Assembly: GCF_000147815.2 (NCBI RefSeq)
Contig: NC_015957.1
Span: 5,456,001 to 5,520,000, forward strand
Direction of reading: 5' to 3'
DNA from: Streptomyces violaceusniger Tu 4113
GTDB lineage: Bacteria > Actinomycetota > Actinomycetes > Streptomycetales > Streptomycetaceae
Length of the DNA stretch: 64,000 nucleotides
Shown here: positions 1 through 64,000 of the stretch, piece by piece
How positions within the stretch are numbered: the first letter of the stretch is position 1
Layout: each line of letters opens with the position of its first letter
Program-made: the position numbers and the translations under genes
The notes under the pieces: generated by a model
What the model was told of the DNA's origin: nothing
What the model saw: the letters and a program-made list of their open reading frames with translations, nothing else
Databases searched by the model: none

Positions 1-848
1 CCACCGGAGATGATGTGCCGCACGTCTGACAGGTCCACCTCCTGCCGCGAGGCGGGCCGCCCGGCGAGGGCCTGGTTGATCTGCCCGAACAGGAAGTTGG
101 GGGTGAATGTCACGCGCACCCGATGAGCCGTGAGCAGCCGGAGGAACTCCACGGGGTCCGCCAGCACCGTGGCCGGCGTCGTCATGACCTGGCCGGCACC
201 GTTGAACATCGGCAGCAGATGCGCCTCGATGGCGGCGATGTGATCGACCGAGATCCAGTTCAACGAGGTGTCGTCGGGCCCGAGTTCCAGCGCTCCCGCC
301 TTACCGGCCTGGGCCGCCAGCAGGTTGGCGTGGGTGAGCCTGACCGCCTTGCTCGATCCGGTGGACCCGGAGGTGAGCATCAGCAGGGCGAGATCGTCCG
401 GCGCGGCCACATGATGCTGATCGGGCCCGGCCACGGCATGACTCAGCTCCTCGACCGTCACACTCCGCAGCCCCACGTCGGGCAGGTCTCCGTGGGCCGT
501 CTTGGAGATGACCACCAAGGGGTCGCCCAGGAGGGTGCGCAGGTGCTCCAGCGGAGCGTGCCACCGGGAGGGGTCGGCCGGCGGTGCGATCGGGCACGGC
601 ACGGCGCCGGCGAGTACGCACCCCCAGAAGGCGCGGAAGAAGGGCTCCGGATCGTTGGCCGCGATGAGTACCCGGTCGCCCGGGGCGGTGCCGCGGTCGC
701 GCAGCCCCTGCGCAATCCGGCAGGCGCACTCCCGCAACTCCGCGTAGGAAAGAAAGGGGCCGCCGATGAATACAACGCCTCGAGTCGTGTCGGATGCCGC
801 GCGCTCGAGCAGCTGCGGGAGTGTCGAGGCATGACGTTGATCCGGCAT
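1..848 (-). CDS. Acyl-AMP ligase / adenylation-domain protein (partial, C-terminus beyond left edge)
   Basis: AMP-dependent synthetase/ligase that would activate a carboxylic acid as acyl-adenylate. About 282 N-terminal residues are visible and the frame is open to the window edge. The P-loop-like motif LLMLTSGSTGSSKAVRLTH is present near residue 150, followed by a region (SLNWISVDHIAAIEAHLLP) resembling fatty-acyl-AMP ligases and loading modules of NRPS/PKS proteins more than acyl-CoA synthetases. The ATG at 848 is preceded by GGAGGAC at normal spacing. It lies downstream of an ATP-grasp ligase on the same strand, with 257 bases between. Whether carrier-protein or condensation domains follow cannot be seen. 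The adenylation fold is clear; the substrate is unknown. Confidence 0.85.
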   Translation of the reverse strand, partial: MPDQRHASTLPQLLERAASDTTRGVVFIGGPFLSYAELRECACRIAQGLRDRGTAPGDRVLIAANDPEPFFRAFWGCVLAGAVPCPIAPPADPSRWHAPLEHLRTLLGDPLVVISKTAHGDLPDVGLRSVTVEELSHAVAGPDQHHVAAPDDLALLMLTSGSTGSSKAVRLTHANLLAAQAGKAGALELGPDDTSLNWISVDHIAAIEAHLLPMFNGAGQVMTTPATVLADPVEFLRLLTAHRVRVTFTPNFLFGQINQALAGRPASRQEVDLSDVRHIISG

Positions 849-1105
849 GGGGGAAGTCCTCCGATCAGAAGGGACGGAAAACCATGGCGAGCGGAGCTTT
901 TGGCGCGTAGCGCCGCAGAAAGGCAACCGGAGTCGGGTTCGCACATTGACGCCGACGGGGGTGCGGATCCTGGGCGGGGCACGGTTGAACGCGGCCAGGG
1001 GCGGGCGGAGCTTGGGCGCCCGCAGCACGCGTGATCGAGACGACGCGATTCCGTTGGTGCCGGGGTATCCCCCGGCCGGTGGCTCGGTCCGGACTGGCCC
1101 GAAGG

Positions 1106-2275
1106 TCAGATGGAGCCGACCTCGTTGAATCGCACGATGTCCTCGATGGTCTTCTGTAGTTTCAGCTCATCCGGGTCGGATAAGATGGCCTGTCCCACGC
1201 GGCCATACGGCCCGATCGGCGCATCGGGCGATGAATCGTAATCGATCTCATCGAAAAGGAAGTTGCGCTCGAAGTCCCTTTGGGTCAAATTGCAGCCGTC
1301 GGGGCGGCGCAGCAGAATGTATCCGTGGAAGCGCTCCGGCGCACTGTGGGCCCGCAGGGCTCCAGTCGCCCCCTCCCCCAGCGCGAGACTGATTTCGACG
1401 TCAAAGAGATCGACGCCGAAGGTCAACTTATTGACCTGAGGGGACAGCGCCCCCGGGAGGCGGATGGCGCACTCGCCGAAGGTCAGTCCGTCTTCTTCCA
1501 TGAACGCTTCCAGATGGAATACGCAATCAGGTGCGTTCAGGCTGGTGAGTGCTTCCGTCGCGAGCGTCTCCGCCTGCTGGAACAAAGGCGAGTGCCGCCT
1601 CCTGTCCAGTACGTACGCGGACAGGATCCCGCCCTGTGCGGCCGTGAGCGGTGAGGTGTGGTAGCTGCTCATGGACGACCATTCGAGGTCTCCGTTTTCC
1701 CAGACGCCGTCGAGGTAGACCTCGGGGGCGCCCACGAAGGACTCGGCGACGATCTCGACATCCGACTGACCGGAGAACAGCGTCAGGGCCTGTGCGTACT
1801 CCTCCGGAGAACGGATGATGTTCGTACGGAGAGCGCCGGCTCCGGTCGCCGGCTTGACCACGAATCCATCTCCCAGGTCATCGGCGAGGTCGGTGAACGA
1901 CGTACCTATGGACACATGCCGGCAGCGCGCTCGCTTCACCCGAGACGGCAGCTTGCTCTTCTGGAGATACTTGTCCCGGAAGTAGAGGGCCGTCTTTGAA
2001 TCCGTGTTCCCGGGAAGGTTCAGCTGCTGCCGCAGATAGGTTGCCCCGAAGACGCCCATTTCATGGACGCTCAGCACGCCTGCCACATCGTCAATGCGCG
2101 CGGAGAGCGCCGCTCGGAATATCTCCTGGGCGTTCTCCATGTCGGCGACCCGAACGGACCTCCGGCCCTTCGGCGGGCTCGCGGGCGCCTGGACGATGTA
2201 GAAGGGATCCACGTCTCGGCGCCGCAGTGCCTGATCGAGATCGTGTCTATATCCGATAACAATCATCGTTGGCAT
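1106..2275 (-). CDS. ATP-grasp domain protein (TTA codon)
   Basis: Protein of 389 residues with an ATP-grasp layout: an N-terminal Rossmann-like part (MIVIGYRHDLDQAL), a central nucleotide-binding part (DLGDGFVVKPATGAGA, then EIVAESFVGAPEVYLDG) and a metal-binding part (HLEAFMEEDGLTFGECAIRLPG). Such enzymes join a carboxylate to an amine or other nucleophile through an acyl-phosphate. The ATG at 2275 has GGGGAGG five bases upstream; an in-frame start at 2302 lacks one. Codon 365 is TTA (1181-1183), so full translation should need the bldA tRNA. It lies next to an acyl-AMP ligase, which suggests a natural-product cluster extending to the left. Substrates are not predictable from the sequence. 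Confidence 0.85.
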   Translation of the reverse strand: MPTMIVIGYRHDLDQALRRRDVDPFYIVQAPASPPKGRRSVRVADMENAQEIFRAALSARIDDVAGVLSVHEMGVFGATYLRQQLNLPGNTDSKTALYFRDKYLQKSKLPSRVKRARCRHVSIGTSFTDLADDLGDGFVVKPATGAGALRTNIIRSPEEYAQALTLFSGQSDVEIVAESFVGAPEVYLDGVWENGDLEWSSMSSYHTSPLTAAQGGILSAYVLDRRRHSPLFQQAETLATEALTSLNAPDCVFHLEAFMEEDGLTFGECAIRLPGALSPQVNKLTFGVDLFDVEISLALGEGATGALRAHSAPERFHGYILLRRPDGCNLTQRDFERNFLFDEIDYDSSPDAPIGPYGRVGQAILSDPDELKLQKTIEDIVRFNEVGSI

Positions 2276-2451
2276 TGGCGCCTCCCCGTTACGGCTGGCC
2301 AAAACTTGAAGAAGTCATTTGCCGTACTGCCACCCGATTGGATTCGGGCGGTCCCGTGGATCGGTGTTGTCTCGCGATGGGCTACTTCGTCGAGGCCAGC
2401 ACCGATGCATCGTTTCACAGGGATACGAAAATGTGATCCATTGCGGATGAG

Positions 2452-2471
2452 CTTGTGATGCAAGTCACAAG
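2452..2471. promoter_or_regulatory. Inverted repeat upstream of the ATP-grasp gene
   Basis: CTTGTGA and TCACAAG flank a six-base spacer about 180 bases upstream of the ATP-grasp start. It could be a regulator site; no regulator is assigned. Confidence 0.3.
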
Positions 2472-2602
2472 TTGCACAATGGAGTTATACGGAATTGCTC
2501 ATTCCATTCGTGTTCGCGGAGCGCATTCACCATGCCGGTCATGCCTCATATAGCACTACATAGAGAAATTGGGGCCGACCGGACGGTCCCCGCAATGGCG
2601 GA

Positions 2603-2638
2603 TGGGCGCTTACGCCGCTGCCGCTGCGTAAGCGCCCA
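2603..2638 (-). terminator. Hairpin terminator after the SDR gene
   Basis: Perfect 13-bp arms (2603-2615 and 2626-2638; core GGGCGCTTACGC) around a ten-base loop, 18 bases past the stop codon of the SDR gene. There is no long T tract, which is usual in streptomycetes. Confidence 0.7.
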
Positions 2639-2655
2639 CTGTGCGGGTCCGCCGC

Positions 2656-3432
2656 TCAGATCGCGGTGAAACCGCCGTCCGCCGCGACCACCGCGCCCGT
2701 GATGAAGCTGGAGCGCGGCGAGATGAGGAAACAGAGCACTTCGGCGATCTCCTCGGGCTGGGCCACCCGGCCGAGCGGCTGGGCGTCGGCGAAGGACGCC
2801 AGGTACGCACGGCTGTCGGGCCGGAACGTGTCGAGGAAGTCCGTCTCGATCACTCCCGCGGCCACGATGTTCGCCCGGATGCCCAGCGGCCCGCCTTCGA
2901 CGGCCAGGACCTTGGTCAGCTGCGCCAGGGCACCTTTGGATGCGCTGTACGCGGCGCCCTGGGGCAGTGCGACGGTGCATGTGTAGGAGCCCGTGCTCAC
3001 GATGGCTCCACCACCGCCTTCCCTCATCGCGCGGAACGCCTCACGGGAGACGAGGAAGGACCCCCTGGCGTTGACCGCCATCACGGCGTCCCAGTCCTCC
3101 GCCGTCGTCTCCGTGATCGGCTTGTTGAGGGTGCGCCCGGCGTTGTTGACCAGGATGTCCAGGCCGCCGAAGGCATCGACGGCTGCCCGCACCGCGCGGT
3201 GGGCGGTCGCCTCTTCCGTGATGTCCCCGACCAAGGGGTGAACACCCGGGAAGTCCTCGGCCAGTTCCCTCACCTCGTGGCGCTGGTCGACGGCGACGAT
3301 CCGTGCGCCGCGGCTGTGCAGAAGCCGGACGGTCTCCTTGCCGACACCGCGTGCCGCCCCTGTGACCAGGGCGGTCCTGCCCGTGAACTCCCAGGAATCA
3401 GCGGGATGAGTGGGATGAGTGGGTGTCGTCAT
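2656..3432 (-). CDS. Short-chain dehydrogenase/reductase (SDR)
   Basis: Classical SDR of 258 residues: NAD(P)-binding TGAARGVG near residue 20, NNAG, and the catalytic Ser...YSASK tyrosine/lysine pair, ending with the typical VVAADGGFTAI. It would oxidise or reduce a hydroxyl/keto group on an unknown small molecule. The ATG at 3432 has an AAGGAC ribosome site and overlaps the 3' end of the preceding MFS gene by 35 bases, so the two are translated from one message. A short repeat just after the start encodes THPTHP. Together with the MFS pump and the Atu4866-like protein it forms an operon divergent from an XRE-type repressor. Confidence 0.9.
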   Translation of the reverse strand: MTTPTHPTHPADSWEFTGRTALVTGAARGVGKETVRLLHSRGARIVAVDQRHEVRELAEDFPGVHPLVGDITEEATAHRAVRAAVDAFGGLDILVNNAGRTLNKPITETTAEDWDAVMAVNARGSFLVSREAFRAMREGGGGAIVSTGSYTCTVALPQGAAYSASKGALAQLTKVLAVEGGPLGIRANIVAAGVIETDFLDTFRPDSRAYLASFADAQPLGRVAQPEEIAEVLCFLISPRSSFITGAVVAADGGFTAI

Positions 3433-4939
3433 GGTGCTGTCCTTCTTCGATGCCACCGTGGGAAGCGGCGGTGGTGGGGAGGGTGGTGTGCGCTCGGGCG
3501 TTCCGGATGAGCGTGGTGGCGGCCAGACCCGCGAGGACGCAGCCGACGATGACCGCGATGGCCGGGACGTATCCGGCCAGCGGATCCGTGGCGTTCGCCC
3601 GCTGACCGGCGTCGGCCACCGCGGTGACGACGGCCAGCACAACGGCACCGCCGATCTGCATGGAGGTGTTGAGCAGCGCCCCGGCGAGGCCCTGGTCCCG
3701 GTCGGGTACACCGGTGACGGCGCTCATGTTCAGGGCGGGGAACGTGGCGGCGGTGCCGAGGCCGTTGAGGACCATGACGGGCAGGACCACGGAGACGAAG
3801 GAGGAGTCGGGTCCGATCCGGAAGAACATGGCGTACGACGCGGCCAGCAGCAGCATTCCGGCCGCGATCATGCGGTGGGTGCCGAACCGGGCCGCGAGAC
3901 GCCCCGCGAAGGGCGCCACCGCGCCGTTGACCAGGCCGAGGGGGACAAAGGCACCGGCCGTCTCCAGGGGTGTCCAGCCCAGCACATTCTGCAGATAGAG
4001 AGTGGCGAGGAACGCGAAGGAGGTGTACGCGCCCCACATCGCGAAGATCGTCAGGTTGGTGCCCACGCTCTGGCGGCGGGTGAGGAAGGACAGGGGCACC
4101 AGGGGCGTGCCGGCCCTGGCCTCGATGCGCACGAACAGGGCGAGCAGGACGGCTGTCGCCGCGAACAGGGCGATGGTGCGCACCGAGGTCCAGCCGTGCT
4201 CCGGCGCCTGTGCGATGGCGTAGACACACAGGAGAAGCCCGCCGGTGACGGTCAGCGCCCCGGCGACATCGATCCTGCCCCGTCCGGCCCGCGGCGGGTC
4301 CGGCGGCAGCAGACGGCCTCCCGCGATGAGCGCGGCCACGGCGATGGGCACCGGCAGCGCGAACACCAGCCGCCAGGAAACCTCGGTGAGCACACCGCCG
4401 AGCACCAGGCCGCCGACGAATCCACCGGCGCCCGCGGTGGCGTACCAGCCCAGGGCTCTGCCGCGCTCGGGGCCCTCCGGCCAGTTGGTGGTGATCAATG
4501 ACAGTGCCGCCGGGGCGAGGAACCCGGCGGCCACGCCCTTGACCAGCCGGGCCACGATGAGCAGCCCGCCGCTGGGAGCGACCGCCCCCGCCACGCTGAC
4601 CACCGCGAACACGCCGACGGCCGCCAGGAAGGTACGCCGGCGGCCGAGCAGGTCGGCCGCCCTGCCGCCCAGCAGCAGGAACCCGCCGTAGCCGAGGGCG
4701 TACGCGGACATCACCCACTGCAGGGACGCCGGTGACATGCCCAGGTCGTTCTGGATGGCGGGGAGGGCGACACCCACGTCGGACAGGTCGATGGCGTCCA
4801 TGAAGTGGGCGGCGCACAGGGTCAGCAGGGCGAGCGCGCCGGGCGTCGCACCGGCGGGCCCGGCGGGCCGGAGACCGGTCAGGCCTTCGCCTGCCGGTGA
4901 GGTCTGTGCTGAGAGGGGGCCGCTGGCCTCCTGTGTCAT
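3398..4939 (-). CDS. MFS drug-type exporter (DHA2-like, about 14 membrane segments)
   Basis: Membrane protein of 513 residues with many hydrophobic helices and MFS motif A (GGRAADLLGRRRTF) after the second segment. The length and the LQWVMSAYALGYGGFLLLGG region match the DHA2/EmrB-QacA proton antiporter group, which exports drugs or endogenous metabolites. The ATG at 4939 follows an AG-rich ribosome site; an upstream TTG start at 5014 would overlap the preceding gene and is less likely. It is the second gene of the three-gene operon controlled from 5281-5413. The substrate is unknown. Confidence 0.9.
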   Translation of the reverse strand: MTQEASGPLSAQTSPAGEGLTGLRPAGPAGATPGALALLTLCAAHFMDAIDLSDVGVALPAIQNDLGMSPASLQWVMSAYALGYGGFLLLGGRAADLLGRRRTFLAAVGVFAVVSVAGAVAPSGGLLIVARLVKGVAAGFLAPAALSLITTNWPEGPERGRALGWYATAGAGGFVGGLVLGGVLTEVSWRLVFALPVPIAVAALIAGGRLLPPDPPRAGRGRIDVAGALTVTGGLLLCVYAIAQAPEHGWTSVRTIALFAATAVLLALFVRIEARAGTPLVPLSFLTRRQSVGTNLTIFAMWGAYTSFAFLATLYLQNVLGWTPLETAGAFVPLGLVNGAVAPFAGRLAARFGTHRMIAAGMLLLAASYAMFFRIGPDSSFVSVVLPVMVLNGLGTAATFPALNMSAVTGVPDRDQGLAGALLNTSMQIGGAVVLAVVTAVADAGQRANATDPLAGYVPAIAVIVGCVLAGLAATTLIRNARAHTTLPTTAASHGGIEEGQHHDDTHSSHSSR

Positions 4940-5010
4940 GCTCTTGCTCTCTCTTTCGATGGGGTCGCCCGAGCCGGGCTCGGTGGTTCGGGGTCCGTGG
5001 TTCGGGTCCG

Positions 5011-5280
5011 TCAAGAGCCGGGCCGCTCGCGGTACAGCACCAGGTGCTCGTGGTAGAGCACGCCGTTGCGTACATCACCCGTCGCGGTGAAGCCGGTGTC
5101 GTCGACGTAGTCGATATGGCTGCCCGTGACGGAGTAGCGGCCGGTGTACGCACTGGCACGCCTGCCGCGTGCCTCGTCGTACCGGCTGTCCGCACGCAGC
5201 TCCTGGCGGATGTGGCCGTCTGCGGTGACCCACATGCCGACGACGTCGATGTCCGGGGCGTTGGCCGAATCCGCGGTCAT
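5011..5280 (-). CDS. Small Atu4866-family protein
   Basis: 89-residue protein matching the remembered Atu4866 family pattern VGMWVTADGHIRQEL...YTGRYSVTGSHIDYVDDTGF, a small beta-rich lipocalin-like fold often found beside SDR and MFS genes under XRE control. Function in the cell is unknown; ligand binding is a guess. The start at 5280 has GAGAGG upstream; a longer in-frame extension to 5415 would run through the divergent promoter and is rejected. First gene of the operon, 71 bases before the MFS start. Confidence 0.8.
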   Translation of the reverse strand: MTADSANAPDIDVVGMWVTADGHIRQELRADSRYDEARGRRASAYTGRYSVTGSHIDYVDDTGFTATGDVRNGVLYHEHLVLYRERPGS

Positions 5281-5358
5281 GGCAAACCTCTCGTTGGTGG
5301 GGGTTGTCCTGCGCCACCGAGTCTGGGCAGTGCCCCACGGGTCAACCAGGACGCCTTC

Positions 5359-5394
5359 TGCCTGGGTGCGGCACACCCAGGCACCTGGTCCAGG
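5359..5394. promoter_or_regulatory. Palindromes in the divergent promoter region (candidate XRE operator)
   Basis: TGCCTGGGTG (5359-5368) and CACCCAGGCA (5374-5383) form a perfect 10-bp inverted repeat with a five-base spacer, directly followed by CCTGG-T-CCAGG at 5384-5394. They lie between the operon start at 5280 and the XRE regulator at 5414, so the regulator could control both directions from here. Confidence 0.5.
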
Positions 5395-5413
5395 CGCCAC
5401 GTAGCCTGAGGTC

Positions 5414-6265
5414 ATGGCTGATAACGACCTGGGAGATTTCCTGCGAAGCAGCAGGTCGGGGCTACGGCCCGAAGAGGTGGGGATGGCGAGCTACGGCACC
5501 CGCCGCGTTCCCGGGCTGCGCCGCGAGGAGGTCGCGGTGCTCGCCGGCATCAACGCCGACTACTACACCCGCCTGGAACAAGGCCGGGAGCGCCATCCCT
5601 CAGCGCAGGTGCTGGACGCGCTCAGCCGTGCACTGCGCCTCGACGGCGACACCCGGGGCCATCTGTACCGGCTGGCCGGCACGGTGCCCGACGACCCCGC
5701 CGTCCGCGTGCCCGACCAGGTCAGCCCCGGGTTGCGGCAACTGATGGACGGCTACCCCCACACGCCTGCCCTCGTGCTCAACCGGACCCTGGACATCCTC
5801 GCCACCAACGCGCTGGCCGACGCCCTCTATTCACCGTTCCGTCCGACGGACAACCTGGCCCGCATGGCCTTCGCGGACCCCGCGGGCCGCACCTTCTACC
5901 AGGACTGGGACCGGGCGGCCCAGGCCACTGTGGCGAATCTGCGCCAGGCGGCGGGCTACGAGCCGGACAACCCGCGCCTGCTCGGGCTCGTGGACACTCT
6001 CACCGAGAACAGCGCGGACTTCGCCCGCCTGTGGGGAAGCCACACCGTGCGCGGCAAGACCCACGAGGCCAAGCGGTTCCAGCACCCCGACGTCGGCCCT
6101 CTCACCCTCAGCTACCAGGCATTCGACGTACGAGAGGCCCCGGGCCAGCAACTCGTCATCTACCACGCGGAGCCCGGCAGCAGCAGCGCGGAAGCCCTGC
6201 ATCTGCTCGGCTCCATCCACGCGACACGCACCCGGCCCTCCCCGCGCGGTGCGGACCATACCTGA
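5414..6265 (+). CDS. XRE-family regulator with MmyB-like ligand-binding domain
   Basis: 283 residues. The N-terminal helix-turn-helix covers about residues 6-75 (GLRREEVAVLAGINADYYTR, then LEQGRERHPSAQVL), followed by a C-terminal MmyB-like sensing domain (RTLDILATNALADALY, then YQAFDVREAPGQQLVIYHAE). This family usually represses a divergently placed SDR/MFS operon and responds to a small ligand. Here the operon at 5280-2656 is divergent across 133 bases that contain two palindromes. The ATG at 5414 is the obvious start. Confidence 0.9.
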   Translation: MADNDLGDFLRSSRSGLRPEEVGMASYGTRRVPGLRREEVAVLAGINADYYTRLEQGRERHPSAQVLDALSRALRLDGDTRGHLYRLAGTVPDDPAVRVPDQVSPGLRQLMDGYPHTPALVLNRTLDILATNALADALYSPFRPTDNLARMAFADPAGRTFYQDWDRAAQATVANLRQAAGYEPDNPRLLGLVDTLTENSADFARLWGSHTVRGKTHEAKRFQHPDVGPLTLSYQAFDVREAPGQQLVIYHAEPGSSSAEALHLLGSIHATRTRPSPRGADHT

Positions 6266-6292
6266 ACGCGTGGCCGGGCACACGCCTCAAGG

Positions 6293-6322
6293 GTGAGGGG
6301 CCGGTCGGTGCCGGCCCCTCAC
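6293..6322. terminator. Bidirectional hairpin terminator
   Basis: Perfect 12-bp arms (GTGAGGGGCCGG / CCGGCCCCTCAC) with a six-base loop between the convergent XRE and gap genes; it should serve both. Confidence 0.8.
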
Positions 6323-6341
6323 GGTAGTTCAGTCCGCGTGT

Positions 6342-7340
6342 TCAGTCGCGCGCGAGCAGTTCGAGCGTGTCGATGACACGGTTCGAGAAGCCCCACTCGT
6401 TGTCGTACCAGGCCACCACCTTGATGTGGTTGCCCTCGACTCGGGTCAGGGCGGCGTCGAAGATCGACGATGCCGGGCGGCGCGTGATGTCGCTGGAGAC
6501 GAGCGGCTCGTCGGAGTACTCCAGGATGCCCTTGAGCTTGCCGTCGGCGGCGGCGCGGTAGGCCGCGAGCACCTCGTCGCGGCTGACTTCCCGTGAGACC
6601 GCGGTGTTCAGCTCCACGATCGAGCCCACCGGGACCGGCACCCGGATCGAGTCGCCCGACAGCTTGCCGTCGAGGTTCGGCAGCACCAGGCCGATGGCCT
6701 TGGCGGCCCCGGTGGTGGTGGGCACGATGTTCACCCCGGCGGCGCGGGCGCGGCGCAGATCGCGGTGGGGGCCGTCCTGGAGGTTCTGCTCCTGGGTGTA
6801 GGCGTGCACCGTGGTCATGAAGCCGTGCTCGATACCGGCCAGGTCGTCCAGTACGGACGCCAGCGGGGCCAGGGCGTTCGTGGTGCACGAGGCGTTCGAG
6901 ACGATCACGTGCTCGGCCGGGTCGTAGGCATCGGTGTTCACGCCGTAGGCGAGCGTGACATCGGCGCCGGCGGACGGGGCGCTCACCAGCACCCGTTGGG
7001 CACCGGCACGCAGGTGTGCGCGGGCGGCATCCGCCGAGGTGAAGCGGCCGGTGGACTCGAGGACGAGGCCCACGCCGAGCTCGGCCCACGGCAAGTTGGC
7101 GGGCTCGCGCTCGGCGAGCACCTTGATGCGGCGGCCGTCGACCACGAGGTCGGTCCCGTCGACCTCGACGGAGCGGCCGAGGGGGCCGAGCGCGCTGTCG
7201 TACTTGAGCAGATGCGCGAGGGACTCGGGAGCGGTGAGGTCGTTGACGGCGACCACTTCGAGATCGCTGTCGCGCTCGAGCAGGGCGCGGAGGGTGTTGC
7301 GTCCGATGCGGCCGAATCCATTGACGGCGATGCGGGTCAT
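6342..7340 (-). CDS. gap: Type I glyceraldehyde-3-phosphate dehydrogenase
   Basis: 332 residues with the GAPDH signature SNASCTTNALAPL (catalytic Cys152), the NAD-binding start AVNGFGRIGRNTLRAL, VHAYTQEQ with the active-site His, and the C-terminal WYDNEWGFSNRV. It converts glyceraldehyde-3-phosphate, NAD and phosphate to 1,3-bisphosphoglycerate in glycolysis. The ATG at 7340 follows AAAGGA. It stands alone, between a convergent XRE gene and an AraC regulator, and is not next to pgk or tpi. It is therefore probably an additional isozyme or a resistance-type copy rather than the housekeeping gene; this is an inference from context only. Confidence 0.95.
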   Translation of the reverse strand: MTRIAVNGFGRIGRNTLRALLERDSDLEVVAVNDLTAPESLAHLLKYDSALGPLGRSVEVDGTDLVVDGRRIKVLAEREPANLPWAELGVGLVLESTGRFTSADAARAHLRAGAQRVLVSAPSAGADVTLAYGVNTDAYDPAEHVIVSNASCTTNALAPLASVLDDLAGIEHGFMTTVHAYTQEQNLQDGPHRDLRRARAAGVNIVPTTTGAAKAIGLVLPNLDGKLSGDSIRVPVPVGSIVELNTAVSREVSRDEVLAAYRAAADGKLKGILEYSDEPLVSSDITRRPASSIFDAALTRVEGNHIKVVAWYDNEWGFSNRVIDTLELLARD

Positions 7341-7462
7341 GGAGGTTCCTTTCGTTCCGCCCCCATCGTCGGCATCCGGATATCGGGCCGACAGCGGCCT
7401 GAACGCCACCGTACGCAAGGATCCCGCCAGCCCTCGATATGCACGCACACCGCTCGGGAAGC

Positions 7463-8410
7463 TCAGGCCGAGAAGGTGTGGCGGTACTCCGTCGGGGAGG
7501 TGCCGAGAATGCGGTGGAAGTGCAGACGCAGGTTCGCGCCGGTGCCGAGGCCGACTCGGTCGGCGATCTGCTCCACGCCCAGATCGGTGCGTTCGAGCAG
7601 CTCGCGTGCCAGGTCCACCCGCGCCCTGAGCACCCACTGCATCGGCGTATAGCCGGTGTCCTCCACGAACCGCCGCGAGAAGGTGCGCGCCGACACCCGC
7701 GCGTTGCGGGCGAGCGCTTCGAGGGTCAGCGGTTCGGCGAGATGCGCCAGGGCCCACTCCCGTGTGCCCGCGAACAGGTCGCCAAGTGGCTCGGGCACAC
7801 TCCGGGGGACGTACTGCGCCTGTCCCCCGCTGCGGTAGGGCGCCGCCACCAGCCGTCTGGCCACGTGGTTGGAGAGCCCGACGCCGTGGTCGCGCCGCAC
7901 CAGGTGCAGGCACAGGTCGATGCCGGATGCCGCGCCCGCCGAGGTGAGCACATCGCCCTCGTCCACGAACAGCACGTTCTCGTCCACCCGCACGAGCGGA
8001 TGTCTCTCGGCGAGAGCCTTGGTGTAGTGCCAGTGGGTCGTCGCCCGCTTGCCGTCGAGCAGGCCCGTCGCCGCCAACGCGAACGCCCCGGTCGAGATGG
8101 CCGCGAGCCGGGTCCCGCGCTCGTGGGCGGCCATGAGCGCGCTGACGACCGCTGCAGACGGTTCCGTGGCCGCCGGGTCCCGATAGCCGGGGATGAAGAC
8201 GGTGTCGGCGTGCTCGAACGCCTCGAGCCCCTCGGCCACGTGATACGAGAGGCCGTCGCCACCGGTCACCAGTCCGGGCGCGGCGCCGCACACCCGCACC
8301 TCGTAGGGCATGCTCGGCCGGTTGGAGAACACCTGCGCGGGGATGCCGACGTCGAGTGGCTTGGCGCCATCGAGCACGAGCACCGCGACATGGTGGTTCT
8401 TCCGGCTCAT
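7463..8410 (-). CDS. GlxA-type AraC-family regulator (DJ-1/PfpI-like + AraC domain)
   Basis: 315 residues. The N-terminal DJ-1/PfpI-like sensing domain covers residues 1 to about 190 (VAVLVLDGAKPLDVGIPAQVF; AISTGAFALAATGLLDGKRATTHW). The C-terminal AraC DNA-binding part has two helix-turn-helix units (LTLEALARNARVSARTFSRR; IADRVGLGTGANLRLHFHRI). In the nucleophile-elbow position the usual Cys is replaced (STGAFALA), as is common in regulators that have lost catalysis. The ATG at 8410 has AAGGAG. It lies 122 bases upstream of gap on the same strand; a link between the two is unproven. Confidence 0.92.
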   Translation of the reverse strand: MSRKNHHVAVLVLDGAKPLDVGIPAQVFSNRPSMPYEVRVCGAAPGLVTGGDGLSYHVAEGLEAFEHADTVFIPGYRDPAATEPSAAVVSALMAAHERGTRLAAISTGAFALAATGLLDGKRATTHWHYTKALAERHPLVRVDENVLFVDEGDVLTSAGAASGIDLCLHLVRRDHGVGLSNHVARRLVAAPYRSGGQAQYVPRSVPEPLGDLFAGTREWALAHLAEPLTLEALARNARVSARTFSRRFVEDTGYTPMQWVLRARVDLARELLERTDLGVEQIADRVGLGTGANLRLHFHRILGTSPTEYRHTFSA

Positions 8411-8474
8411 CGGGCTCCTTCGGCTCTCCCGCGATCGAACGGGCCTGCGCTCACACCCGTGACCTCGATGACGA

Positions 8475-11400
8475 CTACCGCAAACATCCTGCCACTGGCC
8501 GTCCGGGCATCTCGCCGTCCAGCACCCAGCTGAGGTCGTGCTCGGTGTGTTCCCGCGACCGGGCGCTGAGCTGATCGCTGATCCACCTTTTGGTGGGCCG
8601 TGGCACCCGCGGATGGGCGACAAGTGCTTCCAGATCCTCACGGGTTGCCGCGTACGACCGGCGGACCGCGCAGCTCACCAGCCCCAGCGCATACCGCTCG
8701 GGAAAGACCACATGGTCGGCGTCGTCCTCCGGGCCACGCTCCTTGAAGTGCTCCCACAGCGTCCGGTACACGGCCGCAGAACCGTGGTCGAAGATGCTGT
8801 CCATCGCGCCGCGGAGCGCCTTCGCGAGGTGGTTCTCCGCGGCGCGGCCCTGCTGGGAGGCCACGGCCGCGCCGATGACGCGGATCAGCAGCTCGGCGGC
8901 GGGTGCCGCGCCGTGCGCGGTGCTGAGGCGGCGCACCAGTTGGCCGAGCCCGCTGATCAGTCCGGCGTCGGTCGGTGGGGCGAAGGCGAGGTCGAGGGCC
9001 GTGGTGAGGGCCGATGGGGTGAGGGGGCCGGATTTGCAGGCGGCGTGGAGCAGGGCCTTGCGGGCGGCGTTCCGGGTACTGGCCGATGCGTCGTCGAGGC
9101 GGGCGATGTCTCCCGTGGCGTCGAACACCAGCTCCGAGAGGAAGGTGTGTGCCGTGGCGTACTGAGCGGGTTCGCCCGCGGCGATGGTTCCCACCAGCCC
9201 GAGGAAGGCCGCCCGGGTCTTCTGGTCGGAGAAGGTGCCGTACCGCGGCAGGAGTTGGGTCAGCTCGGGTGCGGGGAGAGTGCCGGCCGACACGGAGCAT
9301 TCCCAGAGCGTGAGTGCCTGGCGCTGCCGCTTTCCGCTGTGGCCCTCGGCGATTTCGTCCGCGATCAGCCCGGTGAGGGCGGAGGCCGAGGCGCGTAGCG
9401 CGCCCAGCACCCGCTCGTGGGCGAGGGGTGGCAGCGGGCCGGTGCCCTTCTTGGCCCGGCCGGTGGTGAGGGCTTCAAGGAGCACGGTGTCGGCGTCCAT
9501 GAGCGACAGGTTCACCAGCAGGCCGATGTGGCGCTCGGTGTGCAGACCGGAGTCCGTGACGGCCCGGTGGAGTGAGCGGCGGACGAGGTTGCGGGCGGCC
9601 GCGGGGGCGGTGGTCGCCTTCTCGATCCTGCTCACCGCGGTGGGGTGGCCGCCGAGCGCGGCCGGCAGAAGGAGCGTGGCCAGGCCGTCCCGGGACAGCC
9701 ACAGGTCGGAGTCGGCGTCCCAGCCGGAGTGTTCCAGGACCTGCCGGACGCGGTGCGGGGGAACGTCGCGGTTGGCGAGGATCCGGCGGGCGACCAGCGC
9801 TCGCCGCTGCGGGGGCGGGACCGGCTGGTTCTCGGGGCAGGGCAGGGCCTTCAGCATGACCGCGAGCCGGTGTACGAGGCTTTCCGCGGCGGCGCAGTCG
9901 GCGCTGAGCAGTTGGGGAAAGACCATCCGGTGCTGCAGTGCGTGGAGCGCTCCTTGTCCGATGATGTCCAGACAGCGGTCGAGGGTGGCCTCGATGGCCC
10001 AGTGGCCGTGCGGCAGCGTGGCCAGGATCGCTGTGGCGGCGATGAGTCCGGCGCTGCCCGCGATGTCGTGGTCGTCCGCTTCGAGTAGCGCCACCGCATG
10101 GTCGAGGCGATGTGTCCAGGGGTGGGTTCCGGGGGCCGGATCGCCGTCGGCGCCGTGAGCGCCGTCGCCGGGGAGTCCGTGGTCATGGGTCCACGAGGCG
10201 GCCACCACCCTGGCCAGGGCCGATTGGAAGAGCTCGAGGTCGTACGACTTCGGCGCGACGCGCACACGCTGGACACGCTCCTGGACGGCGGCGGCCCACT
10301 CCGGCGAGCCCAGTGTCCCCCAGTGCCGGGCCCACAGGGTCATGACCCCGGACGCCAGCTCCGCCAGCCCCCGGGACAGGCCGAAGTCGAGCATCTCCAT
10401 GAGGCCCTGCCGGGCGGATGCCACATCGACGTGTGACGTCAGCACGAGCAGCCGAGGCAGGACCTCGATGCCCGCGCCGCCCGTACGGCGCCCCGTCAGT
10501 TCCCGTACGCAGCCCCAGTCGGCCAGCGCGGCATGGACGGTGAGCGAGTTCTGGGCGGCCAGCCGTTCCAGCGCTTCGAGCACGGCCTCCTGCAGGCTGG
10601 GCTCCTTCCTCTCCCACAGCCCGCGGAGCTGCGGGAGGAGGGCGTCGACGTCCGTGTCGCGTACGGTCGGGGCCAGGACCGCGTACCGTCGGGCGACGCC
10701 GTGCGGCGCCGTCGCGAGCAGCGGCCCGACGGACACGCCCACGGCCGGATTCCGCGCCGCGACGGCCACGGCGACGGTGTGCAGGATGACGGCGTCCTCG
10801 TGCGCCGCCATCCGCATCAGGGTGTCCCGTACCGGGCCGCGATACCTTTCTGACCCGGCGGCCAGCATGAGGAACTGTTCGAGGATCGCCCCGACGAAGA
10901 AGTCACGGGGATGGGACCCGACCCACTCGCACAGCGACAGCAGCGCTCCCGCCCCGGTGCGGAGCAGCAGGCCACGCGCGGCCGCGTACTCGAACATGGT
11001 CTGGTGGAAGAAGTGGATACCGTCCGAGGCTCCCCTGGCCAGCACGCCCCGGTCGGTCAGCAGCTCCAGGGACGACCGGACGCGGGCCGGTTCGTACGGC
11101 CGCGAGGGGCGTGGGCCGCCGTGCGCCGAGGTGAGCCGCTCGACCAGCTCCTCGCGCGACAGCTCGGTCCGGCCCGCCGACATCAGCACGACGGCGATCG
11201 CGCCGGTGATCGAGGAGAGGTCCTCCGGCGCCATGGCGCTCTGATTGCCGTGATGGCGGCGGTCGGTGACGACCCGATGGTCCCAGTAGCGGCGGTAGAG
11301 GCCTGTGGCGTCGATCTCGGCGCTGGGGAACGCCCCGTCGTCCCGGGCGAGTTCGAACAGCAGCCGCAACTGGAGGGGGCTTCTGCACACCTCGCGCACC

Positions 11401-13003
11401 GGCAGTCCGCGGGCGACGGGCTCCATCAGCCTCCGTACCCGTGCCTCGTCATCCCGGGGAACGGCGTCGGGGCAGTAGAGCGCGGCGTGTCCACGGATGG
11501 CGTGCGGAATCTCGCTGTCGTCGTACGGACCCAGCGACATCCGGATGAACCCGGTGCGCAGCCGGTTCGCCTCCTCCGGCCGCGAGGTCAGCACCAGGCG
11601 GACACCGGCGGCGGCGAGATCCTCGCACAGATCGAGCAGCGTCATCTCGTGGTAGTCGTCGTGCAGCAGCAGATCGGCGGTGTCGAGGAGCACGACCGGT
11701 GTACGCCCCCGCGTCCGGGCGTGCGTCGCCCCGGACACCACTGTCGCGGGGGTCAGCATGGGCCTCCCGGGGGCGCCGCTCAGGGGGCGCAGCAGCCAGG
11801 CGGCGTTCACCAGGAACACCTCGGCGTCCTCCAGGGCGGTCAGATCCCGGGCGAGGCCCACAACAGGCTGCTCTTGCCGTTTCCGGCGTCCCCGGTGACC
11901 AGGACCGCCTTCGGATCACCGTCGTAGAGGGCCTCCACCGCCCGGTCCTGGACGGCGCGCCGTACGTAGAGTCCGCCGCTGAGCTGCGGCGGGGAGCCGG
12001 TGCCGCGGTCCGGGCGGGGGGAATCCACGAGGTCCAGGTCGTCCGAGAACCTCCGGGCCCAGCGGAGGAGCTGGCGGTGTGCGGCCGGGCCGGTGTCGTC
12101 CGCTGGGGTTCCCGCATCCGGATGCGGGAACGGGGCGGAGGGCTGAGCAGGGGCCGGGGCCGACGGGCCCTCCGGGAATCGTTCCGGTGCCGGGCCCGTG
12201 GGAGTCCCCGGCCCGGGCAGGGCCGGGCCGCCACCGGGCGGCAGTTCGCGGAGGACGGAGAAGGCGAAGGCGGCGGCGTTGCGCGCCGCGCGGGACTGCC
12301 AGCCCTCGGCATCGGCGTCGTACTTCTCCCCGTCGGCCCGGTCGCTGATTCCGCGGACGATCAGGGCGGGCAAGGCGGCGTTGAGATGGGCCGCCTGCGC
12401 CACGCCCGCGCCCTCCATCTCGATGGCGGCGGCGTCCTGGTAGTTCCGGCGCAGTTGCCGTCGCAGCGGCGAGTCCGCCGAGTTGAGGACGACCTCCCCG
12501 GCGGCCACGGGCTTGAGGTGGACGGCCGGACAGGAGGCGCCAGGTGAACGTTCCGGCAGCAGCCCGGTCCAGGAACCGGACCTGCGGGCGTAGCGGGCGA
12601 GCTGGTCGAGTTCCTGACGTACCGGCCAGACCCTCGGGCGGGAGTGGAACTCGCCGTCCTCGTCCTTGCCGCCGTGGTAGGCGTACACATGCGTGGCCAC
12701 GACGACGTCCCCGAGCTCGATATCGCCCTTGAGCGCCCCGGCCACCCCGACGAATGCCACGGCGCGCGGGTGGAACATGGCGATCGCCCGCTCGGTCAGC
12801 ACGGCCGCGCCCTGGTTGCCGTCGCCGAGTTCGGCAAGCGCCACCCGCCACGGCGTACCGTCGAGCCGTCCCACCTCGAACAGGGTGCCGCTCGGGTGGA
12901 GTTGCGGCCGGGGATCGACCAGGTGCGCCCGAACCGCCTCGTACTCCACGTCCAGTGCGGTCAGCACGACAAGCGAATCACTGTGATGCCCGGCGCTCTC
13001 CAC
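8475..13003 (-). pseudogene. Nucleoside phosphorylase-NACHT STAND protein, frame-broken after Walker A
   Basis: Two overlapping frames read as one protein of about 1,509 residues. Frame 1 (13003-11840, GTG start after a GGGGGGA ribosome site) has a nucleoside phosphorylase/nucleosidase domain at about residues 8-250 (FVGVAGALKGDIELGDVVVA; EMEGAG 195-200; RGISDRADGEK 217-227), a Pro-rich linker, and a Walker A GDAGNGKS at 371-378. Frame 2 (11861-8475) continues with Walker B VVLLDTADLLL, a sensor-like LTSRPEE, and a long helical repeat region to the end. Inserting one G in the minus-strand GGG run (11857-11859) restores LLWGLARDLTALE across the junction. Phosphorylase-NACHT fusions are known or predicted anti-phage STAND proteins: the NACHT part senses, the nucleosidase part is the effector. 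As written the protein would end just after Walker A. This may be a true lesion or an assembly indel. Confidence 0.8.
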
Positions 13004-13180
13004 GTTTCCCCCCGGCCACGGTCGACCCTGGTGCGGCCCGCGGGCGAAATGCTACCGTCCGCCGGACTCCTGGGGCTGCGACCACCAGGAGTGGTGAACC
13101 GCGACGGGAGTACGAGTCGCCGGACGCGCCTGAGGTCCCGCCGGTACCGCCGGGCAGCGGCGGATGCTTGGATGCGCGGT

Positions 13181-14284
13181 ATGGATCTGTCCCGTACGGG
13201 CGCTTCTGCCCCGAGGCCGACGGCTGTGCCGCCCTTCGACCCCGAACTGAGCGCCGCGCTGGAGCCCTTGGGCAACGGGCCCAGGGAGCCGGTCACTCCC
13301 GGGAATCTCGCCGCCCGGCAAGAGCGGGACGCCGCGACCCGGCCCAGGCCGACGGCCGAGGACCTGCGGGCCGATGGCCGTTTCGAGGTGGCGGAGCTGA
13401 CCGTTCCCGGGCTGCGGGACGGCCCCGATGTCACACTGGTGAGTGTGCGGCCCGCCGGGCGGAAAGGACCGCTGCCGCTGCTGTACTACATGCACGGCGG
13501 CGCGATGATCATGGGCAACGCATGGTCGGTGCTGCCGCGGATCCTTCGCGAGTGGGTCCTCCCGCTGGACATGGCCGTCATCTCGGTCGAGTACCGGCTG
13601 GCACCGCGGACGCGGTACCCCGGACCGCTGGAGGACTGCTACGCGGGGCTTCTCCGGGCCACCGGGCACGCGGGCGAACTGGGCATCGACGCGGACCGCG
13701 TCATCGTCGGCGGGAAGAGCGCCGGTGGCGGCCTCGCCGCGGCCCTCGCCCTGCTGGTCCGTGACCGCGGCGGTCCCGGCATCCTCGGGCAGTTGCTGCT
13801 GTGCCCGATGCTCGACGACCGCGGGCACACGTTCTCCAGCCACCAGATGTCGGGCCTCGGGATGTGGGATCTCATCTCCCATGAGACCGCCTGGAAAGCA
13901 CTGCTGGGTGACGGCTACGGCGCGGCGGACCTGCCTCCCTACGCGGCTCCTGCCCGCGCCACGGACCTGTCCGGTCTCCCGCCGGCGTTCATCGACGTCG
14001 GCTCGGCGGAGATGTTCCGCGACGAAGACGTGGCGTACGCGAACGCGATCTGGCAGGCCGGCGGCCAGGCCGAACTGCACGTATGGCCCGGCGCCTATCA
14101 CGGTTTCGACGGCTTGGCGCCGCAGGCGGCCATCAGTAAAGACGCACGCGAGGCCCGTACCCGCTGGCTGAGGCGCCTCCTCGCCCACTCAAGGAGCACA
14201 AGGAGCACAGAGCCGCGGACCGGGGAACCCCGGGCGCCGGGGGCAAAAGCAGTGGACATCGCGTCCCCCAGCGGTGAATGGTGA
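13181..14284 (+). CDS. HSL-family alpha/beta hydrolase (esterase)
   Basis: 367 residues. The oxyanion-hole motif is YMHGGAMIMG, the nucleophile elbow GKSAGGG, the acid is probably in DVGSAEMFRDED, and the catalytic His is in AYHGFDG. This is the hormone-sensitive-lipase type of short-chain carboxylesterase. No signal peptide is visible, so it should be cytoplasmic. The start is uncertain: ATG at 13172 or 13181, both with weak ribosome sites. A much longer in-frame extension to 12644 runs through the NACHT gene and is rejected. A methyltransferase follows after four bases, so they are probably co-transcribed. Confidence 0.88.
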   Translation: MDLSRTGASAPRPTAVPPFDPELSAALEPLGNGPREPVTPGNLAARQERDAATRPRPTAEDLRADGRFEVAELTVPGLRDGPDVTLVSVRPAGRKGPLPLLYYMHGGAMIMGNAWSVLPRILREWVLPLDMAVISVEYRLAPRTRYPGPLEDCYAGLLRATGHAGELGIDADRVIVGGKSAGGGLAAALALLVRDRGGPGILGQLLLCPMLDDRGHTFSSHQMSGLGMWDLISHETAWKALLGDGYGAADLPPYAAPARATDLSGLPPAFIDVGSAEMFRDEDVAYANAIWQAGGQAELHVWPGAYHGFDGLAPQAAISKDAREARTRWLRRLLAHSRSTRSTEPRTGEPRAPGAKAVDIASPSGEW

Positions 14285-14288
14285 CGGT

Positions 14289-15029
14289 ATGAACCAGGAG
14301 GAGATCTGGGACGTCGACGCCGCCCAGCGCTACGACACGCCGGGCACGGGCATGTTCGCGTCCGAGATCTTGGAGCCGGCCGTGGACCGCCTGGCTGAGC
14401 TCGCAGGCGGCGGAGCGGCGCTCGAGTTCGCCATCGGCACCGGCCGGGTGGCCGTCCCGCTCGCCGGACGAGGGGTCCCGGTCACCGGGATCGAGCTGTC
14501 GCTTCCGATGATCCGTCAACTGCGTACCAGGGCCGACGAAGCGACGATCCCCGTGATCGTGGGCGACATGGCGACTTCCGTGGCTCCCGGGGAGTACACG
14601 CTCGTCTATCTCGTCTACAACACCATCTCCAACCTGCTCACCCAAGCCGAGCAGGTGGAGTGCTTCGGCAACGCCGCCCGCCACCTCGAGCCCGGTGGCA
14701 GGTTCGTGATCGAACTCTGGGTGCCCGAGCTGCGCAAGCTCCCGCCGGGCCAGACGGGCACCGTCTGGCAAGCCGAGCCCGGCTACATCGGGTTGGACAC
14801 CTACGACGTACTGCGCCAGCACGTCGTCTCACACCACTTCCGGTTCGACGACAGCAAGGAAGCTCGGCTGACCCGCAGTCCGCACCGGTACATCTGGCCG
14901 GCCGAACTCGACCTCATGGCTCAGCTCGCCGGATTCGAGTTGGAGACCAGGCATGCGGACTGGTCCGGCGCCGAATTCACCGCCGAGTCGCGCTCTCATG
15001 TCTCCGTCTACCGCATCCCGCCGAGCTGA
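14289..15029 (+). CDS. Class I SAM-dependent methyltransferase
   Basis: 246 residues with a SAM-binding motif I (ALEFAIGTGRVAVPLAGRG), acidic motif after strand 2 (VTGIELS), and PVIVGDMATS. The substrate is unknown. ATG at 14289 is preferred over GTG at 14274, which would overlap the esterase stop. It sits directly downstream of the esterase, so a joint role is possible. Confidence 0.85.
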   Translation: MNQEEIWDVDAAQRYDTPGTGMFASEILEPAVDRLAELAGGGAALEFAIGTGRVAVPLAGRGVPVTGIELSLPMIRQLRTRADEATIPVIVGDMATSVAPGEYTLVYLVYNTISNLLTQAEQVECFGNAARHLEPGGRFVIELWVPELRKLPPGQTGTVWQAEPGYIGLDTYDVLRQHVVSHHFRFDDSKEARLTRSPHRYIWPAELDLMAQLAGFELETRHADWSGAEFTAESRSHVSVYRIPPS

Positions 15030-15115
15030 GCATGGGGAACGGGTGGGGCCGATCGCTTTCTCGGTACGGGAGTTACGGGAGTAGCGTCGCCCTTGGGCCG
15101 ACTGCCCTTTTCGTG

Positions 15116-15371
15116 ATGCGCGAGGACAGGAAGAGCCCCCAGTCGACCCGGAGCAGTTACGTCTTCGTGGGCGTGTTCTTCATCGTCGCCACGCTCGTGC
15201 AAATGGTCAGGGCGGTGGCCCAGCACCAACCGGCCATGGTCACCGGCATCCTCCTGGCGGCCAGTGTGCTCAGCGGTGCGATGGCAGCTGAGCCGTCGCG
15301 GCCGTACGCGGCTCGGCTTCTCCCTGCTGGTCGTCGGCATGACCGCCCTCGCTTTCGCCGAGCTCCTCTGA
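15116..15371 (+). pseudogene. Small membrane protein, apparently frameshifted
   Basis: Starting at ATG 15116 the frame encodes a charged N-terminus (MREDRKSPQSTRSSY) and two hydrophobic stretches (VFVGVFFIVATLVQMV and MVTGILLAASVLSGAM). It then turns into low-quality arginine-rich sequence. The next frame from about 15335 reads RLGFSLLVVGMTALAFAELL and stops at 15371, which looks like the missing third membrane segment. A one-base gain between about 15300 and 15335 would explain this. Not recognised as a named family. Confidence 0.45.
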
Positions 15372-15429
15372 GCCGGGGTTGACCACTCGTCCGGCGTGGC
15401 GCCCACCCGTCCGCCCAAGCCCTGTTGCG

Positions 15430-15462
15430 CGGCAGCCTCCTGTCCACAACAGGAGGCTGCCG
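15430..15462. terminator. Strong bidirectional hairpin terminator
   Basis: Perfect 14-bp arms (CGGCAGCCTCCTGT / ACAGGAGGCTGCCG) with a five-base loop CCACA, between a plus-strand and a minus-strand gene that converge. Confidence 0.85.
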
Positions 15463-15511
15463 TGTTGATGCGGTGCGGGGCGATGGGTCAAGGACCTCCC
15501 GCGTCGGGCAG

Positions 15512-16420
15512 TTATGGGCGAGCGGAGGCCAGCTCTCTCAAGCGGGGTTCTCCGACCATGGTCAGCATGTCGGTGTGGCGTGGATACCAGCCCAGTTGAC
15601 GGCGGGTACGTGGCGCGCGGCAGCGGCTGGACGCCGCCATGATCAGGGCGCCGAACTGCCCCCAGATGGCGGCCGCCTCTCCTTCGTCGACGCTGCGCGT
15701 GCCGCATCCCAAGTCGTCGGCCACCCACTCCGCGATCCACCGATTCGGCGTCTCACCCGCCACTGCGTGGTAGAGCGCTCCAGAGGTTCCCTTCTCGAAG
15801 GCCAGCGCGAACAGGCGGGTCACGTCGTCGACATGGACGTGGCTGTAGGTGTTCAGGCCCTCGCCGACGTAGCACGCCGCGCCCGTCGCGGCCACCGACC
15901 GGTAGACCATCGGCAGATGCCCGTGGTCCCCGGACCCCCAGATCAGACCGGGGCGGATGACCATCGCCCGCATGCCGTGCGAGGCAGCGGCCAGCACCTT
16001 GTCCTCGACGGCTTTGCGCGCGGTGGCCAGGGGTTCGACGGTGAAGGAATCGTCTTCGGCGAAACTGTCCTGGCTCCAGGCGCCCGCGGTGCGCTGGAGA
16101 AACACACCGCTGCCGGAGAGGAACACCAGTGTCCTTCCGCTGCCGGCCAGGGTCTGGATCAGCTCGTCGAGGGTCGCGGTTTCTTGGGCCGGGTCTGCCT
16201 GGGCCGCGTAGATGACGGTGTCGGCGAGGCGTGCCGCGCTGATCGTCTCGGGCCGCCGCGTCTCCAGGTCGCCCGCAACCGGGGTGATGCCTTGGGCCTT
16301 GAGAGCAACGGCCGCGGCCTCGGTGCGGGCCAGGCCGGTGACGTGATGCCCCGCGCCCGCCAGGTGGCGGGTGACGGCTCCGCCGACGAAGCCGGTGGCG
16401 CCGATGACGAAGATCTCCAT
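15512..16420 (-). CDS. NAD-dependent epimerase/dehydratase-like protein
   Basis: 302 residues of the extended/atypical SDR group: dinucleotide motif IGATGFVGGAVTRHL at the N-terminus, VIRPGLIWGSGDHG, and a HVHVDDV segment typical of NAD(P)-binding epimerases. The usual YxxxK is not obvious, so catalytic activity is uncertain. It follows the SDR gene at 16432 after 11 bases, forming a two-gene operon divergent from a MarR regulator. Confidence 0.85.
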   Translation of the reverse strand: MEIFVIGATGFVGGAVTRHLAGAGHHVTGLARTEAAAVALKAQGITPVAGDLETRRPETISAARLADTVIYAAQADPAQETATLDELIQTLAGSGRTLVFLSGSGVFLQRTAGAWSQDSFAEDDSFTVEPLATARKAVEDKVLAAASHGMRAMVIRPGLIWGSGDHGHLPMVYRSVAATGAACYVGEGLNTYSHVHVDDVTRLFALAFEKGTSGALYHAVAGETPNRWIAEWVADDLGCGTRSVDEGEAAAIWGQFGALIMAASSRCRAPRTRRQLGWYPRHTDMLTMVGEPRLRELASARP

Positions 16421-16431
16421 GACGGTTCCCC

Positions 16432-17184
16432 TCAGCCCGGCAGTGTGCTGATCTCGCCGCCGTCGGCGAAGAGGATCGCGCCGTTGATGTAGCTGCTTGC
16501 AGGACTGGCGAGGAAGGCGACGATCTCGGCGATCTCATGCGGCTCACCCACCCGGCCTCGGGCGTTGACCTGGTCCAGCGCGGCGATCTGGTCTCCGAAG
16601 ATGGCGGAGGTCCCGTCGGTCTTCACCGGGCCGGGTGAGACGGTGTTGACCCGCACCCCGCTGCCACCGAACTCCGTGGCCCAGTAGCGGGTGAGGATCT
16701 CGACGCCGGCCTTGGAGGCCCCGTAGGCGGCGCCAATCGGCGCGGGGGTCCTGGCAGCACTGGATCCGATCGTGATGACCGCGCCGTGTCCCCGCCCGGC
16801 CATGGCCGGGGCGAGTGCGCCGACCAGGAGGAACGGGGCTCGGGTATTGACCGCGATATGCCGGTCGAAGCCGGCGGCGTCGGTCTGCGCGGTCGGTGCG
16901 AAGGCGTAGAGACCCGCGTTGTTCACCAGGATGTCCACCTCACCCGCGTCCGAGGCGAGCTGCAACGTGTCCTCGGCGCTGGTCAGGTCCGCGGCGATGA
17001 ACCGGGCGGATCCGCCCGACTCCGCGATCTCCTTGACCAGGGCCTCGCCACGGGCGCGGTCCCTTCCGTGGAGGACGACCTCCGCGCCCTGTCCGGCAAG
17101 ACGCTGGGCCACGGCACGGCCGATGCCCGAGGTGGCTCCGGTCACCAGGGCGGTGCTGCCCTGCAGCGGGGTGCTGACACTCAT
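16432..17184 (-). CDS. Short-chain dehydrogenase/reductase (SDR)
   Basis: 250 residues with TGATSGIGRAVAQRL, NNAG, the serine in TIGSSAA, YGASK catalytic pair, and NTVSPGPVKTD. It is a classical SDR of unknown substrate. The ATG at 17184 has AGGAAG upstream. First gene of a two-gene operon (with the epimerase-like gene), separated from the divergent MarR gene by a region carrying a perfect 10-bp palindrome. Confidence 0.92.
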   Translation of the reverse strand: MSVSTPLQGSTALVTGATSGIGRAVAQRLAGQGAEVVLHGRDRARGEALVKEIAESGGSARFIAADLTSAEDTLQLASDAGEVDILVNNAGLYAFAPTAQTDAAGFDRHIAVNTRAPFLLVGALAPAMAGRGHGAVITIGSSAARTPAPIGAAYGASKAGVEILTRYWATEFGGSGVRVNTVSPGPVKTDGTSAIFGDQIAALDQVNARGRVGEPHEIAEIVAFLASPASSYINGAILFADGGEISTLPG

Positions 17185-17291
17185 CACGATCTCACTTCCT
17201 GTCCAACTGTCCACGTAGGTAGGAGGGTGCGCACGCGGCAGGACGGGCCTGCTGGCGGCGGTTCGCATCCCTCGACAGAAACTATGCGCGA

Positions 17292-17318
17292 CAGATGTTC
17301 TGTTCACAAGAACATCTG
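17292..17318. promoter_or_regulatory. Candidate MarR operator
   Basis: CAGATGTTCT and AGAACATCTG form a perfect 10-bp inverted repeat with a seven-base spacer, in the only gap between the divergent SDR operon and the MarR gene. Size, symmetry and place suit a MarR dimer site controlling both directions. Confidence 0.75.
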
Positions 17319-17348
17319 CCACGCCGCCGAATGGGGTACATTGACGGC

Positions 17349-17864
17349 GTGAGCGCTTCACCTTCCGCTGCCAACGGCGGCGCCGACGCCGCCACGCGCG
17401 GCACCACCCGCGAAACCGGGCTCGAATCGGATCTTGGGTGGGCCATCCGCATGGTCTCCTCGGCCTTCCGCCGAGTGGCCACCAGTTCCGTGGCGGACCT
17501 GCCCGGTGGGCCACGGGGCTATCTGGTCCTGGTCGCCGTGGCGTCCGGCGAACCGCCGTCCCAGCTCGCTCTCGCCCAGCAGGTGAACCTCGACCGCACC
17601 GTCATGACGTACCTGCTTGACGATCTCGAGGCGCGTCGGCTGATCACCCGCAGGCCCGACCCCCGCGACCGGCGGGCGCGCCAAGTGCTGATCACCGAAG
17701 AGGGGCGCGACCACCTCGAGCGAGCCCAGCACCACCTGTCCATCGCCGAGGCGCGCCTGCTCGCCGATCTCGATGAGCACGACGCTCGGCAACTGCGCCT
17801 TCTTCTGACGCGCGTCGCCAAAACCGCTCAGCGCGAAGCGCTGGCCCCCCAGGCCGACTGCTGA
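17349..17864 (+). CDS. MarR-family regulator
   Basis: 171 residues with the winged helix-turn-helix (PSQLALAQQVNLDRTVMTYL, DDLEARRLITRRPDPRDRRA) in the middle and helical dimerisation ends. It likely represses the divergent SDR/epimerase operon and itself through the palindrome at 17292-17318. The start is uncertain: GTG 17349 is preferred, an ATG at 17331 is in frame, and an upstream ATG at 17295 would lie inside the palindrome. Confidence 0.88.
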   Translation: MSASPSAANGGADAATRGTTRETGLESDLGWAIRMVSSAFRRVATSSVADLPGGPRGYLVLVAVASGEPPSQLALAQQVNLDRTVMTYLLDDLEARRLITRRPDPRDRRARQVLITEEGRDHLERAQHHLSIAEARLLADLDEHDARQLRLLLTRVAKTAQREALAPQADC

Positions 17865-17898
17865 GGCGGCCCAAGACGCCTCGCCGCGTCGTCCGGTG

Positions 17899-18510
17899 CT
17901 ACGAGCTCGGGGACGGGTTCGTGGATGGGTTCCTGGACGGGTTCGTGGAGTCGGCCAGGGACTCCAGGGCGGGCAGCGCGGTGTACAGCGCCCGCTGTTC
18001 CTCGGGGCTCAGCGTCTCGATCCGCGCGGCGAGCCGGGCGGCGGTCTCGTGGCGCACGGTGTGGAGGAGCTGACGACCGGGGTCGGTGAGGGCGATCAGG
18101 CTGGCGCGGCGGTCCTCGGGGTCGGGGGTGCGCTCGATCCAGCCGGCGGCGTCGAGCAGATCGACCATGCGGGACGTGGTCGGCAGGGCGATGCCCAGCC
18201 GGGTCGCGAGGGCGCTGATGCGCATCGGGCCGTGGGTGTCGAGCGCTCCCAGGGCCGCCTGGCGGCTGGGGGTGAGATCACCGTGTTCGCCCCGGGTGCC
18301 CCGCAGGCCGGGGAGCAGATGCTGGAGGGCGGTACGGAGCCGTTCGGCCAGCTCCCCCGATTCCGGAACGGCGGGACTCGGGGCTACGGAGCCCTCAGCC
18401 ACGGCACCCGGTGTGGCGGTGCCCGGGGTGTTGGCGCCTGGACTGGCAGGGCCCGGGGCGGTGGGGCCTGAGGCGGTGGGGTCGGAGGCGGTGGGGTCGA
18501 GCGCGGTCAT
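17899..18510 (-). CDS. MarR-family regulator with repetitive N- and C-termini
   Basis: 203 residues. The central winged helix is clear (LTPSRQAALGALDTHGPMRI; LATRLGIALPTTSRMVDLL; RTPDPEDRRASLIALTDPGR). The first 35 residues are Ala/Thr/Pro repeats, and the last 15 are Asn-Pro-Ser repeats (STNPSRNPSTNPSPSS), probably disordered. The ATG at 18510 has AGGAG and overlaps the MFS stop by four bases (ATGA), so both genes share a message. It probably controls the MFS gene through the repeat at 20476-20497. Confidence 0.9.
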   Translation of the reverse strand: MTALDPTASDPTASGPTAPGPASPGANTPGTATPGAVAEGSVAPSPAVPESGELAERLRTALQHLLPGLRGTRGEHGDLTPSRQAALGALDTHGPMRISALATRLGIALPTTSRMVDLLDAAGWIERTPDPEDRRASLIALTDPGRQLLHTVRHETAARLAARIETLSPEEQRALYTALPALESLADSTNPSRNPSTNPSPSS

Positions 18511-20453
18511 CTCGGCTCCTCGGGTGGTGGTCGGCCCGGTCCTCCGCCGGGTGACGACGGAGGCGGGGGCAGTGGCCCGGATTCCGGCGGGGGCGACTGC
18601 CGGGGCGCGGGCGCCGGGTGGCGGGAAGTATCCGCGACGTCGTCGGTGCCCGCGGTGACTGCGGCGCCTGCGGTGTCCTCGGTGCTGCCCTGGGCAGCGG
18701 CCACCCCTGCCGGGACAGCCGACTTCGGCCCGCGCTTGTGCACATACCTCCCGCCGCGCATCAGCGATGCCACGGCGGCCACCAGACAGGCCGCGATGGC
18801 GAAGTCGAACGCGGCGGACAGGCCCTGGGAGAACGGCGGGGAGATCAGCGCCGGGAAGAAGCCGCGCCCGGTGAGATAGGCCGCGTGGTGGGCCGGCAGA
18901 TGGTCGAGCACCTGCGGTCCGAGCAGGGTTCTGACCGGGTTGTAGCCGAGCAGCGAGGCGAACAGCACCCCGACCGGTGGCAGGGCGGCGACCCGGGCCG
19001 CGTCGGAGGCCGGGACTCCTTCCGCGGTCAGGCCGTGGGTGAGGGCGCCGGGAAGCGAACCGGCGAGCCCGGCGATCATCAAGGAGAAGAAGATGCCGAT
19101 GGACAGGACGGTGGCCGAGTTCTGGAAGGTGGTGCTGATCCCGGCGCCCACCCCACGCTGGTCGGGCGGCAGGCTGTTCATGATGGCCGCCCGGTTCGGC
19201 GAGCTGAACAGGCCCATGGCGATCCCGTTGACCAGCAGAATCGCGGCGAACACCGGATAGCCGAAGTCCACCGGCAGCTCCTCCAGGGCCACGAAGGTGG
19301 CGGCGGCCAGCAGCATCCCGCCGGTGGTGAAGGTACGGGCGCCGAACCGGTCGGAGGCCCAGCCGGAGAAGGGTCCCGCGATCAGGAACCCGATGGTCAG
19401 CGGCAGCATGTAGATGCCCGCCCACAGCGGGGTCTCCTCGAAGCCGTAGCCGTGGCGGGGCAGCCAGATGCCCTGCAACCAGATGATCAGGATGAACATC
19501 AGGCCACCGCGTCCCAGCGCCGCCAGCAGACTGGCCACGTTCCCGGCGGTGAACGCGCGGATACGGAACAGACCCAGGTGGAACATGGGCTGCGCGACCC
19601 GGTTCTCGATCACGCAGAACAGGCCCAGCACCGCCACTCCCCCGGTGATCGCGGCGATCACCCAGGGGTTGCCCCAGCCCATGGTGTGACCGGCGTAGGG
19701 CTGGATGCCGTAGGTGATGCCGGACAGTACGGCGATCAGGCCGATGGCGAAGGTGATATTGCCCCACCAGTCCAGCCGGGCCGGGGTGCGCACACCGGTG
19801 TCCCGCAGCTTCAGATACGCCCAGACCGTGCCGAACAGCCCGATGGGGACCGAGACCAGGAACACCAGATGCCAGTCGAGCGGGCCGAGCAGCCCGCCCA
19901 GGATCAGTCCGATGAAGGACCCGGCGATCCCGGCCACCTGGTTCAGCCCCAGGGCGAGACCGCGCTGATCGGCGGGGAAGGCGTCGGTGAGGATGGCGTT
20001 GGAGTTGGCCATCAGCATGGCGCCGCCCACGCCCTGCAGCACCCGCATCCCGATCAGCCACAGAGCGCCGGAGGTGCCGTGCAGCCAGGTCACGGAGAGC
20101 AGCACGGAGAACACGGTGAAGACCGCGAACCCCAGGTTGTACATCCGCACCCGGCCGTACATGTCCCCCAGCCGCCCGAAGCTCACCACGAGCACGGCGG
20201 TGACCACCATGTAGCTCATGATCAGCCACAGCAGCAGGCTGGTGTTCCCGGGGCGCAGCGGATCCACGCCGATGCCACGGAAGATGTCCGGGAGCGCGAT
20301 CAGCATGATCGAGATGTTGATCGTCGCGATGAGGACGCCCAGCGTGGTGTTGGACAGGGCGATCCACTTGTACCGCGGCCCCGGGCCGCCATCGCCGTAG
20401 GACGGCGGGGCCCCCTCAGCTCCGGCCCCGCGCCGCTCGGTCGTCCAACCCAC
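18507..20453 (-). CDS. MFS exporter (DHA2-like, 14 membrane segments)
   Basis: 648 residues. It starts with a hydrophilic region, then many membrane helices; MFS motif A reads GRLGDMYGRVRMY and motif C-like sequence NQVAGIAGSFIGLILGG, both typical of drug/proton antiporters. The C-terminal 70 residues are Pro/Gly-rich and cytoplasmic. The GTG at 20453 follows GGGAG. It is translationally coupled to a MarR regulator by an ATGA overlap, the usual arrangement for an inducible exporter. The substrate is unknown. Confidence 0.92.
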   Translation of the reverse strand: MGWTTERRGAGAEGAPPSYGDGGPGPRYKWIALSNTTLGVLIATINISIMLIALPDIFRGIGVDPLRPGNTSLLLWLIMSYMVVTAVLVVSFGRLGDMYGRVRMYNLGFAVFTVFSVLLSVTWLHGTSGALWLIGMRVLQGVGGAMLMANSNAILTDAFPADQRGLALGLNQVAGIAGSFIGLILGGLLGPLDWHLVFLVSVPIGLFGTVWAYLKLRDTGVRTPARLDWWGNITFAIGLIAVLSGITYGIQPYAGHTMGWGNPWVIAAITGGVAVLGLFCVIENRVAQPMFHLGLFRIRAFTAGNVASLLAALGRGGLMFILIIWLQGIWLPRHGYGFEETPLWAGIYMLPLTIGFLIAGPFSGWASDRFGARTFTTGGMLLAAATFVALEELPVDFGYPVFAAILLVNGIAMGLFSSPNRAAIMNSLPPDQRGVGAGISTTFQNSATVLSIGIFFSLMIAGLAGSLPGALTHGLTAEGVPASDAARVAALPPVGVLFASLLGYNPVRTLLGPQVLDHLPAHHAAYLTGRGFFPALISPPFSQGLSAAFDFAIAACLVAAVASLMRGGRYVHKRGPKSAVPAGVAAAQGSTEDTAGAAVTAGTDDVADTSRHPAPAPRQSPPPESGPLPPPPSSPGGGPGRPPPEEPR

Positions 20454-20475
20454 CGAGCATCACTCCCGTCGGGAG

Positions 20476-20497
20476 TTGGTTGCTTGACATCAACCAA
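20476..20497. promoter_or_regulatory. Candidate MarR operator upstream of the MFS-MarR operon
   Basis: TTGGTTG (20476-20482) and CAACCAA (20491-20497) around an eight-base spacer, just upstream of the MFS start. A 7-1-7 palindrome (ACTCCCG-T-CGGGAGT) overlaps the ribosome site next to it at 20462-20476. Confidence 0.6.
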
Positions 20498-20498
20498 G

Positions 20499-21302
20499 CT
20501 AATCCCGATTTGCCCCTTCGCCAAGTGGGGTCGGGCGGAGCACGTAGCGGCCTGCCCAGGCGGCGAGCACGGTGGCTGCGTACTGCGTGTCGGCCGGGTT
20601 GGTGAGCAGGTGGTTGGCTCCGTCGAGGGCGACGAAGGACTTGGGGTGGCGGGCGGTGTCGAAGATGCGCCGCGCGTTGTCGACGCCCACCAGCTCGTCC
20701 GACGGCGAGTGGAACACCAGCAGCGCGGCGTCGAGGTGCGCGATGCGGTCGGCCTGCGGCTGGGCGCCGATGTCGTCGAGGAACTGCCGCTGGATGCGAA
20801 ACCTGCGGCCCGCCAGGGAGACCTCGGCCTCGCCCTGCCGCTCTATCTCCGCCCGGTCGCTCCCGAGCAGGTGCAGCACGTGATCGGGGCTGAAGGGTGC
20901 GGCGATCGTGGCCACCGCTCGTATCCGGGGAATGCGGTGCCGTGCGGCGAGTACCGCCGCACCGCCGAGCGAATGTCCGATGAGGAGGGTGGGGGCCTCG
21001 AAGTGTGCTCGCAGGTACTCATCGGCGAACACCAGATCGTCGACGTTGGAGCTGAAGTGGGTGTTGCCGAAGTCTCCTCCGGAGCCGCCGAGGCCGGTGA
21101 AGTCGAAGCGCATCACCGCGATGCCGAACTCGGTCAGCGCCCGTGAGATCCGGGTGGCCGCGACCTGGTCCTTGCCACAGGTGAAGCAGTGCGCGAAGAG
21201 GGCGTACGCCCGCGGCTCACCCTCGGGCAGCTCCAGCCTCGCGGCGAGCGCCGCGCCTTGCGATCCGCCGAACTCGACCTTCTTACTCCGCATCGTGCGC
21301 AT
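20499..21302 (-). CDS. Alpha/beta hydrolase (OsmC-fusion family, hydrolase half only)
   Basis: 267 residues. ALFAHCFTCGKDQVAA near the N-terminus, FDFTGLGGSGGDFGNT, nucleophile elbow GHSLGG, the acid in SPSDELV and the His in GANHLL give a complete catalytic set. Relatives are often fused to an OsmC domain; here only the hydrolase part is present and no OsmC gene follows. The start at 21302 is chosen because GAGGGA lies just upstream. The stop codon is only 46 bases from the divergent-facing MFS promoter region. Confidence 0.85.
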   Translation of the reverse strand: MRTMRSKKVEFGGSQGAALAARLELPEGEPRAYALFAHCFTCGKDQVAATRISRALTEFGIAVMRFDFTGLGGSGGDFGNTHFSSNVDDLVFADEYLRAHFEAPTLLIGHSLGGAAVLAARHRIPRIRAVATIAAPFSPDHVLHLLGSDRAEIERQGEAEVSLAGRRFRIQRQFLDDIGAQPQADRIAHLDAALLVFHSPSDELVGVDNARRIFDTARHPKSFVALDGANHLLTNPADTQYAATVLAAWAGRYVLRPTPLGEGANRD

Positions 21303-21585
21303 CCATCCCTCAGCTCTGTGGACCTGTGTGGTGACGCCGGTAGTGGCGGGGCGACGCGCCCGCGGTTGCCGCACGCTGCGGAGCATCGTTGCCGGCACCG
21401 TCAACGGATGCTCCCTCGGCACGCCGCACCAGCATGCCTGACGCTACGTGTCGCAATTTCACCGCGGGTCGCACCAGGTGGTTGCTGCTCGGCCGAGTGT
21501 CTCGCTCCGGCCGAGACCGGCATGGACCGGCATGGACCGGCACAGCCTCCGCTGCTCCGGCCCCCGCTCACGGCACAGTGGGGGC

Positions 21586-22011
21586 ATGAACGCAGACGAC
21601 AGAAGCGCTTTGGCCCGCGGACGCGTGGCGACCAGACTTCCGGCCCAGGACCTCGATCGGGCGCGGCGTTTCTATTCAGAGCAGCTCGGTATGGAGCCGG
21701 TCGACGAACGGCCCGGCGGGTTGCTGTATCGCTGCGGAGGCGCGGAGTTCGTGCTCTTCCGGTCGACTGGATCCTCCCCCGGCACGTTCACTCAGATGGC
21801 GTGGGAAGTCGACGACATCGAGACAGCGGTGAGGGAACTCAGGCGGCGCGGCGTGGTGTTCGAGGAGGTCGATGTGGCGGGGTTCCGGACGAGGGAGGGG
21901 ATCGCGGAGGTCGAGGGGAATTACCCCAGCAAGGGTGCACGGGGTGAGCGCGGGGCCTGGTTCCGTGACAGCGAGGGGAATTTGCTGGGCGTCGGCCAGC
22001 CGGTCATGTGA
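21586..22011 (+). CDS. VOC-family (glyoxalase-like) protein
   Basis: 141 residues with two beta-alpha-beta-beta-beta units typical of the vicinal oxygen chelate fold (ATRLPAQDLDRARRFYSEQL; GGLLYRCGGAEFVLFRS; AWFRDSEGNLLGVGQ). It could be a dioxygenase, lyase or metabolite-binding protein; the substrate is unknown. The ATG at 21586 follows GTGGGGG. It has no obvious operon partner. Confidence 0.88.
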   Translation: MNADDRSALARGRVATRLPAQDLDRARRFYSEQLGMEPVDERPGGLLYRCGGAEFVLFRSTGSSPGTFTQMAWEVDDIETAVRELRRRGVVFEEVDVAGFRTREGIAEVEGNYPSKGARGERGAWFRDSEGNLLGVGQPVM

Positions 22012-22054
22012 GGGAAAACGGGCCGCACGTAGCGGCCGGTCGGCCCGGTCGAGG

Positions 22055-22141
22055 TCAGAGGAACATCGCGTCCAGCGCGTCGGACACGGCGGCCGCTTCC
22101 AGCGCTGTGAGCTGCGACAACAGAGTTGCTTCGACACTCAT
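22055..22141 (-). pseudogene. 28-residue ORF resembling the N-terminus of RraA-like proteins
   Basis: A short frame with a good ribosome site (TGAGGGC before ATG 22141) encodes LLSQLTALEAAAVSDALDAM and then stops. The segment resembles the first helix of RraA-like/HMG-aldolase proteins (remembered pattern LxxLxTATVSDALDxLG). The rest of such a gene is absent, so this looks like a truncated remnant; a real small peptide is the alternative. Confidence 0.35.
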
Positions 22142-22240
22142 GCCCTCAGTGAAACAACCCGGCTCCATAGACTGAAGGTCTGATTTCCTCTCCCACCGAT
22201 ATGCGGAGCGACGGAGCCACGCGATCATCCAGCTGGGTGC

Positions 22241-22290
22241 CGTCCGTCCGCTGTACCCACTTTTTTGTGGGTACTTGGCAGCGACGGACG
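22241..22290 (-). terminator. Hairpin downstream of the HxlR gene
   Basis: An inner perfect 8-bp stem GTACCCAC / GTGGGTAC (22253-22260, 22267-22274) around a TTTTTT loop, extended by an imperfect outer stem (CGTCCGTCCGCT versus AGCGACGGACG). It lies 68 bases past the HxlR stop. Confidence 0.6.
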
Positions 22291-22357
22291 ACGGAGCGAA
22301 TCTTGTTGCGGGCGGTCGGAGGGCCGCCGGATCGGATGAGACGGAGGGGGCGTTGCG

Positions 22358-22708
22358 TCAGGGGCCCGACTGGGCCTCGGCCAGCTTCTCCAGGCGGCGG
22401 TGGCCCCAATCGGACAGGGGAGCCAACGCCTCGGAGAGGTCGCGGCCGAACGCGGTCAGGGAGTACACGGTCCTCAGCGGCAGCACATCGTGCACGTCCC
22501 GGTGCACCAGCCCGTCCGTCTCCATCTCACGGAGCGCCTGAGTCAGAACCTTCTCGCTGAGGCCCGGCAGCCGCCGGCGCAGTTCGCCGGGGCGATGCGG
22601 TCCGGACTCCAGTGCCCAGAGCAGGGCGGTCTTCCACTTGCCGTCGATCACGGCGATCGCGGCGGTCACACCGCAGACATTCGTGTCCTGAGCACGACTG
22701 CGTGTCAT
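22358..22708 (-). CDS. HxlR-family regulator
   Basis: 116 residues, the usual HxlR length: conserved Cys near the start (TNVCGV), GKWKTALLWAL, RPGELRRRLPGLSEKVLTQA recognition region, and the wing. HxlR proteins are small winged-helix regulators that often sense electrophiles or oxidants through the N-terminal Cys. It is divergent from the imine-reductase-like gene at 22769, with only 60 bases between, so it probably controls that gene. Confidence 0.92.
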   Translation of the reverse strand: MTRSRAQDTNVCGVTAAIAVIDGKWKTALLWALESGPHRPGELRRRLPGLSEKVLTQALREMETDGLVHRDVHDVLPLRTVYSLTAFGRDLSEALAPLSDWGHRRLEKLAEAQSGP

Positions 22709-22768
22709 CTTCGCTCGATTTCCTTTGAGTTATTACTACGCGTATATCCCTATGGGAGTTGAAGTTTC

Positions 22769-23662
22769 ATGTCTACACACTCCGAACAGTCTGCCGTCAC
22801 CGTGCTCGGTCTGGGGCCGATGGGCCGCGCCCTGGCCGGTGCGTTCCTGGACGCCGGGCTGCCGACCACGGTCTGGAACCGGACGCCGGGCAAGGATCGG
22901 GAGCTGATCGAGCGCGGGGCGGTCGGCGCGCGATCGGCGGAAGAGGCCATTGCCGCAAGCGAGTTGACCGTGGTCTGCGTGGTGGACTACGACGCGTCGG
23001 ACGCGATCCTGCGGCGCGACGGGGTCACCGATGCGCTCAAGGGACACACCGTCGTGAACCTGACCGCGGACACTCCGGACCGGGCCCGGGACACCTCGGA
23101 CTGGGCGGCCGGGCACGGCATCCGATACCTCGACGGTGCGATCATGACGCCGACCACCACCATCGGAACGCCTGCCGCGGTGTTCATCCACAGCGGCCCG
23201 GCCAAGCTCTACGAGGAGCACCGGCCCGTACTGGACACGCTGGGCGGTACCCATACCCACCTCGGCGAGGAGATCGGCCGGGCGGCGGCCTACGACATCG
23301 CGCTGCTCGACATCTTCTGGACGGCGATGGCGGGCTACGCGCACGCCCTGGCCGTGGCCCGAGCGGAGGGGGTCAGCGCCCGGGAGCTGGCGCCCTTCGC
23401 CAAGGGCATCGGCGCGATCCTCCCGCCGCTCTTCGAAGAGACCGCCGAGGAAGTGGACCGCGGCACCTTCTCCGGTGAAGGCAACCCGATCACCTCGGCG
23501 GTCTCGTCCATGTCCCATATCGTCCACACCTCCGAGGGCCACGGCATCGACGCGGGCGTGATGCGCGCGGCCGAGGGCATGGCCCGCCGCGCCATCGGGC
23601 TGGGCCATGGTACGGACGGGTTCATCCGCGTCGCCGAGCTGCTGGGCCGCAGCGGTAGTTGA
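22769..23662 (+). CDS. NADPH-dependent imine-reductase-like oxidoreductase
   Basis: 297 residues. The N-terminal Rossmann domain begins VTVLGLGPMGRALAGAFLDA and continues TTVWNRTPGK, the pattern of imine reductases within the 6-phosphogluconate / beta-hydroxyacid dehydrogenase superfamily. The C-terminal helical domain carries GRAAAYDIALLDIFW, where imine reductases have their Asp/Tyr proton donor. The catalytic Lys of true beta-hydroxyacid dehydrogenases is not seen at its place. It would reduce cyclic imines or related compounds. Likely under the divergent HxlR regulator. Confidence 0.85.
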   Translation: MSTHSEQSAVTVLGLGPMGRALAGAFLDAGLPTTVWNRTPGKDRELIERGAVGARSAEEAIAASELTVVCVVDYDASDAILRRDGVTDALKGHTVVNLTADTPDRARDTSDWAAGHGIRYLDGAIMTPTTTIGTPAAVFIHSGPAKLYEEHRPVLDTLGGTHTHLGEEIGRAAAYDIALLDIFWTAMAGYAHALAVARAEGVSARELAPFAKGIGAILPPLFEETAEEVDRGTFSGEGNPITSAVSSMSHIVHTSEGHGIDAGVMRAAEGMARRAIGLGHGTDGFIRVAELLGRSGS

Positions 23663-23740
23663 AGGGGGTCTGGTGCAGCCTCCGTGTGTGCGAGATCCTC
23701 ATCCACTCGAGAGGGACTTCAGCAAACGGAGGCTACGAAC

Positions 23741-24262
23741 ATGGCGATATCCAGCGCTGCGGAGCTGTCCTTACCAGCAGCGGGCACCTACGAAATCGAT
23801 CCGGCCGCCTCGACCGTGCGCTTCGCCACGCGGGCCTTGGGGCTGCTCCCGGTCCATGGGACGTTCGGCATCAGGGAGGGCCGGATCACCATTGCCGAGA
23901 CGCCGGAAGCGTCGTCGGTGGACGTCGAGATGGACGCGGCCAGCTTCGCGTCCGGCATTCAGCGTCGCGACGACCACGTCCGGTCGTCCGACTTCCTGGA
24001 CGTGGAGCGACACCCCTCGATCCAGTTCCGGGGCCACAGCCTGGATCAATCCGCCCAAGGGGTCTCACTGCGAGGGGAGTTGACCGTCTGCGGAGTGACC
24101 CAGCCGGTAGTCGTCGCGATCGGCAGCATGGTCGGCGAGGGTAAGCGCGTCACCGCCAACGGCACAACCACCATCGACCGGTACGCCTTCGGTGTCAGCA
24201 AGGCCAAAGGTATGGCGGCTCGTCGCCTGAAGATCACCTTGGATATCGTCGCCGGCCGCTGA
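23741..24262 (+). CDS. YceI-family protein (TTA codon)
   Basis: 173 residues of the lipocalin-like YceI beta-barrel: TYEIDPAASTVRFATRALGL, GTFGIREGRITI, RRDDHVRSSDFLDVERHPS and GELTVCGVTQPV. YceI proteins bind polyprenoid-type lipids; this one lacks a signal peptide, so it is cytoplasmic. The ATG at 23741 has CGGAGG. Codon 11 is TTA (23771-23773), which makes expression dependent on bldA and therefore probably late or developmental. It follows the imine-reductase-like gene by 78 bases. Confidence 0.9.
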   Translation: MAISSAAELSLPAAGTYEIDPAASTVRFATRALGLLPVHGTFGIREGRITIAETPEASSVDVEMDAASFASGIQRRDDHVRSSDFLDVERHPSIQFRGHSLDQSAQGVSLRGELTVCGVTQPVVVAIGSMVGEGKRVTANGTTTIDRYAFGVSKAKGMAARRLKITLDIVAGR

Positions 24263-24298
24263 GCACGTCGATCCGGCCCGGGCACATCATTCCGCTCC

Positions 24299-25292
24299 TT
24301 ACAAGTCGACCTCGATGTAGTCGATGTCGGTGAACTCCACGAGCAGGCCCTGGGCGCGGCGGCCACGGTCCTTGAAATAGATCTCCTGCAGGCCCTCGGC
24401 GGCGATGTCGAGGAGTTGCTGTTCGGCGGCCCTGTTCCTGGGCGTCGAAGTGGCGGGCGGCGTACTGCGGCGGCAGCGCCTGGGTGCTGTGGCGCAGCCG
24501 GGCGTCGTCGGTGGTGCCGGGGGCGGCGGTGTAGCCGAAGCCGGCGCGGGTGTCGAGGACGATGCGACCGGTGGTGGCGTCCCTGCCGTTGCGGTTCAGC
24601 CGGGGCGCGCCCAGCCGCGCCTCGGTCAGAGTCCACTCCACCAGAGACGGGAGGGACTTGGCCGGGATGTCCAGGACCAGGCCGCCGGGGCAGTACGCCC
24701 AGACCTGGCCGTCCACGACCTCCACGACCGCCAGCGGGCCGTTGGCGAAGCGCGGGTCCACGGCAGAGGTGGCGGCGGTGGTGGTGCCGGCCGACTCCGT
24801 CGCGTCCGGGCGCCGCGAAGTGGACGGCCGGGGCGGGCGGGCCCGCTGCGCCGGGGCCGTGGCGAGTCGCTGGGTCGTGTTCTGCGCGACGGTCGCCCCG
24901 GGCCGCTGAGGACTCCACTCGGAGGAATGGCCCTGGCCCGGGGCGGGGTCTGCGTCGGCGCGGGCTGGGCGGGAGATGACAGCTCGGGGGCGGGCCCGCT
25001 GTCTCCGGAGTCCCCTCGGCGGGGGCGGGGAAGCGAGCGGCCAGGCCCTTCAGAAGCCGTAGGCGGCACGCTTCGGCTGCCGCGGCTCGGTCTTGCCGGA
25101 TTCCCAGTTGCCCACCGCTTCCCGGCGGATGTCCAGCGCCTTGGCGATCCCGGCCTGACTCAGCCCCGCGGCCTCGCGCAGCCTCTTGCGCTCCGCGGGT
25201 GCCGGCAGATCGTGCTGGGCGATCCTCATCGCTCTCCGCAACGCACACTTCATCGCACGCTCAATCACTCCTGTCGCGAACGCCGCGAACAC
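24299..25292 (-). pseudogene. Decayed telomere-associated-protein (tap)-like gene
   Basis: Pieces in several frames resemble the N-terminal half of Streptomyces Tap proteins. The helix-turn-helix DLPAPAERKRLREAAGLSQA, then WESGKTEPRQPKRA, lies at about 25050-25230. After a frame change comes LKGLAARFPAPAEGTP. Then a Pro-rich linker runs in a third frame, followed by DPRFANGPLAVVEV and LVEWTLTEARLGAPRLNRNG (about 24580-24760). Beyond GRDA the sequence is no longer Tap-like (TTGRIVLDTRAGFGY...), changes frame again and ends ...EFTDIDYIEVDL at 24299; this part is unrecognised. At least three frame breaks and a missing C-terminal half mark it as a pseudogene. Tap recruits the terminal protein to linear chromosome or plasmid ends. 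Confidence 0.6.
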
Positions 25293-25318
25293 GGTGGAGT
25301 GCGGAGGCTGGGGGCCCT

Positions 25319-25363
25319 TCCGGGCCGGGGAGTTTCAGGCCGGCGAGTTCCGGGCCGGGGAGA
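25319..25363. repeat. Three tandem 15-bp units
   Basis: TTCCGGGCCGGGGAG occurs at 25319-25333 and 25349-25363, with a degenerate copy TTTCAGGCCGGCGAG between. It lies in the gap between the tap-like remnant and the lipoprotein gene. Confidence 0.7.
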
Positions 25364-25419
25364 TGGCGGGTCGGCCGAAAGGCACGGCCGACCCTGCGAT
25401 CGAGGCGAAGACGAGCTGA

Positions 25420-25659
25420 TTAATCGTCAACACACTTGGGGTACTTCGAACCTCGGTTGCAGTCGTGATAGTCGTACTTACTGACGCGGAACTTCTTCTC
25501 GTCGCCACCCTTGGCCGGATCGACGACCAAGTAGAACTTCTTTCCGTCCTTGACCTTGTCGGAGACCGTCCCGTCAGGGCCCCGGTCGAAATCCTGCGCG
25601 CAGCCGGCGAGCGAGGCAAAAGCGGTCATTACCAAAAGGGCGGCGGCAAGGCGACGCAT
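25420..25659 (-). CDS. Small secreted lipoprotein
   Basis: 79 residues with a lipoprotein signal peptide: MRRLAAALLVMTAFASLAGC, lipobox LAGC, mature protein from the Cys. The mature part is about 60 residues, hydrophilic, with two further Cys (DCNRG, PKCVDD) and GKKFYLVVDPAKGG. It would be anchored on the outer face of the membrane. The start at 25659 has GGAG at good spacing. The family is not recognised; small lipoproteins of this kind are common in Streptomyces. Confidence 0.75.
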   Translation of the reverse strand: MRRLAAALLVMTAFASLAGCAQDFDRGPDGTVSDKVKDGKKFYLVVDPAKGGDEKKFRVSKYDYHDCNRGSKYPKCVDD

Positions 25660-26174
25660 AGGAGTGCTCCGATCAACTTGGGGACCGGCACAGTCTAAGA
25701 GAGACGCACCATCGCCAGAACCGCCGGGGACGCCCCCGCCCGGCAACAACGGCCCGCCCGGCAAAAGCGCCGAAGAAGCACCAGAAAACACCCCCATCCC
25801 CTCCACCAAAACACCACACCACATGCCCGATCTACTCGCGTCAGCGGCAGAAGGAGTTGCGGGGAGGTGAACGGGCGGTATGCGCGGTACGCCGCTTCAC
25901 GGACACAGGTTCCAAAGAGTTCGAAATCCCTTCCACTGAGCGCTCGGTGACCGTCAGCCCCTTTTCGGCTCACGTTTCTTGCACGAGCAGTCCACTCCCG
26001 TCCCCGGATTGGCACCGGCGCGGGACCCTGCCGCCGTTACGCATTGGTGACAGTGCGGACAGACCCGTAACGGTGCGGGGGACAACTCATGCGCCGGGTG
26101 GCGGGTCGTAGTGACCGGGAAATCAACCCGCGGCACTTCACCGACAGCACCGACACCACACGCACGGGGAACCG
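25660..26174. other. Gene-poor stretch
   Basis: About 515 bases without a supportable gene. Possible frames are short, have no ribosome site or unfavourable codon use (a collagen-like PPG stretch near 25700-25760, a Cys-rich 60-residue minus-strand frame at 25954-26136). It should contain the promoters of the flanking lipoprotein and SapA-like genes. Confidence 0.4.
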
Positions 26175-26597
26175 ATGACTCACCTCAAGCGCGTCCTGGC
26201 CATCGCGGCAGTGACCGGCGCCGGCACGGCCGCCCTCATGGCAGCCGCGCCCGGGGCCTCCGCGACCGCCTCGCGCGTTGCGTACAACGGCGCCTGCGGC
26301 TCCGGCTATACGGTCGTCAACTCCACCGAGGTCGGGGACAAGGGCACGGCGTATCTCACCTACAGCTCCGCCACGGGCAAGAACTGCCTGGTCGCGATCC
26401 GGAACGTGGCCGGCGAGCCGGTTCCGATGTCGATCTACCTCTCGCGGAGCGACACGGAGATCCACGACATCTACGACAGCGGCAACTACCGCTCCTACGC
26501 GGGACCGATCTACGTGAGCGCACGAGGCACCTGCGTGGACTGGTGGGGCTGGATCGACGGTGTGCGTTTCGAGAAGGCCGAGACCAACTGCGGCTGA
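26175..26597 (+). CDS. Secreted spore-associated-protein-A-like protein
   Basis: 140 residues with a Sec signal peptide (MTHLKRVLAIAAVTGAGTAA, cleavage after the ASA of GASATA). The mature part contains ACGSGYTVVNSTEV, GTAYLTYSSATGKNCLVAIR and four Cys, matching the remembered SapA-type family of Streptomyces exported proteins found on spores. Molecular function is unknown. It is followed by a 30-bp perfect palindrome acting as terminator. Confidence 0.8.
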   Translation: MTHLKRVLAIAAVTGAGTAALMAAAPGASATASRVAYNGACGSGYTVVNSTEVGDKGTAYLTYSSATGKNCLVAIRNVAGEPVPMSIYLSRSDTEIHDIYDSGNYRSYAGPIYVSARGTCVDWWGWIDGVRFEKAETNCG

Positions 26598-26623
26598 CAC
26601 CCTGCGACTCACACCCACCGACC

Positions 26624-26653
26624 GTGCCCCGCACGCCATGGCGTGCGGGGCAC
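26624..26653. terminator. 30-bp perfect palindrome, bidirectional terminator
   Basis: GTGCCCCGCACGCC followed directly by its complement AT-centred partner, no unpaired loop in the strict sense (centre CCATGG). It lies between the convergent SapA-like and FBP genes. Confidence 0.8.
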
Positions 26654-26677
26654 CGCTCTGCGACCGGGCGGTATGGG

Positions 26678-27169
26678 CTATGCGGTCACCTTGGCGAGGA
26701 ACGCCGCGACGTTCGCCGCGGTCCGCTGGATCTTCTCCTCCAGGGTGAGCGACTCCTGAGGCCGTGAGCCGGCGCCCGCGTCCTTCTTGCCCCGCACATA
26801 CAGCGAGCAGGCGAGGTCGCTGCATATGTAGGCGCCGACCGAGTTGCCTCGCTGCCTGGCCTTCCCCGCCTTCGGCGCGACCATCAGGGAGACGCCGCCC
26901 GTGTGGGCGGTCAGGCACATCGAGCACATGCTGCGCCGCGCCTGCCAGGAGGCGGGGCCGGGGCAGCGCAGCGCGATGGCGGTCGGGTGGGCGTCCAGTT
27001 CGGTGACCAGGTAGGCGCGGTCGGGTGCCTGGGGATCTCGCCAGCCGAGGTAGTCCAGGTCATCCCAGGGTCGGTCGGCCAGGTCGCGCGGGATGGACAG
27101 ACGCTTCGCCTCGCCCTTGGTGCAGTTCACGAACGCGGCACGGATCTCTTGCTCAGTCAGCGGCTTCAT
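26678..27169 (-). CDS. FBP-domain zinc protein (EF-G-binding type)
   Basis: 163 residues. The C-terminal treble-clef zinc site uses CSMC and CSDLAC, with ARRSMCSMCLTAHTGGVSLM and NSVGAYICSDLACSLYVRG typical of the FBP family, relatives of which bind elongation factor G and rescue fusidic-acid-stalled ribosomes. The N-terminal half (TEQEIRAAFVNCTKGEAKR, LGWRDPQAPDRAYLV) also fits. The start at 27169 is preferred over 27211, which lies in the operator. Divergent from a TetR gene that shares the palindrome at 27183-27207. Confidence 0.85.
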   Translation of the reverse strand: MKPLTEQEIRAAFVNCTKGEAKRLSIPRDLADRPWDDLDYLGWRDPQAPDRAYLVTELDAHPTAIALRCPGPASWQARRSMCSMCLTAHTGGVSLMVAPKAGKARQRGNSVGAYICSDLACSLYVRGKKDAGAGSRPQESLTLEEKIQRTAANVAAFLAKVTA

Positions 27170-27182
27170 ATAACGCAGGCTA

Positions 27183-27207
27183 ATTTGCCTAAAGGTGTTA
27201 GGCAAAT
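27183..27207. promoter_or_regulatory. TetR operator (perfect palindrome)
   Basis: ATTTGCCTAA and TTAGGCAAAT, perfect 10-bp arms with a five-base spacer AGGTG, midway between the divergent FBP (27169) and TetR (27241) starts. It is an AT-rich island in GC-rich sequence, as expected for a promoter/operator. Confidence 0.8.
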
Positions 27208-27240
27208 GCATAATCGGTTCTGCCGACGGAGAGGAAGGGC

Positions 27241-27810
27241 ATGGGACGAGTAGGACTGACCACGGAACGGCTGACCCAGGCGGGAGCGGAGCTGGCCGAC
27301 GAGCTCGGCTTCGACCAGGTGACCGTCTCGGAGCTGGCCAGACGGTTCGACGTCAAGGTCGCGAGTCTCTACTCGCACCTGAAGAACGGCCAGGACCTCA
27401 AGACCAGGATCGCCCTGCTCGCCTTGGAGGAGCTCGCCGACCGGGCCGCCGAGGCCCTGGCCGGGCGGGCCGGAAAGGACGCCCTGACCGCCTTCGCCAA
27501 CATCTACCGCGACTACGCCCGCGAGCATCCCGGCCGCTACGCCGCGGCCCAGCTCAGGCTCGACCCGGAGGCGGCGGCCGCCAGCGCCGGTGGCCGGCAC
27601 GCACAGATGACGCGGGCGATCCTGCGCGGTTACGACCTGGCCGAGCCGGACCAGACACATGCGGTCCGGCTGCTGGGCAGCGTCTTCCACGGCTACGTCA
27701 GCCTCGAGATGGCAGGTGGATTCAGCCACAGCGCCCCCGACAGCGAGGAAAGCTGGTCGCGGACCCTGGACGCCCTCGACGCCCTGCTGCGGAACTGGCC
27801 CGCGCGCTGA
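27241..27810 (+). CDS. TetR-family regulator (WHG-type C-terminal domain)
   Basis: 189 residues. The N-terminal helix-turn-helix is VTVSELARRFDVKVASLYSH, followed by the WHG-type ligand-binding domain (RLLGSVFHGYVSLEMAGGF). It should bind the palindrome 34 bases upstream and repress itself and the divergent FBP gene. A SGNH hydrolase gene follows 118 bases downstream on the same strand. The ligand is unknown. Confidence 0.92.
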   Translation: MGRVGLTTERLTQAGAELADELGFDQVTVSELARRFDVKVASLYSHLKNGQDLKTRIALLALEELADRAAEALAGRAGKDALTAFANIYRDYAREHPGRYAAAQLRLDPEAAAASAGGRHAQMTRAILRGYDLAEPDQTHAVRLLGSVFHGYVSLEMAGGFSHSAPDSEESWSRTLDALDALLRNWPAR

Positions 27811-27928
27811 CTCAGGGGCGCGGCAGCGTGCCGGATGCGATCAGCCTCGCGGCACATCGGCGCATCCGATCCGTCCGTCCGCCCCCGCATCCATCCATCC
27901 ACACATTTGTGATCAAGAGGCTGGGGCC

Positions 27929-29116
27929 ATGCACACCACCGAGCACGACTGGATCACCACGCCCATCACCGCGGACATCCTGCGGGGCGCCCTCGACCTG
28001 GAGCACACCGCGCACGGAGTGCTGCCGCACCGGCTGCCCGCCTGGGCCCGCGCCCAGAACACCGACGGGCAACTCGCCATGGCGGAGGCCCAGCCCTCGG
28101 GCGTACGGCTGGTCTTCCGGACCCGGGCCACCGCCGTCGAACTGGACACGCTGCCCACCAAGCGGGTCTACGCGGGCGCCCCGCCCCGCCCGGACGGCGT
28201 GTACGACCTGCTCGTCGACGGCCGCCTGGCCGAGCAGTCCGCGGTGACCGGCGGCAACACCCTGGCCATCGACCTGGCCACCGGGAGCGCCGAGAGTCAC
28301 CCCGGCCCGGCCGGCACCCTCCGCTTCACCGATCTGCCCGACGGCGTCAAGACCGTCGAGATCTGGCTGCCGCACAACGAGACCACCGAACTCGTCACGC
28401 TGCGCACCGACGCGCCCATCGAGCCCGTACCGGACCAGGGCCGCAAGGTGTGGCTGCACCACGGCAGTTCGATCAGCCACGGCTCCGACGCCGCGAGCCC
28501 CACCGCCATCTGGCCCGCGCTCGCCGCCTCCCTCGGCGGCGTGGAACTGATCAACCTGGGCCTGGGCGGCAGCGCCCTGCTCGACCCGTTCACCGCCCGC
28601 GCGATGCGGGACACCCCCGCCGACCTGATCAGCATCAAGATCGGCATCAACGTGGTCAACGCCGATCTGATGCGGCTGCGCGCCTTCACCCCGGCGGTGC
28701 ACGGCTTCCTCGACACGATCCGCGAGGGGCATCCCACCACGCCACTGCTGGTCGTCTCGCCCATCCTGTGCCCCATCCACGAGGACACGCCCGGCCCCGC
28801 GGCCTTCGATGTCAGCGCGCTCAGCGCCGGAAAGCTGCGGTTCCAGGCCACCGGCGACCCCGCCGAACGCGCCGCGGGGAAGCTGACGCTGCGCGTCATC
28901 CGGGAGGAACTGTCCCGGATCGTGAAGCAGCGGGCGGCCGACGACCCCCACCTCCACTACCTCGACGGCCTCGACCTCTACGGCGAGGCCGACGCCGAAG
29001 AGCTGCCGCTGCCCGACGAGCTCCACCCGGACGCCGCCACCCACCGCCGTATCGGGGAACGCTTCGGCGCGCTGGCCTTCGCCGCCGACGGCCCGTTCGC
29101 GGACCACAGCGCCTGA
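27929..29116 (+). CDS. SGNH/GDSL-type hydrolase
   Basis: 395 residues: an N-terminal beta-sandwich-like domain (about 1-170), then an SGNH hydrolase domain with block I HHGSSISHGSDA, block II NLGLGGSA, block III KIGINVVN and block V DELHPDAATH (the Asp/His pair). It is an esterase/acetylhydrolase, probably acting on acylated carbohydrate. No signal peptide is visible. The ATG at 27929 has AAGAGG. It may belong with the TetR gene just upstream. Confidence 0.9.
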   Translation: MHTTEHDWITTPITADILRGALDLEHTAHGVLPHRLPAWARAQNTDGQLAMAEAQPSGVRLVFRTRATAVELDTLPTKRVYAGAPPRPDGVYDLLVDGRLAEQSAVTGGNTLAIDLATGSAESHPGPAGTLRFTDLPDGVKTVEIWLPHNETTELVTLRTDAPIEPVPDQGRKVWLHHGSSISHGSDAASPTAIWPALAASLGGVELINLGLGGSALLDPFTARAMRDTPADLISIKIGINVVNADLMRLRAFTPAVHGFLDTIREGHPTTPLLVVSPILCPIHEDTPGPAAFDVSALSAGKLRFQATGDPAERAAGKLTLRVIREELSRIVKQRAADDPHLHYLDGLDLYGEADAEELPLPDELHPDAATHRRIGERFGALAFAADGPFADHSA

Positions 29117-29229
29117 CGCCGGGCTCGGACCGGTACGACGCCGGGCTCCGGCCGGTGCAACGGGCAGGTCCGGCCGCTCTGGACGGCCGGCCCGCCCCCT
29201 GCGCCAGCAGGGAGCCAGGCCCTACGCTG

Positions 29230-29700
29230 GTGGCCGTGCACATCTGCTTTGTCTGCAGCGGGAACATCTGCCGGTCGCCGTCCGCCGCGCTGGTCTTCGC
29301 CGAGCATCTGCGCCGGGCCGGACTCGACGGCGCGGTACGGGTCAGCAGCGCCGGCATCGGCCCCTGGCACGCCGGTGAGCCCATCGATGAACGCGCCGGC
29401 GAACTGCTGGCACGGCACGGCTACCCGGTCGAGCATGTCGCGGCCCAGATCGGCGCCGAGCACAGGGACGCCGACCTGTTCCTGGCGATGGACCACGGCC
29501 ACGAGAAGGCGTTGCGCCGGCTGGTCGACGATCCGTCCCGAGTCAGGATGCTGCGATCCTTCGACCCGGACGCGACCGGTGATCTGGACGTGCCCGACCC
29601 GTACTACGGGGGCCCGGAGGGGTTCGACGAGGTGCTGGCCATGATCGAAGCCGCGATGCCCGGCCTGCTGGCCTGGGTGCGCGAGCGCCTCGGCTCATGA
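29230..29700 (+). CDS. Low-molecular-weight protein-tyrosine phosphatase
   Basis: 156 residues. The P-loop CSGNICRSPSA (CX5R) sits at the N-terminus and the general acid Asp in DPYYGG near the C-terminus, the full catalytic set of the family. It would dephosphorylate phosphotyrosine proteins or sugar-phosphate-type substrates. Start choice lies between GTG 29230 and GTG 29236; GGGAG at 29210-29214 favours the former. The stop overlaps the next start by four bases (ATGA), coupling it to the fructosamine kinase gene, a pairing known from bacterial deglycation loci. Confidence 0.92.
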   Translation: MAVHICFVCSGNICRSPSAALVFAEHLRRAGLDGAVRVSSAGIGPWHAGEPIDERAGELLARHGYPVEHVAAQIGAEHRDADLFLAMDHGHEKALRRLVDDPSRVRMLRSFDPDATGDLDVPDPYYGGPEGFDEVLAMIEAAMPGLLAWVRERLGS

Positions 29701-30578
29701 GTGCCCGTCCGGCGGCGGGGACGGGCGAGGGCCCCGGTGCCGCGGCGGCCCGCCTCACCGGCCGCCCGGTGACCGGTCGGCGGCCACTGTCCGCAACGCT
29801 CACCGAAGTCACCCTCGACGGCGGGCAGACGGTGATGGTCAAACGGGGCGACGGTCCCGGCGCGGCACCGGCCGAAGCGGCGGGGCTGCGCTGGCTGGCC
29901 GACGCGGGCACGGTCCGCGTCCCGGTGGTGCACGGCCACGACCGGGACTGGCTGGTCACCGACCAGGTGCCGGTAGGCCGGCCGAGCGTCCGGGCAGCGG
30001 CCCGGTTCGGCCGCGACCTGGCCGCCCTGCACTCGGTCGGCGCGCCCGCGTTCGGCGCCCCACCGCCGGACGGCCCCACGGACGCGTACATCGGGCTGGC
30101 CCCGATGCGCAACGTCCCGGGCTCCGAGTGGCCGCGCTGGTACGCCGAACACCGGGTGCTGCCTTATCTTCGCCGCGCCGTCGACGACGGCACGGTGCGC
30201 CGCGGCGAGGCCGAGGTCATCGAGCGCGCATGCGAGCGGCTGCCCGAGCTGGCCGGACCCGCCGAGCCACCCGCCCGGCTGCACGGCGACCTATGGAACG
30301 GCAACGTCCTGTGGGGCGCCGACGGGCAGGCGTGGCTGATCGACCCGGCAGCGCACGGCGGCCACCGGGAGACCGATCTGGCGATGCTCCACCTGTTCGG
30401 CTGCCCCCATCTCGATCAGGTGCTGGACGGCTACCAGGACGTGGCGCCGCTCGCCGAGGGCTGGCCCGACCGGATCGGACTGCACCAGCTCTTCCCCCTG
30501 CTGGTGCACACGGTGCTGTTCGGCCGGGGCTACGCCGGGCAGGCACTCACGGTGGCCCGGGCGGCCCTGGCGCGGTGA
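29697..30578 (+). CDS. Fructosamine kinase family protein
   Basis: 293 residues of the kinase-like fold: ATP-binding VMVKRGDG, the catalytic loop RLHGDLWNGN and the metal site LIDPAAHGGHRETDLAML. The family phosphorylates protein-bound or free sugar-amines, making them unstable and so repairing glycation. Translationally coupled to the phosphatase, suggesting linked deglycation chemistry. Confidence 0.92.
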   Translation: MSARPAAGTGEGPGAAAARLTGRPVTGRRPLSATLTEVTLDGGQTVMVKRGDGPGAAPAEAAGLRWLADAGTVRVPVVHGHDRDWLVTDQVPVGRPSVRAAARFGRDLAALHSVGAPAFGAPPPDGPTDAYIGLAPMRNVPGSEWPRWYAEHRVLPYLRRAVDDGTVRRGEAEVIERACERLPELAGPAEPPARLHGDLWNGNVLWGADGQAWLIDPAAHGGHRETDLAMLHLFGCPHLDQVLDGYQDVAPLAEGWPDRIGLHQLFPLLVHTVLFGRGYAGQALTVARAALAR

Positions 30579-30809
30579 CCTGCCGCAATTCGGCGTGGCG
30601 GCTCGCCGTGGGTGGGCACCCATTGGTCCCGGTGGGCACGGCGACGGCATGCGCGATGGCTTCGTCACTGATGAAGGAGAGACGGGAGAGCGCAAGATCC
30701 GATCCTAGGAAGCGTGCGCGCCAACGTCACCGGAATTTCACGCCCCGCACCAGAAACCGATGTGCCTGGCGGTCCATCTTGGGGTGCGGAATCGAACGGA
30801 TGGAAAGCC

Positions 30810-31832
30810 ATGATGGAGCAGGTGGACAGCGGCGCGGCGTCGCCGGTGCGGGCGGCTGCGCCCCGGCGGGCGGGACGCTGGGTGGCGCGGTGGGCTCGGG
30901 GCGGGTCGCCCTGGACGCGGGGGCGGGTGCTCGCCGTATTGGCGGTGCTGACGGCCGGGCTGCTGGCGTTCCACCGGGCGGTGCCCAACTCCGTTGGGCA
31001 CTTGGGCAGTTTGCTGGAAGCGTTTCTGCCGTGGCTCGGCCTGGTGGTCGTGGTGATGCTCGGCCTGGCGCTGCTGCGCCGTTCGGCCATCGCGCTGGTG
31101 GCCCTGCTCCTGCCGGTTGCGGCCTGGACGTACCTCTTCGGCGGATTGCTCCTGCCCGGGGCGAAGCCCGGCCCGCATGACCTGGTCGTGGTGCAGCACA
31201 ACGTCAGCGACGAGAACACCGACCCGGCGGGTACGGCTCGCGCCCTGGCCGACGCCGGGCCCGATCTCATCGCGCTGGAGGAGCTGGTGCCCGCGGCGCT
31301 GCCGGTTCACGAGAAGACCCTCGCCCCGGACTACCCGTACCACGCCGTCCGGGGCACCGTCGGACTCTGGTCGAGGCATCCGCTCACCGACGCCCGGCCG
31401 TTGGACATCAAACCCCAGGGGATCACGGAGGCATGGAGTCGCGGACTGCGGACCGTGGTCCACACGCCGCGGGGCGAGATCGCGGCGTACGTCGCGCATC
31501 TGCCGTCGGTCCGCATACGGGCGAGTGGCCTCGCGTCCTCCTGGCGTGATGAGAGCGCCGGCCTGTTGGGCAAGGCCATCGCCGCCGAGAAGCGGGATCG
31601 GCTGATCCTTCTGGGCGACCTCAATGGCACGGTCGACGACCGTGGGCTGGCTCCGCTGACCTCACGGATGAACGTCGCGGAGCGGGGCTTCGCCTTCAGC
31701 TTCCCCGCGAGCTTCCCGCTGGCCCGGATCGACCAGGTCATGGCCCGTTCGGCGGCTGTCGGCCACATCCGGACCCTGCCCGCCACCGGAAGCGACCACC
31801 TGCCGATCGCCGCCCGGATCGCGCTGGGTTGA
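30810..31832 (+). CDS. Membrane-anchored endonuclease/exonuclease/phosphatase-family protein
   Basis: 340 residues. Three hydrophobic helices lie at about residues 35-110 (VLAVLAVLTAGLLAF; LPWLGLVVVVMLGLALL; LVALLLPVAAWTYLFGG), then an EEP domain outside the membrane with QHNVSDEN, LEEL, LGDLNGTVDD and the catalytic SDHLPIAA. It could cleave a phosphodiester on DNA, lipid or a signalling compound. ATG 30810 (followed by another ATG) has GATGGAAAG; the open frame reaches 30714 but lacks a ribosome site there. Confidence 0.85.
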   Translation: MMEQVDSGAASPVRAAAPRRAGRWVARWARGGSPWTRGRVLAVLAVLTAGLLAFHRAVPNSVGHLGSLLEAFLPWLGLVVVVMLGLALLRRSAIALVALLLPVAAWTYLFGGLLLPGAKPGPHDLVVVQHNVSDENTDPAGTARALADAGPDLIALEELVPAALPVHEKTLAPDYPYHAVRGTVGLWSRHPLTDARPLDIKPQGITEAWSRGLRTVVHTPRGEIAAYVAHLPSVRIRASGLASSWRDESAGLLGKAIAAEKRDRLILLGDLNGTVDDRGLAPLTSRMNVAERGFAFSFPASFPLARIDQVMARSAAVGHIRTLPATGSDHLPIAARIALG

Positions 31833-31955
31833 AGCCGCCCGTCGAGCTGTGGCAGCCGAGGGAGTGACGGCAGCCGGGCGCCTCCTCGGGAGCGGTCCCA
31901 GGGCCCGCGGGTTAGAAATGCCGCGCAGGAATCCCCGACACAGGAGGTCCAACTG

Positions 31956-32327
31956 ATGGGTATCGGTATGCGCTGGACGACCGCGACGGCCGCCACGACC
32001 ATGACTCTCGCGGGCACGCTGGGACTCGGCCTGATGACACCGGTGGCGCAGGCCGCCGCCCACGGGCCCTGCTACGACGGGCGGTGCACGACCACCGTGT
32101 CGAGGCCCACGAACATCACGGTCGACAGCCACCGGTTCGGCTTCGGGAAGCTGCGGATCACCCACATCAGCTCCCGGTCCGTGAAGATGTCGGCCACCAC
32201 TACGGGTGGCGCGCGCCTGAGCGGCAGCACCAGTCCGGGCGGCACCGTCAGGCTCAACAGCCTGAGCATCCGGGTGCAGTCGGTCAGCGGCCACAAGGCC
32301 AAGCTCGTTCTGACACGCGCGTCCTGA
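31956..32327 (+). CDS. Small secreted protein, unknown family
   Basis: 123 residues. A signal peptide (MGIGMRWTTATAATTMTLAG, cleavage near AQAAA) is followed by about 90 mature residues rich in Ser/Thr/Arg with one Cys pair (CYDGRC). AGGAGG upstream of ATG 31956 makes the start secure. Not recognised. The last codons and the stop lie in a 14-bp tandem repeat, so the C-terminus may vary between strains. Confidence 0.75.
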   Translation: MGIGMRWTTATAATTMTLAGTLGLGLMTPVAQAAAHGPCYDGRCTTTVSRPTNITVDSHRFGFGKLRITHISSRSVKMSATTTGGARLSGSTSPGGTVRLNSLSIRVQSVSGHKAKLVLTRAS

Positions 32328-32366
32328 CACGCGCGTCCGGATAGGCGCGTCCGGATACGCGCGTCC
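32311..32366. repeat. Four tandem 14-bp repeats
   Basis: TGACACGCGCGTCC occurs twice exactly (32311-32324, 32325-32338), then GGATAGGCGCGTCC and GGATACGCGCGTCC. The stop codon of the small secreted protein is the TGA of copy two. Confidence 0.85.
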
Positions 32367-32387
32367 TGAATCCTCATCCAGCCACGA

Positions 32388-32834
32388 TCACCTTCCAGTG
32401 ATGCGGGTGGTCAGGCGGGTCAGCAGGGGCACACAGTCGCGCAGCCGCCGCTGTTCATCGGGGCTGAGCGCGTCGCTGATGGCGGCGCCCAGCCAAGTGG
32501 CGCGCTGCGCGCGCTCTTGCTGGAGTCGAGCGCGGCCGGTGTCGGTGATGTCCAGCAGGAGCTTGCGGCCGTCGCTGGGATGAGGTTCGGTGCGCACCAG
32601 GCCGGCGCCGAGCAGCTCTTTGACGGACTTGGCGGCCGACTGGTGGGTCACGCCGCGCCGGTGCGCGAGGTCGGCCGTGGTCTGCGGGCCGCCGCGGTCG
32701 AGGTGGCCGAGGATGGCGGCTTCAGCGGCTTCACCGGAGGGCATGGTGTCGGCGGCCCGCACCGCACGGACGAGTCCGCCATGGTCGGCGGGTTCCTGGG
32801 CGACAACGGCCCCGGCGTCGGGGCCCGCTACCAC
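32388..32834 (-). CDS. MarR-family regulator
   Basis: 148 residues. The winged helix is clear from about residue 35 (AAILGHLDRGGPQTTADLAH; RRGVTHQSAAKSVKELLGAG; PHPSDGRKLLLDITDTGRA). The N-terminal 30 residues are shorter and more Gly/Ala-rich than usual MarR proteins and the GTG start at 32834 lacks a good ribosome site, so the start may be wrong or the 5' end eroded. It faces the LacI gene's 3' end on the same strand. Confidence 0.75.
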   Translation of the reverse strand: MVAGPDAGAVVAQEPADHGGLVRAVRAADTMPSGEAAEAAILGHLDRGGPQTTADLAHRRGVTHQSAAKSVKELLGAGLVRTEPHPSDGRKLLLDITDTGRARLQQERAQRATWLGAAISDALSPDEQRRLRDCVPLLTRLTTRITGR

Positions 32835-32887
32835 CGGGTGCCCGCAGGCACCTCCATCGACATCGGCTGACGGCGAGATCCCCGGCC

Positions 32888-33922
32888 TCAGCCCGGCGAC
32901 GCCGCGGGCGGCGCGCTGGTGAGCCGTACGCGAAGCTCCATCGGAAGGGAGCGAGGTTCGGTGTCGCCGTCGGCGGCCATCAACGATTCCAGTCGCTGGG
33001 CGGCCTGCCTGCCCAGTTCGTCCCGGGCCATCGAGGCCGTGGTGAGGCGGCGCGAACTGGGCAGGTCGTCAACGGAGATGTCATCGCAGCCGATCACCGA
33101 GAGGTCTTCGGGGATCCGCAGTCCCGCCTCCTCCAACGCCGCCATCGCACCGAATGCCACCAGGTCGTTGTACGCGACCACAGCGCTGACACCGCGATCC
33201 CGCACCGCGTCGGCCGCGTCGTAGCCATGCCGCGCCGTGTGGCCGCACGGGATGACCGTGACGTCGATACCGAAGGCTGCCGCGGCCTCGAAGGCCCGGA
33301 TGCGTTCCGCATTGGCCCAGGACGCTTCGGGCCCGCTCAGGTAGGCCACCCGGCGATGGCCGAGCTGGGTGAGGTGACCGCAGACGAGGGTCATCCCTCC
33401 GTAGAAATCGGCCGAGACCGAGGGGATGCTCAGCCCGGGGACGATCCGGTTGACCAGCACCACAGGGTGGCCACGGAGAGCCAGATCGACGAGCGCGGTG
33501 CGGTCCATGCGGGGAGAACACAGCAGTACGCCGTCGCAACAGCGCATCAGATCCTCGGCGAGCTCGTACTCGCTCGCCGCGTCCTCGTCCGACTCCATCA
33601 CCATCACCCGACGCCCGTGCCGGCGGGCGACAGCGGAGACTGATTTCAGCACATCCGGAAAGTACGGGTTGGACAGGTCGGGCACGAGCACGCCGATAGC
33701 GCCGGCCTCACCGCGCGCCAGGCCCTGGGCAGCGGCATTGGGGCGATAGCCCAGTTCGGCGACCGCGCTCTGCACCCGGCGCGCCAGCTCGGGATCGACC
33801 CGGGCCGTGCCATTGAGGACACGGGAGACGGTGGAGGTGGACACTCCTGCCGCCGTGCCGACATCGTTGATCGTCACGCGCCGCTGGCGCGCCCCCCTCT
33901 TCGCCGCGGACCCGCTCACCAC
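32888..33922 (-). CDS. LacI-family regulator
   Basis: 344 residues. The helix-turn-helix VTINDVGTAAGVSTSTVSRV and hinge LNGTARVD sit at the N-terminus, with the periplasmic-binding-protein-like domain after residue 65 (IGVLVPDLSNPYFPDVLKS; VAYLSGPEASWANAERIRAF). The GTG at 33922 is preferred because GAGAGG lies six bases upstream; an open frame continues to 34084 without a ribosome site. Divergent from the gene pair 34401/35630, which it probably controls through one or both LacI-like sites at 34207 and 34254. Confidence 0.9.
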   Translation of the reverse strand: MVSGSAAKRGARQRRVTINDVGTAAGVSTSTVSRVLNGTARVDPELARRVQSAVAELGYRPNAAAQGLARGEAGAIGVLVPDLSNPYFPDVLKSVSAVARRHGRRVMVMESDEDAASEYELAEDLMRCCDGVLLCSPRMDRTALVDLALRGHPVVLVNRIVPGLSIPSVSADFYGGMTLVCGHLTQLGHRRVAYLSGPEASWANAERIRAFEAAAAFGIDVTVIPCGHTARHGYDAADAVRDRGVSAVVAYNDLVAFGAMAALEEAGLRIPEDLSVIGCDDISVDDLPSSRRLTTASMARDELGRQAAQRLESLMAADGDTEPRSLPMELRVRLTSAPPAASPG

Positions 33923-34206
33923 ACCGGGCCTCTCAGACGTTTCGGGCAGCCCGGCCGCAGGGGGTGGTTCCGGCTCTTCGGATGATCCCGGACTTTCCCT
34001 CATCTCCGGCACTTTCGGAGTAGCCAAACCCAGCCCCCAGAGTTGTCCTTGTATCCCGTCAGGGTAGTTCGTCGTCCAGCGCACCGGCCGCGAGTCCCAC
34101 CCGCGATCCCGGGCCGCACTCCCGCTCTGACCGGTTATGAAAGCGCGCCCTCAGCTTATCCCGAACATCCGCCGAAGATCGACGACCCAAACAAAGCAGC
34201 AGGTCA

Positions 34207-34219
34207 TGAGCGCTTTTCA
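34207..34219. promoter_or_regulatory. LacI-type operator candidate 1
   Basis: TGAGCGCTTTTCA; reverse complement TGAAAAGCGCTCA resembles LacI/GalR-family operators with a central CG. Confidence 0.4.
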
Positions 34220-34253
34220 GGCATCACACCGAGACACCCGGAGAAAGTGCGTG

Positions 34254-34267
34254 TGAAAACGCTTGCT
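34254..34267. promoter_or_regulatory. LacI-type operator candidate 2
   Basis: TGAAAACGCTTGCT, central CG with flanking A and T tracts, 134 bases upstream of the 34401 start. It is spaced 47 bases from candidate 1, compatible with two bound dimers. Confidence 0.45.
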
Positions 34268-34400
34268 CAGCACTGTTGATGGCCCTAACGTCATGCGCAC
34301 TTCAGTCCCGAGGGCCACCAGGGCCGGGACCAACGACCACAACTTCGCTCGGCAGCGGTTCGCCACAGGGCAGTCCGGCGCCACCAAGGAGTTGAACCAC

Positions 34401-35633
34401 GTGACAACCGAACCCCTCGGCTCCTGCGAGCTCAACGGCACCTTCGCCTACACCTGGGACCTGGTGGGCGACCCTGCGGCGGCCGACCGCTTAGCCTCAC
34501 TCGGCGTGGGCGCAGTGGTCCTGCAAGCCGCGTACCACTCAGTGCGCGCCATGACGCCCTACCACCCCGCCCACCGCATCGTGCATGCCACGCACGCCGC
34601 CGCGTACTTCCCGCTCGACCCACACCAGTGGCGCGACACCCGTCTGAGGCCCTCCGCGCCCGGCTGGGCCGTCGACGCCCCGGACCGGTTCGGCACGGCG
34701 GCCTCGGCCCTCCGGAGCCAGGGACTGCGGGTGGAAGCCTGGCTGGTGCTCACGCACAGCACGGCGGTGGGAGCGCACGCACCCGATCTGACCGTGCGCA
34801 ACGCGTTCGATGAACGATACGGGTACGCCCTGTGCCCGGCACAGCCCGAAGTGACGGCGTACGCGGTGCAGTTGGTCCGGGCTTTCTGCGCACGCTACGA
34901 CGCCGCCGAGGTGCCGTCGCTCATGCTGGAGGCGTGCGGATGGCTGGGCTTCGAGCACGGCAGCCGGCATGAGAAGACAGCGGGCGCCGATCTGAGCGCG
35001 GGCTGCCGGGATCTGCTGTCGATATGCCTGTGCGCCGCGTGCCGCACAGGGATCGAGGCCGCCGGGGCGGACCCCGCCGGTGTCGCACGGGCGGTGCGCC
35101 GCACCGTCGACGCGGAGATGCGCGACGGTGTCCGGGCTCCGAGCGCGTTCGCCGAGTCGCTGGGTGAGCAGGCGGCACGAGCCCTGCTGCGCCACCGCCA
35201 GTCCGTCATCGAGGAGTTGACGCTACGGATCGCGGCGGCGGCGCCCGGCCGGGAGATCCTTCTGATGGCGGACGGCGACCCGCAGGCCACCGGCCCCGAC
35301 AGCGGGCTCGACCTGGGCCACTTCGACGGCCGGGCCACCGCCTTCGTCCTCAAATGCTGGGACGACGAAGCCCGGGCGGTGGCCCGCATCGAGGAGGCGG
35401 TGCGCAGCAGCGCACGGCCGGTCATCGCCAATGTCTCCGTGCTGGAGGAGCACCCCGCCCACCTCGCCGGACGGGTGGCGCGGCTGCGAGCCGCCGGTGC
35501 TCAGCGGATTCGCTACTACCACGCGGGCCTGGCCTCGCCTGCCCGGCTCCAGGCGCTGCGCGCGGCCGACGCGCAGGGAGAGGTGATAGCCATGACGGGA
35601 ACCACGGCACAGACAGCAGAGGGAGCAGCATGA
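34401..35633 (+). CDS. Unrecognised 410-residue protein, TIM-barrel/glycosidase-like (TTA codon)
   Basis: I do not recognise this as a named family. It starts NGTFAYTWDLVGDPAAADRL, contains alternating short hydrophobic strands and helices like a TIM barrel (VGAVVLQAAYHSVRAM; RVEAWLVLTHS; VPSLMLEACGWLGFEHGS; EILLMADGDP; RPVIANVSVLEEH) and a CLCAACR motif near residue 212, similar to CxCxxC segments in uncharacterised glycosidase-like proteins. No signal peptide. GTG 34401 has AAGGAG nine bases upstream; an open frame reaches 34263. Codon 31 is TTA (34491-34493), so bldA dependence is expected. The stop overlaps the next gene's start (ATGA), and the pair is divergent from a LacI regulator. Confidence 0.75.
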   Translation: MTTEPLGSCELNGTFAYTWDLVGDPAAADRLASLGVGAVVLQAAYHSVRAMTPYHPAHRIVHATHAAAYFPLDPHQWRDTRLRPSAPGWAVDAPDRFGTAASALRSQGLRVEAWLVLTHSTAVGAHAPDLTVRNAFDERYGYALCPAQPEVTAYAVQLVRAFCARYDAAEVPSLMLEACGWLGFEHGSRHEKTAGADLSAGCRDLLSICLCAACRTGIEAAGADPAGVARAVRRTVDAEMRDGVRAPSAFAESLGEQAARALLRHRQSVIEELTLRIAAAAPGREILLMADGDPQATGPDSGLDLGHFDGRATAFVLKCWDDEARAVARIEEAVRSSARPVIANVSVLEEHPAHLAGRVARLRAAGAQRIRYYHAGLASPARLQALRAADAQGEVIAMTGTTAQTAEGAA

Positions 35634-36607
35634 CCACAGCCACCTTCACCCTCGTCATGGTCCCCCCGCTGCCGGACGAGACACGGTCCTGGCCCGACAA
35701 GCTCGTGGAGGCCGTTCCCGGAATCGAGGTCCTCTGCCCCGAAAGCCCCGAGGACGTCGGCGCCGCGCTGGGCCGCGCCGACGCCGCGTACGGCACGCTC
35801 ACTCCCGAACTCCTCGACAGGGCAGGGAACTTGCGATGGTTGCAGGCTCCTCAGGCGGGGCCTCCTCCCGGCTTCTACCACCCCGCGCTCGTGCGTCATC
35901 CGGTGCGGGTGACGAATATGCGGGACACGTACACCGACCATGTGGCCACGCACACCCTGGCGTTGGTCCTGGCTCTGGCCCGGCAACTCCCCCACTATGT
36001 GCGCGAGCAGGCCGCCGCCAACTGGGCACCGGACTGGTCGGACGGCGGGGTCCTTCCGCTCAGTGAGGCGCGTGCGCTCGTCGTCGGTACGGGTGCGATC
36101 GGTGCCGAGACGGGGCGGCTGCTCGCCGCGTTCGGAACCCGCGTGGAGGGCGTCGATGCCCGGATCACCGAGGCGCCGCCGGGTTTCGACCGGGTTCTGC
36201 CCGCCGACCTCCTGGATCGCGTCCTTTCTCAGGCGGACATCGTGATCCTCACCGTGCCGCACACTCCGCAGACGGAAGGGCTGATGGACGCCGCCCGTAT
36301 CGCGTTGATGAAACAGGGAGCCTGCCTCATCAACGTCGGCCGCGGTCCCACCGTCCGGCTCGACGACCTGGTCACGGCCTTGGACACGGGACGTCTGCGG
36401 GGCGCCGCCCTCGACGTCATGGAGCAGGAGCCGCTGCCGCCGGACCACCCTCTGTGGCGTCACCCCAAAGCACTGGTCACCCCCCATGTCGCGGGGGCCG
36501 GACCGCATGCCGCGGCACGCCGGTTCGAGGTGCTCGCGGACAACGCGCGGCGGTTCGCCGCCGGGCAGCCGTTGATCAACGTAGTGGACAAGTCGCAATG
36601 GTTCTGA
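35630..36607 (+). CDS. D-2-hydroxyacid dehydrogenase family protein
   Basis: 325 residues. The dinucleotide-binding motif is ARALVVGTGAIGAETGRLL, the catalytic Arg lies in INVGRGPTVRLDDL, the Glu in ALDVMEQEPLPPDHPLW, and the His in VTPHVAGAG. It should oxidise or reduce a 2-hydroxy/2-keto acid with NAD(P). ATG 35630 overlaps the upstream stop, so it is coupled to the unknown 34401 protein and probably handles its product. Transcription ends at the hairpin 36735-36757. Confidence 0.9.
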   Translation: MTTATFTLVMVPPLPDETRSWPDKLVEAVPGIEVLCPESPEDVGAALGRADAAYGTLTPELLDRAGNLRWLQAPQAGPPPGFYHPALVRHPVRVTNMRDTYTDHVATHTLALVLALARQLPHYVREQAAANWAPDWSDGGVLPLSEARALVVGTGAIGAETGRLLAAFGTRVEGVDARITEAPPGFDRVLPADLLDRVLSQADIVILTVPHTPQTEGLMDAARIALMKQGACLINVGRGPTVRLDDLVTALDTGRLRGAALDVMEQEPLPPDHPLWRHPKALVTPHVAGAGPHAAARRFEVLADNARRFAAGQPLINVVDKSQWF

Positions 36608-36734
36608 ACGGCATCGGCTGACAGCCTGCCCGCCGTGCGCTGAGGAGGTCAGCGCCTGAGCGAGGTCCGACATCGGCCTCGCCGCCTCGCTGTGCCTCTT
36701 CGCTGCCGTTCGCTGCCCCTACGGCCTCATCGCT

Positions 36735-36760
36735 CCGCCGACCCCAGCGGTCGGCGGTTT
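36735..36760 (+). terminator. Hairpin terminator
   Basis: CCGCCGACC / GGTCGGCGG, perfect 9-bp arms with loop CCAGC, followed by TTT. It lies 128 bases past the dehydrogenase stop and 58 bases before the alginate lyase start. Confidence 0.75.
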
Positions 36761-36817
36761 CCTCCGGATCCGTCCCTTGACGGGTCTGTCATGCCCCCAC
36801 ACATGAAGGAGCCGCAC

Positions 36818-37618
36818 ATGCAGAAGAACCCTGGCGCGCGCAGGACTCCGCGCCGCGCTCTCGTGTTCATCGCCGCACCGGCACTCGCCGCCGGCGCCCT
36901 GGCCTCGGTGCAGAGTGCGTCGGCCGCTCCGGCGGACGCCGCCGCCTGCCCCGCACCGGCTGCGGCCATCGGCCTGAGCACCGGCTGGAAGCTCCAACTG
37001 CCCACCCCCGACAGCTCCGGCTCTCCCCAGGAGATCAAGCAGCCGGCCCTGTCGACATACAACAAGGCACCGTGGTTCACGGCCACTTCGGGCTGCGACG
37101 CGATCCTGCTGCGGGCCGCCGTCAACGGCGCCACCACCAGCAATACCGGATACCCGCGGTCGGAGTTGCGCGAGATGACCGCTGATGGGTCGGCGACGTC
37201 CAGCTGGTCGTCCACGACGGGCACCCACACCATGGTCGTCGACGAGGCCATCACGCATCTCCCCGCGGGCAAGCCGCACGTGATGGCCGGGCAGATCCAC
37301 GACGAGTCGAGCGACGTCACCTCGTTCCGTCTCGAAGGGACCAGCCTCTACGTCACCTCCTACAACACCACCCACTACAAGCTGGTGACCTCCAGCTACA
37401 AGCTGGGCGACCGCTTCGAGGGCAAGTTCGTGGCCCACGACGGAAAGGTCGACGTCTACTACAACGGCACGCTCCAGGCCACCGTCACCGCCAAGTTCGG
37501 CAGTGGTTACTTCAAGGCGGGCGACTACACGCAGGCGAACTGCAACAACTCCTCGCCGTGCGACAACTCGAACTACGGCGAGGTCGCCCTCTACGGGGTC
37601 ACGGTGAAGCACGCCTGA
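36818..37618 (+). CDS. Secreted alginate lyase, polysaccharide lyase family 7
   Basis: 266 residues. The signal peptide MQKNPGARRTPRRALVFIAA ends near SASA|AP. The PL7 active-site motifs are all present: YPRSELREM, AGQIHDE (the QIH type, usually polyG- or polyMG-preferring) and GYFKAGDYTQAN. It cleaves alginate by beta-elimination outside the cell. ATG 36818 has AAGGAG six bases upstream; ATGs at 36791 and 36803 are less well placed. It is separated from both neighbours by terminators and seems to have its own promoter. Confidence 0.93.
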   Translation: MQKNPGARRTPRRALVFIAAPALAAGALASVQSASAAPADAAACPAPAAAIGLSTGWKLQLPTPDSSGSPQEIKQPALSTYNKAPWFTATSGCDAILLRAAVNGATTSNTGYPRSELREMTADGSATSSWSSTTGTHTMVVDEAITHLPAGKPHVMAGQIHDESSDVTSFRLEGTSLYVTSYNTTHYKLVTSSYKLGDRFEGKFVAHDGKVDVYYNGTLQATVTAKFGSGYFKAGDYTQANCNNSSPCDNSNYGEVALYGVTVKHA

Positions 37619-37630
37619 GCACCATGCCGT

Positions 37631-37679
37631 GCGGCCGCGGTCAGTAGGAGGATGCCGGCTTCCTACTGGCCGCGGCCGC
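37631..37679 (+). terminator. Long hairpin terminator
   Basis: 19-bp arms with one G-U pair (37631-37649 and 37661-37679; core GCGGCCGCGG) and an 11-base loop, 12 bases past the alginate lyase stop. Confidence 0.9.
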
Positions 37680-37763
37680 CGTTCCGGCCGTGCACCTGAT
37701 GGTTGCCGCGAGGGCCCGCCATGCCCGCCTCGCCACGTCCCATCCGACTCCACCCCACGCCAT

Positions 37764-37815
37764 GTGACGGACGTCACGGTATGCGGGAACCTCGTCTTCA
37801 GGTCATCATATGACC
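37764..37815. promoter_or_regulatory. Two palindromes upstream of the tetronate operon
   Basis: GTGACG-GA-CGTCAC at 37764-37777 and GGTCAT-CAT-ATGACC at 37801-37815, both perfect, in the control region of ltnD. They are candidates for the GntR regulator encoded at the end of the operon. Confidence 0.5.
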
Positions 37816-37910
37816 CGATCGCCGCCAAGGCCGGAGGCCGATTGCGCCTTCGGCCAGCACAGCAGGGCGGCGGCGCTCCCCCATAGAACACGGCAAGGAC
37901 GAGGAGGGGC

Positions 37911-38828
37911 ATGAGCGATCAGGACAGGCCGGCACGGCCGCGCGTGGGCGTGGTGGGGCTCGGGGCCATGGGACTCGGCATGGCTCGCAGCCTGCGGAAG
38001 GCGGGCTACGAGGTCGGGGTCCACGATCTGCGACCGGAGGTGGCCGAGGGCTTCGCCCGCGATGGCGGGACGGCGTTCGCCTCCCCCGGCGACCTGGCGG
38101 CCGCGGTGGACGTCGTGGTCGGTGTCGTGGTCAACGCGGCGCAGGTCGAGTCGGTGCTGTTCGGTGCCGACGGGGCCGCCGCCCGGCTCCGCCCGGGGGC
38201 CGTCTTCGTGATGTGCTCCACGGTCGACCCCGGCTGGTCCGCGGAGCTCGGGGAACGGCTGGCCGAGCGGGAGGTGCTCTACCTGGACGCCCCCGTCTCC
38301 GGTGGTGCCGCGCGCGCCGCGGCCGGAGAGCTGACCATGATGACGTCGGGCTCCGCCGCGGCGTACGCGATCGCCGACCCGGTGCTCGAGGCCATGAGCG
38401 CCACGGTCTACCGCCTGGGTGAGCAGGCCGGTCTCGGCTCCAAGATCAAGATCGTGAACCAGTTGCTCGCGGGTGTGCACATCGCCGCGGCGGCCGAGGC
38501 GATGGCGCTCGGCCTGAAGGCCGGTGTGCCGGCCGAGGCGCTCTACGAGGTCATCACACACAGCGCCGGCAACTCGTGGATGTTCGAGAACCGGATGGCG
38601 CATGTGCTCGCCGGTGACTACACGGCCCTCTCCGCGGTCGACATCTTCGTCAAGGACCTGGGGCTCGTCCTCGATTCCGCACGGCCGGAGCGGTTCCCGC
38701 TTCCCCTGGCCGCCACGGCTCACCAGATGTTCCTGCAGGCGTCGGCGTCGGGCCTGGGTGCCGAGGACGACAGCGCGGTCATCAAGATCTTCCCCGGGAT
38801 CGACCTGCCGCGGCCGAAGGGGGCCTGA
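37911..38828 (+). CDS. ltnD: L-threonate dehydrogenase (beta-hydroxyacid dehydrogenase family)
   Basis: 305 residues. NAD-binding VGVVGLGAMGLGMARSLRKA, substrate-binding DAPVSGGAARA, catalytic Lys in GLGSKIKIVNQLLAG and NSWMFENRMAH fit the LtnD branch. It oxidises L-threonate (the stereochemistry is inferred) to 2-oxo-tetronate with NAD. ATG 37911 follows GAGGAGGGG. First gene of a seven-gene operon; otnK starts one base after its stop. The combination with otnK, otnC, otnI and denD is what allows the specific name; alone it could be any 3-hydroxyisobutyrate-type enzyme. Confidence 0.88.
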   Translation: MSDQDRPARPRVGVVGLGAMGLGMARSLRKAGYEVGVHDLRPEVAEGFARDGGTAFASPGDLAAAVDVVVGVVVNAAQVESVLFGADGAAARLRPGAVFVMCSTVDPGWSAELGERLAEREVLYLDAPVSGGAARAAAGELTMMTSGSAAAYAIADPVLEAMSATVYRLGEQAGLGSKIKIVNQLLAGVHIAAAAEAMALGLKAGVPAEALYEVITHSAGNSWMFENRMAHVLAGDYTALSAVDIFVKDLGLVLDSARPERFPLPLAATAHQMFLQASASGLGAEDDSAVIKIFPGIDLPRPKGA

Positions 38829-38829
38829 G

Positions 38830-40110
38830 ATGGGAATCCGACTCGGCTGCATCGCCGACGACTTCACCGGCGCCACGGACCTGGCCAACAACCTGGTGCG
38901 CGCGGGCATGCGCGTGGTCCAGCTGATCGATGTGCCGCCTGGCGGCGCAGAGGAGCCGGTGGACGCGGACGCCGTGGTCATCGCGCTCAAGTCGCGGACG
39001 GTTCCGGCCGCCGACGCCGTCGAGGCATCGCTGCGGGCCCTCGCCTGGCTGCGGTCCGCGGGCGCCGAGCAGATCTACTTCAAGTACTGCTCCACCTTCG
39101 ACTCGACGCCGGCCGGCAACATCGGGCCGGTCACCGAGGCCCTGATGGACGCGCTCGGCACCGACTTCACGATCGCGACGCCCGCGTTCCCCGACAACGG
39201 GCGCACGGTCTTCAAGGGCCATCTCTTCGTCGGTGACGTGCTGCTCAGCGAGAGCGGTATGCGCCATCATCCGCTCACCCCGATGACCGACCCCAATCTC
39301 GTTTCGGTCCTGGGTGCGCAGACCACGCGAGCGGTCGGCCTGATCGACCACACGGTCGTCGGCCGTGGTGCCGAGGCGGTCCGGGCCCGGATCGACGACC
39401 TGCGCGAACAGGGCGCCGGGCTCGCCATCGCCGACGCCGTCTCCAACGACGACCTGGTGCGCCTCGGCGCGGCGGTCCAGGGGATGCCGCTGGTGACCGC
39501 CGGGTCGGGCCTGGCCATCGGGCTGCCCGCGAACTGGGGGGTAACGCCGTCCCACGCCGCCGCACAGCTACCACCACCCGGCGGCCACCGGGCGGTCATC
39601 TCCGGATCGGTCTCCACCGCCACCAACCGCCAGGTCCTGGAGTTCCTGCGCGCCGGCCGGCCCGCGTTCAGCGTGGATCCGCTGCGTATCGCGGCCGGTG
39701 AGGACGTCTCCGGCCAGGCCCTCGCCTTGGCCGAATCCCATCTGGCCGACGGTCCTGTCCTCTTCTACTCCACCGAGGCGCCCGAGGCGGTCCGCACCGT
39801 CCAGAGCAAGCTCGGCGCCGTCGAGGCCGGTGAACTGGTGGAGCGGACCCTGGCCCGCGTGGCCCAGGGCCTCGTGGAACGGGGGGTCCGTCAACTCGTC
39901 GTCGCGGGCGGTGAGACCTCGGGAGCGGTCGTCCGGGCGCTCGGCATCACCGGGCTGCGGATCGGGCCGCAGATCGATCCCGGGGTGCCATGGTGCGCGG
40001 CGCCGCTTCCCGGCGGGGACACGCTCCACATCACGCTGAAGTCCGGCAACTTCGGTGGCCCCGCGTTCTTCACCGACTCGTTCGCCCTGCTCGACCGGGA
40101 GGTCTCATGA
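38830..40110 (+). CDS. otnK: 3-oxo-tetronate 4-kinase (four-carbon acid sugar kinase, former DUF1537)
   Basis: 426 residues: N-terminal domain CIADDFTGATDLANNLVRAG and YFKYCSTFDSTPAGNIGP, C-terminal nucleotide-binding domain with AVISGSVSTATNRQ and VVAGGETSGAVVRAL, LHITLKSGNFGG. This kinase phosphorylates 3-oxo-tetronate at C4 using ATP. It follows ltnD by one base and overlaps otnC by four, so it is translationally coupled on both sides. Confidence 0.93.
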   Translation: MGIRLGCIADDFTGATDLANNLVRAGMRVVQLIDVPPGGAEEPVDADAVVIALKSRTVPAADAVEASLRALAWLRSAGAEQIYFKYCSTFDSTPAGNIGPVTEALMDALGTDFTIATPAFPDNGRTVFKGHLFVGDVLLSESGMRHHPLTPMTDPNLVSVLGAQTTRAVGLIDHTVVGRGAEAVRARIDDLREQGAGLAIADAVSNDDLVRLGAAVQGMPLVTAGSGLAIGLPANWGVTPSHAAAQLPPPGGHRAVISGSVSTATNRQVLEFLRAGRPAFSVDPLRIAAGEDVSGQALALAESHLADGPVLFYSTEAPEAVRTVQSKLGAVEAGELVERTLARVAQGLVERGVRQLVVAGGETSGAVVRALGITGLRIGPQIDPGVPWCAAPLPGGDTLHITLKSGNFGGPAFFTDSFALLDREVS

Positions 40111-40781
40111 CCGAGCTCCTCGACGCCACCGTGGACGAGGCGCGCGACGAGATCGTCCGGGTGGGCACGAGCCTGTTCAACAGGGGCTATGTGCACGCCA
40201 GCGCCGGGAACATCAGCGCCAGGGTCGGCGACGGCCACCTGATCACACCCACCGACGCCGCCCTGGGTTTTCTCCAGCGCGACCGCCTCGCGCTGGTCGA
40301 CGCCCAGGGTGAGCAGATCGCGGGCGACCGCGCGAGCAAGACCTTGACGCTCCATCGACGCATCTACGCGGCCGACCCCACGGCCCGATACGTCATCCAC
40401 ACCCACTCCACCCACCTGGTCGCGCTCACCTTGGCCGGTGTGTGGAGCCAGGACGACGTGCTCCCGCCGATCACGCCCTACTTCGTGATGAAGGTCGGGC
40501 ACGTCCCGCTCATCCCCTACCACCGGCCCGGCGACCCGCGCGTGGCCGACCTGGTGACCGCCCGGATCGCCGACCACCAGGCGAGCCACACACCGATCAG
40601 GGCCGTCCTGCTCGACCGGCTCGGCCCCGTGGTCTGGGGCCCGGACGCGGCCGCCGCCCTCGCCGTCCTCGAAGAACTCGAGGAGACGGCACGTCTCTGG
40701 CTCCTGACCGACCGTCGACCGGAGCCGCTCACCACCGACGCCATCGACGAACTGAGGGCCACGTTCGGCGCCGCTTGGTGA
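40107..40781 (+). CDS. otnC: 3-oxo-tetronate 4-phosphate decarboxylase (class II aldolase family)
   Basis: 224 residues. SAGNISARVGDGHLITPT is the class II aldolase/adducin phosphate site, and VIHTHSTHLVAL carries the zinc-binding His residues. It decarboxylates 3-oxo-tetronate 4-phosphate to dihydroxyacetone phosphate, which enters glycolysis. ATG overlaps the otnK stop (ATGA). Confidence 0.92.
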   Translation: MTELLDATVDEARDEIVRVGTSLFNRGYVHASAGNISARVGDGHLITPTDAALGFLQRDRLALVDAQGEQIAGDRASKTLTLHRRIYAADPTARYVIHTHSTHLVALTLAGVWSQDDVLPPITPYFVMKVGHVPLIPYHRPGDPRVADLVTARIADHQASHTPIRAVLLDRLGPVVWGPDAAAALAVLEELEETARLWLLTDRRPEPLTTDAIDELRATFGAAW

Positions 40782-40836
40782 CCCGTCTCTCCCCTCCCCG
40801 TTCGCAGAATCCCCTGAGCCGCACAAAGGATTCGTC

Positions 40837-42144
40837 ATGCCCATGCCCGCAGTGGCGACCGAGACCCCCGCGCTCGCCCGCGAGAACACGGTCTACCGCA
40901 AGGTCGTACGCCGCATCGTCCCCTTCCTCATCCTCTGCTACGTGGCCTCCTATCTGGACCGGGTCAACGTCGGCTTCGCGAAGCTGCAGATGTCCGACGA
41001 CCTCGGGTTCAGCGAGGCGGCGTACGGCCTGGGGGCGGGCCTGTTCTTCATCGGCTACTTCATCCTGGAGGTCCCCTCCAACCTGATGCTGCAACGCGTC
41101 GGGGCCCGCACCTGGATCGCCCGCATCATGATCAGCTGGGGCCTGGTCTCGGCGGCGTTCATATTCGTCACCAACGAGGCGACGTTCTACGTGCTCAGGT
41201 TTCTGCTCGGTGCCGCGGAGGCGGGGTTCTATCCGGGAGTGATCCTCTACTGCACCTACTGGTTCCCCTCGTACCGCCGGGCCCGGGTGATCGCGATGTT
41301 CATGTCGGCGATCCCGGTGGCGGGCATCTTCGGCAATCCGCTCTCCGGCTGGATCATGGACCACTTCCAGGGCGTGAACGGCTGGCAGGGCTGGCAGTGG
41401 ATGTTCCTGCTGGAGGCCGTCCCCGCGCTCCTCGTCGGTGTCGTCACCCTCTTCTACCTGGACGACGACGTGCGCGCCGCGAAGTGGCTGACCGATGAGG
41501 AGAAGTCCGTCGTCGAGCGGGCGGTCGCCGACGACACCACGCACCGGACGGTGGACGGCCGGGTCTGGGAGGCCTTCCGCGAGCCCAGGGTGTGGCTGAT
41601 GTGCTTCATCTACTTCTGCTTCGTGATGGGCCAGTACGCCCTGACCTTCTGGATGCCCTCGTTCGTCGAGTCCACCGGCATCGAGGGCAACTTCGCGATC
41701 GGCGTGCTCAGCGCCGTGCCGTTCCTGGCCGCGCTCGTCGCGATGAACCTGTTCGGCCGTTCGGCGGACAAACGCCGCGAGCGCCGCTGGCACCTGGTCA
41801 TCCCGAGCCTCATGGGCGCCGTCGGATTCTCGCTGTCCGCCGTCTGGAACGGCTCGACCGCGCTGTCCCTGACCGCGCTGTCCATCGCCGCGGCCGGGGT
41901 GCTGACCTGCGCTCCGCTGTTCTGGTCGCTCCCCACCGCATTCCTGAGCGGCACCGCCGCCGCGGCGGGCCTTGCCATGATCAACTCGGTGGGCAACCTC
42001 GCCGGCTTCGTCAGCCCCTACATGATCGGCGCGCTCAAGGACGCCACCGGCTCGGCGTCGATCCCGATGCACGTCCTGGCGGTCAGCCTCGTCGTCGGCG
42101 CCGTCGCGGTGCTCACCACCAAGAAGCACGTCGTCAACCGCTGA
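40837..42144 (+). CDS. MFS permease, anion:cation symporter (ACS) type, probable tetronate importer
   Basis: 435 residues and about 12 membrane helices. [20 protein letters not shown] is the signature start of the ACS family (tartrate, galactonate, phthalate permeases), with [20 protein letters not shown] typical of the same group. It sits inside the tetronate operon, 55 bases after otnC, so import of threonate/erythronate by proton symport is the likely role. The substrate is inferred from context. Confidence 0.92.
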
Positions 42145-42179
42145 CCGGGGACGCTCCCGGCCCGAACGCAGGAGCCAGC

Positions 42180-42974
42180 ATGCCGAGGTTCGCCGCGAAC
42201 CTGTCCATGATGTACACCGAACACGACTTCCTCGACCGCTTCGCCGCGGCGTCGGCGGACGGCTTCGAGGCCGTCGAGTACCTCTTCCCCTACGCGTACG
42301 ACGCCACCGAGCTGCGCCGCCGGCTCGACGACCACGGCCTGAGGCAGGTGCTCTTCAACGCGCCGCCCGGCGCGTGGGAGTCCGGCGAACGCGGGCTCGC
42401 GGCGCTGCCAGGACGCGAGGCGGAGGTGCGCTCCGGGATCGAGCGGGCGCTGGAGTACGCGGCGGAGCTCGGCTGCCCACGGGTGCACATGATGGCCGGG
42501 CTGGTGGGACCCGCACAGGACCCGGCCGAGCACCGCGACACCTACCTGGCCAACCTCGCCCGGGCCGCGGAGCGGGCCGCCGCGGCGGGCGTCGACATCC
42601 TGATCGAGCCGATCAACGGCCGCGATATGCCCGGCTACTTCCTGAGCCGGCAGTCCGAAGCGCACACCGTGGTACGGGAGGTGGGAGCCCCGAACCTCAA
42701 GGTGCAGCTCGACCTGTACCACTGCCAGATCGTCGAGGGCGACCTCACCACGACCCTGCGCCGCGACCTGCCCACCGGCCGGGTCGGCCATCTGCAGATC
42801 GCGGGCGTACCCGATCGCCATGAGCCCGACCGGGGCGAACTCGACATCCGCCATCTGTTCGGCGTCATCGACGACCTGGGCTTCGACGGGTGGATCGGCT
42901 GCGAGTACAACCCCCGCGCCGGCACGAGCGAGGGGCTCGGCTGGCGACACGACTACCGAGGAGACAACGCATGA
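42180..42974 (+). CDS. otnI: 2-oxo-tetronate isomerase (hydroxypyruvate isomerase family)
   Basis: 264 residues, TIM-barrel of the Hyi/OtnI family: [39 protein letters not shown] with the catalytic Glu, [10 protein letters not shown], and the second Glu in [15 protein letters not shown]. It moves the keto group of 2-oxo-tetronate to C3, giving the OtnK substrate. ATG 42180 has AGGAG. The stop overlaps denD by four bases. Confidence 0.9.
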
Positions 42975-43987
42975 GGATCGTCATCACGGGTGGCTTCGGC
43001 TTCCTGGGACAGCGGGTCGCCGCCGCATTGCTCACGGCACGGACGTTCCGCGGTGCGCCGATCGACCGGCTGGTGCTCGCCGACCGCGTCGTGCCGCCCG
43101 GTTCGGCAGCGGCCGAGCCCCTCGTGGACGTCGTACGGGGCGACCTGGTCGACCGGCTCGACGAGGTGTTCGCGGAGCCGGTGGATGTGCTGATCCACCT
43201 CGCCTCGGCGGTCTCGGCCGAGTGCGAGGCCGACTTCGACCTGGGCATGAGCGCCAATGTGGACACGACGCGCGCGCTGCTCGAGGCCGCGCGGGCCCAG
43301 TCGGCCGCCGGGGGGCCGACGCCGCGGATGGTGTTCTCCAGCAGCGTCGCCGTCTACGGCTCCGACCCCGCGCTGCCGCTGCCGCCGGTCGTCAGCGAGT
43401 CGACCCTGCCCACACCGCGGTCGAGCTACGGGATCCAGAAACTCGTTTGCGAGCAGTTGATCGCGGACTACACCCGCCGCGGCTTCCTCGACGGGCGCGT
43501 CGCCCGCCTGATGACCGTGTCGGTGCGGCCGGGCAAGCCGAACGCGGCCGCCTCCGGCTTCCTGTCCGGCATCATCCGCGAACCGCTCGCGGGCCTCCCG
43601 GCGACCTGCCCGGTCCACCCCGAGCTGAAGGTGGCCCTGGCCTCGCCACGGCGCACCGTCGAGGGCATCCTGCGCGTCGCGGAGGCCGAGCGCGGCGCCG
43701 GGCCGGGCCGGATCGACGGCGGGGTTCCGGTCAACCTTCCGGCGCTCACGGTCTCGGTCGCCGACATGCTGAGCACGCTGCGGCAGGTGGCCGGGGACGC
43801 CGTCGCCGACCTGGTGACGATCGCACCCGATCCCGGCGTCGAGGCCCTCGTGGGCTCGTGGCCCGCCGCGTTCGACAACGCACGCGCCGCCGCGCTCGGA
43901 CTGGCACCGGACCCGGACTTCGCCTCGGTGGTGCGCGACTACCTCGAGGACCACGCCGACGCGGTCGTGGACGGTGTGCACCCTTAG
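42971..43987 (+). CDS. denD: D-erythronate 2-dehydrogenase (NAD-dependent epimerase/dehydratase family)
   Basis: 338 residues, extended [32 protein letters not shown], and the catalytic SSYGIQK (YxxxK). The [20 protein letters not shown] stretch fits the DenD group. It oxidises D-erythronate to 2-oxo-tetronate, feeding the same OtnI-OtnK-OtnC route as LtnD. Coupled to otnI by an ATGA overlap. Confidence 0.88.
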
Positions 43988-44027
43988 CGGCCGGGGCGAC
44001 CGGAACGGTGCCGATAAACTGAAGACC

Positions 44028-44783
44028 ATGTTCTCCAAGGTGAGCGGTCCCGTGCGGCTCGCGGATCGGGTCGCGGCGATACTCTCGGAAGAGATCGAGT
44101 CCGGGCGGCTGGCCGAGGGCGACAAGCTCCCGACCGAGGTGGCGCTGGTCAAGCAGCTGGGCGTCAGCCGCACCGTCGTACGCGAGGCCGTCTCCAGGCT
44201 CCGTAACGCGGGTCTGGTCGAACCCCGTCAGGGGCTCGGTGTGTTCGTGATGCCGCGGCGCACCCGGCCGCTCGACCTGGAGGCCGAGACCGCCGAGGAC
44301 ACCAAGTCCAAGGTGCGGCAGATCGTGGAGGTGCGCCGCCCCATCGAGGGCGAGGCGGCGTACCTCGCGGCCACCCGGGCCACTCCGGCCGGCCTCGCCC
44401 GGATGCGTCAGGCCCTGGAGGCCATCGACGCGGCGGTGGCGGCCGGGGGCGACGGCGTGGACGAGGATCTCGCCTTCCACCGGTCCATCGCCGAATCGAC
44501 CGGGAATCCGGTGATGCTCTCGACGCTGCGTTACCTCGGCGAGGTGCTGCGCAGCGGAATCCGTGTCACGCGTGCGAACGAGGCGCGCCGCGGCGACTTC
44601 CTCGAAGCGGTCCGGCACGAGCACCACGCCATCCTGGCCGCCATCGAGGCCCGCGACGCCGAGGCGGCACGCGACGCGGCGCTGCTCCACCTGAGACATG
44701 CGGCGTCCCGGCTGCAGGACGCGGACGACGGGTTCTGGACCGAGGCCGAGAACCTCGAGGTGGATCTCGACGCCGCTCCCTGA
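44028..44783 (+). CDS. GntR-family regulator (FadR subfamily), probable tetronate operon repressor
   Basis: 251 residues: N-terminal winged helix (LAEGDKLPTEVALVKQLGVS, RTVVREAVSRLRNAGLVEPR) and an all-helical FCD ligand-binding domain (VEVRRPIEGEAAYLAA; DLAFHRSIAESTGNPVML; HEHHAILAAIEARDAEAARD). FCD domains bind organic acids through conserved Asp/His residues, seen here. It closes the operon, so autoregulation through the palindromes at 37764-37815 is likely but unproven. Confidence 0.92.
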   Translation: MFSKVSGPVRLADRVAAILSEEIESGRLAEGDKLPTEVALVKQLGVSRTVVREAVSRLRNAGLVEPRQGLGVFVMPRRTRPLDLEAETAEDTKSKVRQIVEVRRPIEGEAAYLAATRATPAGLARMRQALEAIDAAVAAGGDGVDEDLAFHRSIAESTGNPVMLSTLRYLGEVLRSGIRVTRANEARRGDFLEAVRHEHHAILAAIEARDAEAARDAALLHLRHAASRLQDADDGFWTEAENLEVDLDAAP

Positions 44784-44843
44784 GACGCGAGGCGCAGTGC
44801 GGGTCGCTCATCGGCTCGGCGGTCGCGTGGTGGGCTCGGCGGG

Positions 44844-45857
44844 TCAGTCGGCCGCGGCTCGTGCGTAGCGGCGGGCCAGGTGGGCGAAGGCGTCCTTGAG
44901 CTCCCGCGGCCCGATGACCTCGATCTCGGCGTCGAACCTGCCGATACTGGCGGCCAGTCCGGGCCATGACCACGCGCCCAGGACGAGCCGGCAGCGGACC
45001 GGGCCGAGTTCTTCCACCACTCCGTCCTGCGTGTAGGTGGACACGACGGAGGCGGGGAGGTCGAGGATGACCTCCCCGTGGCAAGGCCGGCCGCCGGTGC
45101 CGTCGGAGCCCTGGAATCTGCCGGCGACGAAGGCGGCCACGTCCCCTCCGGGCAGTTCGCGCGGGGTGAAGCGGGGCCCGGTGGGGGTGCGCGGGATGAT
45201 CCGGTCGACGCGGAAGGTGCGCCAGTCGTCGCGGTCGAGGTCCCAGGCGACGAGATACCAGCGCCCGCCCCGGGTGACGAGATGGTGCGGCTGCACCCGG
45301 CGCGGCGCGGTCGCGGCGGGGTCGGCGTGGGCGGCTTGGGCGGCTTGGGCGGCGGTTCCGGGTGGGGAGACGGGGACGTAGCCGAAGCGCAGCACTTCAC
45401 GGGCGCGGACGGCCGCGCTGAGGGTCAGGAGAACATCCGGGGCGACCTGCGGATTCGGCCGGGTCCCCGCGCCGTCGACGGCGGTGACCTGGAGGGCGTC
45501 GACGCGATGGCGCAGCCGCGCGGGCATGACCTGCCGGACGGTGCTCAGCGCCCGCACCGCCGCCTCCTCGATTCCCGCCCCGGTGACGGCGGCGGTCTGA
45601 AGCGCCACGGCGAGGGCCACGGCCTGGTCGTCGTCGAACAGCAGCGGCGGCAGTTCCGTACCGGCGCCGAGTCGGTAGCCCCCGTCGGGGCCCTTGATGG
45701 CCGCGATGGGATAGCCGAGTTCGCGCAGGCGGTCGACATCGCGGCGCACGGTGCGCGGGCTGACCTCCAGCCGCTCGGCCAGTAGCTGCCCCGGCCAGTC
45801 CCGGCGTGCCTGCAGCAGGGAGAGCAGTGACAGCAGTCGCGCTGATGTCTTCGGCAT
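44844..45857 (-). CDS. WYL-domain (YafY/PafC-like) transcriptional regulator
   Basis: 337 residues. The N-terminal HTH_11 unit is RLLSLLSLLQARRDWPGQLL, LEVSPRTVRRDVDRLRELGY; the WYL domain follows with PHHLVTRGGRWYLVAWDLDR and TFRVDRI, then a C-terminal WCX part. WYL regulators respond to nucleic-acid or small-molecule ligands. Start at 45857 (ATG), with another in-frame ATG nine bases upstream. Divergent from a DinB gene across an 8-bp palindrome. A short AAQAAQAA repeat in the middle may be length-variable. Confidence 0.9.
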   Translation of the reverse strand: MPKTSARLLSLLSLLQARRDWPGQLLAERLEVSPRTVRRDVDRLRELGYPIAAIKGPDGGYRLGAGTELPPLLFDDDQAVALAVALQTAAVTGAGIEEAAVRALSTVRQVMPARLRHRVDALQVTAVDGAGTRPNPQVAPDVLLTLSAAVRAREVLRFGYVPVSPPGTAAQAAQAAHADPAATAPRRVQPHHLVTRGGRWYLVAWDLDRDDWRTFRVDRIIPRTPTGPRFTPRELPGGDVAAFVAGRFQGSDGTGGRPCHGEVILDLPASVVSTYTQDGVVEELGPVRCRLVLGAWSWPGLAASIGRFDAEIEVIGPRELKDAFAHLARRYARAAAD

Positions 45858-45910
45858 GACACCCATTCTGTCCCGAGAAGCGGCCACAACCTGTCCTCTA
45901 CCCCTGCGAC

Positions 45911-45931
45911 CGTTGTCTCTGTCAGACAACG
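45911..45931. promoter_or_regulatory. Candidate operator between WYL and DinB genes
   Basis: CGTTGTCT and AGACAACG, perfect 8-bp arms with a five-base spacer, 25 bases before the DinB GTG and 54 bases from the WYL start. Confidence 0.6.
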
Positions 45932-45955
45932 AGAACGACAGAAGGACCCATCACC

Positions 45956-46534
45956 GTGACCGCCACCGCCACACCCCCCACCACGCTCGACGGCGAGCGG
46001 GCCGATCTGCTCGCCGAGCTCGCCGCCGCACGATCCGCCCTGACCACCACGGTGCGCGGGCTCGGCGACGAGCAGGCCGGCGAGCGCCCGACGGCCAGCG
46101 CACTGTGCCTGGGCGGGCTGATCAAGCACGTCGCGGCCATCGAGGAAGGATGGCTGCGCTTCGTGCTCGAAGGCCCTTCGGCGCTCCGTTACGACCTGCC
46201 CGACGGTGTCACCTGGGCCGACCTCGCGGCCGGTACGGCACAGGAGATCCCGCAGTGGGCGATCGACAACCAGAACAACTTCCAGATGCCGCCCGGCGAG
46301 ACGCTGGCCGGGATTCTCCTGCGCTATGAGCAGGTCGCCGCCCGGAGCGAGGAGATCATCACCGCCGTCCCCGACTTGTCGGCGACACACCCGCTGCCGG
46401 AGGCGCCCTGGAACGAGCCGGGAGCGGCGCACAGCGTGCGCCGGGTGCTGATGCACGTCATCGCCGAAACCGCCCAGCACGCCGGGCACGCGGACATCAT
46501 CCGCGAGTCGCTCGACGGGCAGAAGCCCAGCTGA
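45956..46534 (+). CDS. DinB-family (DUF664-like) protein
   Basis: 192 residues, four-helix bundle of the DinB/mycothiol-dependent enzyme superfamily: LGGLIKHVAAIEEGWLRFVL (first metal His) and VLMHVIAETAQHAGHADIIR (second and third metal His). Members are thiol transferases or metal-dependent hydrolases; here the role is not known. The GTG at 45956 has AGAAGGA. Divergent from, and probably controlled by, the WYL regulator, the usual genomic pairing. Confidence 0.92.
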   Translation: MTATATPPTTLDGERADLLAELAAARSALTTTVRGLGDEQAGERPTASALCLGGLIKHVAAIEEGWLRFVLEGPSALRYDLPDGVTWADLAAGTAQEIPQWAIDNQNNFQMPPGETLAGILLRYEQVAARSEEIITAVPDLSATHPLPEAPWNEPGAAHSVRRVLMHVIAETAQHAGHADIIRESLDGQKPS

Positions 46535-46631
46535 CCGCTGCCGGATCTCCCCCGGAACCGCGCAGGTGACAGCCGTCACCAGCGCGGTTCCGGAACCCAA
46601 GAGCCAAGGAACCGAAGGGAACGGCGCGACC

Positions 46632-47672
46632 GTGAAGACGCGTGAGCTGGGGCGGACCGGTATTCAGGTCAGCCCCTATTGCCTGGGCACGATGATGTTC
46701 GGCCAGGTGGGCAACCCGGATCCCGACGACTGTGTCCGGATCATCCATCGGGCCCTGGACTCGGGCATCAACTTCGTCGACACCGCCGATGTGTACGGAC
46801 CCCATGGGGTGTCCGAGGAGATCGTGGGCAAGGCGCTGACGGGCCGGCGCGACGACATCGTGCTGGCCACCAAGGTCAACGGCGCGATGGGTGAGGATCC
46901 CAACCGTGGCGGGAGCTCCCGGCGCTGGATCATCACCGAGGTCGAGCACTCGCTGCGCCGCCTGCGGACCGACCACATCGACCTCTACCAGCTACACCAT
47001 CCCGACCCGCGCACCGACATCGAGGAGACGCTCTCCGCCCTCACCGACCTGGTGCGCAGCGGCAAGGTGCGCGCGATCGGCTCCTCCAACCTCCCGGCCT
47101 CGGAGATCGTCGAGGCGCAGTGGGTCGCCGACCGGCGCGGACTGCAGCGCTTCCGCACCGAGCAGCCCACGTACTCCCTCCTCAACCGCGGCATCGAGCG
47201 CGAGATCCTGCCCGTCTGCCAGCGGTACGGCATGGGCACGCTCGTGTGGAGCCCGCTGGCGATGGGCCTGCTCACCGGCCGCTACCGCAGGGGCGGGCCC
47301 CCGGTGCGGAACGCGCGGATGAACTGGGTGCCCCGGCATCTGACCGACGAGCGCAAACTCGACGCCGTCGAGCGGCTCATCCCACTGGCCGAGGAGGCCG
47401 GCCTGTCGCTGACCCACCTGGCGATGGCCTTCGCCATCACCCACCCCGGCGTCACCTCGGCCATCATCGGCCCGCGCACCATGGAGCACCTGGAGGATCT
47501 CCTGGCCGGGGCCGCGGTCACCCTCGACGACGAGGTCCTCGACCGGATCGACCGGATCGTGCCGCCCGGAATCGACATCGGCCCGCTCGATGTGTCCTAC
47601 ACCCCGCCGGCCCTCGAACGCGCGGTGCTGCGGCGGCGATCGGCGGACGAGCGCGCCGCGGTGACACGATGA
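46632..47672 (+). CDS. Aldo/keto reductase
   Basis: 346 residues, TIM-barrel NADPH oxidoreductase. The catalytic tetrad is readable: Asp and Tyr in NFVDTADVYG, Lys in IVLATKVNG, His in YQLHHPDP; NADPH binding in SAIIGPRTMEHLEDLL. The substrate is unknown. GTG 46632 is chosen by homology; AAGGGA lies about 12 bases upstream. The stop overlaps the next gene by four bases. Confidence 0.92.
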   Translation: MKTRELGRTGIQVSPYCLGTMMFGQVGNPDPDDCVRIIHRALDSGINFVDTADVYGPHGVSEEIVGKALTGRRDDIVLATKVNGAMGEDPNRGGSSRRWIITEVEHSLRRLRTDHIDLYQLHHPDPRTDIEETLSALTDLVRSGKVRAIGSSNLPASEIVEAQWVADRRGLQRFRTEQPTYSLLNRGIEREILPVCQRYGMGTLVWSPLAMGLLTGRYRRGGPPVRNARMNWVPRHLTDERKLDAVERLIPLAEEAGLSLTHLAMAFAITHPGVTSAIIGPRTMEHLEDLLAGAAVTLDDEVLDRIDRIVPPGIDIGPLDVSYTPPALERAVLRRRSADERAAVTR

Positions 47673-48763
47673 CCGTTCTCGGCAACCGGGCGCTGGGCCG
47701 CGCCACGCTCGCCCGCCAACTGCTGCTCGATCGCGCCGACGTACCGGTCCCCGACGCCGTCGCGCACCTGTGCGGCATGCAGGCACAGGAGCCGCAGGAG
47801 CCGTTCATCGGGCTCTGGTCGCGGCTGCGCGCGTTCGACCCGGCGGTCCTCTCGGACCTGCTGAGCGGGCGCGGCCTGGTGCGGACCCATCTCATGCGCC
47901 GCACGGTCCATCTCCTCACCGCCGATGACACCCTGGCCTGGCGGGCTCGCCACGAGGCCATGCTGCGCCAGCGGGTGCTCGGGACCTCCCGCCGTGAGCT
48001 CGAGGGGATAGACCTCGACGAACTCGCCGCCGCGGGCCGGGCGGTGATGGCCGACGGCGCGCCCCGCTCGATGGCCGAGCTGGTGGGGGCACTCGCCGCG
48101 CGCTGGCCTGCCCCGGCACCGCGGGCACTGGGCGAGATGCTGATCGCCGCCCTCGTCCCGGTGGCGCAGACGCCGCCCCGCGGGCTGTGGCGCACCAAGG
48201 CAGGGGTCCGCAACGTCCTGCTCTCCTCCTGGCTGGGCCGACAGCCGGAACCGGCCTCTCCCGATGGCTCCGACCCGGTCGGCCAGGCGCTGGTACGGCG
48301 CTATCTGGCCGCCTTCGGCCCCGCGGCCTCAGCCGATCTGCGCGCCTGGTGCGGCCTCGCCGGGCTCCCGGCCGCCGTTTCCGCGATACGGGAGGAACTG
48401 GTCGGCTTCCGCGATGAACGCGGCCGCGAGCTGTTCGACCTCCCCGGCGCGCCACGCCCCGACCCCGACACACCCGCGCCGGTGCGGTTCCTGCCCGCGT
48501 TCGACAACGCGATCCTCGGGTACCACGACCGCGGCCGGATCATCGACGACGCCCATCGGGGTCTTTCGGTCGCCGGGCAGCGTGTGGTGCTGGTGGACGG
48601 CAGAGTCGCCGCGACCTGGAGCGTCGACACCGGCACCGTGGTTGTCACCCCGCTGGGCCGCCTGTCCCAAGCCGACCGCACCGCCGCCGCCGAGGAGGGG
48701 CGGGAACTGGCGGCGTTCCTCTCCGACGGCGAAAGCCACCGCGTGCGCGTCTCTCCACGCTGA
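47669..48763 (+). CDS. Winged-helix DNA-binding protein, AlkZ-like (HTH_42) DNA glycosylase family
   Basis: 364 residues of the tandem winged-helix HTH_42 family: LARQLLLDRADVPVPDAVAH, LCGMQAQEPQEPFIGLWSRL, RTHLMRRTVHLLTADD, and a C-terminal FDNAILGYHDRGRI. Characterised relatives (AlkZ, YcaQ) excise bulky or cross-linked DNA adducts, with a Q/H-x-Q catalytic motif; QAQ here is the natural candidate. Some members protect against a self-made genotoxin. Coupled to the aldo/keto reductase by an ATGA overlap. No biosynthetic genes for a DNA-alkylating compound are seen nearby. Confidence 0.85.
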   Translation: MTVLGNRALGRATLARQLLLDRADVPVPDAVAHLCGMQAQEPQEPFIGLWSRLRAFDPAVLSDLLSGRGLVRTHLMRRTVHLLTADDTLAWRARHEAMLRQRVLGTSRRELEGIDLDELAAAGRAVMADGAPRSMAELVGALAARWPAPAPRALGEMLIAALVPVAQTPPRGLWRTKAGVRNVLLSSWLGRQPEPASPDGSDPVGQALVRRYLAAFGPAASADLRAWCGLAGLPAAVSAIREELVGFRDERGRELFDLPGAPRPDPDTPAPVRFLPAFDNAILGYHDRGRIIDDAHRGLSVAGQRVVLVDGRVAATWSVDTGTVVVTPLGRLSQADRTAAAEEGRELAAFLSDGESHRVRVSPR

Positions 48764-48798
48764 GCGGTTCCGTACGTCTCCACGCTGAGCGGTTCCGT
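48752..48798. repeat. Two 22-bp direct repeats, 25-bp period
   Basis: TCTCCACGCTGAGCGGTTCC with GT at 48752-48773 and 48777-48798, exact copies. The stop codon of the AlkZ-like gene is inside copy one. Confidence 0.8.
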
Positions 48799-48833
48799 GC
48801 GACCGCCGCGCGCGGGTATGCACCGGGCCCCGG

Positions 48834-50024
48834 TCATGGGGCGGGGTCCTCCTGGGGCATGGGTGCGGTCTGGCCGCCGGGCGCGGGGTGCGCGGTCGGC
48901 GCGGAACGGACGCGGGCGCGGGCGAAACGGCGCATCATCGGCATCTCGACACCGCGCCACAGCAGCAGCGACACCGCCACACACAGCGCCGACACCACGA
49001 GGGACAGCGCCGTGGCGGTCACCGTGTCGAAGGTCCGCTGGTCCAGCTGCACCCGGATCGCGTACAGCACCGGGAAGTGGACCATGTACAGCGCGAACGA
49101 CGCCTCGCCCAGCACCACCAGGCCACGTCGCCCCAGCCGGCTCCGGTGCCCCTGGACATCGCGGGTGGCGATGACCGGGATCAGGGCGGCCACCGGCAGA
49201 CAGGTGGCCGCTCCCCATACGTACTCCTCCGGCAACTGCGGCCGTGCGGCGAAGACTCCGGCCAGGGCGAGCAGCGGCCAGTGCGGCCGCAGCGGCGGCC
49301 AGCGGTCCAGTTGGACCGCCCGGGCGAGCACCACTCCGAGGATGAACTCCAGCAGCCGTACGGGAGGGAAGAAGTAGATCAGCCACCACCGCTCCGTCGA
49401 GAGCGGCGACCAACTCCCCGGGGCCGCCTCGTCGGTGACGGCCATCGCCACCATCGGCATCGCCACCACCAGCCCCGCCACCAGGGCGATGACCGGCCAG
49501 AGCAGCCGTGCCGGGAGCGCACGCACCGGCCGGATCAGCAGGGGGAAGAGCAGGTAGAAGAACGCCTCGCATGAGATGGACCAGGTGACCGGATTGACAC
49601 TGCTGAAATCGGCCATGTCCGGAACCCAGGCGTGCACCAGCAGCAGATTCCGGACCGCCTCCCCCAACCCCGGATCCGGCACCGGAAGCAAGGCGGCGGT
49701 GCCCGTCACCATGAGCAGGCCCAGCATCAAGGTCCAGGTCACCACATGGTTCGGGAAGATCTTCACCAGTCGGCGGCGCCAGAACCGGAGGGCGGTGTCG
49801 GCCGGAGACGCGTTCCACGCCAGCACAAAACCACTGAGGAGGAAGAAGGAGGAGACCGCCGCCGCGCTCGCCATGGACGAGGCATCGGCGGCCTCATAGA
49901 CCCCCTGGTCCTCGAAGAATCTGCCCAGCGTCAGCACATGGCCCGCCAGCACCACCCCGGCCAGCAGAAAGCGAAGACCCGTCAACGACGGCAGCCGATC
50001 GCCACGCGGTAACACATCGGCCAC
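48834..50024 (-). CDS. Acyltransferase 3 family membrane protein (TTA codon)
   Basis: 396 residues with about ten membrane helices: LPSLTGLRFLLAGVVLAGHV with the catalytic His, FFLLSGFVLAW, WSISCEAFFYLLFPLL, and EASFALYMVHFPVLY. It would transfer an acyl group to sugars, lipids or a secondary metabolite at the membrane. GTG 50024 has AAGGGG six bases upstream; an open frame reaches 50132 without a ribosome site. Codon 5 is TTA (50010-50012), so translation should stall early without the bldA tRNA. It stands alone. Confidence 0.9.
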   Translation of the reverse strand: MADVLPRGDRLPSLTGLRFLLAGVVLAGHVLTLGRFFEDQGVYEAADASSMASAAAVSSFFLLSGFVLAWNASPADTALRFWRRRLVKIFPNHVVTWTLMLGLLMVTGTAALLPVPDPGLGEAVRNLLLVHAWVPDMADFSSVNPVTWSISCEAFFYLLFPLLIRPVRALPARLLWPVIALVAGLVVAMPMVAMAVTDEAAPGSWSPLSTERWWLIYFFPPVRLLEFILGVVLARAVQLDRWPPLRPHWPLLALAGVFAARPQLPEEYVWGAATCLPVAALIPVIATRDVQGHRSRLGRRGLVVLGEASFALYMVHFPVLYAIRVQLDQRTFDTVTATALSLVVSALCVAVSLLLWRGVEMPMMRRFARARVRSAPTAHPAPGGQTAPMPQEDPAP

Positions 50025-50195
50025 TGAAGACCCCTTCCCGAACGACGCAGGCACAGCACCCACGAGCCTGCCCGTCGCACCGCCCCGGCCCCAATACCGC
50101 CCCCACGGGAACATCCAGGCGAACACCACCACCTGCCGAAGGACCCTTGTCGGTCCTGCCCGACGTGACCAGGCAAATCAAGCCTTACTTTTGCG

Positions 50196-50396
50196 GATTC
50201 ACGGCTTTGGAGTTTCGGTGATCCACCAATCGGCCTGGAACGGCCGCACGTCTATGGCCACTCCTGGGGAGCGATGCTCGGCCTGCAGTTCGCCGCGGGG
50301 CGCGATCCCCAGTGGAGGAGCCTGATCTGCGCCAATGGGTTGGCGAGCATTCCCCGCTTCCAGGAAGAGGTTCGAGACCTCCGCTCATTGCCATGA
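50196..50396 (+). pseudogene. Proline-iminopeptidase-like remnant
   Basis: The frame reads GLERPHVYGHSWGAMLGLQF and LICANGLASIPRFQEEVRDL before the stop at 50394-50396. This is the nucleophile-elbow region (GHSWG) of a prolyl aminopeptidase-type alpha/beta hydrolase. The N-terminal half and the C-terminal part with the Asp and His are missing. It is a fragment in the gap between the acyltransferase and the cysteine-desulfurase-like gene. Confidence 0.65.
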
Positions 50397-50427
50397 TCCG
50401 TCGACCGGCCTCTGATCGCCGGGTGAC

Positions 50428-51648
50428 TCATTCGCGTGGGGCCGGCGTGCGCAGGAAGTCCGAGAGCGCCTCCAGCAATCGGTCCACGTCCTCGGCGCTG
50501 TTGTAGGGGGCCAGGCCGATGCGCAGGCCGCCGGTGTCGCCCAGGCCCAGCCTGCGGGATGCCTCCACCGCGTAGAAGGAGCCGGAGGGGGCGTCGACGC
50601 CGCGGCTCGCGAGGTGGCGGTAGGCGTCGGTGGTGTCGCGGCCGTCGATGGTCAGCAGCACGGTCGGGGTGCGGTCCGCCGCCCGGGAGTGGATGGTGAT
50701 CGGGTCGAGGGCGGCCAGGCCCTCGTCGATGCGCCGGCGAAGGGTGGCCTCGTACTGTTCGAGGGCCGTGAACGACGACGCCAGCCGCTCCCTCCGGCTG
50801 CCTTCGGCGCCGGGGGCCAGGGTGGCGAGGAAGTCGACGGCGGCGCGGGTGCCGGCGAGGAATTCGTAGGGCAGGGTGCCGAATTCGAAGCGCTCGGGGA
50901 CGGCGTTCGTCGAGGGAAGCAGCTTGTCCGGGGCCAGGGTCTCCAGGAGCTCGGGCCGGCTCGCCAGGACGCCGAGGTGGGGGCCGAAGAACTTGTAGGG
51001 GGAGCAGCAGAAGAAGTCCGCTCCGAGCTGTCGGATGTCGACATGGGCGTGGGCGGTGTAGTGCACGCCGTCGACGTAGAGCAGCGCCCCGGCCGCGTGC
51101 ACCCGCCGGGAGATCTCCGGGATGGCCGGGCGGGTGCCGATCAGGTTCGAGGCGGCGGTGACCGCGACCAGCCGGGTACGGCCGCCGAGCTGGGCGCTGA
51201 TGTCGTCGGGGGTCAGTTCGCCGGTCGCGGGGTCGAAGTCGGCCCAGCGCACTGTGGCCCCGGCGGCTTCGGCGGCCTGGATCCAGGGGCGGATGTTGGA
51301 GTCGTGGTCCAGCCGGGACACCACGACCTCGTCCCCCGGTGCCCAGGTCTTGGCGAGGGTGCGGGAGAAGTCGTAGGTGAGGGCGGTGGCGCTGCGCCCG
51401 AAGACCACCCCGGCCGGGTCGGAGCCGAGCAGATCGGCCATGGCCTGCCGAGCCGACTGGACGAGGGCCTCGGAGTTGCGCTCCCCCGCGGTGAGCCGGC
51501 CTCGGTTGGCCAGCGGGTTGCCCAGCGCGTCGGTGATGGCCTCGATGACGGGGAGGGGGGTCTGGGTGCCCCCGGGCCCGTCGAAGTGGGCCGATCCGGC
51601 CTTCAGTGCGGGGAACTGTGCGCGGATGGCGGTGATGTCGTATGCCAT
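50428..51648 (-). CDS. Cysteine desulfurase-like PLP enzyme (class V aminotransferase fold)
   Basis: 406 residues of the CsdA/SufS-like family: FDGPGGTQTPLPVIEAITDA, VVSRLDHDSNIRPWIQAAEA, YVDGVHYTAHAHVDIRQLGA and the PLP lysine in CCSPYKFFGPHLGVL. It may release sulfur from Cys or eliminate from another amino acid. It belongs to the subgroup annotated as cysteine desulfurase-like rather than the Fe-S cluster enzyme; no suf genes are near. ATG 51648 follows AAGGAG. Stand-alone gene. Confidence 0.92.
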   Translation of the reverse strand: MAYDITAIRAQFPALKAGSAHFDGPGGTQTPLPVIEAITDALGNPLANRGRLTAGERNSEALVQSARQAMADLLGSDPAGVVFGRSATALTYDFSRTLAKTWAPGDEVVVSRLDHDSNIRPWIQAAEAAGATVRWADFDPATGELTPDDISAQLGGRTRLVAVTAASNLIGTRPAIPEISRRVHAAGALLYVDGVHYTAHAHVDIRQLGADFFCCSPYKFFGPHLGVLASRPELLETLAPDKLLPSTNAVPERFEFGTLPYEFLAGTRAAVDFLATLAPGAEGSRRERLASSFTALEQYEATLRRRIDEGLAALDPITIHSRAADRTPTVLLTIDGRDTTDAYRHLASRGVDAPSGSFYAVEASRRLGLGDTGGLRIGLAPYNSAEDVDRLLEALSDFLRTPAPRE

Positions 51649-51851
51649 GAGCGACTCCTTGCCGAGGGGTGACCAGGGCGATCTTATGCAGGCACCGGTG
51701 CGGAACGGCAGGGGGCGGGGTGGGGCCGCCGCGCCGGGCAGAGGTGTTCCGGCGCTCGGACAGCCACCCTGATTGAATCTGTACGTATGGGGATTAATCA
51801 CCCTTCTCTTCCGCCGTGCGGGACCGGGACACGGAAGGCGGTGGCGACGAC

Positions 51852-53066
51852 GTGAGCAGCGACGCTCCTCCCCCGCCCGAGCGACCGAAAGGGCGGGCGA
51901 GACGCGCTCGGCGTGGTGTCACCGGCGGCCCCGCGGGGCGGGCCTCGCGGGCGGTGGCGCGGGCCCGCCACTCCGGCTCCGCGGCCCTGGCGGCGGCGGT
52001 GCGCCGGGCCGGGGACGAGGACGGGCGGGTCCATCCCGGGCTGCGCCTGGCCACCGCCTACGCATGGCGGCTGATGGTCATCGGAGTGGCCGTCTATCTG
52101 GCGTTCTCGGTGCTGGGGCAGTTCGAGCTCGTCGCGGTCGCGGTGTTTCTCGCGCTGGTGGCCACCGCCTTGCTGCGGCCGCTGGCCGATCTGCTGGCGC
52201 GCGTTCTCCCGAGACCGCTGGCGGTGGCGCTGGCGGTGTTCGGCACGCTGTTCGTGGTGCTCGGGCTGCTGGCGCTGGTGGGAAACGCGGCGGCCGGGGA
52301 GGCGGGCCGGCTCGTGGGTGAGCTGCGCGGCGGGATCAGCCGGATCGAGCGGTGGCTGGAGGGGCCGCCGTTCCATGTCCGGCGCGGCGTGCTGTCGGGG
52401 ACCCACGACAAGGTCACCTCCTTTGTGTCGCGACATCGCGCGACGCTGATCAGCAGGGCGCTCAGCAGCGCGGGGCGGGTCGTGGAGGCGGGCACGGCGC
52501 TGTTCCTGGCCCTGTTCTGTTCGATCTTCTTCATCCATTCCGGGGACCGGATGTGGCGGTGGTTCCGGGGCCAGCTCCCCGAGCGCGCCCGGTCTCCGTG
52601 GGACCGGGCGGCGCGGGCGGCGTGGACCACCTTCGCCGGATACACCCGGGGCATCATCGTCGTGGCGGCCTCCAACGCGGCCCTGGTCGGCATCGCCCTG
52701 TCCCTGCTGCGGGTGCCGCTGGCCCTGCCGCTGACGCTGCTGGTCTTCTTCGCGACGTTCGTTCCTCTGATCGGTTCGCCGATCGCGCTGGCGGTGGCGA
52801 CGGTCGTGGCTCTGGCCGGGCGGGGTCCGGCCATCGCGGCCGTGGTGCTGTTGCTGATCGTGGCGGTCGGTCAGTTCGAGGGCCATGTACTGCATCCGCT
52901 GGTGATGAGCTGGGCGGTACGGCTCCATCCGGTGGTGGTGGCGATTTCGGTCATCGCCGGAAGCATCGTCGCGGGGGTGATCGGGGCGATCGTGGCGGTA
53001 CCCATGGTGTCCGTCGCCTGGTCGGTGACGCGGGCGTTGCGCCGCCGACCGCCCGACGAAGCCTGA
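51852..53066 (+). CDS. AI-2E family transporter (permease)
   Basis: 404 residues. A hydrophilic, Arg-rich N-terminus is followed by eight or so membrane helices; ALFCSIFFIHSGDRMWRWF, AGYTRGIIVVAASNAALVGI and ATFVPLIGSPIAL are typical of the AI-2E/PerM family. Members export signals or act as Na/H antiporters; the cargo here is unknown. The start is uncertain; GTG 51852 has AAGGCGG upstream, GTG 51816 is in frame but lacks a ribosome site. Confidence 0.88.
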   Translation: MSSDAPPPPERPKGRARRARRGVTGGPAGRASRAVARARHSGSAALAAAVRRAGDEDGRVHPGLRLATAYAWRLMVIGVAVYLAFSVLGQFELVAVAVFLALVATALLRPLADLLARVLPRPLAVALAVFGTLFVVLGLLALVGNAAAGEAGRLVGELRGGISRIERWLEGPPFHVRRGVLSGTHDKVTSFVSRHRATLISRALSSAGRVVEAGTALFLALFCSIFFIHSGDRMWRWFRGQLPERARSPWDRAARAAWTTFAGYTRGIIVVAASNAALVGIALSLLRVPLALPLTLLVFFATFVPLIGSPIALAVATVVALAGRGPAIAAVVLLLIVAVGQFEGHVLHPLVMSWAVRLHPVVVAISVIAGSIVAGVIGAIVAVPMVSVAWSVTRALRRRPPDEA

Positions 53067-53120
53067 CCGGCGCGGGGCCGAAACACCCCACGCGGCCATG
53101 GCCGGAACACACCCATATAA

Positions 53121-53141
53121 ATGGCATCTCAGATTCGCATT
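53121..53141. promoter_or_regulatory. NsrR-type operator upstream of nsrR
   Basis: ATGGCATCTCAGATTCGCAT with T; its reverse complement (AATGCGAATCTGAGATGCCA) matches the hmp site at 53698-53718 in 19 of 21 positions and has the layout of Streptomyces NsrR sites. It overlaps a TATAAA-like -10 at 53116-53121, consistent with autoregulation. Confidence 0.8.
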
Positions 53142-53157
53142 CACCTAATGTGGCGTC

Positions 53158-53607
53158 ATGCGGCTGACGAAGTCAACGGACCTGGCGCTCCGCACGATCA
53201 TGCGACTGGCAGTCACCGGAGCCGAGCCCTGCACCGCCCGGCAGGTCGCCGGGGAGCTACAGGTGCCCTACAGCCATCTGGCGAAGGTGGCAGCCCGGCT
53301 CCAGCACCTGGGCCTGATCGAGACACGGCGCGGTCGAGGCGGTGGGCTGGCGCTCACCGCGACCGGGCGCACCGCCTCGGTCGGGCAGCTTGTCCGGGAG
53401 TTCGAAGGGGTCGGCGATGTCGTCGACTGCGAGGGAGATACGCCGTGTCCACTACGGCAGGGGTGCCGGCTGCGCATGGCGCTGCGCCGGGCACAGGAAG
53501 CGTTCCTCGCCTCGCTCGATCCCCTGACGGTGGACGATCTGGTGGCGTCCCCGACCGGCCCATTGCTGCTGGGGCTGGTCGGGCGCGCACCCGGCCAATC
53601 CCCGTGA
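53158..53607 (+). CDS. nsrR: Rrf2-family nitric-oxide-responsive repressor NsrR
   Basis: 149 residues. The winged helix is MRLTKSTDLALRTIMRLAVT, ARQVAGELQVPYSHLAKVAA; the three iron-sulfur Cys are in CEGDTPCPLRQGC. NsrR holds a [4Fe-4S] cluster that reacts with NO and then leaves the DNA. Its operator upstream (53121-53141) and a copy in front of hmp (53698-53718) show what it controls. The ATG at 53158 is the only good start. Confidence 0.95.
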   Translation: MRLTKSTDLALRTIMRLAVTGAEPCTARQVAGELQVPYSHLAKVAARLQHLGLIETRRGRGGGLALTATGRTASVGQLVREFEGVGDVVDCEGDTPCPLRQGCRLRMALRRAQEAFLASLDPLTVDDLVASPTGPLLLGLVGRAPGQSP

Positions 53608-53697
53608 GGCCGCCCCGTCCGGGGTGCGAACCCCGGGTCCCGTCCCCTGAGCCGTGATGCCACGGAGGTCGCCATGCCCGGTTCACCTACGCCGCTG

Positions 53698-53718
53698 AAT
53701 ACGAATCTGAGATGCCAG
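53698..53718. promoter_or_regulatory. NsrR-type operator upstream of hmp
   Basis: AATACGAATCTGAGATGCCA with G, nearly the reverse complement of the nsrR site and close to the remembered Streptomyces NsrR consensus. It ends 12 bases before the preferred hmp ATG. Confidence 0.85.
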
Positions 53719-53730
53719 TCAGGCCCGCTC

Positions 53731-54942
53731 ATGCTCTCCCAGAAGTCCGCCGAGACCGTCCGCGCCACGCTTCCCGCCGTCGGTGAGGCCATCGGCACCA
53801 TCGCCGACCTGTTCTACCGGAAGCTCTTCGCGGCCCATCCCGAACTGCCGCGGAATCTGTTCAACCGGGCCCACCAGGCCGCGGGCACGCAACGGCAGGC
53901 TCTCGCGGGCGCGATCGCCGCGTGCGCCACCGCCCTGGTGGAGCGGCCGGGAGTCCGCCCCGACACCCTGCTGAGCCGGATCGCCCACAAGCACGCCTCG
54001 CTCGGGGTGAGCGCCGCGCAGTATCCGGTGGTGCACCGTCATCTGTCCGCCGCCATCGCGGAGGTGCTCGGCGACGCTGCCAGCGAGGAGGTGATCGCCG
54101 CCTGGGACGAGGTCTACTGGCTGATGGCCAACGCCCTGATCGAGACCGAGCGGCGGCTGTACGCGGAGCAGGGGGTGCTGGCCGGCGGGACCTGGCGGCA
54201 GTGGGATGTGATCGAGCGGACCCGGGAGACCGCGGACGTGGTCACCTTCCTGATACGGCCTGCGGACGGCCGCCCCGCCCCGGCGTTCCGGGCGGGCCAG
54301 TACGTCTCGGTGCAGGTGGAACTGGCCGACGGGGCGCGGCAGATCCGCCAGTACAGCCTGACCAACGCCCCCGACGCCACGGTGCGCACCTTCTCCGTCA
54401 AGCGCGTGAACGCCGGCGAGGACCCGGCCGGTGAGGTCTCCGGCCATCTGCACGACCATGTCCACGACGGCGATGAGCTCACCGTCTCCGCGCCGTACGG
54501 CGACATGGTGCTCGACGCCACGGACGCGCCACTGCTGCTCGCCTCCGCGGGGATCGGCTGCACCCCGATCGTGGCCATGCTGGAGGAGCTGGCGGCCAGA
54601 GGACATCGGGCCCCGGTCATCGCCGTCCACGCCGACCGCTCCCCCGCCGACCACGCCCTGCGCGCCGACCAGGAACGGCTGGTCACCAAGCTGGCGCAGG
54701 GCACCGCCCATGTGTGGTACGAGCGGCCCGATGGCGACTGGCCGGCCGAGCGCACCGGCCACGTCGACCTGTCCGGGATCGGGATCCCCAACGGCGTCCA
54801 GGCGTATCTGTGCGGGCCGCTGCCCTTCATGCGGTCGGTGCGGACCCAACTGCTGGAGCGCGGTGTGCACCCCTCCGCGATCCACTACGAGGTCTTCGGG
54901 CCCGATCTGTGGCTGCCGCGGGGCGACGACGAGGGTCGCTGA
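53731..54942 (+). CDS. hmp: Flavohemoglobin / nitric oxide dioxygenase
   Basis: 403 residues. Globin domain 1-140 (MLSQKSAETVRATLPAVGEA; ASLGVSAAQYPVVHRHL with the proximal His), FAD domain (RAGQYVSV, RQYSLTNAP) and NAD domain (LLASAGIGCTPIVAML, YLCGPLPFM, YEVFGPDLW). It oxidises NO to nitrate with O2 and NADPH. Start choice matters: ATG 53731 fits the family N-terminus but has a weak ribosome site. ATG 53674 has an excellent one (CGGAGG) but would place the NsrR operator inside the coding region. Confidence 0.95.
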   Translation: MLSQKSAETVRATLPAVGEAIGTIADLFYRKLFAAHPELPRNLFNRAHQAAGTQRQALAGAIAACATALVERPGVRPDTLLSRIAHKHASLGVSAAQYPVVHRHLSAAIAEVLGDAASEEVIAAWDEVYWLMANALIETERRLYAEQGVLAGGTWRQWDVIERTRETADVVTFLIRPADGRPAPAFRAGQYVSVQVELADGARQIRQYSLTNAPDATVRTFSVKRVNAGEDPAGEVSGHLHDHVHDGDELTVSAPYGDMVLDATDAPLLLASAGIGCTPIVAMLEELAARGHRAPVIAVHADRSPADHALRADQERLVTKLAQGTAHVWYERPDGDWPAERTGHVDLSGIGIPNGVQAYLCGPLPFMRSVRTQLLERGVHPSAIHYEVFGPDLWLPRGDDEGR

Positions 54943-55099
54943 CGCCCGGCCCCTGATGTTGGCCGGATGAACTCGAATGGCCCAGAGGCCGGTCGCTTTC
55001 GCCCGGGGGAACGTGGGACCGTACGGACACGGGTTCTGTCCGTTCCGTGCGCAACCATGCGTAATGTTCCGTCCGGTACCCCCACATCGACGAGGAACC

Positions 55100-55918
55100 A
55101 TGGATCGCGAAAAGATCACTCTCAGCGGCGCTCAGGAAACCTTGCTCGCCACGCTGTACGGCAGGGCGGTCGACAGCCGTTCACCGGACTCCATCCTGCA
55201 CGACCACGCGGCCCGCGAGGCGGTGGAGCGCGTGGCCTACGACTTCAGCAAAACGGGGATGACGGACACGACCGCGGTCGGCATCGCCCTGAGGGCGAAA
55301 CAGCTCGACGACTGGGCCATGGAGTTCCTGGCCGAGCATCAGAAGGCGACCGTGCTCCATCTCGCCTGCGGTCTCGACACCCGGGTACAGCGCCTCGCCC
55401 CGCCCTCGTCGGTGCGCTGGCTCGACATCGACTACCCCGAGGTGATCGATCTGCGGCGGAGGCTGCTTCCCGAGCCGTCGGGGAACTACGAGATGATCGG
55501 CACCTCCGTGACCGATGAGGCGTGGCTGCGCGAGGTGCCCGACGACCGGCCCACCGTGGTCGTCGCCGAGGGGCTGACGATGTATCTGCGCAAGGAGGAC
55601 GGCAAGCGGCTGATCCAGCGGATCACCGAGCGGTTCCCCAGCGGCCAGCTTCTCTTCGACGTCTACGGGCCGCTGGGCATCCGGCTCCAGAAGATGGTCC
55701 CCGCGGTGCGCAACGCGGGCGCCACACTCCACTGGGGTCTGGACGACCCTCATGAGGTCGAGACCTGGTACCCGGGGCTGACCTGCCTGGACGCGGTGCG
55801 CAGCGTGGACATGCCGGGGGTGGAGAAGATGCCCACCTCCGGCCGGATGAGCATGCGGGTGATGGCGCATCTGCCCGGCTTCCGGGATGTGGGCCGGATC
55901 CTTCGCTACCGCTTCTAG
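55100..55918 (+). CDS. LCM-type SAM methyltransferase (TcmP-like)
   Basis: 272 residues: KATVLHLACGLDTRVQRLAP (motif I), WLDIDYPEVIDLRRRLLP, VVAEGLTMYLRKEDG and LFDVYGPLGI are the pattern of leucine-carboxyl-methyltransferase-like O-methyltransferases such as polyketide TcmP. ATG 55100 has GAGGAA. Its TAG stop (55916-55918) is part of the CTAG at the left end of an IS element, so the gene is just intact. Confidence 0.9.
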   Translation: MDREKITLSGAQETLLATLYGRAVDSRSPDSILHDHAAREAVERVAYDFSKTGMTDTTAVGIALRAKQLDDWAMEFLAEHQKATVLHLACGLDTRVQRLAPPSSVRWLDIDYPEVIDLRRRLLPEPSGNYEMIGTSVTDEAWLREVPDDRPTVVVAEGLTMYLRKEDGKRLIQRITERFPSGQLLFDVYGPLGIRLQKMVPAVRNAGATLHWGLDDPHEVETWYPGLTCLDAVRSVDMPGVEKMPTSGRMSMRVMAHLPGFRDVGRILRYRF

Positions 55919-56921
55919 GACTTGTCCGGGCGATCATGTGCGAAGCCAAATGACCAGCGCGGCTGTGGTGGCTGTGCCGAGGAAGACGTAGCCGCGTTTG
56001 TCGTAGCGAGTGGCCACGGCCCGGGACTGCTTCAACCTGTTGATCGCCCGCTCGACCGTGTTGCGCTTCTTGTACCGTTCCTCGTCGAAGCCGGGTGGCC
56101 GTCCGCCGCGTGAGCCTTTACGCAGGCGGGCGGCCTGACTGTCGGACTTCTCCGGGATGATGTGCCGGATGCCCCGTCGTCGCAGGTAGTCGCGGCAGGG
56201 CCCGTTGCTGTAGGCCTTGTCAGCGGCGAGGCTGTCGGGCTTTGTGCGCGGTCTGCCCGGCCCCGGCCGTGGAACGCGGATCTTCTCCAGCACCGGCTGG
56301 AACTGGGTGCAGTCCGCCCGCTGTCCACCGGTGACAATCAGGGACAGCGGGCGGCAGCGGCCGTCGGCGCTCAGGTGGAGCTTGCTCGTGAGTCCGCCGC
56401 GCGAGCGGCCCAGTCCCTCACCTCCTGCACCACCTCCACCAGCCGGGCGAGCAGGCTCTGCCACGGAGGCTCGTCCTGGTGTTCTGCTGTTTCGGCCCCC
56501 TTTGACGCGGCTGCCGGCGGCGGATCTGTGCGAGCACCGGCCGCGTGCTGATGAGCGCGCACGATGGTCGAGTCGACCGCCAGGTCCCAGTCGATGTCGC
56601 CCGCGGCGTCGGCCGCGGCTTGGACCTGCTGCAGCAGGCGTTCCCAGGTGCCGTCGGCCGACCATAGCCGGTGGCGTTCATAGACGGTCTTCCACGGTCC
56701 GAACCGTTCGGGCAGATCACGCCACTGCACCCCGGTGCGCACGCGGTGCAGGATCCCGTCGATCACCTGTCGATGATCCCGCCACCTGCCACAACGTCCA
56801 TTGCTGACCGGCAGGAACGGCCGCAGTCGTTCCCACTCCGCATCCGTCAGATCACCCCGCCCCATGCCACATCAACGATTCAGACACGAGGCAGTCACAT
56901 GATCGGCCGGACAAGTCCTAG
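55915..56921 (-). mobile_element. IS5-type insertion sequence (about 1 kb)
   Basis: The 22-bp terminal inverted repeats (55919-55940, GACTTGTCCGGGCGATCATG start; 56896-56917) match in 21 of 22 positions. Both ends are bordered by CTAG (55915-55918 and 56918-56921), the probable target duplication. A two-frame transposase fills the inside on the minus strand. The left CTAG contains the stop codon of the methyltransferase. Confidence 0.9.
55934..56865 (-). CDS. IS5-type DDE transposase in two overlapping frames
   Basis: OrfA (56865-56371): MGRGDLTDAEWERLRPFLPV, GVQWRDLPERFGPWKTVYER and the first catalytic Asp in DLAVDSTIVRAHQHAAG. OrfB (stop 55934): RSRGGLTSKLHLSADGR, second Asp in LAADKAYSN, catalytic Glu in KKRNTVERAINRLKQ. 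The full DDE set therefore needs both frames. A -1 change between about 56380 and 56440 joins them; this is either programmed frameshifting, common in IS5 relatives, or an inactivating indel. Confidence 0.85.
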
Positions 56922-57008
56922 CGGCTCGGGGCGAGGGAGCGTTTGCCCGGCGACGGGTGGTTCCGGCACCGGGTGCTTCCGGCACCGGGCCGGGCGGATG
57001 TGCGACGG

Positions 57009-58020
57009 CTATTTGATTCCCACCAGCATGGAGTAGCCGTCCGTCAGCGGTTCGATCCGGCTGCTGCGGAATCCCGCCTCCGTCATCCAGGCGCGGCCGT
57101 CGGCGGCCGTGTACTCGAAGCCGGACCGGGTCTCGATGAGCATGTTCAGGCTCGCCAGCAGACCGAAGGTGTTCTCCTCGCGGTCGTCGTCGATGATGGC
57201 GTCGTAGACGAGGACCGCTCCCCCGTCCGGCAGCGCGTCGTACGCCTTCTTCAAGCAGCAGCCGCTTCTCCTCCAGACCCCAGCCGTGCAGGATCTGGCC
57301 CAGCACGATGACATCGGCGCCGGGCAGGTCGTCGGTGAAGAAGTCGCCTCCGTGGAACGTGAGCCGGTCCTCCAGACCGAAGGACGCCACGTACTTCTCG
57401 AAGACGGGCCGCACCCGGGGCAGCTCGAAGACACCGCCGCTCATATGGGAATGACGCTGGGCCACCGCCACCGGAAGGCAGCCCACCGCTCCCCCGACGT
57501 CCAGCACCGTCCGATACTCGGCCCAGGGGAACCGCTCGGCCATCACCAGTGCCTTGCCCATGCTGAGCCCGGTCATTCCGTGCAGGAATCCCTCGAGGCC
57601 CTCCTGGTCCCGGTAGATGGCGTCGAATACGTCGCCGCCGTGCTTGTGCTCGTTCTGCGGTTCGCCTGTTCTCAGCGCCTCGGTGAGCGACCCCCAGAAG
57701 GGATACAGCCGGACGTTGGCCATCTCCAGGATGCCGCCGACATACGTGGCCTTCTTCCGGTCGAGAAAGGCGTCGGCGGACGGGCTGTTGCGGTACGCGC
57801 CGCCGGATCGCTCCAGGAATCCGAGGGCGACCAGCGCGTCGAGGAAGTCGACGGCGCCGCGGGGATGCAGCCCGAGCTCCTCGGCCAGGTCACCGCCTGT
57901 GCGGGGGCCCTCCGCGAGCTGCGAGAACAGATCCAGTTCCACCGCGGTGAGCAGTGCCTTCGACGCCATGAAGCCGAGCCCGACCTGAAGTATGGGCTCG
58001 GGGCTGATCTCGTGCCGCAT
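57009..58020 (-). pseudogene. O-methyltransferase (acetylserotonin-type), frameshifted
   Basis: The N-terminal part from ATG 58020 (GAGGGAG upstream) carries the dimerisation/winged-helix region (LTAVELDLFSQLAEGPRTGG), and motif I VLDVGGAVGCLPVAVAQRH, then [14 protein letters not shown]. After that the frame degenerates. The next frame gives [36 protein letters not shown] and [15 protein letters not shown], and stops at 57009. One extra C near 57255 (CTGCTGC-TTGAAG) explains the break. Such enzymes methylate hydroxyls of aromatic natural products. Confidence 0.8.
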
Positions 58021-58080
58021 AACGCTCCCTCACTGTTTCCCCGGATGTGCGCTCTCACCGCACCTGACCGTATTTCGACC

Positions 58081-58957
58081 TCCTTACGCTACCGTGCCGT
58101 TGCCCCCTACACGGGTCGCCGCCGGACGACCGGACGAGAGCAACGGCCCCCGCGTGGTGCCCTTGTCGGCGTCAATGCCGTTGGAGTCGGCGCCCCCGGC
58201 CTTCTGCTCCGTCCGGTACACCTCATTGCGCTGCACCACGACATCGTCCGCGTAGTACGCCTCGATGCCCGGAGGTCCCCGCCCGGTCGACCACATTGTG
58301 GTCGACCACTGCCCCGCGCACATTCGTCGGATACATCGCGTTGCAGCGCGGATCCAGTACAACTTCGTGCACGACAACGGCGATGGCATTCTGCTGTGCC
58401 AGTTCTCCTTCGGCAATGTCGTGGTGCGGTACAACATCCTGAGCGGGAATTCCCGGTATCCGCTCTATCTGCACTCCGACCGGGCCGCATCGGCCGAGGT
58501 ATACAACAACTCGGTGCACAATCCGGCGAGCCGGTACCTCGTCCACGGCTACGGCTCCTCCCTGAACGCGCGCTACGACCTGCACGACAACGCCTTCTCC
58601 TCGGCGGTCGCCGACGCGAGCCTGACCACCAGCCCGACCATCCGCTACGCCAACAACTTCCACGGCGGTGCCCCGCTGCCCGTTCCCGCCACCGACACCA
58701 CCGCGCGCACGGGCGACCCGCTGTTCGTGAACCCGGCGGTGTCCGGGCCGTACGGCACCCCCGACAGCGGCCCGCGGCTGCGCACCGCGCTGGGCTTCGC
58801 TCCCCGGCCGGGCTCACCGCTGATCGGCAACGGCACTGTCGTCCCGGACAACGGCGGCCGTGACCACCGGGGCGCCCCGCTCTACCGCGGCCACCTTGAT
58901 ATCGGCGCCGTCGAGGGCCCGCCGGGCGGAGCGCGGGCAGGCCACGGCCGCGCTTGA
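58081..58957 (+). pseudogene. Right-handed beta-helix protein gene with an inverted internal segment, 5' end lost
   Basis: Plus strand from about 58345 to the stop at 58957 encodes a parallel beta-helix protein (ARIQYNFVHDNGDGILLCQF; VVVRYNILSGNSRYPLYLHS; FVNPAVSGPYG). The part that should come before it is on the minus strand, 58338-58146: CNAMYPTNVRGAVVDHNVVD, then after a one-base shift GIEAYYADDVVVQRNEVY and KAGGADSNGIDADKGTT. Re-inverting between GCAACG (58140-58145) and CGTTGC (58339-58344) joins plus-strand DESN to AMYPTNV in frame. The N-terminus, signal peptide and upstream coils are missing. Relatives are secreted or surface carbohydrate-active proteins. Confidence 0.7.
58285..58307. 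repeat. 23-bp palindrome inside the inverted segment
   Basis: GGTCGACCACA-T-TGTGGTCGACC, perfect 11-bp arms. It follows from the coding repeat VVDHNVVD, so it may have no separate role. Confidence 0.6.
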
Positions 58958-58984
58958 CCTTGCCGCAGCGGCAGGGTTTCTACT
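58954..58984 (+). promoter_or_regulatory. MerR-type promoter, probable leaderless start
   Basis: TTGACC at 58954-58959, a 19-base spacer and TCTACT at 58979-58984. Within it ACCTTGCCGC-A-GCGGCAGGGT (58957-58977) is a near-perfect 10-1-10 palindrome. The over-long spacer with a centred palindrome is the classic MerR layout. Transcription would start about at the ATG at 58991. Confidence 0.7.
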
Positions 58985-58990
58985 GGCACC

Positions 58991-59734
58991 ATGCGCATCG
59001 GAGAAATCGCCGCGCTGGTCGGAGTCACCTCCCGGACCGTGCGGCACTACCACCACATCGGCCTGCTGCCCGAGCCCCAGCGGCGGGCCAATGGATACCG
59101 TGTCTACAGCCTCAGGGACGCCATCCTGCTGGCCCGGATCCGGCGGCTGACCGAGCTCGGGCTCGCCCTGGACGAGGTGCGGGACGTCCTCGCGGACGAC
59201 GCCGGGCGTGAACTGGCCGAAGTGCTGGGCGAGTTGGATGCCGACCTCGCACGCCAGGAACACGAGATCCAGCAGCGCCGCAGGGTCCTCAAGGCTCTTC
59301 TGCAGGGCCCGCTCACGCCGGACGCGCCGCTCTCCCCCGCGCTCATCGAGCTCCTGAAGGGTGCGCCCGCCACCACCTCGCCGGCCGCCGCCAAGGATCG
59401 CGAGCATCTGATCCTGATGGACGGGATCGTCGGCGGGGACGCGGTGTACGCGGCGCTGCGGCCACTGGCCGAGGACCCCGCCATACTCCCCCTGTACGAG
59501 CGGCTGGACGAACTGGACGGGGCAGAGGCCGACGATCCGCGGATCGCGGCGCTGGCCGACGACCTCGTCGCCGCCGTACCGGACGAGCTGCTGGCGGCCA
59601 TCCCGGAGGACGGCCCGACGGCGACCGGCTTCGAGCAGGCGCTTCTCGCCGACTACTCGCCCGCCCAGGCCGAGGTGGTCCGCCGGGTGATGGAGCAGAT
59701 GACCGCCCGGCTGCACGACAGGAGGGCGTCATGA
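58991..59734 (+). CDS. MerR-family regulator
   Basis: 247 residues. MRIGEIAALVGVTSRTVRHY and GLLPEPQRRANGYRVYSLRD form the winged helix, then a coiled coil (LGELDADLARQEHEIQQRR) and a C-terminal domain of about 130 residues with acidic helices (TipAS-like length). It likely regulates itself and the coupled membrane protein gene via the promoter at 58954-58984. No ribosome site is seen, in keeping with a leaderless message. The stop overlaps the next start (ATGA). Confidence 0.92.
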   Translation: MRIGEIAALVGVTSRTVRHYHHIGLLPEPQRRANGYRVYSLRDAILLARIRRLTELGLALDEVRDVLADDAGRELAEVLGELDADLARQEHEIQQRRRVLKALLQGPLTPDAPLSPALIELLKGAPATTSPAAAKDREHLILMDGIVGGDAVYAALRPLAEDPAILPLYERLDELDGAEADDPRIAALADDLVAAVPDELLAAIPEDGPTATGFEQALLADYSPAQAEVVRRVMEQMTARLHDRRAS

Positions 59735-60390
59735 GTCCGCGGATCGCGCGGGCGACGGCGCGGGTGAGAGGCACGCTGCACACCCTGGTCCCGGTGGTCG
59801 TGCGCCGACTCCTCGCACACGAGATCCGGGCCCTGCACAGCCTCGCCCTATGGGTGCTGCGCCGCCGCCACCAGATCCCCGAGGGGGCGCTGGCCTTCGC
59901 CTACACCGGACCCCAGACGGCCATGATGTACGCGATGGTCTTCGTCTCGGTCATCGAGACGGTCGCGCTGGCGATGGTGATCCCATGGCCGGCCGTGCAC
60001 GCGGTCCTGCTCGTCATCGACGTGTACGGGGTGGTGCTGATCCTCGCCCTGCACGCGGCCTGCGTGGTCCGGCCGCACATCGTGGGGCCGGACGGCTCGC
60101 TGCGCATACGCTACGGCGCACTGTTCGACCTGCGGGTTCCGGCCACCGCCATCGCCACCGCCCGGGTCGACCGGCGCTACCCCGACGGGCGGCTGGTGCG
60201 GGTGAGCGCGGACGGGGTGCTCGACCTCGCAGTGGGCAGCCAGACCACGGTGACGGTGGAGCTGACGCAACCGGTGAAGTACGTGCGACCGCTCGGCGCG
60301 GAGGGCTTCGCCCGTACGCTCCGGTTTCACGCGGACGATCCGCGGGAGGCGGTCGCCGCGCTCACCCGGGTCCGTACGGATGCCGGTTGA
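59731..60390 (+). CDS. Membrane protein of unknown function, paired with MerR
   Basis: 219 residues. Two hydrophobic helices (TAMMYAMVFVSVIETVALAM; VHAVLLVIDVYGVVLILALH) lie at about residues 63-112, flanked by an Arg-rich N-terminus and a C-terminal PH-like beta-rich domain (LRIRYGALFDLRVPATAIAT; LVRVSADGVLDLAV). This looks like an integral membrane protein with a cytoplasmic beta domain. Translationally coupled to the MerR regulator, so probably its target. Confidence 0.8.
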   Translation: MSPRIARATARVRGTLHTLVPVVVRRLLAHEIRALHSLALWVLRRRHQIPEGALAFAYTGPQTAMMYAMVFVSVIETVALAMVIPWPAVHAVLLVIDVYGVVLILALHAACVVRPHIVGPDGSLRIRYGALFDLRVPATAIATARVDRRYPDGRLVRVSADGVLDLAVGSQTTVTVELTQPVKYVRPLGAEGFARTLRFHADDPREAVAALTRVRTDAG

Positions 60391-60396
60391 GAACCG

Positions 60397-61272
60397 CTAG
60401 GCCGACGCGCTGATGAGCTCGTCGGTGACCCACCGCGCGACATCGGCGGGGTAGGGCGCCGCCAGGCCGAGAATGATGTGCGAGAAGCCGGCGTCGATGG
60501 CCTCCGCGATCGCGGCCCGGGTGACGCCGGGCTGGTCGTAGGAGACGGACAGGACGATCGAGCGGGTGATCGAGGCGGGGTCGCGGCCGATCTCGGCGCA
60601 GTAGCGGTCCAGCAGTGCGCTGCGGTTGATGGCGTCGGCGATCTCGCCGCCGGGCATGTTCCACACGTCCGCGTGCTCGGCCACCACGCGCAGCGTCGCG
60701 GACGAGCGTCCGCCGATGGTGATCGGCGGGTGGGGGCGCTGGACGGGCTTGGGGTTGCCGAACGCTCCGGTGAGCTGGTGATAGGTGCCGTGGAAGTCGA
60801 ACGGCTTCTCCTCGGTCCATAGCCGCCGGATCACCGTGCAGGCTTCGGCGAGACTGCCCACGGCGTGCGCGGTGTCGTGGAAGGGCAGGCCGTGTGCCGC
60901 GTACTCACGCCGGGCCAGGGGGTGACCGGGCCGTGAGCCGACGCCGATGCCGAACTCCAGCCGACCGTCGGAGACGATGTCGACGGTCGTGGCGATCTTG
61001 GCCAGCATTGCGGGCGGCCGGAACCGGTTGCTGGTCACCAGCAGGCCGAACCGGAGTCGACGGGTGTGGGCGGCGAGGGCCGAGAGCAGCGTCCAGCCTT
61101 CGTAGGCCGGTCCGTCCGGGTCGCCGCCGATCGGCATGAGGTGGTCGAAGACCCATGCGTGCTCGATCTCCGGGATGGTGTCCGCCTCGCGCCAGACCCG
61201 CAGGATGTCGTGGTAGTCGACCTGCATGGGGGCGGTCATGATCCCGAAACGGGGCGGGGGTGTGTGTGACAT
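60397..61272 (-). CDS. LLM-class flavin/F420-dependent oxidoreductase
   Basis: 291 residues, TIM-barrel of the luciferase-like family: FGIMTAPMQVDYHDILRVWR, WVFDHLMPIGGDPDGPAYEG, RLEFGIGVGSRPGHPL and ITIGGRSSATLRVVAEHADVW. In actinobacteria such proteins usually use F420H2. The substrate is unknown. It faces a truncated TetR-like gene across a palindrome, so it was probably under TetR control. Confidence 0.9.
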   Translation of the reverse strand: MSHTPPPRFGIMTAPMQVDYHDILRVWREADTIPEIEHAWVFDHLMPIGGDPDGPAYEGWTLLSALAAHTRRLRFGLLVTSNRFRPPAMLAKIATTVDIVSDGRLEFGIGVGSRPGHPLARREYAAHGLPFHDTAHAVGSLAEACTVIRRLWTEEKPFDFHGTYHQLTGAFGNPKPVQRPHPPITIGGRSSATLRVVAEHADVWNMPGGEIADAINRSALLDRYCAEIGRDPASITRSIVLSVSYDQPGVTRAAIAEAIDAGFSHIILGLAAPYPADVARWVTDELISASA

Positions 61273-61453
61273 GGAGCCGTCGGTCCTTTCGGCACCGGCA
61301 GCGGCACCTGGGCGCGCTGCCGAGGTTCAAGCGGAACAGCTTCTGGCCGGCCAACCTCCGGAAGGATGCGGAAGCGTGGTGGCCATGGGTGGCGTGGTCG
61401 CCGGGTCCCGCTCTGACACATAAGCAAACGGAACCTCGCTCCGGTAAACGATA

Positions 61454-61468
61454 CGGAACGCCGTTCCG
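61454..61468. promoter_or_regulatory. Candidate operator next to the LLM gene
   Basis: CGGAAC-GCC-GTTCCG, perfect 6-bp arms, in an AT-richer patch between the LLM start (61272) and the TetR stub (61503). Confidence 0.45.
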
Positions 61469-61502
61469 CTTGGCAAGCCCGGCAGCGGAAGGGAGCGGCG
61501 CG

Positions 61503-61586
61503 GTGAACGACAGCGACAAGGGCCCGGGGCCCGCGGCCCGGCCCAGGCGGGCCGACGACAACGCCCGATTTCTGAGTACCTTCTGA
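61503..61586 (+). pseudogene. Truncated TetR-like regulator (27 residues)
   Basis: GTG 61503 after GGAAGGGAG encodes NDSDKGPGPAARPRRADDNA and then RFLSTF before the stop. The PAARPRRAD part resembles the usual N-terminus of TetR proteins, which continues into the helix-turn-helix; here that is missing. With a strong ribosome site and a divergent LLM gene, this looks like the stub of a deleted TetR regulator. A small real peptide is possible. Confidence 0.4.
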
Positions 61587-61634
61587 GTATCCGGACGGAT
61601 GCGGGGACCGCCGCATCCGCCGATTCTTGTCCGC

Positions 61635-61922
61635 ATGAGTGAGACACCGGTCAAGCAGCAGAGCACGGCCGCGTTCTACGGCCAGGCGGTCGCCTCCTTC
61701 GCCGTCGCCATGGCCGCCACCGCCGTCGGTATCTTCCAGCTGAGCGCCGACGCCTGGGTGCGCGGCTTCCTGGCCATCTCCGTGCTCTACCTGGTGACGT
61801 CCGCGTTCACCCTGGCCAAGGTGATCCGGGACCGGCAGGAGGCCGGGCAGATCGTCAGCCGGGTCGACCAGGCGCGGGTGGACAAGCTGCTCGCCGCACA
61901 CGACCCCTTCGAAAAGCTGTGA
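61635..61922 (+). CDS. YiaA/YiaB-family small inner-membrane protein
   Basis: 95 residues with two hydrophobic segments (ASFAVAMAATAVGIFQL; VRGFLAISVLYLVTSAFTLA) joined by a short loop, then RDRQEAGQIVSRVDQARVDK. This matches the YiaA/YiaB two-helix domain, whose function is unknown. It has its own short promoter region. Confidence 0.85.
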   Translation: MSETPVKQQSTAAFYGQAVASFAVAMAATAVGIFQLSADAWVRGFLAISVLYLVTSAFTLAKVIRDRQEAGQIVSRVDQARVDKLLAAHDPFEKL

Positions 61923-61973
61923 ACGTCCCCGGGCCGCCCGCCACTACGGGTCGATGACGAGCCCTTTGACCTA

Positions 61974-61998
61974 GGGCCGCCGTGGATCACCGCGGCCC
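61974..61998. terminator. Bidirectional hairpin terminator
   Basis: GGGCCGC / GCGGCCC outer stem with an inner GTG/CAC pair around GAT, between the convergent YiaA-like and LacI genes. Confidence 0.65.
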
Positions 61999-62023
61999 GC
62001 CGTGACTCCAGCACCTGAGGCGT

Positions 62024-63067
62024 TTACCGATTTTCCGCGCCGACGCTCTCCGGGGGCGGTCCGCTGGTGCCCCGTACCGTCAGCTTCGGGTCCAGCACCG
62101 CCTCCCGCGGCTCCGGCGCCGTGCCCTCCAGCCGCTCCACCGCGAACCGCACCGCGTGCTCGGCCATGAGCACCGCGTCCTGGCGGACCGTGGTCAGGCC
62201 GATCGGCATCAGATGAGAGAGGTGACTGTCGTCGTAGCCCACGACGGACAGGTCGCGCGGGACGTCGACGCCCGCCTGGGTCAGGGTCATCAACAGCCCC
62301 ATCGCACAACGGTCGTTGCCCGCGAGGACCGCCGTCGGCAGGGGCCGGCCGTGGTCGCGCTCGTCCAGCAGCAGTCGCCCCGTCTCGATGCCGGACTGCT
62401 CGGTGTGGTTGCCGGGGATCACCCGCAGTTCCGGCTCCAGGCCATGACGGCGCATCGCCGCACGGTAGGCGCGGCGGCGTTCGGCCGAGCCCGGTCCGCG
62501 GCCGCCGTCGATGTGCACGATCCGGCGGTGGCCCAGTTCGACGAGGTGCTCCATGGCCTGCCGTACGCCCTTGCCCTCGGCCGTGTGCACGCTGTCGACG
62601 CGGGCGTGGGGGACCCGGCGGCCGACGGAGACGGTGACCGTGCGGTGTCCCAGCGCGTCGATGTCCGCGGGCTGCGCGTCGGGCCCGAGCAGGATCACCG
62701 CCTCGCAGCGGTGACCGAGCAGCGCCTCGACGGCCTTGGCCTCGCCGCGCCCCTGAGCGGTCGCGGAGAGCAGGACGTCGTAGCCGAGCCGCTCGGCCTC
62801 GGGGTAGATGCCCTCGACGAGGTCGGCATGGAAGGGCTGGCGAACGGTGAACATCACGCCGAGCGTGCGGCTGCGGCCGCGAGCCAGCAGGCGGGCCGCG
62901 CTGTCGAGCCGGTAGCCGATCTCGTCGGCGACGCGCAGCACGCGGTCGCGGGTCTGCGGGCTCGCTCCCGGCTGATCGCGGAAGACGATGGAGACGAGTG
63001 CCCGGGACACGCCCGCCCGCTCCGCGACGTCCGCCATGGTGGGCCGCTGCTTGCCCGATCCATCCAC
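62024..63067 (-). CDS. LacI-family regulator of sugar transport
   Basis: 347 residues: PTMADVAERAGVSRALVSIV helix-turn-helix, hinge helix SAARLLARGRSRTLGV, and a sugar-binding core (ADLVEGIYPEAERLGYDVLL; VVGYDDSHLSHLMPIGLTTV). GTG 63067 has GGAGGG upstream; an open frame to 63127 is less likely. Divergent from a sugar-porter MFS gene and probably represses it through the tandem repeats at 63169-63194. Confidence 0.92.
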   Translation of the reverse strand: MDGSGKQRPTMADVAERAGVSRALVSIVFRDQPGASPQTRDRVLRVADEIGYRLDSAARLLARGRSRTLGVMFTVRQPFHADLVEGIYPEAERLGYDVLLSATAQGRGEAKAVEALLGHRCEAVILLGPDAQPADIDALGHRTVTVSVGRRVPHARVDSVHTAEGKGVRQAMEHLVELGHRRIVHIDGGRGPGSAERRRAYRAAMRRHGLEPELRVIPGNHTEQSGIETGRLLLDERDHGRPLPTAVLAGNDRCAMGLLMTLTQAGVDVPRDLSVVGYDDSHLSHLMPIGLTTVRQDAVLMAEHAVRFAVERLEGTAPEPREAVLDPKLTVRGTSGPPPESVGAENR

Positions 63068-63131
63068 CTGTGACCACCCTCCGATGCCGCCCACCTTACG
63101 GGCAGTCGCGAAACCCCCCGGCAACAAGCTA

Positions 63132-63194
63132 TTGACATGACATTCGGACAGGGGCCATCGTACTCGCCTAGAGCGCGCTAGTAGAGCGCGCTAG
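63132..63194 (+). promoter_or_regulatory. Promoter and tandem operator of the sugar porter
   Basis: TTGACA (63132-63137) is a good -35. Two adjacent exact copies of TAGAGCGCGCTAG (63169-63181 and 63182-63194), each with the self-complementary core AGCGCGCT, lie about 30 bases downstream near the expected transcription start, suited to LacI binding. Confidence 0.6.
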
Positions 63195-63231
63195 ACCGTT
63201 CCCCCTCCCCTCGAACCGGCAGGAGGCGGCC

Positions 63232-64000
63232 ATGGACGTCAGGGACGACGCGACACAGGCCCCCACACCAGCCACCGCCATCACGGACCCCGCTCCGCGG
63301 GCGGTCTCCCGGCGGCTGCGGATCATCACGGTCGTCGCCACCTTCGGCGGTCTTCTCTTCGGCTACGACACCGGCGTCATCAATGGCGCGCTGCCCTATA
63401 TGACCGACGACCTGGGCCTCACCCCGGTCACCGAGGGCATGGTCACCAGCTCGCTCCTCCTGGGTGCCGCGCTCGGCGCGGTCACCGGCGGCCGGCTGTC
63501 GGACGCACGCGGACGGCGGCACACCATCCTCGCCCTGGCCGTGCTGTTCTTCATCGGCGCGCTCGGCTGCACCCTCGCCCCGACCACCGCGGTCATGGTC
63601 GTGGCGCGGTTCGTCCTCGGCCTCGCGGTCGGCGGAGCGTCGGTGACCGTACCGGTCTACCTCGCGGAGATCTCGCCCGCCGAACGGCGCGGAGCCCTGG
63701 TCACCCGCAATGAACTCATGATTGTGAGCGGCCAGTTGCTGGCCTTCACCTCCAACGCGATCATCGCCCAGGTGGGCGGCGAGTCGGGCGGCGTCTGGCG
63801 CTGGATGCTGGTGCTGGCCACAATTCCGGCCGTCGTGCTGTGGTTCGGCATGCTGGTCATGCCGGAGAGCCCGCGCTGGCTGGCCTCCCAGAGCCGGTTC
63901 ACCGACGCGCTCGGCGTTCTCAAGCAAGTCCGCTCCCGGCAGCGGGCCGAGGCCGAGCTGAGTGAGGTGTCCGCGCTCGCCATCAAGGAGGAGCAGCAGA
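63232..64000 (+). CDS. Sugar-porter MFS transporter (partial, runs off right edge)
   Basis: 256 residues are visible. VVATFGGLLFGYDTGVINGA is the sugar porter start, then GRLSDARGRRHTILAL (motif A), VPVYLAEISPAERRGALVTR and the family motif PESPRWLASQSR. It imports a sugar or polyol by proton symport. ATG 63232 has AGGAGG. Divergent from a LacI regulator across two tandem operator-like repeats. Confidence 0.95.
   Translation, partial: MDVRDDATQAPTPATAITDPAPRAVSRRLRIITVVATFGGLLFGYDTGVINGALPYMTDDLGLTPVTEGMVTSSLLLGAALGAVTGGRLSDARGRRHTILALAVLFFIGALGCTLAPTTAVMVVARFVLGLAVGGASVTVPVYLAEISPAERRGALVTRNELMIVSGQLLAFTSNAIIAQVGGESGGVWRWMLVLATIPAVVLWFGMLVMPESPRWLASQSRFTDALGVLKQVRSRQRAEAELSEVSALAIKEEQQ

Follow-up and report, generated by a model that had tools for sequence, protein, structure and literature searches.

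A probable nucleosidase-STAND gene of Streptomyces whose reading frame breaks between Walker A and Walker B in S. violaceusniger Tu 4113

According to the accessible parts of the sources cited here, bacterial NACHT proteins have their sensor at the C-terminus and their effector at the N-terminus (PMC12169576), and in the three-gene, two-component-like system Detocs a PNP effector cleaves ATP (PMC11249213). PNP_UDP is a common effector of fungal NLRs (PMC4986451, PMC9815663, PMC10197012), and an ATP hydrolase activity is cited for fungal PNP_UDP (PMC12881547). Surveys of NTP-dependent conflict systems in multicellular bacteria predict PNPase as a swappable effector beside STAND NTPases (PMC7159879, PMC8195603). 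Our literature search, whose coverage mostly excluded subscription papers, found no paper naming the protein family described below.

The locus lies in a window of 64,000 nucleotides, the whole stretch of DNA that was analysed (C3:5456001-5520000 in genome G000, S. violaceusniger Tu 4113; 11.1 Mb, 3 contigs). Like bNACHT proteins such as bNACHT25 (PMC12169576), it joins an N-terminal enzyme, a central NACHT-like switch and a C-terminal sensor; however, bNACHT25 has a DNase effector and NCH1, whereas this candidate anti-phage locus has a nucleosidase and a HEAT-like sensor. It shares a PNP-superfamily effector domain with Detocs (PMC11249213), but carries it fused to a STAND switch, and its neighbourhood showed no partner genes of the Detocs kind. 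Fungal PNP_UDP-NACHT NLR-like proteins (PMC4986451, PMC9815663, PMC10197012) likewise place PNP_UDP N-terminal to NACHT and repeats, although their repeats are WD40, TPR or ankyrin and the present protein is actinobacterial with a HEAT-like solenoid. The conflict systems of multicellular bacteria, as far as the accessible text of the surveys goes (PMC7159879, PMC8195603), are linked to VMAP, EAD, bDLD or TRADD-N rather than built as this exact chain. Finally, the PNP part matches positions 240-481 of the 506-position PADLOC profile for a CBASS PN-superfamily effector (PDLC00759), but the other half of that profile is absent and no cyclase gene was recognised among the neighbours scanned.

On the minus strand, a single coding signal runs from 13003 to 8475, with a frame switch at 11840-11861. 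The features are as follows.

11840..13003, minus strand: P0001, the first fragment (387 aa, GTG start), with nucleosidase effector, Pro-rich linker and Walker A
12251..12973, minus strand: PNP_UDP_1 domain, P0001 residues 11-251 (Pfam, 109.5 bits)
11870..11893, minus strand: Walker A GDAGNGKS, P0001 residues 371-378 (by motif)
11840..11861, minus strand: overlap of the two frames (22 bases), the site of the single-base frame change
8475..11861, minus strand: P0002, the second fragment (1128 aa), with the rest of the NACHT-like module and helical repeats
11664..11699, minus strand: Walker B region at LLDTADLL (D60, T61 and D63 of P0002; by alignment)
10989..11012, minus strand: FFHQTMFE motif (by alignment), which we take to be the winged-helix region
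10629..11861, minus strand: NACHT-like module from Walker B onward, P0002 residues 1 to about 411
8517..10628, minus strand: HEAT-like helical repeats, P0002 residues about 412-1115, the presumed sensor

We consider it probable that these parts form one gene encoding an MTAN-like nucleosidase, a linker, a NACHT-type STAND switch and a HEAT-like sensor, acting by the mechanism proposed below, with the switch dead in this strain. The two frames, with EMEGAG, RGISDRADG and GDAGNGKS in one and LLDTADLL and FFHQTMFE in the other, were reproduced at the coordinates reported by an earlier sequence-only reading, as was the GTG at 11861 with which the second frame begins, 22 bases inside the first. GC content by codon position moves from one frame to the other between blocks 11861-12160 and 11561-11860; the coding signal is strong on either side, so neither frame is a chance one. 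A G-rich ribosome-binding site precedes the GTG at 13003, and none that is clear precedes the GTG at 11861 (both by eye). No promoter or terminator was found by a scan that covers Streptomyces promoters poorly.

The earlier reading had placed a single-base frame change in a GGG run (11857-11859), and all six close relatives aligned over 11700-12100 differ from the window in length there (L006 has additional gaps, and the distant L008 failed to align in this interval). P0001 runs out of frame just past the P-loop. The break falls between Walker A and Walker B, and homologues have the gene intact. The best matches to P0002 in the database with a PNP domain as well, the seven proteins P0003-P0009, each consist of one chain (1479-1529 aa), and 9 of the 10 Streptomyces relatives compared have one uninterrupted ORF (1514-1917 aa, the 1917 aa frame of S. 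violaceusniger being probably over-extended at its start). In the tenth, S. antioxidans (L085, on the same contig as G356:C217), the gene starts 367 bases from the contig end, and its copy lacks the PNP part because the contig ends there. Walker A, Walker B and FFHQTMFE are present in all ten (Walker A once as GEAGNGKS), so by motif both Walker elements lie on one polypeptide in every relative, as opposed to split frames in the window copy. EMEGAG is exact in eight of the ten, S. sabulosicollis reading EMEAAG. The two-frame layout is thus a break and not a design, and because the one-base change leaves the two Walker motifs on separate products, the switch should be dead in this strain.

Selection has acted alike on broken and intact copies. 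The window's two parts give dN/dS values of 0.15-0.29 against the 10 relatives (the S. antioxidans N-part value rests on 111 codons and is to be discounted), and the relatives among themselves give 0.16-0.30 (45 pairs), so no decay is visible. The single-ORF relatives are under purifying selection, and the similarity of both halves to intact copies means that the break is either recent or an artefact: this strain's copy has either become a pseudogene recently or carries a local sequence error. We found no marked peak of the kind an arms race in the sensor might leave; the highest 100-codon pN/pS was 0.43, apart from 1.22 in a short last window with few codons.

The effector end of the proposed chain can be recognised by fold and by residue. 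P0001 scores 109.5 bits against PNP_UDP_1 (PF01048), far above the curated cut-off of 25.1, matches the PADLOC PN-superfamily effector profile at 1.8e-20, and adopts the MTAN fold in structure comparison; the nearest solved relatives of the domain are metabolic MTAN and futalosine hydrolase. The equivalents of MTAN Glu12, Glu174 and Asp197 are all present as E20, E197 and D221, and are conserved in 50/51, 50/51 and 49/51 sequences, respectively, of alignment A3 (P0001 with 50 of 115 PNP-domain proteins). PDB titles mention Glu12 and Asp197 by name, and Glu174 we take to be a further MTAN catalytic residue. Among the same 51 sequences, K or R occupies position 113 in 42 and R122 is kept in 47, and these conserved basic positions might suit a phosphorylated substrate, although K113 is replaced by T or S in some intact relatives.

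Elsewhere in the genome, L114 (G000:C3:3893400-3894800) encodes a further PNP of this type in a stop-free frame of 403 aa, with 44% identity across 270 residues. Of the genome's six further PF01048 loci, L111, L112, L113 and L115 could not be matched reliably to P0001 (E 0.2 or worse), and the substrate pocket could be compared for L114 and L116 only.

The switch is less readily named by profile. P0002 matches no Pfam family, including no repeat family; a PF05729 search of this genome did not list the locus; and P0003, the closest of the intact relatives, scores just 24.4 of the 34 bits needed for nSTAND_NTPase5, with no NACHT match. The NACHT label given by the sequence-only reading stands on motifs, homologues and fold, Pfam itself assigning this gene no NACHT. 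Among 21 homologues chosen from 61 for P0002, PF05729 matches 10 at E<=0.01 and nSTAND_NTPase5 matches 14; D60, T61 and D63 of Walker B and H286, Q287 and E291 of FFHQTMFE are invariant in 42 aligned sequences; and structure re-alignment gives the switch module an NLR-type fold, the 50 Foldseek matches listed for P0002 being solenoids only, with NLR entries coming from the re-alignment alone. The same reading had described about 1,000 residues of helical repeats. Such repeats are present, with karyopherin- and SF3b-like structure matches rather than the leucine-rich repeats of a strict NLR, but they account for about 700 residues and follow a NACHT-like module of about 410. We also observed that a distant homologue from Glaciihabitans (P0046, 1015 aa) has a record beginning exactly at Walker B, as if it too were cut between Walker A and Walker B.

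The idea that this is a nucleosidase-NACHT fusion of STAND architecture is borne out by the homologues, which also exchange domains in both directions, as conflict proteins would be expected to do. The N-termini of the 21 scanned homologues include PNP_UDP_1 (6), TIR_2 (2), TCAD9 (2) and BTAD (1), others being unrelated by eye, and the PNP domain in turn is joined to NB-ARC/TPR, WD40, HEAT, Hsp70 or kinase partners among 115 proteins. The same kind of swapping is described in the accessible parts of published surveys (PMC7159879, PMC8195603).

The gene is accessory, being present or absent as a unit. Any match to it was found in 187 of the 392 genomes sampled; of the 391 besides this one, 6 hold a close orthologue (87-96%). 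Five of those six genomes are colinear across the gene and both flanks; in the sixth, G356, the contig ends inside the gene. Genome G359, not among the 187, has an empty site, where blocks matching window positions 6342-8501 (90.6%) and 13159-15024 (86.8%) lie 48 bases apart as against 4657 in the window, so that 8502-13158, nearly the whole gene, is replaced by 48 bases (L110 then L109, joined positions 36156-36203). Searching that 40 kb of G359 with the P0001 and P0002 fragments yielded nothing better than E 2.4. The seven named loci found with P0002 are all from Streptomyces (S. endocoffeicus, S. violaceusniger, S. rugosispiralis, S. antioxidans, S. niphimycinicus, S. iranensis and S. sabulosicollis), species that we take to be the S. 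violaceusniger clade, and the cluster holding the window's own protein (P0170) has 6 member sequences.

Several observations concern the surroundings. G371, one of the five colinear genomes, carries about 7.6 kb of extra sequence beside the locus, between positions matching window 7429-7430 and 7462. A plus-strand ORF at 12644-14284 overlaps the PNP gene in antisense; similarity to hydrolases begins only near its residue 270, so its true start probably lies downstream. At the scale of the contig, G000:C3 begins near dnaA (988-1473) and the window is mid-contig, whereas in G383, G164 and G095 the gene sits no more than about 0.6 Mb from a contig end; G000:C3 may be a linear chromosome that was closed at its ends and then rotated.

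Is the break real? A base-calling or assembly error, which would leave the strain with an intact gene, seems to us somewhat unlikely. The relatives carry the gene intact, selection shows no decay, the site is a short G run within a GC-rich genome, and in assembled sequence a break seen in a single strain looks the same as a sequencing error; a local error may therefore be present at the break. However, a coding-filtered split test of 400 kb of this genome against 400 kb of the relative G383 found none of the 204 core reference ORFs to be split (180 were whole and 24 partial or otherwise unresolved), and in reverse none of 208 (189 whole, 19 partial or other). Such errors are therefore rare in this genome and the assembly is not generally broken, making an error-ridden assembly unlikely. 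The test recovered the window's own broken gene as a positive control against both G383 and G164, once the coding-frame filter had been loosened by removing its overlap rule; an earlier version dropped P0001 and the control failed. Cruder counts are noisier. Gaps in DNA alignments suggest frame breaks in 8 of 83 comparable G383 ORFs relative to this genome and 4 of 90 in reverse, or 8/181 and 6/185 with an interior rule and twice the sequence, and several of these sit near ORF starts or in gap-rich alignments; with ORFs of any composition there were 43 and 53 core splits, many of them probably shadow frames. Also against an error is S. asiaticus, whose protein P0172 (297 aa) is family-like to about residue 245 and then resembles the alternate frame (by eye, from the protein record only), and reads ISGRADG for ISDRADG, with G replacing the catalytic D. 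Since this copy is independently damaged, loss does seem to occur.

The opposite possibility, raised in the sequence-only reading, is that both frames are functional, as two reassembling polypeptides or a frameshift-regulated protein. The second frame does have its own GTG within the 22-base overlap and both halves look conserved, but all nine relatives with the gene wholly on a contig have one ORF, the GTG at 11861 follows no clear ribosome-binding site, the run is short, and, S. asiaticus and the contig-cut copy aside, the 120 entries listed out of 1693 short PNP proteins showed no evident split pair. We regard this as very improbable, and scarcely credit its most specific form, a split NLR in which a free nucleosidase with a P-loop and a free Walker B/sensor protein would reassemble on a trigger to form a two-chain ATPase site. 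A two-gene or programmed-frameshift design was rejected on account of the single-ORF relatives.

As for function, in the intact form the HEAT-like sensor would meet a trigger, probably made or altered by a phage, upon which the NACHT-type switch would oligomerise with ATP. The gathered nucleosidase domains would then cleave the base off a purine nucleotide of the cell, and growth would stop before the invader multiplies; ATP is the likeliest substrate, as it is what published PNP immune effectors cleave. Both substrate and anti-phage role are drawn by analogy. We think it unlikely that the family is instead a STAND-controlled nucleosidase for development, metabolism or quarrels between bacteria. 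Streptomyces is developmentally complex, MTAN and futalosine hydrolase are the nearest neighbours in sequence and fold, and no defence-type Pfam domain occurs in the 10 neighbouring ORFs scanned (2656-23662), so there is no defence island there; the neighbours include a DJ-1/AraC regulator, an alpha/beta hydrolase, a methyltransferase and, judging by motif, presumably a GAPDH-like gene. Nevertheless, the equivalog cut-offs are not reached for MTA/SAH nucleosidase (NF004079, 83.6 of 169 bits) or futalosine hydrolase (TIGR03664, 61.7 of 124.7 bits), the gene is accessory and gone from the same site in G359, and effector swapping fits conflict proteins better than a developmental or metabolic role.

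Proteins of this kind are known from fungi and have been predicted for multicellular bacteria; the locus contributes an actinobacterial member of PNP-NACHT-HEAT build. It also offers natural contrasts, the gene being intact in sister species, damaged here and in S. asiaticus, and absent, with the site empty, in another relative. Should the defence reading hold, the locus could reveal whether an ATP-cleaving effector is driven directly by a NACHT switch.
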